Under the pieces are notes generated by a model, which was not told the DNA's origin, ran no database searches, and saw only the letters and a program-made list of their open reading frames with translations. Positions 1 through 64,000 of a stretch of 64,000 nucleotides of DNA are shown here, in pieces (positions within the stretch are counted from its first letter, which is position 1; the number at the start of each line of letters is the position of its first letter). Source of the stretch: Cavenderia fasciculata (taxonomy: Eukaryota > Evosea > Eumycetozoa > Acytosteliales > Cavenderiaceae); NCBI RefSeq assembly GCF_000203815.1, contig NW_004457639.1, positions 930,001-994,000 on the forward strand. The letters are read 5' to 3'. Both the position numbers and the translations under genes were made by a program.

Positions 1-1147
1 CCCTATTCACCATTGGTTCATTCAAATAATCAATCAGTCATTGAAGAAAGATTATTCAATACTACAAAGGCTGTATCATCTATATCACAATTTTCATCAA
101 TCTATATTCCAATTTCCTCTCAGCATTGGGATACTATTAATCAATCAAATTTTAATACTTTAAATGTAAATACATATTTTTTTCAAATCAAATATCATAT
201 ATTTATATATTTATATATTATTATTATTGGTTCCAACTATATACTTTTATTAATTTTCTTTTTTTTTTTAGATGAATAATAATTATCAAACATCATCAAT
301 TATTGCTTCTGCAATTGATACAGCTACACTTTATTATAGATCAAATTATCCTTATTCTTTGGGTGAATTTTGTCGTTCACTATCGGTTCAATCATTAAAT
401 CTTTGTACACTTTCAACCACCTTTCCCAGTTCGATTGCTAAACTTGGCATTAAACGATCAAATGCCAATAATTATAATAATAGTCCATATACTTATCCTT
501 CAACTCCATTATTTTCAAATCCTGCTTTACATTATTTAACTCCTTTTATTTCAAATGTAAGTGAAAAAAAAGAGTTCACCAACAATATATATTAATATTA
601 ATATTAATATTAATTCTTTTTCTTTTTCTTTTTTGTTTAGGTTCAAAAATCATCATTTTCAGAGATTATATCAATTAGAGGTGATCCAATTGATGAAGAA
701 TCAAATACAATTGAAAGTCAACAATCTTATGATAGTGTAAAGAAAATAATTGAAGGTTATATTGAATTTTCTAAAAAGAATTCAATCTATTCACCACAAA
801 CTACGGCCATTTGTAATATTTCACAACCATTTATTGTTGATAGTTTAAGATTCCCTGCTTACAATATCACAAAACAGAAATCACAAAACTCTACTGCAAT
901 GGAAATTGATGGGCAAGTAGCTGCTAAATATGATGAACCACCTCAATCTATTTTATCACATATTCAAAATGGCCCATTGATTGCGAGCTACCTCAAACCA
1001 TTATGTCAACAATTCAAAGAATTGACAAAGTCTAGAAATGTTCAAGTTTATAGAACTGATGAAGATCCAACATCAAATGAAATGATTATTGAACATTTAC
1101 ATTCATTAAATGATAGTTATAGTAATGTATCAAATCATAATTTTTAA
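1..1147 (+). CDS. Misato/DML1-like protein, C-terminal part (5' end outside window)
   Basis: Partial gene, open at the left edge. Exons 1-165, 272-556 and 641-1147 join in phase across two introns (GTAAAT..AG, GTAAGT..AG). The visible 318 residues include IIASAIDTATL followed by a short hydrophobic stretch, a segment IISIRGDP, a proline/phenylalanine patch PFIVDSLRFPAYN, and an ending with LHSLNDSY. From memory, the same order (a 'SA.ET.TLP' helix, an 'SRG' segment, a 'FP..SFP' patch and a terminal 'L..L...Y' helix) occurs in the C-terminal half of Misato/DML1, a tubulin/FtsZ-related protein linked to mitochondrial distribution. The GTPase-like N-terminus is not in the window, so this is an inference from weak motifs. 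The stop lies about 80 bases from the end of the convergent VPS54 gene. Confidence 0.5.
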
Positions 1148-1230
1148 AATAACAAAAAAAAGAATAAAAAGAAAGATAAAGATTTTGCTCTTCTATCTAT
1201 TATTACTTTTATATTATTTATTCCGTTTGC

Positions 1231-4200
1231 TTAAATTGGCATATGAGTTTGAATATAATCTTCAATTACATTTCCTGGGTCACCAGCATATTGTAGTTTT
1301 CTAAGTGATGCCATCAGGTGAAGAACATCATTATGGATTCTTCTCTTGGCAGCCTTTGATGAAATATTCTCCAACTTTGGAAAACATTCAATCAATAGAT
1401 TGTTTATCATGTAATAGATATTGGTAAACACCTTGAATATATGATCAGGTGGCAATAATGTCATCAATACCTTGTGAAGCGTTGAAATATCTTTGATCAG
1501 TGATGAAAATGGTGGTGATGGAATTGGCATATTATCATCTTTTAAATCTAATGCCTAAAAAGATGGAAAATAGATGGAGGTATAAATACTTTTAAATCAA
1601 ATATTTATACATTATTTTACTTTTACTTTTACTTACACTTAAGGCTTTTAAATGATTAATTGATCTTTCTTTTACAATATCAATAAATTTACTAAATATT
1701 TCACTACGATGTGATGTATAGTCTTGAGTAAGTTTATCGAAATTATTGAGTAGGGCATATTGATTTTTAGAGGGAAGGAATCTTTGAAGATAGGTCTTTA
1801 GGTATGGAATAAGTTTAACTAGAAAACTAAGACATTGTGAAGTTAGACCAAGATGTTTTGATGTAATGGTCTTGGTTCTCATAATCTGTCTTGCTCCAGC
1901 TCCAAGTACCAACTGATAAGTTATTCCATTAAATGTATTTAACAATTCTGCAATTTTAGGTATAGAGTCTACAGCCAACATTGGTATTTTTTCAATACAA
2001 TTTAAATAATCATCAATAAATTTTAAAAGCATCAATGTAGTATTACCAATCTTGAATTTTTCTCCACTTAAACTAATATCTTCTCTAATAGTTGTTTCTT
2101 GTTGATTATCATTATTATTACTATTATTATTATTATTTTGATTATTATTATCAGTAGTGGAGGAAAGTGGAGGAGTTGAAGAAGGGGGAGAATCAGAAGG
2201 TTCTAAAGATAAATTTACAATGTTGTCTATGATATTTTGAAATTCCGAGGCAACGATGACTGGAATCCACTCTTCATTTTCAAGAATGAGGGTGATGTGT
2301 GAAATTTTATGTTTGTGGAATGCGTCCAAGAACAATTTGAGTTGAGTCAATTGCATTGATCGCAAACTAGTCGCTTTCTTTTTGTTTTGTAATAGACCCT
2401 CCAAGAATTGAATAAACCCTGTAATCTCTTGGTTGAGTTGGACAAACTCGGTAAGTGGCAGTTTTGAATTGATTTCCAATCTTGTTTTAATAAGAGCACC
2501 AAATCTATCCTGTGTAGCTTCATTAATATTATTTAAAATCTCTATACAAATCAATTTAATATTATCTAATTGATTTCTTTGAGATGAAGGTGAAGTTGAG
2601 GAAGTAGAAGGTGAGGTTTGTTTGGGAGAGGCGACATGTTGTTGAGTTTGAGGAGGAGGACTACTATTAATTTCTTGAATTTTAATACCTTCTTGAATAA
2701 TTAGATCCAAGATGATTCTAATCAATGTCAATTTCCTTTTAAATATTTTGTGTACATGGGTAAAGAGATGGGTGTATTCGACAGGTGACAATTTTAAAAG
2801 TTTAATATTACATTCTCCCCAATTATAGGCGTGATGAGCGCGCGCATTGTCAGATGATGAAGGATTCTTTTGATTCTCTAGTTTGTGTAGACCATCCTCT
2901 ACTGCAACTTGATAAAGTTGTGATACTGAATCGATAGCAGCCACACGGAATGATTCCAAACATTCATGAACTCTACCATTTCTAAGGACATTCATTACAA
3001 TTGGTAGTAATGATTGATGTACATTATTTCTAAATTGTTCTTCTACATTATCTTGTGATTGGGAGGTATTATCTTGTTGTTGTTGCTGTCCGACATTGAA
3101 AATAATGTCATCATTTAATACCAATCTATTAAAATCATTTTCCATCATCTTATCAATCAATTTAACCATTTCAGCGAGTTGAGGTGAAAGATTTCTCAAT
3201 GATGATATAGGGGTCAAATTTCCAGACAGAACCTCTTGTGTCGATTGAATGAGGTCCAATGCACCTCCATAATCACCCTTTGAAAGTAATAATTGTAGAG
3301 TTGGTTGAGCTTGTTTTACATCAGATACCAATGTCAACTTGTTTAGTGTATCCAATGTTCTATTCTTTTGTAAATAAAGTCTTGAAATATTTAAACTACT
3401 TTTTACAACTTCATTATCTACTTTGTTTAATATATCTCTAAAAGATAAAATAAATAAGGGTTAAATTAAATGAATAAAACATATGTTGTTCTTTCTATTT
3501 ACCTTGCACTTTTTAATTCAACATAAAGAGTCTTTAATTCACTTCTAAATTGTTTCAATTCATGCATTGCATTGAAAAAGTCTAGAAACTTGTCTCGAAC
3601 ATGACCAACTATATTCTCTTCGATGATGGAAGAATAATGTTCTAGTTTTTGAAAGAGGATTGGTGATGGATCACTGTCGGCATACTCTAGTATCTGACTT
3701 TTCGACAAGTTTGGTTTGAAAAAGAATTCTGGTATATTCTCCAAACTTATAATCTCCTCTGGTGTTTTCTTGTTTGATGGTAATAAATCTTTACTTTGAT
3801 TTTCATGAAATATTTTATATACCTAGGTAGAAATTGAATGATTGATTGATTAATAAACAATGTGAATATATTATATTATATTGTCTTTTGTTGTATAGTT
3901 GTTGATAAATTTACAGCAGCAATTTTAGTTAGATAAGATTGAAATGATTGAGCACTTATATTTGGCATTGAAGTAGATAGAGGAGGGATGACTAGATCAC
4001 TAGGAGCCCATTCGTTTTGTAGTGGTGCCATGGGATCCAAGCATACTGATGTCAATGATTGTGCAAATACAAAAGGTTCATCATTATGTTGTTGAAATAG
4101 TATCTCTGATGGTGATCTCTTTATAGATGATTCTTTGTTCTTGTTGTTATTGTTGTTGTCTAGTGTTGAATTGACAGGTGATCTATATCCATATGAATTT

Positions 4201-4283
4201 TGCCTTTTATGTTGAGTCATACTACTACTATTACTACTACTATACTCTCCCCCATTATTACTTGGGTGATTAGTATTACTCAT
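1231..4283 (-). CDS. vps54: VPS54, GARP tethering complex subunit
   Basis: Four exons on the minus strand: 4283-3915, 3822-3503, 3437-1637 and 1554-1231, all in phase, giving about 937 residues, close to the usual length for Vps54. The N-terminal ~120 residues are Ser/Asn-rich and disordered. A conserved coiled-coil region follows, with the Vps54_N hallmark QPTLQLLLSKGDYGGALDLI (about residue 258) and then LIDKMMENDF. The C-terminal Vps54 domain occupies about residues 640-937. In the family, Vps54 joins Vps51-53 to tether endosome-derived vesicles at the trans-Golgi network. Low-complexity inserts (poly-Asn near 2,110-2,160; Ser/Thr-Pro near 2,580-2,660) interrupt the domains, as is common in this lineage. 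I chose the ATG at 4283 over one 23 codons upstream because the upstream stretch is AT-rich and unlike coding DNA. Confidence 0.85.
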
Positions 4284-4450
4284 TACTAATAAACTATATA
4301 ATATCAATAAAGATTTAATAGACTCTTTTAAAAAAGAGAATGAATCATGCATGAAGACACTCTTTTTACTTCATGAATCATCACTCCCAAAAAAGTTAAA
4401 TTAAAATGTTTGAAATTCAATATTTCGATTAATATTAATCATTGAAACAC

Positions 4451-4485
<35 letters not shown>

Positions 4486-4726
4486 TATACATTAATATTA
4501 GGAGATTGATGGATGGATGGATAGGATGGATATAGGGGATTTAAAATTTGGATATTTATTTAATTCCAAAAAATAAATAAGTATTAAATTAAAAGGGGGA
4601 TAAAGGAGAGAGAGAGGGTTAGATTATTATTGTTATTATTATTATTATTATTATTATTTTAGTTAATGTGATTTGGATGTTTGAGATTATTTTTTGTTTT
4701 GTTTTGTATTTTGTTTTTGTTTTGTT
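4284..4726. other. Intergenic stretch between VPS54 and the CudA-like gene
   Basis: About 440 bases holding the VPS54 upstream region and the 3' end of the next gene. It contains a TA dinucleotide run at about 4,453-4,480, a GGAT-rich stretch near 4,508-4,530 and an ATT/TTA run near 4,626-4,658. No gene was seen. Confidence 0.7.
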
Positions 4727-6773
4727 TTAGAATCTTGATCTTAATCTCTTTGTACCAGTTGCTTCAAATATATAGGTAAATGGAAGTGGGTTACTGTAGT
4801 TTCTACCATCGTTGGTGATGACTACTTGAACTGGTAATTCAGTTCCATCGGGTGGACAAAAGTTGGCAGGTGCAGGATAAGGAGGAAGTGTAAAGAATAA
4901 AACAGACTCGCTGAATAATTCAATGTTGTTGGCTGGAATGTCGCCATGTGGCGTATGGAATATACAACGTAGAGAATTGCATCGAATAAAGGGTGATCCG
5001 ACAACATGCATTTGGTCACCTCCCTGTGTCGATCCACGATTATTGCTAAGAGTACGTAGGGTGACATTACGACGACGTGACAATACCTTTTGATTAGAGT
5101 AGGCATAGAATGCTCTTGATCTCTTTAAAAATGGACTTCCATTTGGTAAAATGAATCGTTTGTTGTCATCGGTCAATAAAACATACTCTAAACAAAACTC
5201 ATTCTCTTGATGTTTGGTTGATGCTTCTGTCATTGATAAACTATCAAATACAACCTTTCCATCTTTTCCTACTGGTACTATTTTATTGCCTCCTAAAATA
5301 TCTTGTGACTAAAATGAATCAATGGTTAATATCAATATTTCAATTCATTTCATTTCTTTTCTATTTCTTTATATTTTTTGTTTTACATACTGGACGTTCA
5401 GTAGTTGAATTGGCATAGGCTAGTTGAGCCAATACAGCACTGACATTATTTTTGGCATAGTCTCCTACGACTCTGATGGCGCAGTTAAATGTTCGACGAT
5501 CGTTTGGAGTACGAGTACGTACGTCAGAGGGAGGTTGTTGTTCGACGATTACGTCTACTTCGCCAATGAGAAGGACAGTCTGAGACTGTGGAAGGATGAT
5601 AGATGGACTGTTGGCAGTTACCTGGTTCATGCTGGATCCAGGTGTAGCACGAATAATTGGATTGTTGATGAGATAGGTCGACGTAATATCATCAGACACC
5701 AATTCTTGAAATAGACTAGGTGAAGAAGTATTGGTTTGCATCGGACTTAACAAAGATGTATTTATCGTACCATTGGGTGAATATATACTACCATTATTAT
5801 TATTCGTAATCGTAGATGTAGTTGATGTATTATTATTATTAATATTGTTATTTATATTTGGCGTTCTATTTATATTTAGTAAATTATTATTATTATTCGT
5901 AGTTGAGGTATTATTATTATTAGTATTTAACATGTTGTTGTTGGAGGTATTCGTATTATTATAAAGTTGTTGATGGTTTTGATGTTGATTTTGTTGTTGT
6001 TGTTGTTGTTGTTGCTGTTGTAATTGTTGTTGTTGTTGTAGACTATTTTGAAGGTTGATGATACTGTTGTTGAGTTGTTGTAATTGTTGTTGTTGCAACT
6101 GTTGCAATTGTTGTTTGATTTGTTGTTGGATCATTGGTTGGTGTTGAACACCTTGGTATATATTGTTGGCACCAACGCCAGTACCAGTACCAGGACCACC
6201 TCCAATATTGATATTCGAACTATTAAACAATGGCGTGGTATGGATGGGAGATGGTGTCGAATGACCTGATGAAGGTGACATTGTAGACGTAGTAGATGTA
6301 TTGGTTGGTGAAATGAGATGATTATTATTATTATTGTTATTATTATTCATAAGGTTATTGAGTCCACCATTTTGATGAATGTGGTGAGAGATGAGTTGAT
6401 GGTGCACCGTGTTGATGAGATTCGATGGTTGCACACCGACCGACGATGAGGTAGATGGCATCTCGACACACATGCCTGTGTTGTCCATCGGCCCCGTCGG
6501 GTTGTTGTAAAAGGAGTAGAGCGAGCTTGGGAACTGAGTGCCTTGCGAGATGAGCTGTTGCAACGACTCGGTGGCACTGTTGTGCAGTTCAGGTAGCTGC
6601 AACGCCTTGAGTGTCGTGGCTACTGGGGCACCGGTCAGATCCTCAAATGCCTGTGCCATACCCACACCCGTAGGTGGAGAGGGTGGGTTCTCAATCTTTA
6701 CATTGATAAGATTCGACTCAAGACTACCATTATTGAGGTAGTTTTCAAAGTTGATTAAACCTGAATCATCCAT
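4727..6773 (-). CDS. CudA-like transcription factor (candidate)
   Basis: Two exons, 6773-5391 and 5308-4727, separated by a GTATGT..AG intron, give 654 residues. Residues 1-150 are ordinary sequence, about 150-370 is Asn/Gln/Ser-rich with a long Gln run, and about 385-654 is a compact conserved core. The core has RTFNCAIRVVGDYAKNN, then a segment STKHQENEFCLEYVLL, SPFLKRSRAFYAYSNQKVL, and RCIFHTPHG/PFTYIFEATG-like beta-strand segments. This strand-rich layout behind a Gln/Asn-rich N-terminus resembles CudA, a dictyostelid nuclear DNA-binding protein of late development with relatives in Entamoeba. That match is from memory and has not been tested. The C-terminus ends in a basic cluster (KRLRSRF), which could be a nuclear signal. 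The 5' end of the gene is visibly richer in G and C than its poly-Asn middle. Confidence 0.5.
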
Positions 6774-6804
6774 GATCTGTATAGTATCGATATGATGATA
6801 GGAA

Positions 6805-6839
<35 letters not shown>

Positions 6840-8035
6840 ATGAAGTAGTTGTAGTAGTTGTTGCTAATTGCTTGTAATGATGATGACGATGATGGTTTGT
6901 TTGTTGGTGACGTAGTTGTAGATAATATCGATTAATTTTGTGTCTTGTCCTTTTTACAACAACAATCGAGTATTGGTGTTGATAGCTGTAATATGACTAC
7001 ACTTTATATTATTATTATTATCTCTTGTCTTTCTCTTTCTCTTAAATTGATGATGATGTTGTTTTTCGATTGATATTTGTGGGTGTTGTTGATTGAGAGC
7101 AAGAAACGCACTTTTTTTAAAAAAACAACCTTTATGATTTTGTGTTGGGTTGGATGGACAAAGAGAAGTCTGGGAAGGTAATAATAATAGATTGATTGAT
7201 AGAAAGATAAATAGATATCTTTTTTATAACGAAGAATAGTTGAATGAAAAATGAATAGTATTTTACTCTTATTATTCAAAATAAGTGTGGGTAGTACTAG
7301 TAGCGTAGGAGTTGTTAGGTTGTTGAGAGAGTGATAGGAAAGGGGATGGGTTTAAGGGACGGAAATATTTAGTCTATGAGTGCGTAAGGGGGGGGAGGAG
7401 GGAAGTCCTTTTAAATTGTGCGTGTGTTTGTTTTAGAGGCGACTAACCGAGTCCGAAGTTGTGATTGATGATTGACCGAGCGTGATTGATGATTGAAGAT
7501 GAAGTTAATATTAAATATTAGGAGTCACTACACAAGGTAGTATAGTTGATGTAGATTGTTTACGTAAATAAAAGAAAAGATGATTAAAACAAGCCCTAGG
7601 GAACGAATGAATTCCTATGAAATCAATCGGGATATCTTCTAATATTGCCCAGGACGAAGAGGTGTCGGATTTTTGCGAAAACTTTCTTCAAAAGACACTC
7701 TGCGCCTCTCCATTCAATGGCACAACAACGAAACAGCTGCCACGAATCTTACAATATCACACTTACAATTGTAAAAGACACCAAAATATCTTTATAACTT
7801 TGATATTTTTAAAGATCAGAAAGACCGAGTGGAGATATGAGGGATTTTGGTGAACTCCTGACCGACAAACAGACTTAATTTGCGTTAATTAAAATAAGGT
7901 ATGCTTTTATTACTAAGCTATAAACTCTTTATTACTTTATTTCTTTGTTTGTATCATAATAATTATAATAATAGTTAGTATGTGAAATTGGGGGTAAAAG
8001 GAAAAGTTGATTGTAGATAGAAGTCTACTAGAATT
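6774..8035. other. 1.26-kb upstream region of the CudA-like gene
   Basis: Long non-coding stretch with a GTA/TAG trinucleotide run at about 6,808-6,839, purine-rich and G-rich patches near 7,320-7,400, and a short repeated GATTGATGATTGA motif near 7,460-7,495. An ORF at 7,617-7,853 has no recognisable content. The length fits a regulated developmental gene on the minus strand; that is an inference. Confidence 0.5.
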
Positions 8036-8283
8036 TTAAATTCTTCTATAAGACTTGGCAGATCCAAAAACAGAATTGCCTGATGTTTTGTTCATCGATT
8101 GTTCTTGAATCGTATTATTGGATCCAAAGGAATAGTTGGTTTGATTAGACACGAATGATGAACTAGAGAGGGAGATTTTGGTAAGGGCAGCTAAGGAAAA
8201 AAAAATAATAATATTAATATTACATAGAGTCTATCAATCTTTTAATTGATTTTTTTTTTACAATTACACTTACTAAAAATCAT
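8036..8283 (-). CDS. Small serine/asparagine-rich protein, hssA/2C-like layout
   Basis: A gene too short for standard ORF calling. Exon 1 (8283-8274) encodes only MIF plus one base, followed by a GTAAGT donor. The intron ends in a T-rich tract and CCTTAG, and exon 2 (8190-8036) completes 54 residues in phase. The product is rich in Ser, Asn and Thr (for example LSSSSFVSNQTNYSFGSNN) and ends in YRRI. Dictyostelids carry many small Ser/Gly-rich proteins of the hssA/2C/7E group that begin MT(I/L)F and are split after the first few codons; this gene has that layout but lacks the Gly-rich tail. Function is unknown. I rest the call on splice signals and reading phase, not on homology. Confidence 0.5.
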
Positions 8284-9379
8284 TGTATTATTTATTATAT
8301 TATTGATGATGATGGAAATGGAAATATAATATATATATAAATTTATGAAAAGTGTAAATCGAGTATTTGATTTATTTAAATTGTAAAATGGATGATGTAA
8401 TTTAATGATTAATTGAAACTTGATTTGGGTTTAATTTATAGGTTACAAATGTAGGGAGGATTGAGTTTGGAGAGTTTCGAAATTGATTCCTTCTTGTTCC
8501 AAAAAAGGATCGAATCTTTAATAGAGCATAGATTGATTCAAGTATATTTTACCATCCATGTATGATGTCAGTGGGTGTGCTAGGGTTAGGTTTGTTGATA
8601 AGATTATTACCAAATTAAAATCATGATTCCTCTCACCCTTGAGAGAGGAGAGGACAGGAGAGAGGTATTTGCGATACCGATCTTTGCATCAGGTATATAT
8701 GCTTGTTTGTTACTTGGTGAATCTTTGGAAATTTATACTATCAAAGAATTGATTGGCAATATTAATATTAATAAAATTAATTTGTCCATATCACCTGGAG
8801 TACTCCAGCTCACTCACCCACTCACTCACTCAAGTGATGTTGTGTTGATTAAAGATCGGCGTAAACCCTCCAGAAATGAAAAGATTACATTCTTGAAATG
8901 TCTATATATATTAATTACCAAGAGTTCAAACAGTGTGTTTCAACCAAAAAAAAAAGAATCATCATCATCATTATCGGTATTGAATCTTTCTTTTCTAAAT
9001 ACACACCCTCATGCATGCATCATGATGATACATTATAACAATAACTAAGCATTCATTAAGTAGGATCTTGATCTAATTCACACCTCACCACGCACTAAAC
9101 AACCCTATAAAGTGTGAAAGTTGGTATCATGAACCAAAAAATCTGCTGTCAAGCCGATTGGTTGAGGGGTTTAAAACTACTTTAAAGGATCACCCCACCC
9201 TTCTTCTTTAATACTTTAAACACACACACAATCAATTAATTACACACACAATCGTGACCTAATATATTATATATCTTTATCGCACGTGTAGTCTTTATAT
9301 CATCAAAGTCGACACTAGAGAGAGAATTCTTCATACGCTAACAGCCATACACGATTAATCAATCGATATTAAATTCAAA
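8284..9379. other. Divergent promoter region, 1.1 kb
   Basis: Lies between the minus-strand small Ser-rich gene and the plus-strand Mcp1-like gene. It holds an oligo-T/AT promoter-like stretch near 8,310-8,420 and CA-rich DNA near 9,210-9,255. A 141-codon ORF at 8,623-9,048 shows no recognisable domain and is not called. Confidence 0.5.
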
Positions 9380-10330
9380 ATGTCTGAACAAAGTAATAAC
9401 AACAACAACAACAATAACAAAGTGTACGATGATAATGACAATACCTCTGGCGGCGATACCGATAAAAGAAAGGGTGGTTTAATTTCATTCTTGACAAAGA
9501 TTGAAAACATCAAAGCAATTCAAGGTACGAATGAATGAATAATCATACATATCACAAAAAGGTTCAACCCTTCATCTTCACTCTCTCATCGTCACGTGAA
9601 GAGAGAGAAAGAATCGTCGATGGATTACTACAATTGGAATATAATCTAATTTACACTTTTTTTTTGTTAAATTATTTACTTATATGTAGCAATCACTGGA
9701 AGTGTTATTGCAACATTCTATCAAGTACATTTGGTAACGATTGTTGGATCACATTTTGGGGAATCTGGATTCAATGGATTATTAGAGTATTTCAGACCAT
9801 TTTATCAAAATCGTGTGTTTGAAACATTGCTTGCTGGCTCTGTCGTTGTACATTTGTCTGCCAATCTCTATATGATATTTAGTGGTAGAAAAGATAACAC
9901 TCAATTCTATGAGAGAGCACCTGGACACACTAAACTACCATCACCCTATGGATTACACCAAATAGCCGGCGCCCTTGTATCAGTCTTTATACTTGGGCAC
10001 ACTGCTGCCACTCGTATCCCAGCACTCTGGATCAAAGGTTATCAACTCAATTACAAGGATATCCATTACACACTTAAACAATGGGGTGTTGTCTTTTACC
10101 CATACTATACACTCTTTTCAGCATCGATGTACTATCATTTCGTATTCAACAATGTTCGTATCTTTAACAAATACATTCTCGGTAGAAAAGACTATCGCAA
10201 ACGTGAACTACAAAGTAAAAACGTTTGGTATGGTGTAGCCACATTTGGAGTCATCCTTTCATTTTCTTGTTGTCTTGCATTGGGCGGTCAATATTTTAGA
10301 GTAAATCCATTATATTCTTTAAAGAAATAA
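9380..10330 (+). CDS. Mcp1/DUF1691-like multi-spanning membrane protein
   Basis: Exons 9380-9524 and 9690-10330 (GTACGA..AG intron, in phase) give 261 residues. The first 45 residues are Asn/Asp-rich. At least four hydrophobic segments follow, at about 52-68, 93-113, 137-155 and 228-246, with a further aromatic-rich one at 180-200. Histidines lie inside these segments (VVHLSANLY near 102, LHQIAGALV near 138, ILGHTAATR near 152, YYHF near 198). This is the pattern of the small four/five-helix bundle with His-bearing helices found in succinate dehydrogenase C/D-like and DUF1691 (yeast Mcp1) proteins. Mcp1 is a mitochondrial outer-membrane protein that recruits Vps13. Family assignment is from remembered patterns, and heme binding is not shown. 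Confidence 0.45.
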
Positions 10331-10411
10331 TCTTCTATCAATTGATAGAGATAGATTATTTTTGTATAAACTATAAAAAAAAAAACATTTAATAAATATT
10401 TATAATCTCTA

Positions 10412-10456
<45 letters not shown>

Positions 10457-10457
10457 G
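10412..10457. repeat. (ATT)n microsatellite
   Basis: Uninterrupted ATT/TTA trinucleotide run between the convergent Mcp1-like and DHHC genes. Confidence 0.9.
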
Positions 10458-10513
10458 TTTGATGATGCTATGCTATTATATTTGTTGTTATTTACCTTTT
10501 ATTATTATTAATG

Positions 10514-11964
10514 TTAAACATTATCAACACTTGAATGAATGAGAGGTGATATTTCGAAATTAACAGGGAATATTAAACCAGAGGTTCGGTCATAGGTAGG
10601 ACTAACAGGTATAAGCCATAGAGCTGGAATGGTGCCAAATACCTTGCAAATATTATGATAGGCACCCTTGTCATAGGGTGAGGAGGCACCACTACTATTG
10701 GATGAAAAATGTCTAACTCTTGATTTCTTTTCCATGTGTTCAAGAGTCGTTTCGTTTCTTAAAATATATGAAAGATGTGTGCATGTAAAAGCAGTTAATC
10801 CCAATCCAAATATTAAAGCAATAATAAATACTACTCCAACAAATACATTTGCATCTCCCTAAGAGTAATATGAAAATATAAAAATATTAATATATATTTG
10901 GTTGTAATGAATTAACTATCTATCTATTCATACCTTATCTAATAATCTTCCAAAGTTTGATAAAGTTGTACCCAAAACAAAATAACATAAAATAGTTGCC
11001 CAGAATAAAAATAATACAAAGAATTTATAATTAAAATAACCAACACAATTATTAACAAATGGACTTTAAATATAAATATTTGTAAAAAGATAGATATAGA
11101 AATTAATAATCAATTATCTCTTATATATATTTGTGAGTATTAACATACCAATGATGATCCATTTTTAAAACACATCTTTTACATTTTGAACAATGATGAG
11201 CTCTATCTGGTTTATGCTTATTACATTTGTTACAAAATCTTTTTTCTCCTTGACTCTTGGTTTCATTTACCAATTTCGATGGATCAATAGAATTATTATT
11301 ATTGTTATGTGAAAATAAACTAAAATCGAGAGAGAGATATTTAGATTAATAATGAGTTGCTGAATATCTCTTTCAACTTGATATATATATATATATTTAC
11401 TTGTTGTTTTTAGATTGAACAATTGAAAGGAAATTGGAAGGAGGTGTTCCAGGGTCAGTAAAAGTAGTTTTGAAAAGTGATACATGAGCAATGATAAAGA
11501 TGAAATGATACAGTGCTAGAATGACAAGACATCCAGCACGTGAAGACATGGTAGATGAATGAACTGCCAAATCCACATAGTAATACAGATAGGGGATATA
11601 CGAAAATATTAACAAAAACTCTAGGAATATAATAGAGAATAGTCCAATATCAAGTCTTGTCCTCCAATAATCTTTAACTTGAACAATGTCATCTCCCATT
11701 TGACTACTATCAATTAGAGATTGATGTTGTTGTTGTTGACTAGTATGTTTCTTCTTTTTTGGTGCTACTGTACTATAGTTTTGGTCATCGTCGTCATCGT
11801 CGTCATCATCGTCATCCGATATAGATGCAATGGCAGTCGATGTATTATTCGATGCTTTATATTTCTTTTGGTATTGTTTGTCACCAACCAAAGAAGATGA
11901 TGAAATAGATGATGAAGAAGCTTCATATCTATCATCTTCAATAGTTATTGAACTATTATTTGTT

Positions 11965-11996
<32 letters not shown>

Positions 11997-12257
11997 GTTG
12001 CTTATTTCCATAGAGACATTGCTATCATATGATGTTCCTCCTCCTCCTCCACCACTTTCACTAAAGAATCCAAATGGGTTACTACTACTACTACCCCCAC
12101 TCTTTGTCTTTCCATTATTATATTCCATTGTATTAATTGATGATGTTGATGTTTCAGTACTAGAGTTGAATTGAGTTTGTGTTGACGATGAATGATTATA
12201 GTTATTGTTATTATTATTATTATTATTGCTATTAGGATTGTTCACGTCGAATCTCAT
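10514..12257 (-). CDS. DHHC-type palmitoyltransferase
   Basis: Four exons (12257-11401, 11319-11149, 11063-10934, 10858-10514) give 500 residues. The first ~190 residues are disordered, with Asn, Ser, Gly and Asp runs. Two transmembrane segments follow (about 205-230 and 240-262). The Cys-rich domain comes next: [18 protein letters not shown], then the catalytic DHHC and PFVNNCVG; the catalytic Cys (residue 343) has its codon split by an intron. Two more membrane segments follow, then the TTLE motif (the family's TTxE) and a short cytosolic tail. Family members attach palmitate to cytosolic cysteines of membrane proteins, passing it through the DHHC Cys. All the expected residues are present, so the enzyme looks active. 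The substrate cannot be read from sequence. Confidence 0.9.
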
Positions 12258-12668
12258 TCTTCATTCCTACTCCTTCCTCTTCTTCTTTTTCTCTCCAACA
12301 ATAAATAATAAACTATTCTATATTAAGTTTGTTAAGGTCTTTGTCTCTCTGTATGTCTATTTAATTTAGTTTAGGGGTTCCTCAAACTCTGAGTCAGTTG
12401 TTCAAACAAAAAATAAAATTAAAATTAAAATATTTTAAATATTTTTAAAAGTTTTTGGAACAAGTTGTGGGTAGTGCTTCAAAAAGGCAGATTTATAAAG
12501 CAGAGTAAAGTAGTAGGCAGTAAAGTAGTAAAGTAGTAGTAGTACAAATTTATTGTTATAGATTATATATTTTTGATTAAACCTATGTATGTATTAAATG
12601 GGTGAAGGGGATGGAGGGAGGGAGAGGATGAGGTGTTGTATCTATCTGTTTGTTTAAATTATATATTA

Positions 12669-12747
<79 letters not shown>

Positions 12748-12838
12748 TGATTCTATGGACATTATTATTATTATTATTATCTATTATATTTTTATATAGT
12801 TATTATTATTATTGTTATATATATTTATATTAATATAT
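12258..12838. other. Intergenic region with long microsatellite
   Basis: 580 bases holding the DHHC gene's upstream region and the MATE gene's 3' flank. Contains a repeated AAAGTAGTA motif near 12,505-12,545 and the trinucleotide tract listed separately. No gene was seen. Confidence 0.7.
12669..12747. repeat. (TTA)n microsatellite, about 79 bases
   Basis: Uninterrupted TTA/ATT trinucleotide array just 3' of the MATE gene; a shorter broken run continues to about 12,815. Confidence 0.95.
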
Positions 12839-13441
12839 TTATGGTTGAGGAGGTTGTTGATTTGTTGGATCAAAAGTTGGTGGTGGTGTTGTGAATAATC
12901 CACCTTGGCTCGTTGTGATTTGGGATCTTGGCGAACCTGGTGGTTGTGGAAATCCATTAAAACTAACAGACATGCTACGTGGTCTCAACATACGAAGAGT
13001 CTGATCTTTGGTGGCTTGTTCAGAGATTTGATTAAAGTTTCTGATCAAGTTGTTGACTGGACTATTAGGTGTCGATATCGTTGGACTTCTACCAAACCGA
13101 GTTGGTGAAGATGGAGCATACGAAATTGTGGCTGGTTGTTTTGTAGTTGGAATTGGTAAAGGTTGACTTGGTGTAGATACTGGTGTTGGTGGAATAAATG
13201 ATGGAACTGGTTTTCTAATCTTATTATTATTATTATTGTTAGTATCCTCGAAACTATTAGATAAAGTTGGTTTTGTTGGAGTTGTTGGATTAACATTAAT
13301 TGGAACTTCTCGATCTTGATGATGTTGAAGTGGTGAAGTTGTCGATGTTGTTGTTGTTGTTGTTGTTGTTGGTAATGGTACATTATTATTATTATTATTA
13401 ACAGGTTTTGGAGGAGTCATTCCAGTACTCTTCTTGAATTG

Positions 13442-13476
<35 letters not shown>

Positions 13477-16125
13477 AATTAATATTTGTATTTGGGTTAT
13501 TATTTAATTGATTATTAATTGAATTTATACTATTGTTAATATGAGATAATAAATCAAATGATCCACTTGTTGCGCTTTCACCACTTTGATTCAATTGATC
13601 AATTGGCAAAGATGGATTGGCTCCATTGTCACTGCCAGCACTTCCACTGTTATTACTGTTGGATAGATTTGGTCTGGTTTGAGCAGCAGAAACGCCAGCA
13701 GCAGCAGCACCAGAGGATTCTTCAGATAAATGAATATGATTATTTCCATTTCCATTTCCATTATTAATACTACTACTATTGTTATTTTGATTACTGTTAC
13801 TTGTCTTTTCATCGTTCACAAAAGGAACGCTACCATTACTATCAGATAAGCTTTTCATACTATTTAATTGAACGTGAATGGTGTTTAATTGATGGTTGAT
13901 ATTGTTCAATTGGACATTAATAAAATTTAATTGCGTATTAATATGGGGATTAGCGGGGACAGGAGCTGGGGTCGTGGGAAGGGAAGAACATACGGATGAA
14001 GAGTTGGTACTGTCAACAAAGGTTGATGAATTATCAATTGAGATATCCATCGATCTTTGTGGGGGTTGGGGTGGGGATGGACTGTCATCCGGTCTATTTT
14101 GGTCGACTGCAGGACCCTCTGTATAAAGTCCTAGGTTGGACCGGATGCCAGTCACTGGACCACCACGTCGTGGACTGCCTGGTGGGGCACCGGTACCGTT
14201 GTCCTTGCTGTTGGATCGTTTGGACTTGCTGGGCTTGTCGGCGCCATCGCTGCTGTTGCTGCTGTTGCTGCTGTTTGGATTACTGTCGCCTCCGAGGATG
14301 AGGCCGGGTGGTAGGGTGTCGGATGAGAACGACCCTCTATGCTTTTGAAGGTAGGTTGTTGAGATACGGTTCATCGAGGTCATGGTACGGACCTTGGCGT
14401 TTTCGACTTCGTCGGGCCAGCTCACCTTGAGGAGGAAAAAGCCGAGCCCGAAGCTGATGGTGACGAGACCGATACAGAGACCCCACCAGAGCCCGGTGAC
14501 ACCCGTCTTGATGGCAAAGGCAAAGATGGCCGAGAAGGGGATACCAATGACATAAAAGGCGATAAAGTTGGCAGCTGCACCAATCTTGGTGCGACCCATA
14601 CCTCTCACGGCACCCTGGAAAATGGTTTGGGCACCATCGAAAATTTGGAAGAGTGCGGCGATGGGAAGGATTTCGGCGACCATATCAATAACCTCTTGAT
14701 GGTGAGTATAGATGTATCCGAGTTGGAACCGACTTGTAAACAGTACAATGGCAACGATAATCATGCAGACTAGTGTGATACCAAATCCAACCCATGATGC
14801 GCGACGTGCCTGTGTGCCATTACGCGATCCCAGCAACTGACCGACTCTAACAGACACTGCAATAGCAATACCCGATGGAATCTGGTACGTCAACATTGTG
14901 AAATTGTAAGTCACCGAATGAGCATCCAAACTGGTGCTGTCCAACAAACCAGCCATAATGGTCAATATTTCGAACCCCCAACTTTCCGATGCATGTTGGA
15001 TCATTGCCGGAACACCTAGTTTCAAATACTCTTTAAAACCTGCCCAATTCCAGCATTCCCTTGACCATCCAAACCATGACTTTTCATGTAACTTAAAAAA
15101 TCTAATATATCCCAACATTAAAAAACATGATATTATTCTCTAAAAAGAAAGAGTTAGTCAAATAATAATTTTTATATTTTTTTTGATAAACATACTGAAA
15201 TGGATGTCGAAAGTGCACTACCAACATAACCCATTCCTGAATAGGAACCTATACCAGTGACAAATACAAAATTGAATAATACATTCATAGCATTGAGTGC
15301 AAGACCAATGTAAATCGATGGCATCATCAAACCTTGACCTTGAACATATTTTTGCATAACATTTAAAACGTTGCCAAACCATAATCCTGGCATTAAATAT
15401 CTAAATAAATAAACAATTTTAAAATAAAATAATATTATTAATATCAACAATATTAGTTTGTTTGTTTGTTTGTTTGGATTTGGATTTGATATATACAAAA
15501 CATATTTTAAAGCTAAATAAGAAATGGTTGGATCTTGTTGAACCAATAATAAAAATTTCTCTGTTAGTGCCCATAAAACAGCAACTAAAACTGTCACACC
15601 TGTAGTTACAATGGTGGCTCTTTGAACTGTTAATCCTACAAGTACATAATTTTCTGGAAGAAAGAGAAAAAAAGGGGGGTTGGATTTAGAATAAATATTT
15701 TCTTTCCTGAATTTCTTTTTTTGGGGTTACATACCAGCACCCCAAGATTGAGAAACAAGGGTATCACAAGCATTATTAATACCAAGTGAAAAGGCTTGAG
15801 TTCCATAGGTCCAAGTATTGGCAAGTGCGGCAGCAGCCAATTCATTTCTAGAGAGACGACCAACAAAAATAAGGTTGATAAATAGATAGGATACATTGTT
15901 GAGCAAGTTGGAAACGACCATTGGCCACGCCCATTTCAAAATGAATACGATTTCAGTCTTTGATTTATGCCAATGTTTCTTGACAGTTTCGATGGCCGAT
16001 AGATCTGCTTTCTTTTCTTTATGTGGATTGTGTTCTTGTATATCTAAATTGTCTGGTGATGTGATTCTTACTTCTCCGCTACCAGCTGGAGTAGAGGTCT
16101 CTTGTAATTCTATATCTGTTGCCAT
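12839..16125 (-). CDS. MATE-family multidrug/toxin extrusion transporter with long C-terminal tail
   Basis: Exons 16125-15735, 15653-15497, 15400-15196 and 15139-12839 join in phase to 1,017 residues. Residues ~55-480 hold the twelve-helix MATE core: LKWAWPMVVSNLLNNVSYLF starts helix 1, NELAAAALANTW is the typical helix 2 motif, and the second repeat begins near KLGVPAMIQHASESW. MATE proteins exchange cations (H+ or Na+) for organic cations. The core length matches the family. The remaining ~530 residues are hydrophilic and low-complexity (Ser, Asn, Pro, Gln, Thr runs) and contain a heptad-like stretch with repeated QLN (near 13,860-13,945). Eukaryotic MATEs do not usually carry such a tail. 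The 5' side of the tail is relatively GC-rich, while the rest is typical Asn-codon repeat DNA. Confidence 0.88.
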
Positions 16126-17689
16126 GATATATTTATCTGGCTAAAGTGTGGTTGATTAATTATCTATCTATATATAATGAGATTATTGTGTTTGTGGATG
16201 GCTCGAGTGCGACTATTTCAAAGCTGAAGACGAGCCAATGGGTGAAAAGTGGAATTGGTGGTGGGATTAGATTGGATCTCTCGAAAAACAGTAAAAATGA
16301 GGAAGATGATGAAATTGTGTAAAAAGTACGACGATGACGATGATATGATGGTAAAACCCCCCAACACACAATATTGCAATTGGTTGCTTAAAACAAAACC
16401 CTAAAAAAAATAATATAACTAAAACTAAAACTAAAACTAAATAACTGTCAATATGTAGATAGGTATAGGTAGGTATAGAGATAAGATTATCATTGTGGTT
16501 GATGTTAGTAAAGTAAAAAAAGTATACTTGATCGCATGACGAATCACGAGCGATATATTCGAATTGCAAAAAGTTGATGCGTCAAAAAAGGGGTAGGCAC
16601 TTACAATATCGTAAAAAGTTGTTCTTTTGGTCTAAGACATTGAGATGAATGAATAACTAAAACTAAACTAATGAACTGACTCTGTGTCTGTCTGAGATGA
16701 TGAGACTTTCTTATCTGATGTTGGTTGTTGAGTTTCAAAAATGAAATGATTACGAATAATGAATGAAATAATGAATGATTAGTTTGGTTTGGTTGAGCTA
16801 AACAAACTAGAAGCTATTGTTGGGGCAGGGTGGTTGATTGTTGTTCTTCCCAAAGTACTGATCAGAGCTTGGTTTTTGTGTAGTTGTGGTGAGCATGTCA
16901 GGCTGGAATCTTTGCTGATCAGATTTTTTTTAAAGATTCCCGTTTCGATCTGACGGTGACGAGCTAACTCTGTTGCGCCTTTGACCCACCTGAAAAGTAA
17001 AAAAGTTCCAAAAACTTTGTCTGCTGATTTTTTTGGAGCTGTTCTCAAAACCATCGATGACGAAGATATTTCAACGACGTCACTAAAAATCAGCCTCCAA
17101 AGCTTCAAAGTATCTATCCAGAAGGGTAAGAGATGCGACCGTATCGCCATCAACATGCGATTATACCTATCATAGAACAAACGAGAACGCTATCATTCTC
17201 ATTCTTTTGAGTAATTCAAGATTTAAAGCAAAAAAAGGAATATATATTTATAAATACTCTAAGAAAATAAATAAATATATATATATATATATATAGTTAA
17301 ATTTAACACCCACATGATGGTTGATTAGTCAATCGATTCGATTGTGTGATTCAAAACAATACGTTTTATTTGAATGTGGTCGTACGATAAAAAAGGAATG
17401 TCGGTCAACAACGGTTATCCGGGGATGATGGTTGGTTGTTTTTTGTTTTTAGGATCGTCAACAAACAAAACAAAACAACCCAACACGAACTAAACTTGGT
17501 ATCCTACCTGCTATGCTATTGTCTTTGTTGTTGTCGTTTTGGAGGGGATTGTGAGGAGGAGGAGTGCTGACGTCTCATTTTTGTTGGGAGATGCAACACG
17601 AGGCCTATGTGTCACATTTGTAGATTGCGTCACATCGTTTTGATCGGTGGTGCAGTGATGTGATGTGATGTTCAACATCAATTATCACA
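16126..17689. other. 1.56-kb region between the MATE and histidine kinase genes
   Basis: Mostly non-coding. Holds the MATE promoter region, a tandem CTAAAA repeat at about 16,418-16,440, a TA run at 17,277-17,295 and an oddly balanced-composition block at 16,780-17,180 listed separately. Confidence 0.5.
16779..17180 (-). CDS. Unrecognised ORF in a composition-balanced block (doubtful)
   Basis: A 133-codon ATG-started ORF without the homopolymer runs of its surroundings and with more even base use. The overlapping plus strand also has a 64-codon ORF (16,981-17,175). I recognise no domain, signal or membrane segment in either. It may be a small gene, the remains of one, or a non-coding RNA or regulatory block. 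Confidence 0.2.
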   Translation of the reverse strand: MFYDRYNRMLMAIRSHLLPFWIDTLKLWRLIFSDVVEISSSSMVLRTAPKKSADKVFGTFLLFRWVKGATELARHRQIETGIFKKNLISKDSSLTCSPQLHKNQALISTLGRTTINHPAPTIASSLFSSTKPN

Positions 17690-20600
17690 TCATGGTAAAT
17701 ATTTTTTAATCATTCTGATAACGATTTCCCTTCTGGCGGGCTTCTCGACAAAGTCATTCATACCCACTTCTAGACATCTTTGCCTATCCACTTCGCTAGA
17801 ATTTGCAGTCAAAGCAATAATAACCAATTCTTTATATCGATGTGATGGTGGCTATACAAAAAGAAAGAGATAGAAAACAAAAAAGGTTAAAACATGTCGT
17901 GTGACAAAATGATGAAAACGATAGACGCCTTTTGATAGGTCGAAATAAAAAAAAAGATATTTACCGATTGAAGTTGTTTTTGTTTCTCCAAATCTCTTAA
18001 AATACTGGTAGCTTCGAATCCATCCATCACAGGCATTTGACAATCCTAAGAAGGAATATGTAACGATTAGTTTCAGATAATGATTAAAGATATTATTCTT
18101 TTCGAGATTGTATTAATTACATACCATTAAGATTAAATCAAAAGCTTCTGTTTTGGCAGCATTTACAGCTTCTAATCCATTACCTGCAATCTTGTATTGA
18201 TAACCTGTCGATTTTAGGAACCCTTCAAATATTCTCTTGTTTACATCATTGTCTTCAACAAGAAGGATCTTGGCATTTGAAGTTTTAGGTTTACCTTTAC
18301 TACTACTAGATCTAGTAGAAGAATGTTGTTTGGATTTATCTACTGTAGTTTGGGAAGTTGTTTTTGGTGAAATGGATGGAGGTGTTTCGGTACTAATAGT
18401 CTTTTCAATCAAGGAACTTTTGGCTCTTTCTTTATGCTCACTATTTGGTGAAATGGGAGTTGCAGAGGCAGAGGTTGTAGTAGATGTAGATGTCGATGCA
18501 GAAGAGGATGTTCTTCCTGTTGATGGTGTAACGGAAGATGATGTTGATGAGGATGTACCATGATAATGCTGGGTGGGTGCAGTAGCAGTGGTTGAAGTTG
18601 TAGAGGTCATGGGAAGAGTATCTGATATGGTTAGTGGTGACATTCTCGATGACGGTAAAAGTGGCATTGGAACTTGTGGCAATTGCTCTGTTGAATGGGG
18701 ATGTGTCAATGGAGGTTGTACTAGGGATGGTGGATGTACTGGTTGTGGTTGTTGAGTCTGTACAGACTGTGATGAAGGTGATAATGACGAAGGATGATAG
18801 ATTGGTGATATTATATTCCTATTTGGTGGTGTTTTAATGGACGATGGTTGTTTAACAAGTAATGACATTGTAGAGGGTGAAGATTTAGTTGCAACATTAT
18901 TATTATTATTATTATTGGTATTGGTCGCGTTGGTCGAGGTGTTGGTAGGAGTTCTTTGTTTTGGTGATTGTGATAGAACGGTTTCAATGCGTTTATATAC
19001 AGTTTCAATATTGGTAGAGAATGAAGTTGAAGGAGAGTATGGTAAAGGATCAGTCTCTTCAATCTCAACCATTGCTTGATTATTAGAGTTGAGACTAATC
19101 TTGGGTGCCGTATGATTATTTCCATTTGGAGTATGTCCATCTCTTGGTTTGGGGGTGGCATATTGAGGGGTGATATTGTGAATACTACCATGTAGATTAT
19201 CACTACTATCATTGTGATTAGAGACTGAACTCAATGTATTTCCATTACTATTACCATTTCCGTTTCCATTTCCAGCTTTAAAGTCGCATGATGTGGAGGA
19301 GTCGCTGTTTTCCTTGTAGCGTGATTCACGCAGCGATAGTCTTCGAGCAGTGTTTGCCTCTTGAAGGAAATCAAGTTTTGATTTAGTGATACCAAAGACA
19401 ATTCTAACAAGATCGCTGTATCGCACCGGCTTCATAATGACACTTTCAAACTCATCGAGACTGTATCTAGCATTGGGATCCATAGTCATACAGATAAAGT
19501 GGTAGTCGGTGATGACAGGGGCCAACTTGTCTTTAAACGTCACCTTGTTGATCTCAGGAATACCCGAAAAGATGTAGAGACTGTAGTTGGCAACCGTCGT
19601 CTTGGCCAGGTGGTCCGTCAGACCTTGGGCATCTTCAAACTCGAGGCAGACAATGTTCATCGAGCCGAGGATATGCGTGATGTGCTTGCGTACCCACGGA
19701 TTCTTGTCGACGGCAATGACGTTGATGCTCTTAGTGCCCTCGCGACGCCCGCCGACCGTCAAACCCGATCCCTTGCCATCGATACCGACAATCTCCTCGC
19801 CGAGACAGATGGATGAACCCAGAGACTGGAATGAAAAGGTCGGTTTGGTCTCTGATGCCTGTATGCACACGTGGAATGTGAATGTCGACCCCTTGCCATA
19901 GATTGAGCGGTATCCAACATCTCCACCCATCATTTGCGCCAACTTCTTTGAGATGATTAGACCCAAGCCGGTACCCTGGTACTTGCGCGAGTTGCTCGAG
20001 TCAATCTGAGTGAATGCGTTGAATAGCTTGGACTGGTCTTCAGGTTTAATACCAATACCCGAGTCTTCAATATCAAACTTGATCGTATACTCGCTATGCA
20101 CAAGATCTGTAGCAATAACAGACACTGAAATCTTGATTTGACCCTCTTCTGTAAACTTGATGGCGTTTGAAATAAAGTTGAGAAGAATACGACGGATTCT
20201 ATTGGCATCACCTTCCAACAAGATTGGCATATTGTAGTCTACGTAAAACACCAATTCCAATCCTTTTTGAGCAGCACTTTTAGACATAATGTTGGATGTT
20301 TCTTCGATTAATTTGAGCATACTAAAATCCTTGATTACCAGATCCATCTTTCCAGCTTCAATCTTGCTATAGTCTAGAATATCAACCACCAATGTGAACA
20401 GATAGTTGGCAGAGGACCGAATCAACTCGAGTAGCTCCTGTGATTGGTTAATGTCCACATTCTCCTCTTGAATGTTTTGTTCCAACACTTCGACCAACCC
20501 ATAAATACCTTGAATCGGTGTTTTCAATTCATGACTAATCGTTGTGAGGAACACCACCTTTGCCTCGGTTGCAGCCTCTGCCTTTCTCAATGCTACATCT

Positions 20601-23099
20601 GCTTCAATCAATTTCTTTCTTCCTGTAATATCGATAATCGAAAATACATCTACTGGCTTGCCAGCATAGTTTGCCTTGTTGGTTCGTACCTCTACATCAA
20701 ACGTTCTTCCACTACTATCAACAGCTTCCATCTCTTCAACAGGTCCAAGTTTTATATCTCTACCTTCAAATTTCTCCAATGATGGTAAAAATTCCCAAAC
20801 TCCACTTGGCTAAAATAAATAAATTAAATAAATAAATAAATATTAAATACTTTTGTTATTATTTTTGTTTTTTTTTTGAACATACAGGATATAAAATATC
20901 TTTTAATTTAATTTGAAACATATTTTCAAAGGCAGGATTTGCATCTGTAATATAACCACCTTTATGTAATACTAATGCTTCATTACTAATTTTAAATAGA
21001 CTTTGTATTCTTTCTTCTTTTCTTTCAGTCTCTTTTAAATCAATTGCATTTAATATTGAATAAATCAATAAAAAGAATGCACATACTAATAAACTTGTTA
21101 ATAATTGTCCAATTGAATTATAATTCTAAAAAAATAAATACAGGTAAATATAATATTATTTTGTTTTGTTTTGTTTCTTTTTACATACTTCAATTAAAAA
21201 CCATTTATGAGAAACTGATAAATAAATACCCATACCAATATAAGCAATGGCAGCAAGGAAGAGTAAAATAATACACCAAAATAATTTTGGAAAGAGTATA
21301 GAGATGACAATGAGGACAAGATTATCCCAGGTAAATATAATAGTGCCGACATCACTGTGATCTGCAGCCACCGACACTATGAGACTGGTAATGTTGATGG
21401 ATACTATCAGACACACGAGTAGAGTACATAGTAAAAAGTATCGGTTGGATAGTTTACCGAGAACATAGAGAGCCAGGCAGAGGACGACACCTGGCATGTT
21501 GATGTACCAAATGTCGCTGTGAAAGATGATTGCCAGTGAAAAGACAATGGCCATGAATATACAGAGTAGGTTGAGCAAGTGCATACGACGCTTGATCACC
21601 TTGGATGGAAATACCGCATCGGGGTTTGGCGATATAATGAATTTGATCAATGCCCAAGGATACTTGGACAAGTGAATAATCCCTTGAAACAGACTACTGT
21701 TGTTGAGAAAGGCTGGGTAGTTGAGGTAACCAATACCGTTGGAGCTGCGACTGGGATAGCTTGGTGCACCAGTACCTGCGAGTGAGCTGCGTCGCATGCG
21801 ATCGAGTTTACGTCTGTTACCATCGGCTACTTCCAACTGATCGTACGAGCTAGACGCTGCATTTGCAGCATGTGTCATACTACTCGTACTTGGTGAAAAC
21901 ATGTATGGTGATTGTGGTGTTGAAATATTATTATTGTTATTGTTATTATTATTATTATTGTTGTTTAAACTATTATTGTCATTGAGTGAAGATGAAGATT
22001 TACCAAATCGTTTGTTGTGTTTGGCAGGCATTGATCGGTAAATAGGAGAGGATGTGATTGCTATTGGTTCGGGTACTATATAGGTATCCAAGTGTGCAGG
22101 ATGGTATCCTGTGGTAGAGTACTTGGATGCAGATCGATTGTGTCGGTCGGGGATACCCAATATATCTGACAGAAACCTTAGTCTCTTTTTCTTTTTTTTC
22201 TTTGGTTCGTTGTCGTCGCAGTCAGTGAGCGGTGGAGGTGGTCGACCCAGATTCACAACAGAAGATGATGTTGTCTGTTTACCAAAGTGTCGTGGTTTGT
22301 GACGTTCATCCGGTGTTGACATGTCCACCGTAATAAAATCCATCCCATTACCATCTGCCATTTTAGCAGTCGATGACGTTGTTGGTGCTGAAGAACAAGA
22401 TGCCAATGGTAATGGATCATAATTTTGTTTGTTGTTGGATATCGATTGATTTGTATTTGAACTTAGACTAATCGGAAGTGCTGGAAAATTTGGTGAATAT
22501 TCTCCATGTTTTGATTGTACAACTACTTGATTATTATTATTATTATTATTACTGTCGACAGTAGTATTTGTATTGGTAGTAGAAGAAATAAAGGTTGGTG
22601 ATGATGATACTACAACAGGTTGTGATTTTTGATTCAAAGGAATTGTACTATTAGTTGACGAAGATGATGATGTATTTGATGATGAAATATCCATCATTGT
22701 TGTTGCCATTCTATTATTATTATTATTATTATTATCATTATTATTATTATTGTTACTATCAATTAATTGATTTTGACTTTGACTTTGTTGTATGTGATGA
22801 CCATCTTCATTATTATTATTTAATTTATATTGACTAGATAGTTCTGGTAGACTACTAGTCCTATTGGGAGTACTATTATTCATTGTAGTACTACTAGTGT
22901 TGGATCTATCTTTTATATCGATGGCTGTGACTTGTGAGTTGGAATCATCGTTGTCTTCACTATCAGAGTCGAATGGATTCTGGTAGATGGGTTGAATCTG
23001 AGATTCATAGTTGGGAGGTGTATAGACATCCAATCCTCTCTCCAACTTTTCCATCATTCTTGCAATCTCTGGATTGCTACTACTATTTTTTCTATCCAT
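17690..23099 (-). CDS. Hybrid histidine kinase with pseudo-receiver and C-terminal receiver
   Basis: Five exons (23099-21189, 21125-20886, 20809-18125, 18045-17965, 17851-17690), all in phase, give 1,692 residues. Order: disordered Asn/Ser-rich N-terminus (1-490); about six membrane helices (500-665); PAS-like domain with DANPAFENMF (680-770); HisKA with phospho-acceptor His in TISHELKTPI (about 810); HATPase with N-box LNFISNAIKFT (932), EDSGIGI (966) and GTGLGL (996); a receiver-like domain (1,079-1,192) that lacks the acceptor Asp; a long Ser/Thr/Pro linker; and a true receiver (1,570-1,690) with LLVEDND, the acceptor Asp in LMDCQMPVMDG (1,613), ALTAN and the Lys in VEKP. It therefore looks competent for His-to-Asp phosphotransfer. 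Dictyostelids use such kinases (Dhk family) to control RdeA/RegA and cAMP; which Dhk this is I cannot say. Exon 1 contains long Asn-codon runs. Confidence 0.92.
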
Positions 23100-24706
23100 T
23101 TTTTAATTGTCTTTGTCGTCGTCGTCGTCGTCGTCGATTATATATCTAATAATTATTAATATTTGGGTGGGAGAAGATGATATGGTATGAATGGAACTAA
23201 ATAATCTAATCGAATCTAATCTAATCTTTAATCTTGACAAATTCACGTGAAAATCCAATAATCAAGCCTTTGTGTAGATATTTCGAATGAAATAAATAAT
23301 GGTATTATAAAATCTATATAATTATGATATTACTAGATAGATAAACCAAGATGAAAAAATATATAATATAATTTTAGATGATTAATACTAATATTATTAT
23401 TATTACTATAATTTAAACCTAACCTAACCAAATACATACCAGAGTAGATAGATAGATACTAACCAGTTAATAATAACAACAGTAGTAGTAGTAGTAGTAA
23501 TAGTAGTAGTAATTGGTAGTAATAATAATTAAAAAGTAATAATTACAAACCACCAACTATAGAGAATAAAATATCGATTGTCGTAGTACCTACTACTAGC
23601 AGTGTGGTGTGAGATATATGTATTTGTAAGTGTGTGTGTATGTGTGGATCGAGTGTGGGTTCCGCAATTGAAATTGAACTGGGTTCTATTGTCGGGGTTG
23701 TTGTTGTAGTAGCAGTTTTCAGTCGTAAAACAAGAGTGGTGTGTGCACAAACATGGTGTTGGCAGTGGTGGTGGTATTTGGGTAAATAAAGTAAATCTTT
23801 TTTAATTAATTAATGTGTTTTGTTTGAAGAAGAAGAATTGTGTATAATATAGTGTTGTTGCATGTGGAAAAGTGGGCGGTCAAAGAATGAAAAGAACCAT
23901 GGTAAAATGAGAGTGGTGTCAGGCTGCAATCCATTTCATCAATATCATAAGATAGGATTGGTCCCGACACTACTAATAATTTTTTGCCTTTTTCACCAAT
24001 CATTGGTCTTGTTGTTGTGTCGACAACACTTAATATTTCGATATGCTTCAAAATCGTAGGCAAAAACGTAGTAGCAGAGAGGTAAAAATGAACCATTCTT
24101 GGACAAGTTGTTGTTATTTTAAAGTTCCACTTGAGTCTTGAATATACTAGTATTCATGTCTTTAGAATTCCTAAAGCATGAATATAGCAGTCCATCCTCT
24201 TTCTCTTCATACAACTTATTCGATTTAATTATTGTACAATTAGTTCATGTGAGGTGACAACACCAATAATAGTAAACTATCACTATCCAATCATTGTACA
24301 ATCTTTTAATTTGACACGTGACGGCACCTCCTTTTAGGGTTTCTCTAAGCCTATTAAAATATTTATATCTATATCCATATCTCTCTGTCATACAAATAGT
24401 ATCTCTAGAACAAATAAAAGTGTGTGAGTGAGTGTGAGTGAATAATAAAAGCAAACTCGGTTGAAAATGAAGTTAGTTGGCTATTCATTCCTTCATTTAT
24501 TTTAATGTTCAATCTTACCTCTCTCTTTCTTCTTTCTTTATTTTATTATAAATATAAAAATTTAAATTATGATGTTCACCTTTATTGGGAGACCAACCAT
24601 CAGCTATAAAAAAGATATTAAATTAATTTCATTCATTTTTCTGTAAAAGACACACTTAGTAACAGAGATAATTATCATCATCATTATTATTATTATTTAG
24701 TTAGTA
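23100..24706. other. 1.6-kb divergent promoter region
   Basis: Between the minus-strand kinase and the plus-strand membrane protein. Holds a GTC/TCG run near 23,113-23,136, AGT repeats near 23,480-23,520, TG-rich DNA near 23,625-23,660 and a GAGTGTGA repeat near 24,425-24,440. ORFs here are short, on opposite strands and without recognisable content. Confidence 0.55.
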
Positions 24707-26620
24707 ATGAGTACTAGAAATAGGAAGAAAGATTCGGTATCATCATCACCACCACAACAACCACAACCTTCATCATCATTGTCTTCACCATCAAAGACAA
24801 ATAATAATAATACAAAGAATAATAATGGTGGTATTGGTATTAGTTCTTTAATATTAAAGAATGATACATTGATATCATTTAGTTTATTTTGTATTGTATT
24901 GACCGTCTATCTATCAAATGGTGGATTTACGATTGGTGGTGACTCGAATGCCAATATGTTGTTGGCGCTCAGACTGTCATCGACACCATTCTCGTCGTCG
25001 TCGTCACCGTTCCTATTCAATCCTCGCGAGAACCCTTGTCTGTTTTTGTGGGACTTTGTAGCAGATAGATCGCAACCTCCAATGCAAGGACTATCACTGT
25101 CGCACTGGAACATATCGACCAGCGTCAAACTGGACAACGGACAGACAACGGTCAAGACGGCATGGCAACTCTATGAAATGAAACGTGTCACCTTTTCATC
25201 GGCCACCTACTTTGTCCAGCCAACTCTATTCGACCAATACTATGCCAACACCTTTGGTATTGGAACTGCCATCGTATCAGCACCAATCTTTTACCTCTAT
25301 ACCACCTTTGTACATCCTTTTGTTACAACGACGACAGTTGATGTATGTGCCTATGACCGATCACATCTAGCAGAGATATCAAAGTTTACTGCATCATTCT
25401 TTACTGCTGCATCTGCTGCCATCATGTACCTTTGTTTTAAAAGGGTTTCATCTTTATTTGGAGAGAATAATGACAATGCAACCACCACCACAACTACAAT
25501 GACAAATATAGTACTGACGATTGTTTATGCATTGGGTAGTTCAATGTGGAGTATTAATAGCCAGGCATTGTGGCAGCACTCACCCAACACATTCTTTTTA
25601 TGTGTAGGATTGTACTATCTATTGACACTACATACACACAACTATGGGTGTTGGAAAGCATCTGCATTGTGTAGTTTGTGCTTGTCAATTGCTACATTTT
25701 GTAGACCTACCAGTGTACTCTATCCAATGAGTGTAGCTGTATTCCTGTCATTGAAACTAGTCTCAACTATTATCTCATCATCACAAAAACCAAATACAAG
25801 TAAATTATTTAAATCGATCATTGCATTTGGATTGGTTGGTGGATTGTTTGGAGGATTATTCCTCTTTCACAACCAGTATTATTTTGGATCACCATTTACG
25901 ACTGCACAAAACATTGCAGCCGAGTCATTATCGGTGGCCAAACAATCAGATGGTGTATGGACATCACCATTCTTGGTTGGTCTCTCCACACTCTTGTTTA
26001 GTCCTTCAAGAGGACTATTTGTCCATTCACCCATCCTATTGGCTTCATTGTTTGGTTTGGTCAGAGTCATTGTCTCACCCAAACGATACGCCATTCTCTT
26101 GCCATTCATCGTATCAACCATTGTCTTGGTGATTGCAGCATCCAAGTTTTTCGATTATTGGGGTGGTTGGTGTTTTGGATCAAGACCTCTTACCGATACC
26201 ATGCCTGTTTTATTCATATTATTGGCCGTCTTTATTTATCCGCTCGTGATATCATTATCCTCATCATCTTGGTCTAAAGTTTTAATTGGTATCCTCAGTA
26301 TACTTGCAATTGTATCTATTGGTATTCATGGTATTGGAGCTTATTCATATGATCCAATGATATGGAATTATGCAAAGGCAACCAAGACTAAAGATGTACA
26401 TCTTGGAGGAATACAACTATCAACCAATTTTGATATCATCACTGAACAGAAACCAATGCCATCCAACACATTCTTGGTAAACATTGATGAAGCACAGTAT
26501 AGATGGAGATTATATGATTGGAATAATCCACAACTGCTCTTTCTCTTTAGAAACTTGGATTTAGCAACTAGAGTTAGACAAAGAAATATTCAATCTTGGA
26601 AAGAAGGTAAATTAAATTAA
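24707..26620 (+). CDS. Multi-spanning membrane protein, GT-C glycosyltransferase-like
   Basis: Single-exon gene of 637 residues. After a Ser/Pro/Asn-rich cytosolic start (1-50) there are about ten hydrophobic segments (first near 52-72, last near 525-545). The first loop starts with GGDSNANMLLALRL; a single Asp just after helix 1 is where GT-C enzymes place their catalytic acid. A later loop has SFFDYWGGWCFGSRPL-type aromatic/Gly sequence, similar to bacterial membrane proteins annotated as GT39-like or dolichyl-phosphate-mannose mannosyltransferase-like. GT-C enzymes use lipid-linked sugars in the ER or plasma membrane. The assignment is inferred from topology and these two motifs, and donor and acceptor are unknown. 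It ends in a positively charged cytosolic tail. It lies convergent with rps4. Confidence 0.5.
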   Translation: MSTRNRKKDSVSSSPPQQPQPSSSLSSPSKTNNNNTKNNNGGIGISSLILKNDTLISFSLFCIVLTVYLSNGGFTIGGDSNANMLLALRLSSTPFSSSSSPFLFNPRENPCLFLWDFVADRSQPPMQGLSLSHWNISTSVKLDNGQTTVKTAWQLYEMKRVTFSSATYFVQPTLFDQYYANTFGIGTAIVSAPIFYLYTTFVHPFVTTTTVDVCAYDRSHLAEISKFTASFFTAASAAIMYLCFKRVSSLFGENNDNATTTTTTMTNIVLTIVYALGSSMWSINSQALWQHSPNTFFLCVGLYYLLTLHTHNYGCWKASALCSLCLSIATFCRPTSVLYPMSVAVFLSLKLVSTIISSSQKPNTSKLFKSIIAFGLVGGLFGGLFLFHNQYYFGSPFTTAQNIAAESLSVAKQSDGVWTSPFLVGLSTLLFSPSRGLFVHSPILLASLFGLVRVIVSPKRYAILLPFIVSTIVLVIAASKFFDYWGGWCFGSRPLTDTMPVLFILLAVFIYPLVISLSSSSWSKVLIGILSILAIVSIGIHGIGAYSYDPMIWNYAKATKTKDVHLGGIQLSTNFDIITEQKPMPSNTFLVNIDEAQYRWRLYDWNNPQLLFLFRNLDLATRVRQRNIQSWKEGKLN

Positions 26621-26786
26621 TCGAACAAATAGAAATAAATAATAAACACAAACATTGTAATTTTAAACTTAACTCAAATATAAAAACAGAAAAAGATTAA
26701 ATCAATACCTATTATTGATTATATATATTATATTTTGGGTTTTAAAAAGGATTTATTTTTAAAGAGATTTTATCGAGTACTTTTGT

Positions 26787-27803
26787 TTAAGCATCAATCT
26801 TTTCACCTCTCTTACGGAGAGCGTCATTACGTTCGTCGACGGCAGAACGACGGACACCCTTACCAGCTGGCAATGAGACAAAGGTGGTTTGACCTTGACC
26901 GATGATGAAGACGTTGGAGAGACGGGTGGCAAACGAGTGACCAACAGAGTCGGTAATGTAAGCAACATCGAAGGAACCTGGGTGCTTTTCAATGTTGTTG
27001 ATGATACCAACACGACCGGTGTTGTGACCACCGATGATCATGCAAAGGTTGTGGGTGGCGAGTGGGATGTGAGCAGCAATCTTGCCAGTTTCGAGGTCAA
27101 CCTTGACAGTGTCGTGACGGTGGATTTCTGGGTCTGGGTAACGGTGAGTGTGACCATCTTCAGTGTGTAAGTATGGGATACCGTGGATGCCGGTTTCGAC
27201 CTTGGTGACACGGGTGAGGATGAACTTGGCCTCGGATGGTTGGATACGTTGGAGTTGGAAGTGACCCTTGGTATCGTAGAGGAGACGGAAGTTCTCCTTG
27301 GTCTTGTCAATGGTGATGACGTCCATGAAACCAACTGGGAACTTTGGATCGGTTCTAACGACACCGTTGATCTTGACTAAACGTTGCATCAAAACCATAG
27401 TACATTCTTGGGCGGTCAAAGCGTACTTCAATCTGTTTCTGATGAGGATGATGAGTGGGAGACACTCACGGAGTTTGTGTGGACCTGGTCTTGGTCTTGG
27501 GGCCTAAAATATTAAAAGTAAAGTAGTAATAATGTATATGTATGAATAATGTTGATTGTTTGTTGTTAGATCTCTCAGATGATTAGATTAGTTGATTGTT
27601 GATGACATACGTATTTGCCGGCCAACTTGTCCAACATCCAGTGAGCTGGGGCAGCTAATCTCTTCAAATGCTTTTTTGGTCCACGAGCCTATAATATTTG
27701 TACATGATAGTAGTATGTGTGTAGTATAGTAGAGTTGAAGTGTTAGATACTTGTAAGATACATTCATTTAGACTAAAGTTTAGTTTTATGCATAACCCAC
27801 CAT
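26787..27803 (-). CDS. rps4: 40S ribosomal protein S4
   Basis: Exon 3 (27503-26787) and exon 2 (27688-27611) are clear and encode [11 protein letters not shown] through the S4N, KOW-containing central and C-terminal regions ([33 protein letters not shown]). The ATG is predicted as a three-base first exon at 27803-27801 followed by a GTGGGT donor, because [10 protein letters not shown] needs only an ATG upstream and a start inside exon 2 would remove conserved residues. The total is 265 residues, the usual eukaryotic S4 length. No Asn/Gln runs occur, and codon use is visibly C-rich at third positions, as expected for a highly expressed gene. Exons 2 and 3 are certain; the exact first exon is an inference. 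Confidence 0.93.
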
Positions 27804-28617
27804 CTTGTCAATATAGTGTAGAAGGAAGAAAGGAACGATCTCAGTCTTGTGCGTTCTCTTTTCACCGCTCAGCCACTATCGTCGTCAAAAAAATCAAACA
27901 ACAAAGCAAAAAAATAAAAATTCAATTTTATTGTCAAAAAATTTTGCCCGTCTGTCGAATCAACTGGAGTCCTTTGATCTCCCACACAAACCCAAACAAA
28001 ACATTCTCATACCTCTCTCAAGTATTAAAATAGATTCGAATAAAGATAAAGAATATCACAGATATGAAATAACAACACTATATGCCTGTATGGCTTGTTG
28101 GTCAATGGAACACTACACATCGATCTGCTATGAACATCTTCTGTGTCATTGTCAATTAAATGCACAAACAAGCATTAATAATATAATAATTATACTTCAC
28201 CACATGGATAATGTTGTTGTTGTATATTACAATTCAATAGTTGTACCATTTAGCTATATATTTCGGAATATATTAATGAATGGTTATGAATCGGAGTTGC
28301 TTTGATGGATGAGTTTGGTTGTTCGTGTTGGTGTCGTTTCTTGTTGTAGTAGTGACTGTCCATTTGAATATTATCATCGTCGCTGTCTGTTTTGTTAAAC
28401 ACAACTATACTATATTCTATTTGTGTCGTTTATGAAAATGATTCCATGCTGATCAGCATCGCATCGGAATAATGATGATGATGATGATCTGTTTCTTTCT
28501 CTTTTTCTGAATAATATGTTTTGTGTTGATCGATTTGTTTGTTTGTTTGTTTGTTTATATTTCCTATATCTAATTTATTACTGGTGTGTGTGTGAGTGTG
28601 TCTGGTTGGTTGGTTGA
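27804..28617. other. Region between rps4 and tim9
   Basis: About 810 bases with the rps4 promoter (oligo-A and pyrimidine-rich DNA at 27,840-27,990), AT-rich DNA, a GAT run near 28,473-28,487 and a GTTT run near 28,530-28,555. A 152-codon ORF at 27,847-28,305 has no recognisable content and is not called. Confidence 0.5.
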
Positions 28618-28863
28618 TTACATGAATCCCTCAGTTTGAGAGACTTTGGCAAAGTGGTTGGCGAGTACCATGGTAAACTTTTCATTCTTGTCGATACATT
28701 TGTAGATGCAGAGTTCTTCGTCATTGTCGAGCTTTCTTAATCTAAAGTTGGTTGCACATGCTTCAAAACATTGGTTGGTCACCATAAAGACGTTCTTGAA
28801 AGCCTCCTTCATTTGCATCTTGTTCATGACCAACATTAACTTTTCTTCATCACTCTTTGCCAT
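28618..28863 (-). CDS. tim9: Small TIM chaperone Tim9
   Basis: Single exon of 81 residues. It has the twin CX3C signature of small Tim proteins (CFEAC and CIYKC, 16 residues between the motifs). The segment QMKEAFKNVFMVTNQCFEAC aligns in length and pattern with yeast Tim9 better than with Tim10. Family knowledge: Tim9 and Tim10 form a hexameric chaperone in the mitochondrial intermembrane space that carries hydrophobic inner-membrane precursors; the cysteines form two disulfides through the Mia40 pathway. The protein is slightly short at its C-terminus relative to Tim9 of other organisms. The start is the only ATG in frame near the 5' end. Confidence 0.85.
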   Translation of the reverse strand: MAKSDEEKLMLVMNKMQMKEAFKNVFMVTNQCFEACATNFRLRKLDNDEELCIYKCIDKNEKFTMVLANHFAKVSQTEGFM

Positions 28864-29248
28864 TTCTATATATATTCTAGTAGTAGTAGTATTATATCTT
28901 TTGATTAATAATCAACTCTATATCTCTATATCTATCTATCTATCTTTCTCTTCTTTCTCTTCTTGTTTGCTTTCTTTACCTTTATATATCTATCTAATAT
29001 AAACGATCGATGAAACAATATATATTCAAGTCGACGATCACATCATTACTCATTCGTCAAACTGCGCAGTGAGAAAAATAAAATTTCACCTGAATTAGGT
29101 GTCAAAATACTAATACTTGGTTTACAGAGGGGAGAATAAATAAATAAACTTTATTTTATTATTATTATTAATTATTATTTGGTTTATATTATAGTTTAGT
29201 TTTGTTTAGTTGTTATTATTATTATTATTATTAATTATTTTAATTGAG
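28864..29248. other. Intergenic region, tim9 upstream and cstf2 3' flank
   Basis: 385 bases with pyrimidine-rich DNA (28,930-28,990) and ATT runs (29,155-29,235). No gene was seen. Confidence 0.7.
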
Positions 29249-30959
29249 TTAGGATTGCATTGATCTGAATGGGGCAATTAAATTTAAAACTCTTTCTCTT
29301 TGGGCTGGTACAACTTCAGCTTGAAATTGTTGGTGTGTCATGGATAGGACACGATGTATATAACTTCGTTGTTGGTTGTTTAGTTGGTTCCACTGCATGA
29401 GAGCTTGTTGTGTGATGTTTGGTGGAGGTGGAATCATTTGTTGTTGTGTTGTGATTTTTGCATTTGGTTCATTTGGTTGCCTGGCATTCCTTGCATTGGA
29501 TTCATTTGGTTGCCCATTTGATTCATTGGGTTACCTTGCATACCTTGCATAGGGTTCATTGGATTGCCTCCTTGCATACCTTGCATTGGATTCATCGGGT
29601 TGCCTCCTTGCATTCCTTGCATTGGGTTCATTTGGTTGCCCATTATTGGACCATTGTTGCCCATTGGTCCGTTGTTTCCCATTGGTCCGTTGTTGCCCAT
29701 TGGACCATTGTTGCCCATAGGACCACCACCCATTTGATTTGGTCCGCCCATTTGATTCGGACCACCACCCATTTGATTTGGAATGTTTGGGGGTCCCCCT
29801 CTGTTGCCCATTGGACCGCCCATCTGATTCGGACCGCCTCCCATTTGATTTGGTCCTCCAACACCCGCCATTCCCATCTGTGGACCACCGCCCATTTGAT
29901 TTGGTCCCATTTGATTTGGACCACCACCCATTTGATTTGGAATGTTTGGTCCACCCATTTGTGGAGGTCCGCCGCGATTTGGTCCACCACCCATCTGTTG
30001 TTGTTGTTGTTGTTGATTAAACATTGGTCCTTGTCCCTGAGGACCTTGACCTTGAGGACCTTGAGGACCTTGGTTCTTTGGATTCATGTTTATCAAGTTT
30101 TGTGCGGTCTGTTGATTGACCATTCCCAATACGACTTGGGCGTGTAAAAGAGCCAACGCCAACTGAGGATTACTCAGTAGAACCTGTCGTGCATTATCTG
30201 GACTTTGTTGAACAAGTTGTTTCATTTTAGACATTGCTTCAAACAATTGTGGAGAGTTGCTATTTTCTAGTAGTTGTTGGAATCCATCTTTTTGTTGTTG
30301 AGGTTGTTGTTGAGGAGGTTGATCGAAATTACCCATACCACCACCAGGTTGCATTGGGATGACACCACCTCCACCTGTTCGAGGATCTATTCCACCACCA
30401 CCACCACCACTACCTTCCATACCAGGAGACACCAATCCGATACCCATTGCAGAAGCCAATTCGTTTGCCTTGTCATTGTCCGCATATGATACTCTAAGTT
30501 GACGTTTGTTGAATTCTCGATTATTTAGTAGTCTGATTGCATTGAGTGCAGTCTCTTGATCCATGTATTCGCAGAACCCATAGCCTCTTGGTTTCTTCTT
30601 GTCTCTGTCTTCGACCAATCTAAACGATACCACTCTACCAACCTCTGAAAACAAATTAACTAAATCACTCTCTGATGCTGCGTATGGTATATTACCAACT
30701 TATATATAGAGTCGGTCAAAGTATAAAAGAAAAGAAAAGAAAAAGAAAAGAAAAGAATTAATTATCTTATTGTTATTTTGCTTTGCTATATGTATATTCT
30801 TCAACATTCTATGTATGTAGCTAGTCTGCCAACCAGTGCAGTACTACATGGTTTACACAGATGTATACAAAGAGCAAGAGCAAGAGCAAGAGAAGACATC
30901 ATACCAAAAACACTTCTTGATGGATTAGGTTTCGCATTATTATTATTCATCATCATCAT
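29249..30959 (-). CDS. cstf2: Cleavage stimulation factor 64-kDa subunit (CstF64), with apparent frame break
   Basis: Exon 1 (30959-30905) encodes a start with several Met and Asn codons and ends in PSRSVF. After a 206-base intron, exon 2 (from 30698) continues VGNIPYAASESDL, so the join restores RNP2 of the RRM (residues ~15-95). RNP1 is RGYGFCEY. The CstF hinge follows (LLENSNSPQLFEAMSKMKQL, about 160-215), then a long Gly/Met/Asn/Pro repeat region with PNQMGGG and NPMQGMQGG units. The C-terminal CSTF2 helical domain (residues starting IPPPPNITQQALMQW) is in a different frame: the frame carrying the RRM stops at about 29,434, and the last domain is read from about 29,450 to 29,249. In animals CstF64 binds the downstream GU-rich element in 3'-end processing and its last domain binds Pcf11. 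The identity is firm; the frame break is treated in findings. Confidence 0.85.
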
Positions 30960-31418
30960 CGTTGCGAAGATAGTATAGTAGTAGTTGTAGAGTTGAGATA
31001 TTAAAAGAGAAGAAGAAGAAAAATGAACAACCTAATGTATTTATTTGTTTCAAACAATGAAAGAGAGATAGATAGATATATACACACGATGAATAAATCA
31101 ACAACTAATAGATTTTGTTCAATGTTAAAAAGTAATGAATGTTTTGTCAAAGTTAAAATGAAGTGCCATTTCGAACTTTGAACAGGAACTTTTTTTATTT
31201 TTTTTTTTGTTATACATATTAGAGAAAGAGCGTACTTTGCTTTACTTTCGCTGTTCAATGTGAATGCACCAACAAACAGATAACAATAACAACTGTCCGA
31301 TGATTATCAATTAATCGATCACTTTCTATTTATTGATCAGATCATTCATGGTTTATCTATTAATACAATACATATAGCACAGATATAGAGATATATATAT
31401 ATTTATAAATATTATACA
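30960..31418. other. Divergent region between cstf2 and the 31.4-kb gene
   Basis: 459 bases of AT-rich DNA with oligo-A/T runs; the likely shared promoter region for cstf2 (minus) and the membrane protein gene (plus). No gene was seen. Confidence 0.6.
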
Positions 31419-32790
31419 ATGGAAATTTTTTTAATGGGACTTATAGCCTCAACTTTAATCCGTGAGTATTGTAGGATATAGTAGTTTAAAAAGCTATCGA
31501 GTATAATGTAAAGAGATAGATCCATCAAAGATTAACATGTTGGTTGTTATCAATATTTATTTATTTATTTATTTAGGGTTCATTTCTTTAAGAAATAATA
31601 ATGAAACCGAACGATCAGAGTATTATCTTGAAGATGCAACAGTCGATCGGGTGTTTGAACGCGTACAAAGTTGCCACCGATCGAGAATGGGCTTTGCAAG
31701 AGCCGACCATTTGAAATATTTTTGTTCATTTGCAAACACAAACTTGGAAAGACGCAATAGAATCCTTCGAGATACGGCAGGGGGGTTTTCCAACCAATGG
31801 GATACCGGGGTTCTTCAGTCTACAATGCCAACAGCATCTACACCTGAAGCAAAATCTATATCGATCATCTTTAGTCTCTTACCATTTATAAGTAGTATGT
31901 ATATAAATAGATATATTTATGATAATGGTTTCTAATTTATTAATTAATTAAATTAATTTGTAGATGATAAAAATAACTATTATTTTATTTTGTACCGATT
32001 AATGGGGTTGGCAAAAGTAGGATCATTTCCTGAAGAGATAACAGTAGTCAATGGACTTGCACGTAACCTCATATTTAACTTTAGTTCTGATTTGGTTGAA
32101 TATTACTACGCGGCTGGTGTTCCTTCACTATTCCTCAAGATGCTCAGACATGAAACACAGAATGCTGAATTCAAAGTTGTTCGCAGAGCATCCAGTTTAT
32201 TGTTCCGAGATTTTGGTAAGCTTTCCATCAAATATAAATCCTCCAAAAAATATACCTCAGAAGAGGAAGCGCAAGCACTAGCTCTTGTTACTCGCCGTCC
32301 ATGGATCCCTTCATCGCTGACTTCAACCTACTACAAAGTACGAGAACATGAAAATCCCAAAAAGATGGTGATTGTGTTTACATTTTGGTTGATCTTTTCA
32401 TTATATGTTTGTTGGGAAAAATCAATCTCGGAAATGGTCAACTTTTATTTATATTATTGTATTGTGGAATATGTGGTGGATATGTGGTCAACTCTTGCAG
32501 TTGAATACAGAAAAGAGAAAATGGACCCAGGAGACATGGATTTCGCATTCGAAGCAATAGGGTCTAGTCTCCAGGTAGTTGCTTCAGTCCTTTTGTTTGT
32601 CACAATCTGTCTAGCTGGAAATATATGGCTAGCCATCGCTGGCTTTTTAAAAATGTTGTACCCAATATTTCCAGATTACACATCCCGAATACAAACTCAA
32701 TCAATATTAAAGAATGATTTATACAGGCAATATAAACATTCAATGGATGATTCAAAGGTTGAAGATGGTTTCTATACAAGAGTCTACTAA
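31419..32790 (+). CDS. Unrecognised membrane protein
   Basis: Exons 31419-31461, 31577-31894 and 31964-32790 (donors GTGAGT and GTATGT) join in phase to 395 residues. I do not recognise the family. Seen: a short hydrophobic N-terminus (MEIFLMGLIASTLIR) that could be a signal anchor; a soluble part of about 240 residues with mixed helix character and no homopolymer runs; then three or four hydrophobic segments at about 265-290, 292-310, 335-358 and a weaker one near 360-370; and a short hydrophilic tail. Absence of repeats and three well-formed exons argue for a real conserved gene. A membrane location is inferred from the hydrophobic segments. Confidence 0.65.
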
Positions 32791-33007
32791 ATTAAAATTA
32801 AAAGACAAATAAATAAATATAAATAATGAATTGCCTTTTGAGGTGATTGTGTGCATCATCCACAAAATTTCAAAAAATTGTTTCTTTGTTTTCTGCAAGC
32901 AGATCACTTCATGACAACGATTTTCAGTATAATTGATTATTAGATTAGATTATTGACAATAAACAGAGATACTATCTCTCTATATAGATCATCAAGCAAT
33001 CATAATA

Positions 33008-34724
33008 ATGCAATCATCCTTGTTCAAAGTTTCTAGATCATTCACAAACTTGGGATTGGTATGATAATATGAACAAACAAACAAACAAACAAACACGCGA
33101 TCATACACAGCAGTACAGTGTGTTGATGTTCAATTTCATTCGCTTTACTAATATGTTTGTTGTTTCTATATTTATATACAAATAACTGTATAGAAAAACT
33201 CATCATTATACTATAGATCAATGACTACTTACAGATCTGAATACGATACCTTTGGTGAAGTCAAGGTCGATGACTCCAAGTACTGGGGTGCTCAAACTCA
33301 AAGATCATTAGAGAACTTTGATATTGGAGGTCCATCAGGTAAGTAAGAAAAAGCAACAATAGAGAGATATATACAATAGTACTCAAGTAAACATATATAT
33401 ATATCTAACATATATTATATATTATATATGTACGTATATTTTAGAGAGAATGCCAAATCCAGTGATTAGAGCATTTGGTGTATTGAAAAAGTCAGCTGCT
33501 ATTGTAAACAAAAAGTTTGGATTGGATGCTGAGATTGCAGACAATATTGTCAAGGCTGCCGATGAAGTTATCTCTGGCAAGTTGGATGACCAATTCCCAT
33601 TGGTTGTTTTCCAAACTGGTTCGGGTACTCAAACCAACATGAACGTCAACGAAGTCATTTCCAACCGTGCCATCGAGTTAATGACCAAGAAGCGTGACTT
33701 TACCAAAAAGGTAGTTCATCCAAACGACCACGTCAACAAGTCGCAATCATCCAACGACACCTTCCCAACTGCCATGCATATTGCTGCCGCCGTTGAAATC
33801 AAGGAACGTCTCATCCCAGGCATGCGTATGTTGCTCAACGAGATGCAAAAGAAGCAAGCCGAGTTTGAACACATTATCAAGATTGGGCGTACCCATTTGC
33901 AAGATGCTACCCCTTTGACCCTCGGTCAAGAGTTTAGCGGTTACGTCACCCAAATTGAATACGGTATTTTACGTGTTGAAGCCACTCTTCCACGTCTCTA
34001 CCAACTCGCACAGGGTGGTACTGCCGTCGGAACCGGTCTCAACACACCAGTTGGTTTTGACACTGCTATCGCCGCCGAGGTTGCCAAGCAAACCGGTATT
34101 GCTTTCAAGACCGCTCCAAACAAGTTTGAGGCACTCGCTGCCCACGATGCACTCGTTGAAGTCAGCGGTGCACTCAACACTGTCGCCGTCTCACTCATGA
34201 AGATTGCCAACGACATTCGTCTCCTTGGTTCTGGTCCACGTTGCGGTCTCGGTGAGTTGTTGTTGCCAGAGAACGAGCCAGGATCGTCCATCATGCCAGG
34301 CAAGGTCAACCCAACCCAATGCGAGGCACTCACCATGGTCTGTGCTCAAGTCATGGGTAACAATGTCGCCGTCTCGATCGGTGGTAGCAACGGTCACTTT
34401 GAGTTGAACGTCTTCAAGCCAGTCATTATCAAGAACGTCCTCCAATCGGTACGTATCCTCGGTGACGGTTGTGTCTCTTTTACCAAAAACTGTGTCGTCG
34501 GTATCAAGGCCGATGAGAAGCGTATCTCTCAACTCATGAACGAGTCTCTTATGCTCGTCACTGCTCTCAACCCATACATTGGTTACGACAAGGCTGCCAA
34601 GGCTGCTAAAAAGGCTCATGCTGAAAAGACCACCCTCAAGGAAGCTTGTCTCACTCTTGGTTATGTCACCTCTCAAGAATTTGATCAATGGGTTAGACCA
34701 GAAGAAATGATTCATCCAAAATAA
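33008..34724 (+). CDS. fumH: Fumarate hydratase class II, mitochondrial
   Basis: Exons 33008-33058, 33194-33338 and 33445-34724, in phase, give 491 residues. Class II fumarase signatures are present: [59 protein letters not shown], and the family signature [11 protein letters not shown] (about residue 345). The enzyme interconverts fumarate and malate in the TCA cycle. The tiny first exon plus the start of exon 2 encode a basic, Ser/Leu-rich presequence ([17 protein letters not shown] then KNSSLYYRS) typical of mitochondrial import. A second in-frame ATG at 33,221, right before [15 protein letters not shown], could give a form without it. Codon use is C-rich at third positions, as in rps4, indicating high expression. 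The gene is free of homopolymer inserts. Confidence 0.95.
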
Positions 34725-34920
34725 AATGTATGAAATAAAATAATGGTCATATCAATAAAAAGAATATTTGATAAATTAATTATTACATGGAGAGTGGATA
34801 TCCAAAGATTTCGTTGACCATCTCCCGACATCAGAATTAGCAATTATAGATCAATAATTATAATAATAGTCAAAACTCGTAGTCGTAATAATAATTTATT
34901 TTTGACATAATAATAATTGT

Positions 34921-37900
34921 TTAATTAGGAGGTTGAGGGGTAGAAGGAGCTTGTTGAGGAGGTGGTTTCTTGTGTGGACGTCCTCTTTTTTTCTTTTCTT
35001 TTACCTCTGATGGTTGCGGTGGTATTGATCCAGATGGACTTAGCGGTGATTCCAAAGATGCTAAAGTTGCTGCTGGTGTTGCTGGTGTTGTAGCTTGTTG
35101 GTCAGTTGTTGGTGATGGTTCCTTGGTTGTTGTTGTTGGTGTTGGAGTTGGTGTTGGCGTTGGCGTTGGTACGGTGGTGGCAGCAGCGGCAGCGGCAGCT
35201 TGAGCCTGATTCACCTCACTTGCTAAATTGGCAATATTAGGAAGTGATGGATCTTTGGCAGGAGAAGGTTTGGCTTTTTTCTTTGGTTTACTTGGTTTTT
35301 GGTGTTGTGTATCTGATGATTTCTTCTTTTTACTTTCTCTAACTGTTGTCTCTTTTATCGATTTTGTTGATGGTTCCTTTTCCTTTTCCTTTTCCTTTTC
35401 TTTTTTAGTTGGTGCTGTTGGTTTTTCTGCAACAGGTTGAGTTGTTGTTGTTGTAGCAGTGGTTGGTGGTGGTGGTACTGTCGTTTGTTTTTGTAGTTGT
35501 TGTAGTTGTTGAAGTTGTTGAAGTTGTTGTAGTTGTTGCTGTTGCTGTTGTTGTTGTTGCAACTGATGTTGTTGTTCAAATATTTTTTGTTGGTTTTGAT
35601 GGAATTGTATGTTGACGGGTGGTTTAATCTGTGGTTGTTGTTGTTGTTGTTGTTGTTGTAGTAGTTGTTGTTGTTGCAACTGTAATTGTTGCATTTGTTG
35701 AGCTTGTTGATGTTGTAAACTTGACACTGGTTTCAATCCAGACGATGAATTCGCATCCTGTTGTTGTTGTTGTTGCTGTTGTTGTTGTATTTTCGATTGT
35801 TTTGGTACAAAGTAATGATAATCATAAAATAAATCCTTTTCCTTTGGAGTTGTCGTCGTTGGAGTAGTGGTAGTCGTACTAGTAGTTGCCGCCAATTGAT
35901 TTGTTGATGTTGTAGTATTTGTCATATTTATATCATCAGTAGAATAAAATAAAGATTGTTGTTTTGAATCATTATTTAAAGTATCCATTTCTTCATCATG
36001 ATCAAAATCTTTAGAGACATTACCACTACCAGAAGACCTAGAGCTACCAGGTAGACGAGTAAATTCTTTGAGAGCATATACATTACTGCAAATACCCAAT
36101 TCACTAAAAATCGACCATAGCTGTGAATAGGTTCCTCTACGAGTCTTGCCAACGACCGATGGATAGTTACTACAATTGGCGTTCATTGTCTTTCCAATGG
36201 TCGATATGAATCCAACGGCCACATCTACAAACACATTGACAGCTTCTTCTTTTGATCCTGTGAATCCTTTTGATTGGAGTATTGAGACGATCGAGTTGAA
36301 CAATAAACCATTTGATCGAGCCTGTGAAGACGATGTATTTGTCAAGGATGAAACCATCTGTTGTGGCTCTGCTTGTTGATGTTTTGATAAAGATGATATA
36401 TTCCATGACCTCGGTTGACTTGGATACACCCTTGGAATTGAATTTGACATATAACTATACTCTGGAAAGAATCCAATATTTAAATTGATAAATTCTTGAT
36501 CATATTTTTGTAATTGTGTCATTACTGATATATTATTATTAATATTATTATTATTATTCTGTCTTTCTATTATTTGTTGTTGATTATTTAATGATGATAA
36601 TAATGGTGAAGGGGATGATAGGGATTGATAAAATGATTGCATCATTTGAGGTGTTCGAATAAATGCATCTTGATTTTCAAAAGGTAATTTTGATTGTTCG
36701 GTAGAGTATTTTAATTTGTTGACTCTGGCTTGTTGTGTCAATCGACACCATGTAGATATCTTTTGTGATTTGATCTCTTCAAATTCCAATGTTGGAATAT
36801 CGGTTGTTGGAATGATTATTTCTGAGCGATCCATTTCAATGTCTGGTGACAAACTGTCTTGTTTGAGTCTGATCTGCTCTTCAAAATCCTCTGATCCATA
36901 TCCATTGCTGTCGACCAACTCTCTGATGAGTTTTCTAATCTGCTCGATACGTTCCAATATGCTGTCTTCAGTCTCGCTGATTTCCTCAATTGGCTCTTCA
37001 GAGTCGTCATCAAACATGTCCATATTGATCACCGTCGCCACGGTCGTACTCGTATCATCGGGATCGGCAATCTCACGTGGAGAAAATTGACCACCCGTCG
37101 ACGACGATGGTACTGGCGAATGAGCACCCGACGTTGACGAGTGAAATGGAGAGGTTGGAGAAGTTGGATAGGATGGAGTACCAGGAGTAAATGGTGGTGT
37201 CATAGTTGGTGGTGTATTTTTGTTTGATGATCCTTTCTTATTTTGTTGTTGTTGTTGAGTTGGAGTATTTTTTGATGGTGATACTTTTTCTTCATTATTG
37301 CTATTTACATTTTGATTTTGATTATTATTATTATTACTATTGTTAGTTGGAGTTGTAGAGTTTGTAGGTGAAGTTGATTTACTATTACTACTATTACTAT
37401 TACCACAAGTAGGATCTTTGGTAAAATCAAAATCCTTTACATTCTTCATCAACTCTACCGATTTTTTTTCCATTTCATTTGCATGTTCAACAAATTCTTT
37501 ACTCGACTACACAAAATATAAATATATAAATACACATTAGTATTCCTATTCCTATTCATATTCCTATTTATCTATTCCATTTCATTTACTTACAGGATCA
37601 GTATTAAACATTCTACAATTTGTAAAGATTAAGAGAAGGTCAAATTGAAATTCAGCTTTACTCATGTAGTCTAGTTTCTTTAGTTTTTTGGTCATGAGAG
37701 ATAGGTCCATTGGCTTTTTGATAATCTCTGAGTAGGTAGGTGCGTCGGATACCTTTACTTTGGTTAAAAATGGATGAGAGTGTTCCGAGTAGTCTTTGAG
37801 ACTTGTCAAGACGTCGTCCAAAGATTCGCACAGTTCCTCTTGTCCTTCATATTTACATCCAATCCATTTCTTTTGGGTTGGTTTAACGTTTGTTAAAAGT

Positions 37901-38559
37901 GACCGGATCACTCTGTTGCCAGATGGGTTTTGTCGTGCCGTTCTCTTCTTTTTGGCTTCTTCTTTGCGCAGTCGCTCTTCGTTGGCCAGTCGTTCCTCTT
38001 CTTCCTTTTTCTTTTCTGCCCGTACTCGTTTCCACTCTTTGAATCGTGCAATGTGTTCTAGTTCCTCTCGTTTCTTGTTGTACAGTTGTTTGACCGTATC
38101 CAACTGGTCTTCCAACACTTGTTTCTTTTGCTGTGCAATCTTGAGACTGTCGATCTGGTGTTGGATGGCGAGATGACGTACTCGCACCTCTTCCACAATC
38201 TGTTTCCTCCGTTCCTCTTCTTGTTTGAGTAGTTGTTGTACGCGTTCCTCTTCTAATAGTCGTAGTTCTTGTTGATGAAATTGTGCATTATCCTCTGCAT
38301 CGTATTCCAAACTATAGTATATATCATCTAATGGTTGTTTATCGTCATAGTCATCTTCACCACCACCACCATTGCCAATAACATCTCGGTGATTGTATTG
38401 TTGTGCACATGATATAATAACCTTTTCATCAATGATTATATCTTCGTATGATGATGAAAAGGTTGATGAGTCGTCTTGAACCATGTCTGTAGTAGTAGCA
38501 GTAGTAGTAGTTTTGTCTTTACTACTACTGCCACTACTGTTGCTGTTCAGTAGTACCAT
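34921..38559 (-). CDS. Spt7-like SAGA subunit: bromodomain plus histone-fold protein
   Basis: Two exons (38559-37594 and 37506-34921) in phase give 1,183 residues. Order: Ser/Thr-rich start; charged coiled coil rich in Glu, Lys, Arg and Gln (about 115-220); bromodomain (240-322) with HPFLTKVKVSDAPTYSEIIK, PMDLSLMTKKLKKLDY and NCRMFN; acidic and Ser/Pro segments; a conserved segment near IEMDRSEIIIPTTDIPTLEF; a histone-fold-like region (about 720-800, SNGLLFNSIVSILQSKGF); then Gln-rich, Lys-rich and Ala/Thr/Pro-rich tails ending with an AT-hook-like KKRGRPHKK. A bromodomain of the KVSKxDAPxY type followed by a Bromo_TP histone fold is the layout of Spt7, a scaffold of the SAGA coactivator. The call is inferred from this order. 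Confidence 0.7.
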
Positions 38560-39076
38560 GTTAGTTATTCTGTATATTGCTCTATCTATCTATCAATCTA
38601 TCTATCTATCTTTGTGTTGTTGAAATATATATATGTGTCCTCCACTACACTTGATGAAAGAGTGGAGGAAAGGGAGTGATTGATGGTAATGATATTGATA
38701 CGTGACTAATGCAATCTAATATTGATTATAACACTCTTTCTCTTATTTGTATACATATATATATATTTGTAGTATAGATATTAAAAGATGAAATGAATGA
38801 AAGAATGATTGAATCAGCACTCTGGATCAAAACTCTCTAATTTACCTCCTTTTTTTCAAGTGTTTACTCATTTTTTTGAAGTTCATTGCTTGTTGGAATT
38901 AATTTAATATTAATAATTAATACCATTTATAAATAGAATTATTATTCATTTATCCTAGGAAGTATTCTATCATAGGATCGAAATTAAATTAAGATAGAGA
39001 GAAATATAGTTTTTAAAAATATAAATTAATTTTAATTGTTTGTACATTGTTGTTTTGTTATTATTATTATTATTAT
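38560..39076. other. Intergenic region, Spt7-like promoter and commd6 3' flank
   Basis: 517 AT-rich bases with a CTAT run near 38,581-38,612. No gene was seen. Confidence 0.65.
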
Positions 39077-39567
39077 TTAAAGAGCATTCATTAATGAATC
39101 AATATCTTTAAATTGTTGGGCAAAATCCTATATTGTTACAATATTAAAAATTAATAAATGGAATAATAATAATAATCGTTTTAATGTTATTAAACATACT
39201 TGAAATTCAGGGACAGTTAATTCAAAGGAATGGGATGAAATGTCATTGTTGGAGTTTAACACTTTAATAAATACAGATATAAATGGAACATTGAGTTCTT
39301 GAGAATGATTTGATGATACAGATACTCCCAATTTCCATTGAAAGTCAACAAGTTGTCCAATATTGAAAACCTAAATATAGATGTTGATGATGATAATATC
39401 TGTGTTAGAGATATATATACTGTTTTGATTCCCAAGTTATGATCAAATGAAACATCCAAAACCAATATCGACAGTTGCTGTTGTGTTGGTTTGTTTGATC
39501 GATCATGCGTGACTTGCTATTGTTGCTTATGCTATGACTATTATGACTCTTAACTCACCTTATCCAT
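39077..39567 (-). CDS. commd6: COMM domain protein COMMD6
   Basis: Exons 39567-39559 (coding just MDK), 39370-39200 and 39127-39077, in phase, give 76 residues. The central part GQLVDFQWKLGVSVSSN matches human COMMD6 (NQLVDFQWKLGMAVSSD, from memory) nearly residue for residue, and the rest (FELTVPEFQDFAQQFKDI) aligns without gaps to the end. COMMD6 is the shortest COMMD protein and is almost only COMM domain, as here. In other eukaryotes COMMD proteins form the Commander complex with CCDC22/CCDC93 and retriever for endosomal recycling. The nine-base first exon is predicted from its GTGAGT donor and phase; an alternative longer start upstream is discussed in findings. Confidence 0.88.
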
Positions 39568-39604
39568 AGTTTTTAAATAGATCGATAAATAGATGATAGA
39601 ATAA

Positions 39605-39869
39605 CCTTGTGTTACTAACTTTAACTTTGAATGATGTTTGTGTTCTCTTTAATCGATTCGGTCGTTTTGAAGAGTTTGATTGTGAAGATGATGATGAATA
39701 CTTTTCGTTGTTATTTGTAGTGAATGTTGATGAAGATGATGAAGATGATGATTTACTTTTGATTATTGTTGTTTGAGTTGTTATTACTACTGCTACCTTT
39801 ATCCTTATTTAATCGATCATGAAATTGATACTGTGCAGCATTCTCCTCTGATTTTTCTTGTTTTTGCAT
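39605..39869 (-). CDS. Ser/Asn-rich ORF, possible alternative 5' exon of commd6 (doubtful)
   Basis: An ATG at 39869 opens MQKQEKSEENAAQYQFHDRL and runs into Ser/Asn-rich sequence that stops after 38 codons. A neighbouring frame is open immediately after it with Ser-rich then basic sequence (SSKRPNRLKRTQTSFKVK) up to a GTTAGT donor whose phase matches exon 2 of commd6. No break-free path through the whole stretch was found. It could be a separate small gene, an alternative first exon or chance. Confidence 0.25.
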
Positions 39870-40711
39870 TTTGCAGTGAAGTTTGTTTGAATAAATCAAA
39901 ATTAAATAAATAAATAAATAAATTAAAGGGTATTATTATTATTATTATTATTATTAAAGGTATATAAATAACATTATTATTATTATTATGATTAATTCTA
40001 TGAATATTTATATTGGGATGAAAATATATATTCAACTTAATGATAAGTTAATAATAACTTAAAATAAGTTAAGTTTGAATATTCAACCAAATATCACAAA
40101 CCAACAAACATCAAACAACACAAACACAAACCAACAACAATGAATTGGTTGGTATGTGAGATGAGATGAAATGAAATGATGAATCATTTCCAAAATCGAT
40201 TGGAGTTTAACTATTGGTTAAAAATAAACAAACAAACAATAAACAATACAATAATCTTTCCATTTTTGAAACCATTACTATTACCAAATTGATTCAAATC
40301 ACCACCCTTTAAAATAAATCTTTGATTTAGTATTTGTCATAAATTAATTTATCTCTATAGCTATCTATATTCATATCCATGTTATCCACAAACCACTCTC
40401 AATTGGAGATAAATAATTTTAAATTATTCATCATTATTAAAAACATCATAAATTAAAAAAGGTATTTTTCTCAAATAATAATAAAAGATAGATTTAAAAA
40501 AAGAATTTAAATTCTTAAGATTATACAAATAATAATAATAAGTGGATATCTATCTATCCACAAGTACCTCCAAGCAGAATAAAATAATTTATTATTTCCA
40601 TCATGATTTATAGAATTAATTTTGAAAGTATTTAAATTGAATTGAATCTTGATTGCCAAACACAATTTGAAAAGAGAGATGAATTGATAAATGGAATTCC
40701 AGGTTTCCAGC

Positions 40712-41220
40712 TAAAGAACAAAAAAAAGAAAGGAAAGTGGAAATATTAGTGTTTTAAAAGAGGATAGGACATAGAAGTAGAATTGTTTGGCCGCCAATAG
40801 AATATCAAAAGATAAAGAGAGGAGTGTAAAAAGTAAGAAAGAGAGACAAGAAAGAAAAAAGAGGAACCAAGAAAAAAAGATAGAGGAAAGATAGAGGAAA
40901 GATAGAGGAAAGATAGAAAAGAGAGAGAGAGAGAGAGGGACAGCAAGAAAAAAGTACAAAAAGGAAAAGAAAAGATGAAAGCAAAAATAGAAGAAAGGAA
41001 AAAAGGATTTAGAATGAAAGTAAAATAGAAGGAGAAGGAAAGGAAAGGAACATTGAAGGTCGATGGAAAATAGAAAGGAAAAGAAAGGATAGAATAGAAT
41101 ACTAAGAATAGAATAGAAAAAGAAAGAAAGAAAGATTAGAAAGACAAGAAAGAAAGAAAAAAAAGATAGAAAGGAAAGGAAAGAAAAAAAGAAAGAAAGG
41201 AAAGGTAAAGAAAAAAAAAT
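40712..41220. repeat. Purine-rich (A/G) tract, about 500 bases
   Basis: The plus strand is dominated by A and G with few pyrimidines, built from irregular GAAAG, GGAAA and AGATAGAGGAA units, including tandem AGATAGAGGAA copies near 40,878-40,918. The opposite strand reads as a Phe/Leu/Ser ORF only because it is pyrimidine-rich. Confidence 0.85.
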
Positions 41221-41792
41221 AATAATGAAATGATTATTCTTAAATAGGTTGGTGGAATAGCATTTGTTGTTAATGATGATGCTGATAATGATAATGATGA
41301 TGATGATGATGATGGTGGTGGTGACAATATTCAATTTGTTTAAAATATGGGAATTAAGATAATCAACAATGAATGAATGAATATTCACCAAGTATGTACA
41401 TACAACTTGTCTTTATCTTTTATTACTGTCGTGATAGAATTAGTATTGTATTGGTCATCAAATATTCACAATCTAATGGATACACACACATTTATATAGA
41501 TGATGGGGAGTGGTTTTTAATTATATATAAAACGACAGAATAGGTATTCAATAGGGGGTGATGAACTAGAGAATTCCATCATCAGAGAGAGAGAGTGTAA
41601 CATATATGGTTTTTAACAAATAATTATAAATAAAATCATGTGATGTGCATCTGTTTATCTCCTCTCCTCTCCTCTACTTCATCTACTCTAAAAATGAATT
41701 AGTTTAAAAGAAGAAAAATAAGAAGAAGTCATGTGCACCAACCAGCAGTCATTTTTGTAATTTACTAATTAGCTAAATTGATAGAAGACTGA

Positions 41793-41793
<1 letters not shown>

Positions 41794-41861
<68 letters not shown>
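41794..41861. repeat. (ATT)n microsatellite, about 68 bases
   Basis: Uninterrupted ATT trinucleotide array in the gene-poor region; a shorter one follows at about 41,900-41,922. Confidence 0.95.
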
Positions 41862-43497
41862 CATTTATACATTTAAAGTAATAATATTGTCGATCTAGAT
41901 TATTATTATTATTATTATTATAATTATGTTTGATATCAGATGACCTGGTTCATTTTGGTAAAGTATGAGGAAGAGGAGGAGGAGAGAGATGTGTAAATCA
42001 ATCTATAAATGAGTTTCCAAAAGTGAACTATAATCTACACTCTCCTCTCTACACAAACTAATCTAAAAACTAAACAAAATGTATTGAGAGAAAGAAGTTG
42101 AGTTGTAACCGAAAGATCTAGAATTGTCAAAGTCTCATAATTATTAATAATACTAGTATTATCAGAAAGTAAAAATCTCGAGGTTGATAGGCTGTAGGGT
42201 AGACGATGCATGAATTACCATGGTTCTTTGATCAAATTTGGGATATTGAAAGACACCTTGTTGTTTTGGGAACACATCAGTTAGATTGTGATTTTTGTTT
42301 TGTTTGAATAAGAACCTATCAATTTAAATTTAATTAAGTTTGTGTTATTGTACAGTAACAACAAAAGGATGATAAGTAAAATGCAAGTATCTATTTCAAA
42401 CAAACAAACAGAGTACAACCAAACAAATAATAATAATAATAATGCAGTCAAATATACAAAAGTATGTAGTATATCAACCCCCATCCCTCTATACTCCATC
42501 CCATTCACCATTCCCACCCCACCCCCACTCAATTCACTCACATGCGATACCGCCGACAACACATGCGATAAGATATATGGATGAAGATGAACAAGAAAGT
42601 AAACAGACAATGAAATTGACATTGACGATGGTAGTAGTAGTAGAATATTTCGTGTTACATTCAACATAACATGTTATACGATGGAAAGGAATTTCCTTTT
42701 CTTGACCAACAACCAGTCGTTTGTATGATAGATATTATTATTATTATTATTATTCTTGCATACAAACGATCGTTTATATGAATGTATCATTCAATGAGCA
42801 ACACATCCATTCATTCATATATCTAAATATAATAATAATAATATTTATAGTAGTAGTATATTCTTTAGTAGTAGTAATAGTAGTACCAATAGCAACAATA
42901 GAGAGATTATACAATTATAATAATTTAATATAATATATTCTAAAAAAAAAAAAAAGTAAATCGTAGTAACTATAATTATTATTTGAACAACAAGGGTGTG
43001 ACGGTAGTGTTTGTCATGCAGTCAGTCAGTGAAAACAGATCGAGGATTATTATAAACAATGTCGACAATAGCAACAAACAAAACAAACATTGTAGAATAT
43101 CCACAATCGATACATAGATAGATAGATACATAGATAGTACTATTGTTATTATTGCTTTTTTGTTAAAACAAAAAAAAAAAAAAAAAAAGGTTATCACAAA
43201 TCTGTTGTACAGATAATTATCTTAATCAAAATCATCCATCATCATACGTTATATATATATACCAATCAAGATATAGATGCAGAAATTGTTCTTTTCTTGT
43301 TTTCACACCATTCAACTCCACCTGGTTGTCATAGAAATATTTAAATAGCATTTTGTTTTGTTTCTACTAGTTGATCATTAATAATATAATATAATATATT
43401 ATTATACTCTCTCTCTCTCTCTCAAATTAATTAACTTAATCCTTATATATATATTTTATTAATATTTATTTATTATTCTAAATTTATTTATTTAATC

Positions 43498-44531
43498 ATG
43501 ATTAGTTGTCAAGACATTTTAAGAATGCCAAGTCGGTTCCTTAAACTCGTCAATATGGAGTTATCCAATGGCACCAAGAGTATAGGTGCATTGGTGGAAA
43601 ACGATCGAAAGGTTGTTGATCTATGTGCACTCGAACCAAATATTCCACGTGACATGAAATCATTCTTGAATGGTGGAATGAAATTATTAAATCTTGCTTC
43701 TCATGTATGTACACCAACACTATAATAGTCTACACTTTAAAGTTCATTTTGTTAATATTAATTTATTTTTCTTTTTTTTAGACATTAAATCAAAATATTT
43801 CAACCAATTCAATTGAAATATCACAAGTTAGAGTAAAAGCACCAATATATGATCCAGAGAAAATCATTTGTATTGGATTGAATTACAAGGAGCATGCAAT
43901 CGAGACAAAGATGCCATTCCCATCGGAACCCATTGTATTTTCAAAATATTCCAATTGTATCGTCGGACCAAACGATAATATCTTGGCACCAAGAAGTATA
44001 CTAAAGGACGAACTAGACTATGAAGTTGAATTGGTGGTCGTAATGGGAAGGGAAGCACGTAATGTTTCTAAAGAGGAAGCATTAGAGTTTGTGGCTGGAT
44101 ACACGGTTGGTAATGATGTGTCGGCTCGTGATTGGCAACTAAAGCGGTCTGGTACACAATGGATGCTCGGTAAGACATTTGACACGTTTGCACCAATTGG
44201 ACCTGCCATCTTGGTCAACCCTCTCATGCTTGCCAACAATAGTGGTGCCTGTGCCAACGATTTCGATCCAAATAGTCTCAATGTAAAGTGTACAGTCAAT
44301 GGCAACGTCCTCCAAAACAGCAATACCAAAGAGTTTATTTTCAACATACAAGAGGTCATCTCTCACTTGTCCAAAGTCATGACTCTCAAGCCCGGTGACA
44401 TCATCTTTACAGGTACGCCATCTGGTGTAGGTCTCGGTAAATCACCTCCAGTCTATCTTAAAAATGGTGATATTGTAACATGTGAAATTGAAAATATAGG
44501 TCAATTGGTTAATAAAGTTAAGGATATTTAA
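43498..44531 (+). CDS. Fumarylacetoacetate hydrolase-family protein (FAHD2-like)
   Basis: Exons 43498-43704 and 43782-44531, in phase, give 318 residues. The first ~65 residues are the variable N-terminal region (GTKSIGALVENDRKVVDL). The catalytic FAH domain begins at about 115 with KIICIGLNYKEHAIE, then PIVFSKYSN, LDYEVELVVVMGREARNV, GYTVGNDVSARDWQ and GDIIFTGTPSGVG. The acidic residues of DELDYEVELV and the Asp of GNDVSARD are the expected divalent-metal ligands, and all are present. FAHD2/FAHD1-type enzymes act on C-C bonds of beta-diketo acids (acylpyruvase or oxaloacetate decarboxylase activity in FAHD1). Length equals the FAHD2 type. No clear mitochondrial presequence is visible. Substrate unknown. 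Confidence 0.85.
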
Positions 44532-44623
44532 TATTATTATTATTTATATTATTTATTTTAAAATTTAAATAAATTAAACATTTATACTTTTCATATTATT
44601 TGTTTATTTAATTATTTATTTAT

Positions 44624-45427
44624 TTATTGAGCTTTGATGATATAGTGTAAAGCAATATATGGTTGCATGTTGTTATGTGGTTGATTTTTACCATCATTTT
44701 TAATATTATGTGTGTGAATGGATCCTGGGTATTGAGTGTCTCCTTCTGGATCGGAAATAGAGTTGGGTCGGTTGTCGACGGCTCCTCTCATATGGTTTGG
44801 CCCACCTGCCCATCCATTGACGTGGTAGGCGTCGTTGGAAGTTCCAGCTTGGTGTACAACAATGTACTTTGCTTTGTTTCCAGGTCCAGTGACACCACCA
44901 TGATTATGTTCTGGCATTTGATCTTTTGTGAGAGTGACCTGTTCCTCTCCTCCAGTTTGACGGTGATTGTAGTTTGACAACCCATTTCCTTTTCCTGAAC
45001 CAATGATGGCACGACCACGTAAATCAGGTAGGAAAGATCTACCATTGGCATCCTTTCCCAATAAAATGACAAGGTCTTTGTAACGGACGTTGTCAATGAT
45101 TTCAGTACCATTGCACACCAAATAATTGGATGGTACATCTGCCAATGAGAAATACCATTGTTCAATAGTTCCAATTGGTTGAGTTTGTATGACTGGGCCG
45201 TTTAAATGCTTGTATGCAATAAAAGAGACCAACAATGTAATAAAAGAAAGAAAGATTAAATTGAGTTGAATCAATCTATCGTATTTCTTGTCTTGCTTTT
45301 CAACTACAATGGCTGGGTTTTGAACTGCTGGAGCTGGTCCTTGATCCCCATCTGGTACTATTTCTGCTGCCGCTGCTGCTGCTGCTGCTGCTGAATGTTG
45401 TTGATAATTAATTATTGGGCGGACCAT
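44624..45427 (-). CDS. Membrane-anchored phage tail-collar domain protein
   Basis: Single exon, 267 residues. Residues 1-48 hold an Ala run and acidic/basic sequence, and a single membrane segment (LNLIFLSFITLLVSFIAYKH, about 54-73) follows. The rest is the tail-collar module: IEQWYFSLADVPSNYLVCNG (about 88), RYKDLVILLGKDANGRSFLP with PDLRGRAIIGSG, then QVTLTKDQMPEHNHGG, and the end NMQPYIALHYIIKAQ. This is the sequence pattern of the phage tail collar family (Pfam PF07484) seen in tail fibres and in cyanobacterial microcystin-dependent proteins. Topology suggests a type II protein with the collar part outside the cytosol. Function in an amoeba is unknown. It heads a tandem cluster of related genes downstream to 49.1 kb. 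No intron was seen. Confidence 0.85.
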   Translation of the reverse strand: MVRPIINYQQHSAAAAAAAAAEIVPDGDQGPAPAVQNPAIVVEKQDKKYDRLIQLNLIFLSFITLLVSFIAYKHLNGPVIQTQPIGTIEQWYFSLADVPSNYLVCNGTEIIDNVRYKDLVILLGKDANGRSFLPDLRGRAIIGSGKGNGLSNYNHRQTGGEEQVTLTKDQMPEHNHGGVTGPGNKAKYIVVHQAGTSNDAYHVNGWAGGPNHMRGAVDNRPNSISDPEGDTQYPGSIHTHNIKNDGKNQPHNNMQPYIALHYIIKAQ

Positions 45428-45674
45428 ATATAAATATATAAATATATATAAATATGTAAAAACCTTTATTGATATTGTTGAGAATGAAATTGAAAGATCA
45501 ACAAAGTGAAAAAAGGAGTGAGGCTTTTCGAAACGAGCCCTCTCGATTTAAAGTTAAAAAAAAATAACTTTATGCAAGTTTGGACTCGAAGATCGGAGGC
45601 TGAATTATTTTGATTTAATATATTATTGGTCACAACAAGGGTTGACCTTTTATTTAATTAATTAATTAATTAAT

Positions 45675-46391
45675 TATTCAGCTTTGATTATATAGTGTAG
45701 AGCAATGTATGGTTGCATGTTGTGATGTAAAACAAAAATCACATGTGAAGAGATGAGAGTCTCATTGTGAGGTATTGAGTATTATTCTCCTTTGGCCTGA
45801 AGGTCATTGTTGCACTCACACTTTGTAGAGTGGTATATCCATTGACACGGTTTTTGTCGCACAACATCCCAAGCTTGGTGTACCCGATGTAATTTGGATG
45901 TCAATAACTTCTTCTTCTTCTTCTTTTTGTGATGATGGTTTAATGGATAATGATGCCTTCATTGAAAATGCATTCTGGGCAATCAACAAATCCAACTCTG
46001 TATAATGAAAGAGTAGGAATGAGATTATATTATCTTGATTCTTGAGACTTTTCGTGTCTTGTCCATAATCAAATACAGCCTCTGGTGTTGATGGAATAGA
46101 GTAACGAATCGATTGGAATGGAAGATTTGATATGTTGTCAACACAAATTAATTTCAAATCATTTCCTTGTTGTTGTTGTTGTTGAGAGTAAGTAGACGAA
46201 TACTTGTAGGCCAACCAATCAGCAGCTATTTGTTGCATCTCTTGCGTGTAGGCAGTGAATTTAATACAGTATCTTGTACCAACCTTGTTGATGTCTTGGA
46301 TACATATGATTGGGGATATGTATGGTCTAAGCAAACTAAACTGACCATCATTTGCTCTCTGAGTATTTAATCGGTGTGATCCGTAAATATT
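45675..46391 (-). pseudogene. Broken copy of the tail-collar gene family
   Basis: A copy of the gene type at 46.4-47.6 kb. It keeps most of the N-terminal domain (for example ISPIICIQDINKVGT and STPEAVFDYGQD; open from about 46,334 to 45,816) and a few last codons of the collar module near 45,675-45,725, but nearly all the collar module between them is gone. The 5' end also lacks the starting codons and abuts the 3' end of the next copy. It looks non-functional, and recent given its similarity to the neighbours. Confidence 0.75.
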
Positions 46392-46402
46392 GATTTATTT
46401 AA

Positions 46403-47620
46403 TTATTCAGCTTTGATTATATAGTGTAATGCAATGTATGGTTGCATGTTGGTGAGAGGTTGATTACCACCATCAGAGGCGATGTTGTGCGTGTGATGAG
46501 ACATTGGGTATTTAGTATCTCCTCCAGGGTCGGCAATTGAGTTTGGTCGGTTGTCGATCTGTCCTACTGCATGATGTGCACCTCCATCCCATCCATTAAC
46601 ATGCCAATGGCAATTATTATTTCCTTGGTGATGTACAACAATGTATTTGATTTTATTTCCAGCACCTGTAACACCACCGTGGTTGTGAGCTGGCATTTGA
46701 TCTCTGGTAAGAGTGACTTGTTCGACACCACCTGTTTGTCCAAGAGAATAGTTTGATAGACCGGTAGATTGACCACTTCCACTACCAATTACGGTACGAC
46801 CACGTAAATCTGGTAGGAATACTCTTCCATTGGTTGTATCTGGACCAAGTAAATCAGCCAACTTTTTGTATCTTGGTTGGTTTGTAATTTCACGGCCATC
46901 ACAAACCAAGTAATTTGATGGAATGACGTCCAATGACAAAGACCACATACTAATCTTACCAATTGGATCATTGATGATTGTTGTTGTTGTCCCAATACTA
47001 GATGAAATTTGAACATCGGCAACCGATTGTGATGGTATTGATGAGGCTGGAGGTGTGATGGATAACGATGCTCTCATTGAAAATGCATTTTGAGCGATCA
47101 CTTGGTCCAACTCTACAGCGATATTGGCAGCTAGTGTAAATGAGATTACATTATCTTGATTGAGTCTAGTCTGCCATGCATCTTGCCCAAAATCAAATAC
47201 AGCCTCTGGAAATGATGGAATAGCGAAACGAATCGATCGGAATACCAGATTTGATATGTTGTCAACGTTCAAACGCAAAGCATTGCCTCCTTGTTGTTGT
47301 TCTTGTTGCTGTTGTTGTTGTTTTTGTTGTTGTTGAGAGTAAGTAGAATACTTGTTGGCTAACCAATTAGCAGCTAGTTGTTTCATCTCTTGAGTGTAGG
47401 CAGTGAAACGAACATCGTATCTTACATTCCCTCTAACTTGTAGTTTGTTGATTTGTTGAATACAAAGTATTGGAGAGATGACAGCTCTAAGCAAACTAAA
47501 TTGATTGTCAGTTGCTCTCTGAGTATTTAATCGTTGTGATTCGTAAACACCAAACGATGCACCTGTTACACTATCAAACAACTCTGTGGGTTGAGAATCT
47601 AATACCTCTTGTGGTACCAT
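46403..47620 (-). CDS. Tail-collar domain protein, soluble two-domain form
   Basis: Single coding exon of 405 residues from ATG 47620. Residues ~1-220 are a domain shared with two neighbouring copies: SVTGASFGVYESQRLNTQRA, SPILCIQQINKLQVRGNVRY, RFTAYTQEMKQLAANWLANK, a Gln run (about 95-112), then SFPEAVFDFGQDAW and NAFSMRASLSI. I do not recognise it. Residues ~235-405 are the collar module (WSLSLDVIPSNYLVCDGREI, PDLRGRTVIGSG, QMPAHNHGGVTGAGN, ending NMQPYIALHYIIKAE). No signal peptide or membrane segment was seen. A likely non-coding leader exon lies upstream (donor GTATGT near 47,710) with an intron ending just before the ATG; the same leader occurs at the next copy. Confidence 0.82.
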   Translation of the reverse strand: MVPQEVLDSQPTELFDSVTGASFGVYESQRLNTQRATDNQFSLLRAVISPILCIQQINKLQVRGNVRYDVRFTAYTQEMKQLAANWLANKYSTYSQQQQKQQQQQQEQQQGGNALRLNVDNISNLVFRSIRFAIPSFPEAVFDFGQDAWQTRLNQDNVISFTLAANIAVELDQVIAQNAFSMRASLSITPPASSIPSQSVADVQISSSIGTTTTIINDPIGKISMWSLSLDVIPSNYLVCDGREITNQPRYKKLADLLGPDTTNGRVFLPDLRGRTVIGSGSGQSTGLSNYSLGQTGGVEQVTLTRDQMPAHNHGGVTGAGNKIKYIVVHHQGNNNCHWHVNGWDGGAHHAVGQIDNRPNSIADPGGDTKYPMSHHTHNIASDGGNQPLTNMQPYIALHYIIKAE

Positions 47621-47951
47621 CTTGACTAATAAATAATAAATACAAAGTACAAGGATTAGTATCTAACAAAAAGAGATAGATAGTATTTAAACAAAGGACA
47701 AATAACATACCTTTCTTTATTTGTATAGTTTAATTGAACAAGTTGACATGACTTGATAGCAACTACAACTACATGTTATCTTATATTTTCAATTCTAAAT
47801 AGATAGATATCTGTTTGTACATATCGGGGGCTGACGCAAAGTAGAATGTCGTTCTTTTCTCCTTCTCAAGACTAAAAGACATGAGTGGTCAAAATTTAAG
47901 TTTGGTTGACCTTTAAAAATAATTGATTTATTTATTTATTTAATTATTTAA
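47621..47951. other. Leader and intergenic stretch between collar genes
   Basis: Holds the predicted 5' leader intron of the 46.4-47.6 kb gene. The block around 47,700-47,760 (CCTTTCTTTATTTGTATAG on the plus strand) recurs near 49,220-49,242 in front of the other copy. Confidence 0.55.
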
Positions 47952-49085
47952 TTATTCGGCTTTAATGATATAATGTAAAGCAATGTATGGTTGCATGTTG
48001 GTGTGAGGTTGATTACCACCATCAGAGGTGATGTTGTGAGTATGATGTGATAATGGGTAATTGATGTCTCCTTCAGCGTCGGCAATTGAGTTTGGTCTGC
48101 CGTCAACGACACCTCTCATATGGTTTGGTGCTCCTCCTGCCCACCCATTAACATGCCAATGACAATTACTGGTTCCAGCTTGATATACAACAATGTACTT
48201 TGCTTTATTTCCAGCACCTGTAACACCACCGTGGTTGTGTGCTGGCATTTGGTCTCTGGTAAGAGTGACTTGTTCGACACCACCTGTTTGTCCAAGAGAA
48301 TAGTTTGATAGACCAGTAGATTGACCACTACCAATAACAGTACGACCACGTAAATCTGGTAGGAATACTCTTCCATTGGCGTCACGTCCAAGTAAATCGA
48401 CCAACTTTTGGTATCTTGTTAAATTGGTGATTTCACTACCGTCACATACCAAATGATTGGATGGAATGTTGGTTGGTGAGAAATACCACATAATAATTCT
48501 ACCAATTGGATCGATTGGTTCTACACCAGAACTAGATGAAATTTGAACATCAACAGCTGATTGTTGTGATGGCGAAATAGATATTGATGCTCTTAATGAA
48601 AATGCATTTTGAGCAATCACTTGGTCCAACTCGGCAGCGATATTGGGAGCAAGTGTGAATGAGATTACATTATCTTGATTGAGTCTATTCTGTAAAGCAT
48701 CTTGTCCATAATCAAACACAGCCTCTGGAAATGATGGTACCGAGTAACGAATCGATCGGAATGTCAAATAAGAGACATTGTGAGTGCTCAATCTCAAAGC
48801 ATTGCCTGCTGCATTAGAGTAAGTAGAGTACTTGTTGGCCATCCAATTAGCAGCGACTTGTCTCATCTCTTGAGTGTAGGCAGTGAAACGAACATCGTAT
48901 CTTACATTCCCTCTAACTTGTAGTTTGTTGATTTGTTGAATACACATGATTGGAGAGATAAGCAAACTAAATTGATTGTCAGTTGCTCTTTGAGTATTTA
49001 ATCGTTGTGACTCGTAAACACCATACGAAGCACCAGTAACACTATCACTCAACACGATTGGTTGAGGATCTAATACCTCTTGAGA
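47952..49085 (-). CDS. Tail-collar domain protein, second soluble copy (start uncertain)
   Basis: Open frame from about 49,085 to the stop at 47,952, encoding about 370 residues closely similar to the 46.4-47.6 kb gene through the N-terminal domain (SVTGASYGVYESQRLNTQRA, SPIMCIQQINKLQVRGNVRY, SFPEAVFDYGQDAL) and the collar module (WYFSPTNIPSNHLVCDGSEI, PDLRGRTVIGSG, QMPAHNHGGVTGAGN, NMQPYIALHYIIKAE). It lacks the Gln run of its neighbour. The starting ATG used by the neighbour is not in frame here, and the first in-frame ATG is about 30 codons in, so the true start (an upstream spliced exon or the internal ATG) is unresolved. The collar module also shares stretches with the membrane-anchored copy (KAKYIVVYQAGTSN, GGAPNHMRG), suggesting exchange among the copies. 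Confidence 0.72.
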   Translation of the reverse strand, partial: SQEVLDPQPIVLSDSVTGASYGVYESQRLNTQRATDNQFSLLISPIMCIQQINKLQVRGNVRYDVRFTAYTQEMRQVAANWMANKYSTYSNAAGNALRLSTHNVSYLTFRSIRYSVPSFPEAVFDYGQDALQNRLNQDNVISFTLAPNIAAELDQVIAQNAFSLRASISISPSQQSAVDVQISSSSGVEPIDPIGRIIMWYFSPTNIPSNHLVCDGSEITNLTRYQKLVDLLGRDANGRVFLPDLRGRTVIGSGQSTGLSNYSLGQTGGVEQVTLTRDQMPAHNHGGVTGAGNKAKYIVVYQAGTSNCHWHVNGWAGGAPNHMRGVVDGRPNSIADAEGDINYPLSHHTHNITSDGGNQPHTNMQPYIALHYIIKAE

Positions 49086-49578
49086 TGTGGTACATTAATC
49101 CTTCCATCCTATAAATATATATATAATCCTACGTTACACAAAATTAAAAAGTAAATAAACAAAGGTTAATACAAAGGTTATACAATCTTAATACACACCT
49201 TAACTTTAACAAATAATACATACCTTTCTTTATTTGTATAGTAGTTCTACTATAGTTTTAAAGATTGATTGATTGAACAAGTGTTGACATGACTTGATTA
49301 AATATGTATGTGTGTTAGCATCTTCTACATGTTGTTAACTTGGAAATTCACTAACTAATAGATAGATATTTGTTTGTTCGTGTTGGGGTGATGACACAAT
49401 ACAAGAAGTATTTGAGCTTTTATTTATTTTCTTTTTTTTTGACATGTATCAATCGTTAGGTTGTTATACCATTTTGAGTTCTACTAATACTTGTTCATAT
49501 TGTTCATTCTTGAGAGTAGTAGTAATAAATTATTGTACAAGAAGGTAAACGTTGGAGTGAGTGACTTTAAGGGTTTAT
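49086..49578. other. Upstream region of the last collar gene
   Basis: Contains the leader block shared with the neighbouring collar gene (near 49,220-49,280, including GAACAAGTGTTGACATGACT, close to the 47,735-47,757 sequence) and the 3' flank of the F-box gene. No other gene was seen. Confidence 0.55.
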
Positions 49579-51270
49579 TTAGTTGGAAGGAAGAGTAAGA
49601 GGAAGACTAAATTTTAGTTTTGGAGGTATATTACCTTCCAATGGACTTGGGAAACAAAGATAAATTGGTTGTTCTAGACCATCATTTGTTTGTTGTTGAT
49701 GAATGATTCCACCATATAGAGATTGACCAAGTATTAATACATTTCTATTTTCTTCCAATCGACGAATTGAAACTGTATAATTAAACTCTGTGAAGAAGAG
49801 TTCTTGCACATTTGTTTGATTGATAAGATAGTTTAATTGAAATATCCAAACATCGTAGTTTTCAAGACTAACATTGACCGTCAGTTTTGAAAGAGTTGGA
49901 GGGAATATAAAACCTTGGTCATTGACAATCGAATGAACTTTGGTAAGAATGGATGGTCCCTCTGTGACTGAACTGGTTTTAGAAACGAGGTATTTGAATT
50001 CTGTGACTGATGTTGGGATAGTCTTATCTATTGATGGGTGGTGTAACAGTCTACCATAATCAATATGTTGTAGGCTGTTGTTGTTATTGTTGTTGTTGTT
50101 GGTGGTGGGATATATAAATTGAAGAGGAGGTGATTCCAAAAGACCGTATTTATGTAACCATCTAAACTCTTGTAAACCATTTGGTAGAGTGATTGGAGTA
50201 TGAATGATGGTGTCATATATATTCTCCTCTTCCTCACTTTGACCCTTACACGTAATATCATTGAGTACAAGTTTTTGAATAGAGTTTGGGAGTGTATTGA
50301 TGAGTTGTAAATCGTAGCATGATAGTACTAGAGATTCTACAGTGTCTGGAACAAGACACTTGATTTTCGACGATGGCCAAATAGCTTGGATTTTAAGTGT
50401 CTTGACAGACGGTGGAATGAACGACACTGGAATATCCGAGTGTGTTGAATGGATCGACAGCAGTGTAAGGTGTGGTGTACGTGTTGCCAACGACTCTCCC
50501 AAATTAATATAATCGTCTTGACCAAAGTTCATATCCAGTGATGTTAGGGTTATTGGGAAGAAATCGATGGTTAGATTAGTGATGGGTCCAACCGACTCGG
50601 ATTGCTCAAATGTCTTGAGGTTTGGAGCAAGTCGAATCTGTGATGCGTCAATACCATCATATGCACCGGGTACACAGAGTATAAACGTCTCGAGTGAAAC
50701 GAGACTGTCGAGATACAGCACATCCGACTCTGTCAAATCGACCATGACAAGATCGAGATGAACCAAGTTCACAAGTGGCTGAAAATAGGTAGGTGACCTT
50801 ACTTGTTCAAACTGAATCTCTAGATACTTTAAACTACTTGGTAGAGTAGTGTTGCTGGCATCTACCTCATCAATAGTGCACGACCGCATCCAATTGAGAG
50901 ATGTCAGTTTGTCGAGTCCGAGGGATTGTGGTGATAGAGGATAGTAACCGTCCAAGTCTAGCTTTTCAATACCAACCGGTAGTTTGATAAAAGAGTCATC
51001 TTCAAACTCGACAGTACTTGATATCATCATGGTCAGCGACTTTAGTGAATCGGGTAAACCAACAACAAACGTCTCTGGAACGGTTCGATAGTTGATCGAC
51101 AGGTGATTGAGATGGTGAGGAAAAAAGTTGGTTGGCAAAGGTTCATTGAGTGGTCGACAGAGGGTTAATGAAGTGGTAGATGTTGGTATAGTTGATAGTA
51201 ATTGATCGTGTTTATCACTTGTTATTTCTTCTAATACCATTACTTTTGTAATATTTTGATTATTATTTTG

Positions 51271-51314
<44 letters not shown>

Positions 51315-51687
51315 CTTTGTTTGTTGTTGTTGTTGTTGATGGTATGATCAAAGTATCTTGGAATGAGTTTGTAAACATCCTCTTGAATGAGCCAAGATGA
51401 TAACATTTCTCAGAGTAGAATGCATTGATGTTGTTAAAGACGACTGATTTTTGTGGATTGTATTCAATGTGTTTAAATGATAGACTGTTGTTGTTGTTGT
51501 GTTGTTGTTGTTGATGTTCATTATTGTTGTTACTGTTGTTGTTGAATAGAGTCAAATTGAACAATCTTTTACAAGTTAACAACAGACACACCAAATCTAC
51601 ATTATCATCTACATGATTGATTATATTTAATAATACTATAGTTGGTATCTTGTTGTTGTTGATATAATCTTCTCCTTCTTGTTGCAT
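49579..51687 (-). CDS. F-box-like/leucine-rich (FNIP-type) repeat protein
   Basis: Single exon of 702 residues from ATG 51687. Residues ~14-50 (IPTIVLLNIINHVDDNVDLV, then LTCKRLFNL) read as an F-box-like helix set. After Asn-rich sequence (50-160) come irregular repeats of about 22-45 residues with a 'P.SL..L.L' core: LPDSLKSLTMM, LPSSLKYLEIQF, IPPSVKTLKIQ, VPDTVESLVLS, LPNSIQKLVLN, LPNGLQEF, FPPTLSKLTVN. Dictyostelids have very large families of such FNIP/LRR proteins, often with an F-box, thought to serve as substrate-binding subunits of SCF ubiquitin ligases. The repeats are more divergent than canonical FNIP. It ends in PLTLPSN. Confidence 0.7.
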
Positions 51688-51899
51688 TATATAATGGATA
51701 TATGTTTGTGCTTTATCTTTTTATAAATAATATTATATTTCACAATGACAAAGAACAACAAAAAAGAAATAATTGTTGTCACCCACTTTCCTCCCTTCTT
51801 CAATTTTTTTTCCTCCAACCATTTTTAATATTCTATCATTATGTTGTCTTTAAAACTAATTACAAGATCAGACAACACCAATCTATTTCAACTCCTTCA

Positions 51900-52645
51900 A
51901 TGGATAATCCTTCTAAATTAGAAAAACTCCAAATTAAAGCACAAAAGTTACAAAGAGAGAGAGAGACAATTTGGTGAACCAAGTGCGACAATTGAAAGCG
52001 TGCAGGGGTATAGAGAAGAAGATAGATGGAGTGAATGACAAGGTAGTTGGACAACAATCCGAGATAGATGGATTGAACGAAAAGATAGAAGACCAGCAAC
52101 GCGAGATAGAAGAACAGAAAGGAGTGATCAACAACCTCAAGGAGACCTATTCGTTACTTGATGAGAAATGTGGAAAATATGAAAAAGAGATTGAACAATT
52201 AAAAACAATAATACAACAGTTGAAAGCTCAAATCAACATCAAAGACAACAATGACTCTTTAGTATTAGGAGAACTCGCTTTCCAAGTCGAAAGCACAGTA
52301 TACAGATCATTCAAATTCACAAAGAATTTCAGACCCAAGTTTACCCATATGAAAGAAGATATGGCCAAAGAATGGAGTTCACTAGTTTCTAAATACCCAT
52401 TCTTCAATGACCCTGCATTGGTGAGAACTATCAAGAGACTGAAAGAATTAAGATTAGTATTGGCGCACCCATCTTCAGATCAATTTAGTTCTATAACACA
52501 TGAACAATTATGTATTCTTGTTGATGAAATATACCCAACATCATTACCACGCTTCAAAGAAACAAATAACTACTGCAAGTTATTATTAGATTTCCTCCAA
52601 AAAGAAAATGGTGGCCAATTTTTCAAGTCTTATTGCAATAATTAG
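51900..52645 (+). CDS. Coiled-coil protein of unknown family, with frame anomaly
   Basis: ATG 51900 opens MDNPSKLEKLQIKAQKLQRE, a coiled-coil start, but this frame stops at about 51,977. The continuing frame (51,971-52,645) has a long heptad coiled coil (residues like EIDGLNEKIEDQQREIEEQK) and then a compact helical C-terminal domain (about 110 residues, YRSFKFTKNFRPKFTHMKED through LLLDFLQKEN). The frames meet at a GA dinucleotide run (51,954-51,966). Coiled-coil periodicity carries on across the junction, which suggests one gene with a two-base length difference in the run; a very short 32-base GT-AG segment at 51,974-52,005 would also keep frame but is too short for a normal intron. Function unknown. 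It lies divergent from the F-box gene. Confidence 0.55.
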
Positions 52646-52864
52646 ATAATTCAATATGTTAATAAATTATTATGTGCACTGTGTAAAGTATACCCAAGTC
52701 ACATCACTATTTTTTTCATCATGTTTCTTGTATCTATCTTACTATCTATCTAAGAAACAAAGCAATTAATTGTTAACTTTTTTTTTTTTTTGGACAAAAC
52801 GAGACAACCTCAGTAAAAAGTATGCAGATTAGATAGATAGATTAGATAGATATAGAAAGAAAGA

Positions 52865-53802
52865 ATGAATAGAGTAGTCTATTTATTATTCAATAGTATA
52901 GTTTTGATAGCTATTAGTTTCATTGTCAACCACAACAATGGTCCAATGTTGAATGCAGTCAATGCGATTTCGCTAGACATCCACTTGTCGCTTGACAACA
53001 ATACATTCGACTTGGTCGTTGGTTACAACAAACAAATCAGATCATTGGCACCCAACGATCAAATTGATCTTGGTAACACCTCTTTACCTCACATTACACT
53101 TTATCTTACCGATTTTGATAACAACTCTATATCTTTTATTCAACAAGAGTAAGTGTGCAAACTTATAAAAAGAACAACAACAACAACAAGGAAAAGAAAG
53201 GGAGAATGTATTGTTATTAACTGATCTATCAATATATTTTGTTTCTATTAGCCTTAAATCAATTCTTTATAGTTTATCTGAAAAGGCAAATGATTGTGAA
53301 ATATTACTCAATCAAATAGTTGTTCAGGGACAATATGCAATGTGGTATGTCGAGAATAACGATTGTCTACAGTACATGTCTGATCTCGTTGTCAATACTA
53401 CCTATCAATACATTGTACCAAATCAACCAATCCCAGATTGGGTATTACAACTACCAGAGCCACTTCGTACATTAAAGATTGATATGATTGAGAAATATGG
53501 TTCTCCCAATGTATTCTCTCAATTTCAACCACAGTATGTAGATAGATAGGATGGATAGATAGATAGATACACAAACAATCATATAATTTATCTTTGACAC
53601 TTTTCTTTTTTCTTTTTCCTTTTTCTTTTCTAGTATTACATTGGCATGGGATCAATATGATAACATGACAGCTGTATTTGAAGAATTAAGTATTCCAGAT
53701 CATACCTATATTTCACCAAGTGTTGGTGTTGGTGATGTTGGCAATTATGGAACTGTTTTAAATAATCAATATGCTTTATACAATTTTGTGAATACCAATT
53801 AA
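52865..53802 (+). CDS. Secreted 2H-phosphoesterase-like protein
   Basis: Exons 52865-53148, 53252-53533 and 53634-53802, in phase, give 244 residues. A hydrophobic N-terminus (VVYLLFNSIVLIAISFIV) looks like a signal peptide. Two HxT motifs are present: LPHITLYLTDFD at about 76-87 and PHITLAWDQYD at about 188-198. The second motif's His codon is formed only by the splice between exons 2 and 3. Paired H-x-T/S motifs about 80-120 residues apart, each with hydrophobic flanks, define the 2H phosphoesterase (LigT/CPDase) superfamily, which cleaves or ligates 2',3'- or 2',5'-phosphodiesters. Other members are usually cytosolic, so a secreted form is notable. The function is inferred from motifs only. 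Confidence 0.6.
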
Positions 53803-55145
53803 ATTAAAGAGGCAACATAAATGTCAATCAATAATCAATCGATCAGTCAATCAACTCAATCAATAATAATTACCAATCCACACGAAAATATAAAGACGTC
53901 CTTATATTTTAATTAAGAATGGAAGAATACATTTTCAATTTGCAAACGATCCTAATCCTCCACACTTTTTGAACAACAAAAACAACAATGTAATTATAAT
54001 AATCAAAAAAAGAAGAGATTTATATTTATTTATTTTATTTTATTTTAGTACAGTAATAATAATAATAAATGATAATGATATCATTTTTTTTATAGTTAAT
54101 ATCTAATCTAAATAAGATAGATATTATCGATTTATATATTTCGTATATCATACAAAAAAAATCAAAATATTCCAATAACACCCACCCCTCTACTACTACT
54201 ACTTCTACTACTACTGCTACTACCACACATTCAACATGCGATTGAGTTGAACTCCAATGGAATCGTGGTTGGAAAAAAAAATATGGGTGGGAGAAAAAAG
54301 GAAAATGGGGAAGCGATTGTTTAAAGGAGGAACAATACTTGTACAAAAAAGAGTATTGATAGGAATAATATTGATATAATATGTTACATTGATAATACTA
54401 TCAATACTATACTACATTGCTACTAATAATATGTTTCATGAAATAATTAGTAATTTTATACAGACTTTTAGATGCAACTACCTACCTACTGAAAAGATAT
54501 GATAGTACCTCTTGCGCGATAACAACAATGATATATGGTTGGATACTCCCTTTTCCTCTTTCCAAAAGAGAACAATCGTCGATATTTATCATAAATTATG
54601 ATAATTGTAATCATGATATCACAAAAAAGTTATTACAAATTGGTGGATACTGGTAGTATGGAGGTGGTGGTGGTGGTACGTTCGACGACTATTACTCTCT
54701 CTCTCAATCTCTCATCGTTTCGATTCTTCTCGAATGGACAATTCCAATTCTCTCTCCTGCCTTTTGGTGGAACAAAAAACTGGCAGGATGCGTGTGGTGG
54801 TATGAACTGTTGAGGAAAGAGATTGGTAAGTTGATTCACGAATTTTAACTTCTATATTTTTTAATTATAAATCTCTTTAATATACGACGACGAGTCAGTT
54901 TGCAACCCCACCAACGACAGAGAGAGAGAGAATCAGACCCCAACCGGTTCGTTTCAATATCTTCCACCCTCCCTCCCAACCATTCCATAATCAACACAAA
55001 GTATAAATAGAAACTCAACCATTTTTTTTTTTAAATATATAAATACCAACTCTATTTTTAAAAATAATCATTTAGCAAAAACAACAAACAGAACAGTACT
55101 TTATATACAATTCCAACAACTACTACTTAAATCATAACCGTCATC
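53803..55145. other. 1.3-kb intergenic region
   Basis: AT-rich DNA with AAT runs (54,055-54,068), TAC/CTA repeats near 54,190-54,225, an oligo-A/T promoter-like area before 55,146 and purine-rich GA DNA near 54,918-54,934. No ORF with recognisable content. Confidence 0.6.
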
Positions 55146-55658
55146 ATGTTTATTCATCGATATTTTATTTTAATTTTCATTTCATTGTTATCTTTGTCAT
55201 GTTTGTCACTCGTAAGAAGAAATAGACCATCGTGGATGGATGGGAAAAAGAGCCAGAGCACTATCTGAAAATTATAGGACGTGGAAAATATTCATATTCA
55301 TATTATTATTGTTCAATTAATTCTATTTTTGTAGGGATTTGTAATGACTAGAAGTGGAGGCATTAATAATGAATATAGAAGCCTACAAATTGATTTATCA
55401 ACAGGTTTTTATTTTAATGAGGACAATGCCAGAGGTAAATTGACCAACGACGATTTAAAGATCCTTAATAATGTGACCGACAGTGATCAATTCAAAACCA
55501 TGGATCCTAAATATGTTGCACAGTTGCCATCCATCAATTCCTACCGATATGTCATTTCAGCAGAAGAGAAAAAGGTTGGAGTCACTTTTGATACATCTGC
55601 CAACTATCCAAGACTCATCGATCCTTTGGTAACAATTTTTGAAAGATATAGTTCTTAA
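55146..55658 (+). CDS. Small secreted protein resembling emfourin protease inhibitor
   Basis: Exon 1 (55146-55211) encodes a 22-residue signal peptide (MFIHRYFILIFISLLSLS, then CLSL); exon 2 (55335-55658) completes 129 residues. The mature part starts FVMTRSGGINNEYRSLQIDL, later has SYRYVISAEEKKVGVTFDTS and ends RLIDPLVTIFERYSS. A short beta-strand domain opening with SGG, then a strand pair 'Y.v.i......V...D' and a closing 'L.PL...i', is the layout I recall for emfourin, an inhibitor encoded beside thermolysin-like (M4) proteases in bacteria. If right, a secreted inhibitor of metalloproteases could act against food bacteria or other amoebae; this is inference. No protease gene lies next to it. 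Signal peptide and splicing are well supported. Confidence 0.5.
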
Positions 55659-56089
55659 TTTGAATTAAAAAAAAAAAATGAAGAAAAATTGAATAAATAA
55701 ATAATATAACTACAACCCGATTAATATTAATTATTAACCTAACTAGTTTGCATGAGAGAGAAAAGTTTAATCTGACAAGAATAGATGTAAGAAAAGAGAG
55801 GAAAAGATCTCGAGAAAAAAAAATCTTATTAATACTTTTAGCTCCAACTTAAATTACAAATAAATAAATTCTATGTTGTTTTATATATTTACAAAAGTAT
55901 AGTTTATTATTTTTTTTAGATTATAATAATTGAAAGGGGAGGAAAGAAGAGAGGGAGAGAGGGAGTTCTTTGTCAATTGACCAAGGTTTGATGGGTGAGT
56001 CGGCTATACAAAATATCATTTTTAATTAATAATATTAATTGTTTGAAATTGGTTGGTTGGATAAATTATTTTTTTTAATACAATTTTGA
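55659..56089. other. Intergenic region between convergent genes
   Basis: 430 bases with oligo-A runs and a purine-rich stretch near 55,935-55,965. No gene was seen. Confidence 0.7.
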
Positions 56090-58243
56090 TTAATTGGACT
56101 TTTTAAGTATATCTCTTGGACTATTACTACTACTGTTAACAGTGTCACCAACTACAGTGGTTTGAGATGGAGACGAGTCATTGGTGATAATGTCTTCATT
56201 CATCATATTGGTAGATACACGTTTTTGTTTCATTGGGATGTCATTGTTGATGTTACTTGAAATGTCGGATGGCATGTTGTCAAGTTCACGGATTTCTCTA
56301 ATTTCAGATTCGTCCATGGTACTTCCCATCGATGATGCACTTTCCATGTAGTGGAGGAGACGTGGGTCGATTGGTTTGTAGATATAGGCAATCCACATAA
56401 AGAAAAAGTTGAATCCAGCCATTAAACAGGCAAACAAGAGGTAAATCTTCCAATCGGATATCTTGATTAAACTGACGACGAAAATGACAAAGATCTGTCC
56501 AACAGAGGTAGATAGCAAAGATACAGCCATAACCATACTCTTCATTGATGCTGGTGCTTGTGCATAGGCAAATTCCATCGATGAAATAGATACAAGGATT
56601 TCAGCACACGTCAAAATAAAGTATTGAATCACTTGCCATCCAATCGATACTTTTCCATTACCTTCATCTTGAATCTTCATTTCAACAATCATAGCAACTA
56701 AAAATGCAATCACACATAACCACATTCCAACTACCATACGTCTAAGTTGTGAAAAGTTAAACTAAATGAAAAAAGAAAAAGAAAAAGAAAATTAATATCA
56801 AAACATAAAATACCTATAATACTATTATTATTATTAATGTTACATACTCTAGTTTTAGCAATTGGACGATAAATGCAATATTCGAAAAATGGTACTAGAA
56901 TGAGGATGAGTAATGGATTGACAGCTTGCATCATATCGGCACTAATGTTGACTGATCCAAATCTGGTATTCATTCTCTCACCACTGTCGACCCAAATGGT
57001 GGAGGTTTGAGTGTACAATGCCCAGAAAATGGGCATGGGAACGAATACAAGACATACACGGAGTGCTGCTTTGGTGGCATCGACGAATCGAGGGTCGTGA
57101 GATACCTTGGCTCTATCAACCCAACTGTCAGCATAGAAACGGTCGTCATAGCCAGCACGCTTGGATCTGAACTTTTCTTTGATTCCACTTCCAACTACTT
57201 TACATACTCGCACAAACACACTTCCTTGCATGGGACGGTTGACATAGGACTTTTTACCAATTGTATAGAGTAACAGTGCGACACCCATCAAACAGGCAGG
57301 AATGAGGAATGCTACCCAGTAACCAGCATAGTCACGGATAATGGGGATGAAAAGGGTTGAAAAGAGTGAACCGAGGTTGATCATCCAGTAAAAGATGTTG
57401 AAAATCTTTTGGATCAATTTCTTTCTACGAATGTCTACTTGGTCTCCACAAAATGTTGATACAACTGGTTTGATACCTCCAGTACCGACAGAAATAAGTA
57501 ACAATGCAACTGTCAATGCCCATGGTGATTTGGTAGCACCTTCTCCAACGATAGCTGGAACAGCTGCAAATGTCAAGAATAATGTTCCAATTACATACAC
57601 ACCAGTAAAGTATAAAATAGTATTAAACTTTCCCAATTTTTCATCTGCTAACCATGCTCCCAATACTGGACTAAAAAATTAAAATTAAACAAAATAAATA
57701 AATAAATAAATATTAATTAATAATTATTAATTTCTTTTTTTTTCGCTTTTAATACATACAAAGCATAAGCAGTAAAATTAAATGCATGATTAATATTTGT
57801 GGCAGTTGTACGATTATAACCCATAAAATCAATTAAAAACTTTTGTAAAATAGTTTTTAAACCATAATATGAAAATCTAAAAAAAAAAGAGATATTTAAA
57901 TTAATAAATTTGATTTGATTGAATAATAATACTTTTCTATTCTTCCAATTTGTTTGATACAATACCTTTCACAAAGTTCATTACCCATAATAAATTTCAT
58001 TTGAGGTGGGAGAGTAAAATCGGTTTCTTCAAATTCTGCTTCATCAGATTCCGATATGGTTTCAGTGATTGAAATTTCAGAGATGGTTGGAGTGGATGTA
58101 TATTCTTCTAGTTGTTGTTGTTTATCGTATTTTGCCATCTCTTGATTATACATTGCTTCTTTTTCATGTGGAATTAAAACTTCTCCATTTGGTACCTCTG
58201 CCAAGGCACGACCTGGAGAGCCATGTTTTTCTTCAATCGCCAT
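56090..58243 (-). CDS. POT/PTR-family proton-coupled oligopeptide transporter
   Basis: Exons 58243-57966, 57876-57760, 57670-56848 and 56761-56090, in phase, give 629 residues. An acidic cytosolic N-terminus (1-85) is followed by the POT fold: ERFSYYGLKTIL in helix 1 (the family's E-x-x-E-R-F/FYG-type start), PVLGAWLADEKLGKF, GTGGIKPVVSTFCGDQV (the second POT signature) and FYWMINLGSLFSTL. A long loop (about 330-390) precedes the second half (PIFWALYTQTSTIWV). The C-terminal ~90 residues are Ser/Asn-rich. The family imports di- and tripeptides, or nitrate in plants, using the proton gradient. Core length and signatures fit SLC15-like transporters. Exon 1 carries the soluble N-terminus and exon 2 only helix 1 and the start of helix 2. 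Confidence 0.92.
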
Positions 58244-58505
58244 TTATTATTAGTAATATATATAAAGAATTATAAATAAATAAACAATAATTATTAATAG
58301 TATATTATAATTAAAATTATAATTAAATGTGAGATGGTTAAGATGAGTGGGGATGAATGAAATGGGCGTGAATTCTAAAAATGAAAGGATATGAATGAAA
58401 GGGATTGGGTATTAATATATATAGAAATATTTATATAAAAATATATATAGAGATAAATAAATAAAAATATAAAGTTGTTGGTGATATTTTTTATCGACGA
58501 AAAGA

Positions 58506-58523
58506 TATTCTTTTAAAAGAATA
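58506..58523. repeat. Perfect 18-base palindrome TATTCTTTTAAAAGAATA
   Basis: Lies 263 bases upstream of the POT transporter start on the minus strand, in a position compatible with a dimeric regulator site. AT-rich DNA makes chance palindromes likelier. Confidence 0.5.
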
Positions 58524-59608
58524 CTATACATTGAAAATAATAATAATATTATAATATAAATATATAAATATATATTTATAAATATAATACAATTATTTGT
58601 GTAGATCTAACAATGATGATGTCAGTCAATGAGTGGATGGTAATAGGGGATGAGAGGGGGTAGGGGTGAGGAGGGTCAATGGGAATAGATAGTATCTAGG
58701 TTCGAAAAGTGTGAGGTGTGGGTATAATTTAGTAGTAGTTGTATGGAATGATTATTATTTGTTGTTGTTTAATTGGTCTGGCAAATAATACCAAAGAGTA
58801 GATTATTTAAACCAATAGTTTTCTTTTTAATACCAAACATGATATTAAATAAAAAAAACAAATTGATTTCCAAAATAATAAAGAAATAATTAAATAATAA
58901 ATAAATATTATATTTGTTTTAAAAATATATATATATTATTATAATTATTATCTCCTTCTCTTTTGTTGATTATTATTTAATATTATTATTATTATTATTT
59001 AATATTATATGATTATTATTATTATTTCTTTTAAAGATGTTACCTTTTTCTTTTTATTTTTTTAAATAAAATTACAACAAATAAAAAAAATTACAAAGAA
59101 ATAGAAAGTTAAAAGATTAAAAGAATAATATAAATTCTCTATCACTTACTATTACTATTCTCTGTGTCTCTTTTTTCTTTTGGAATTGAACCACACACAC
59201 ACCAAAGTTAGGTTAGGATTATATTGTTGTTTTGATTTGTTTTAGGAAATGATATAAAGGAATAATAAAAAGATCCAGTGAATCTTGAAAGTTATACTGT
59301 TGGACAGTCTAAATTGAATTTGTCGATCCTCCCAAATCAGAGTTGATGTTGTTCATTATCATTGAAATTACTATATCCATGTCTAGAGTATCGTTTGAAT
59401 GATTTCAATCGAGTTTTTGTTTTCATTCTACACTATGGTGGGTGTGGTGTGGTGTGTGTGTTGTTTATACAATTATATGTATCTTGTTGTGTGTTTCCCG
59501 CCCGTTATTATTATTTGTTTTCACACCACACACACATGACACAATGCGCATTCGAGTCGAGTATAAACACCACCACCACCTTGTTACCGTTGACTTGAAG
59601 GGTACATT

Positions 59609-59634
59609 AAAAGATCTATCTATATAGATCTTTT
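59609..59634. repeat. Perfect 11-base inverted repeat with 4-base spacer
   Basis: AAAAGATCTAT, spacer CTAT, ATAGATCTTTT. It lies about 320 bases upstream of the 59,956 gene. It could form a hairpin or bind a dimeric protein; no function can be read. Confidence 0.7.
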
Positions 59635-59955
59635 ATTCATATGTGACCATACACACATTCATTTGAATTATTCGATTATTATTTTGTAGGTTGGTGTCTT
59701 GATATATCATTTAGTTGGTATCGTAAAATTCAATGATTAATATTACTACTACTTCTACTACTATTATTATTATATGCTATCTGTAATAATATACAATGAA
59801 AGTGAGGTGTGTAAGAGATACGCCACCCAAGTGAACTTCAATTAAAAAATTAATTCATCTTTTATTTGTGAGCTTCCAAGTTGAGGGAAGCGACTTTGTA
59901 AAGAAGTCACCTCTTTTTATTTCCTTACAAAGAATAGTATTACAATTATTTGATA

Positions 59956-62502
59956 ATGGATGATGTACAAAATGATAGAGAAAATAAAAAGAGTAAAGCA
60001 ACATCAACAAACCCAATATCATCATCGTCATCATCAATATTCAATGCTATATTGAATCAATCTTATATTAGAAGACTGGTATTCAATCATGTTAGTTCTA
60101 TTCACAAACAGTTGGGTATTAAAGCTGTTAGATTATCATCCCTTCATACCATGTTGGAATACATTCAATATGGTTTGAATGATCTATTCTTTAAACAAAT
60201 AGATACACTTTGGAGAATGATGTTTGCATCATCTGATGGTATTTATAGAGCAAATAATGATGTAAGTAACAATATGAATATGTGATGATAAACACTTTGG
60301 AGTTACAGTAACGAATTATTGATTTTTTTTTTTTTTTTCTTTCTTAAAAAGATTCTAACTAAAATGATAGTAAAAACGATTGATTATCAAAACGATAAAG
60401 TATTGGAATACTTATTAAATAGAATCAAGAATGAAATGGGACCATTTCAAACAACGGTTATGATCGTATACACTAGTTCTAAATACCAAATCGAGTATCT
60501 ATCTTTAAAAGTATATAATCTGTTGGTTGATGACAATGTATTCATAGATTCAAGCCATTTATTACAGAGAATGGCCAAGACTGCTGTATCTTTGATTGGT
60601 GATGTCGATGGGATAAGAAACTTGTTCAAGAGATACAATCTTTCAAACCTCGATTTTCTATTTCGCAATGATGAAAAGTTACCAACAATCAAAGATTTAT
60701 TCAAGAAAAAGACAGATATCGAATTGATTGAACTGTGTAATGTTGTGGCTACTGTCAACAAAATGACCGATAAAAGGAAGAGGGGTTTTAACAATGGTGG
60801 AGTGAACCAAGTTGATATTGTTTTGCCAGCCATTCTCCAAGACCGTCTCAAAGTCATGGAGCACTTTGCCATGAAACCAAAACCTCTCACGAGAAACATC
60901 ATCTCTGAATATTCTCCACAACTCTTTTCACCATACTCTTCCAAATCGATTCGAGACAATGAAAGAAAGAAAGAAATCCACAGGATCATATTATTGCATT
61001 CGAATGGGCATGACGACTTGACCCAAGGACTTGACGACCAAGGATTGATGGACAAGATCAGTGATGGAACAGATATTGAGTATCTACGATACATATCATC
61101 ACCACAGACGCCTGACGCCGCTGACCATTTCAAGCAATTGGCTCAACAAAGTTATTTATCATCTCGGGTACTGGAATCTGAATGTGTAGAAGAGGTTTTC
61201 TCATTGTTCTTGGATCACGCACGTATGGATAGTACCTTTGGAATGAGAATCGGTCATATCCAGGGGATTCCTCCAGTCCTTTGCTCGCGTCATTATATCG
61301 ATCTCTTGTCTCTGCACGTTGGTTATGTTAGCTATGGTACCTGTAATATCCTCCGATCGGCTATCCAACAAGCTACAACAGCCGGAAACAACCTCTATGA
61401 CCACCTCGACTATGTCCTCAACTCCAAGTTTTGTGAAAAACTCGACCTCGATTTAGCAGAAGGGGTTGCAGCGGTCGTCGAGATGGGTGGCATAGATACT
61501 GATCGTTTGATCAAGAGACTGGTCACATTTGCCAAACAATCTTCAGGAAAGTGTCATTTCCCAATGGAGTCGGTTCACAAGTACACACTACACGATTACC
61601 AAGGACGCGATCAATTCATATCGGCTGTTAAAAGAATACTCGACAAGATAGATTTCGATGAACATTATGGTCAACCTATTTTCCGGTTTGGAAGTGAGAG
61701 TCAATTGATGATACTCGATAAGTCACTTTTGGAAAAGATTATAACACTTCAAAGGTTGGATTATGAATACTCCTATTGGTACCTCTATAATGCAGCCATG
61801 TCAGCAGACATTAAGCTCTACAAAAAGGTGCTTTCCCTATGCTCACCCAACACCTACCAACTAGTCAATCTCATTTTATTAGTGGTCAATGCAGGTCACT
61901 ATGAATTTGCAAAGAAATTAATCAACAGTTCATCGATAAGCTTGAATAATGTGACACCTAAATTATTGAAACAGTTAATGAATATACTATTTCCATTATA
62001 CTTTGATTTAATCAACAAAGATCATAGCCATCAAAATATGGCAAATGTCATTTTGGATCTAGTTCCATCCCAAGACAGATCAGATATTCTTTACTATGCA
62101 ACAGATTTGACAGATGAACAATTGATGGCACTTTGGAGTGGTCCTTTATATTTGGGTACAAACTTGAAAAATTGGTTGTACGAACCATCTAAACATTTGA
62201 AACATTTAAAGTACGATCAAAAGTTCTTTAATCATTTAGAAAGATTATATCGATTCTATCAAAACCATTCAAACATTTACAAAGTAGTTGAAGGATCTCC
62301 TCCTGCTCAACTCGATGCAAATGATCCACCTCCATTGACCATCGAATATATTGGAATATGGAATCAATGTTTGGATAGTTATTATTACAACAATAGTGAT
62401 GATACCATCACATTTGTACGTCGTTATACTCAACAAGAATATGATGATTTTATTAAATTGGCTACCTCTGTTGCTTTTGTTCCAAACAAACTTGTAAAAT
62501 AA
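59956..62502 (+). CDS. Dictyostelid tandem-family protein, copy 1
   Basis: Exons 59956-60261 and 60352-62502, in phase (GTAAGT donor), give 818 residues. Residues ~25-60 (SIFNAILNQSYIRRLVFNHV) form a conserved helical start, followed by alpha-helical repeats with loosely ankyrin-like pieces (NDKVLEYLLNRIKN, DIKLYKKVLSLCSP, AGHYEFAKKLINSSSI). I recall large dictyostelid families with an F-box-like N-terminal motif and degenerate ankyrin repeats of this kind; I cannot give a function. No homopolymer runs, signal peptide or membrane segments were seen. A close paralogue follows 107 bases downstream in the same orientation with the same intron position and phase, showing recent duplication of the whole gene. 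Confidence 0.7.
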
Positions 62503-62609
62503 AATAAATAAATAATATTTTTTTTACCAAATTTCATCCTTCAAAAGGTCATCTCAAACCTGTTTATAAAAAAAGATAATAATAATAATATAAATACATA
62601 TAGATTATA

Positions 62610-64000
62610 ATGGAAGATGCTAATCATCAAGAATCGTATACGGTTGCATCATCGTCATCATCATCAATATTCAAAGTTATATTGAATCAATTTTATCTTA
62701 GAAGGCTGATATTCAATCATGTTAGTTCTATTCACAAACAGTTGGGTATTGAAGCTGTTAGATTATCATCTCTTCATACAATACTAGAATATATTCAATA
62801 TGGTTTGAATGATCTATTCTTTAAACAAATAGATATACTTTGGAGTTTGATGTTTGCATCATCTGATGGTATTTATAGAGCAAATAATGATGTAAGTTAA
62901 TAACAACTTTTGGAGTTCTCTAGTGTAGTTACTAATTTAGATTTATTCTTTCAAAGATTCTAATTAAAATGATAGCAACAACAATTGACTATCATAATCA
63001 TCAAGTATTGGAATACCTATTAAATAGAATCAAGAATGAAATGGGACCATTTCAAACAACGGTTATGATCGTGTACACTGGTTCTGAATACCAATTTGAA
63101 GTAGATTATCTATCTTTAAAAGTATATAATCTGTTGGTTGATGATAATGTATTCATAGATTCAAACCATTTATTACATAGAATGGCAAAGACTGCTGTAT
63201 CGTTGATTGGTGATGTCGATGGGATAAGAAACTTGTTCAAGAGATACAATCTTTCAAACCTCGATTATCTATTTAGCAATGATGAAAAGTTCAAGAAAAA
63301 GACAGATATCGAATTGATTGAACTGTTCAATGTTGTGGAAACTGTTAACAAATTTGGAGAGGATGATATTGTTTTGCCAGCCATTCTCCAAGACCGTCTC
63401 AAAGTCATCGAGCACTTGTCAATGAAACCAAAACCTCTTTTAGTAGGGGGAAACCCCTTTGAATGTCCTCCACAACTCTTTTCACCATACTCTTCCAAAT
63501 CGATTCGAGACAATGAGAGAAAGAAAGAAATCCACAAGATTATATTATTGTATTCGAATGGGTATGACGACTTTATTCAAGGAATTGACGACCAACGATT
63601 AATGGACAAGATTAAAGATGGAACAGATATTGAGTATCTACGATACATATCATCGCCCGAGACAACCACAGACTCTACAGATCATTTCAAGCAATTGGCT
63701 AAACGAAATTATTTATCATCTCGGTCACTGGAATCTGAATGTGCAGAAGAGGTTGTCTCATTGTTCTTGGATCATGCACGTATGGATAGTACTTTTGAAA
63801 TGAATATCGGTCATATCCAGGGGATTCCTCCAGTCCTTTGCTCGCGTCATTATATCGATCTCTTGTCTCTGCACGTTGGTTATGTTAGCTATGGTACCTG
63901 TAATATCGTCCGATCGGCACTCCAACATGCGACCACCACAGGAAACAATCTCTATGACCACCTCGACTATGTCCTCAACTCCAAGTTTTGTGAGAAACTC
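62610..64000 (+). CDS. Dictyostelid tandem-family protein, copy 2 (3' end outside window)
   Basis: Exon 1 62610-62891 and exon 2 from 62957, open to the window edge; about 442 residues are visible. It matches copy 1 almost residue for residue (RRLIFNHVSSIHKQLGI, QYGLNDLFFKQIDILW, NRIKNEMGPFQTTVMIVY). Compared with copy 1 it has several small in-frame length changes (loss after YLFSNDEK, loss within the 60,760-60,810 equivalent, a two-residue gain near QFEVDYL), all keeping the frame, so it appears functional. A block around 63,808-63,905 is identical to copy 1 even at silent sites. The promoter can only be the 107 bases between the copies. Confidence 0.7.

Follow-up and report, generated by a model that had tools for sequence, protein, structure and literature searches.

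A duplicated gene cluster with a phage tail-collar module in the amoeba Cavenderia fasciculata, likely gained horizontally and possibly coding for binders of bacterial surfaces

Collar modules of phage fibres, bacteria and virophages

In phage T4 the fibres that include the collar and the tip are trimers, with Fe2+ at the HxH sites of the gp37 tip, as stated in parts of PMC6363177 and PMC11705849. In the eukaryotic sphere the nearest precedent found was that of the virophages: in sections of PMC12724248 virophages are reported in which three PF07484 genes follow one another and were modelled as a heterotrimer, and according to a part of PMC3671162 OLV18/19 carry the PF07484 domain. A cluster of such genes, consisting of three open frames and one broken copy, was located in Cavenderia fasciculata by ORF listing and sequence reading. 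It lies on the minus strand, at 44624-49094 of the window, i.e. the whole 64,000-nucleotide stretch of DNA that was analysed, and all features of the cluster given below are on that strand.

The collar/tail-tip module of these genes was compared with the T4 gp12 RBD (PDB 1ocy, 5lye) and with the gp37 tip (2xgf). Homology of the collar by profile was obtained for gp12 only: a profile of four sequences matched 1ocy (E 8.2e-5) and 1pdi (2.6e-4), gp37 was absent among its 5 matches, and with the single sequence B as query for the solved tip domains there was no match at E <= 1. The structural alignment to both T4 proteins was weak (24-30% identity over 50-72 aligned residues). The amoeba proteins share with gp12 and gp37 the C-terminal strand motif ...LNYIIK, and their HxH motifs are as in the gp37 tip. 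Unlike the T4 fibres, they have no fibre shaft and are encoded by the host, and their module is joined either to a predicted anchor in the membrane or to an N-domain for which no relatives outside the cluster were found.

In the bacterial microcystin-dependent/tail-collar proteins (PF07484) the order of the module is as in the amoeba genes, the nearest layout being that of P0018 and P0151. These two are 37-39% identical to the amoeba modules and differ from them in their N-termini; in our reading of the alignment both carry the stretch N(P)..YR.V....H..GW..G and HTHN, as the amoeba modules do. Among 63 full-length relatives GW.[SGA]G occurred in three (P0018, P0151, P0172) and the PxHxH site in 60.

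Genes and modules of the cluster

Gene A (44624..45427) is an open reading frame with ATG for 267 amino acids, in which a short Ala-rich N-terminus, one predicted transmembrane segment and the collar/tail-tip module follow each other; it has no N-domain of the B/C type. The predicted transmembrane segment (residues 52-70, 45218..45274) has a Kyte-Doolittle mean of 2.32 over 19 residues. Since the N-terminal flank of this hydrophobic segment is rich in K/R, the positive-inside rule predicts that the C-terminal collar module (44627..45193, with HxH motifs HNH and HTH) lies outside the cytosol.

Gene B (46403..47620, 405 amino acids, likewise an open reading frame with ATG) consists of an N-domain with a Gln run (46991..47620), in which there was no Pfam match and the relatives of which were found at the cluster only, and of the collar/tail-tip module (46406..46990; HNH, HWH and HTH). 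Gene C (47952..49094) is an open frame of 380 codons with the same architecture; its N-domain (48537..49094) is without the Gln run and 81% identical to that of B over the matched part, and its module (47955..48536) contains HNH, HWH and HTH too. The start analysis of C revealed no in-frame ATG at the position matching the start of B; the open frame runs to its codon 50 before an in-frame ATG appears, and those ATGs read farther upstream lie in other frames. Thus only A and B look intact. Between A and B lies the broken copy (45677..46394), a fragment of the N-domain (ORF 45816-46394) followed in another frame by the final residues of the family, NMQPYIALHYIIKAE, at 45677-45799; nearly the whole collar is missing, and no Pfam match was obtained. 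In front of B and C candidate leader introns can be read from the letters, at 47626..47710 (GTATGT donor at 47710, AG acceptor at 47626 or alternatively at 47663) and at 49109..49223 (GTATGT donor at 49223, TATAG acceptor at 49109), respectively.

An earlier note on this DNA had reported three open genes plus one broken copy, probable leader introns, and Gln and Ala runs. The frames, motifs and coordinates were as described there, the broken copy proved real, the intron candidates show GTATGT donors and AG acceptors, and the runs are present as the Ala-rich N-terminus of A and the Gln run of B; the count of normal genes is reduced to two, since C has no normal start. The assignment to the tail-collar family, made there from hallmarks of the sequence, was borne out by profile search, in which all three genes passed the curated Pfam cut-off of PF07484 (A 26.5, B 27.1 and C 29.9 bits, cut-off 24 bits). 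Some eukaryotic PF07484 proteins appear in Pfam. In PHROG the tail protein family phrog_8763 was matched with E values of 4.9e-24 (A), 7.7e-26 (B) and 3e-24 (C), and the modules given above rest on Pfam, PHROG and a motif scan. PF21939 (Gp10_C, the C-terminal part of collar proteins) stayed below its curated cut-off of 27 bits (24.6, 21.8 and 22.4 bits). With the NCBIfam models of bacterial collar/Mdp proteins A and C gave no match and B a single one, at chance level, to another family (E 0.08, far below cut-off). HxH motifs were counted three times in B, three times in C and twice in A, with shuffle P values of 0.023, 0.013 and 0.073, respectively.

The N-domain, about 170 residues long and common to B, C and the broken copy, was absent from the description in the earlier note. 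None of 1002 candidates drawn from 5.8 billion proteins matched it at E <= 1, and elsewhere in the same genome nothing was found apart from a low-complexity match. In searches of the open-access literature (PubMed Central) no mention of a tail-collar gene in a dictyostelid or any other cellular eukaryote was found, and the word phage is absent from the main text of PMC4931340, on dictyostelid gene transfer. The collar domain itself is well known; what was not found in the open-access literature, and appears to be new here, is its occurrence in a cellular eukaryote as a fusion, in A with a predicted transmembrane anchor and in B, C and the broken copy with the orphan domain.

Chromosomal setting and origin of the module

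A phage- or bacterial-type domain inside a eukaryotic genome is the classical sign of contamination or of a wrong contig join. The window, however, corresponds to positions 930001-994000 of contig C18 in an assembly of 31.0 Mb and 21 contigs, so the cluster is situated inside a contig that extends to at least 994 kb. The codon use of its genes correlated with the host pool at 0.65 (A), 0.88 (B) and 0.88 (C), the range for 10 host ORFs being 0.48-0.88 and for five bacterial/phage loci -0.51 to 0.62, so that A stands barely above the highest of the latter. The GC3 of the cluster genes was 0.28-0.32, near the 0.33-0.38 of three neighbours. When 10 neighbouring ORFs were compared with Pfam, six contained cellular families above cut-off (FAA hydrolase, FNIP repeats, bromodomain, fumarase, PTR2, and ribosomal S4e with the 40S S4 C-terminus), one gave a sub-threshold match only, three gave none, and no viral family was found; the named neighbours are cellular, several of them of eukaryotic type. 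The setting among ordinary host genes, which had been proposed before, is thus upheld. The Ala and Gln runs also speak against contamination, as does the N-domain, which matched no bacterial protein in the search for its relatives. From the chromosomal setting and the codon use contamination as the source of the cluster is unlikely, and we give it hardly any credence.

Directly downstream of the cluster lies the FAA hydrolase gene (43435-44531), the reading frame of which changes between 43725 and 43782, pointing to an intron there. On the other side a long ORF with an FNIP repeat signal (49579-51687, minus strand) adjoins the cluster. At 40001-42000 the GC skew was 0.281 and the AT skew 0.216, and the GC content of 0.262 was the lowest among the 2-kb steps.

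Six-frame, exon-by-exon search of the 31.0-Mb assembly revealed no further place with PF07484. Relatives were listed as 120 of 178 and 120 of 5504 proteins, 30 of 220 phage records and 80 of 82 prokaryote relatives; among these matches every relative with a named organism was bacterial, archaeal or phage, the rest being unassigned, and the only eukaryotic genome searched was that of the amoeba itself. By tblastn with the C module 220 of 50,697 phage records matched, all below 60% identity. The genomes of 84,980 prokaryote species yielded 248 pattern stretches, of which 82 encoded a relative, while for IMG/VR this was the case for 5 of 58 stretches in one search and for at least 248 among at least 600 in the other. 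The best locus by A/B/C profile among the 80 kept of the latter (at least 248) was L097, the surroundings of which were read as ordinary phage tail genes. The collar proteins P0201, P0207, P0164, P0185 and P0208 are rich in N/I/K and giant-virus-like in appearance.

A tree of 146 rows was built from the three amoeba modules, 63 full-module sequences and 80 loci of partial coverage, at least 170 of 233 proteins being left out; its bootstrap was not fully settled (0.971). A, B and C formed one clade (100/99) with a stem of 0.65, in which B and C were sisters (100/77), and the remaining rows were bacterial, archaeal, viral or unassigned. Since the three genes also lie side by side in one orientation, the local duplication suggested in the earlier note is supported. 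Placements of the clade were compared on 58 rows (3 + 45 + 10) with a quick tree. Grouping with P0178 (p-AU 0.56), with P0018 and P0151 (0.795) and with six Mdp-type bacterial rows (0.332) all went unrejected, thus no donor can be named. Constrained to P0178 and to P0018+P0151, the trees even scored higher than the one from the free quick search, with gains of 4.2 and 22.4 log units, respectively, which means that the free search had not reached the best tree. The comparison with bacterial and phage collar proteins, for which the note had called, therefore delivered a single amoeba clade and not the donor; of the interpretation given there, the PF07484 membership, the residence in the chromosome and the local duplication hold, while gain of the module from a bacterium or phage is to be called only likely.

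The module could instead be an ancient domain of eukaryotes, or one that they have exchanged repeatedly, inherited by the dictyostelids or taken by them from another eukaryote, with the cluster as no more than its local copy. The metagenomic collar protein P0178 (42% identical in A3) opens with a hydrophobic stretch that reads as a eukaryotic signal peptide, and its unrejected grouping with A, B and C agrees with such an origin. A and B are, moreover, far apart (dS about 1.2), from which it follows that the collar gene has probably long been resident in the amoeba. However, P0178 comes from a metagenome, and the named organisms among the listed relatives are bacteria, archaea and phages; we consider a eukaryotic origin unlikely, though it deserves attention. 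P0178 may in its own right mark another eukaryote with the module.

Arrival by way of a eukaryotic virus (virophage, polinton-like or giant virus) with tandem tail-collar genes, and not straight from a bacterium or phage, is suggested by the virophage genes mentioned at the outset. With the virophage triplets (DSLV2, OLV18/19; described in parts of PMC12724248 and PMC3671162) the cluster shares PF07484, three consecutive genes and residence in a eukaryotic cell, where the virophage genes are carried by an element; here the three genes stand in one orientation, with the broken copy between A and B and with C lacking a normal start. Other phage-like fibre domains exist in polinton-like viruses according to a part of PMC12220804, where the word collar is absent, and three of the relatives (P0201, P0207 and P0164) may be of giant-virus type. 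Against this route, the Pfam-named neighbours are the cellular ones listed above, and visual inspection of 25 ORFs revealed no capsid or packaging gene. Compared by description, the virophage triplets also differ from the amoeba genes in that no capsid gene was seen among the neighbours of the latter, which are paralogues from a single amoeba clade and do not represent three ancient lineages. A search for DNA_pol_B_2 gave no match in the amoeba genome; since it was equally silent in 14 of 14 controls, this result is uninformative. Overall, the viral route appears improbable, and gain from a bacterium or phage is kept as the likely origin.

Selection on the module and proposed function

The pairwise dN/dS of the collar module was 0.29 for B/C (dS 0.49), 0.19 for A/C and 0.23 for A/B (both at dS about 1.2). 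These low values indicate that selection has kept the module, which is thus under purifying selection. For the N-domain a dN/dS of 0.36 was obtained for B/C and of 0.49-0.53 for the broken copy, which looks to be under relaxed selection. The latter value, the loss of the collar from one copy and the lack of an in-frame ATG in C would fit a cluster in decay, the duplicated copies of which have little function now. However, the low collar-module values between the open copies include the most diverged pairs, and the frames are still open across about 190 codons at dS up to 1.2; decay of the whole cluster is therefore held to be quite unlikely.

It is poorly understood how amoebae distinguish and grip different bacteria. 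The account that we propose, tentatively and a little short of calling it probable, is that of a duplicated amoeba cluster with the tip module of phage tail fibres, horizontally gained from a bacterium or phage, the products of which are trimeric binders of bacterial surface glycans. By analogy with T4 gp12 and gp37, three chains would be wound together, with metal ions bound by the histidines of the HxH motifs and with the final NMQPYIALHYIIK strand folded back against the collar. On this view A would be a type II membrane receptor on the surface of the amoeba or in the phagosome, B its soluble partner, and binding of prey or hostile bacteria the most likely use. The best-supported guess is a binder made of three chains, membrane-bound in A and soluble in B, that faces the bacteria eaten or avoided; here we infer the trimer, the metal, the location and the ligand alike. 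In a more specific picture the amoeba turned the gripping tip of a phage into a receptor for its prey: A would be a trimer stapled by metal and borne on a transmembrane stalk, and B, perhaps also C, would be its soluble partner with a domain not seen elsewhere. This picture is possible but rather doubtful.

If true, a eukaryote would have made a receptor of its own out of phage parts: a domain pre-tuned to bacterial surfaces would have been recruited by a bacterivore, and a part of a phage would serve as the tool of a predator, in a receptor that can be tested directly. The fusion of a predicted anchor with the collar in A is simple enough to be expressed and tried on glycan arrays. Another puzzle is posed by the orphan N-domain. 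The structural neighbours of its predicted fold were scattered, and the model of the domain folded alone, which is of low confidence (pLDDT 50.5), consists of two halves of strands and helix.
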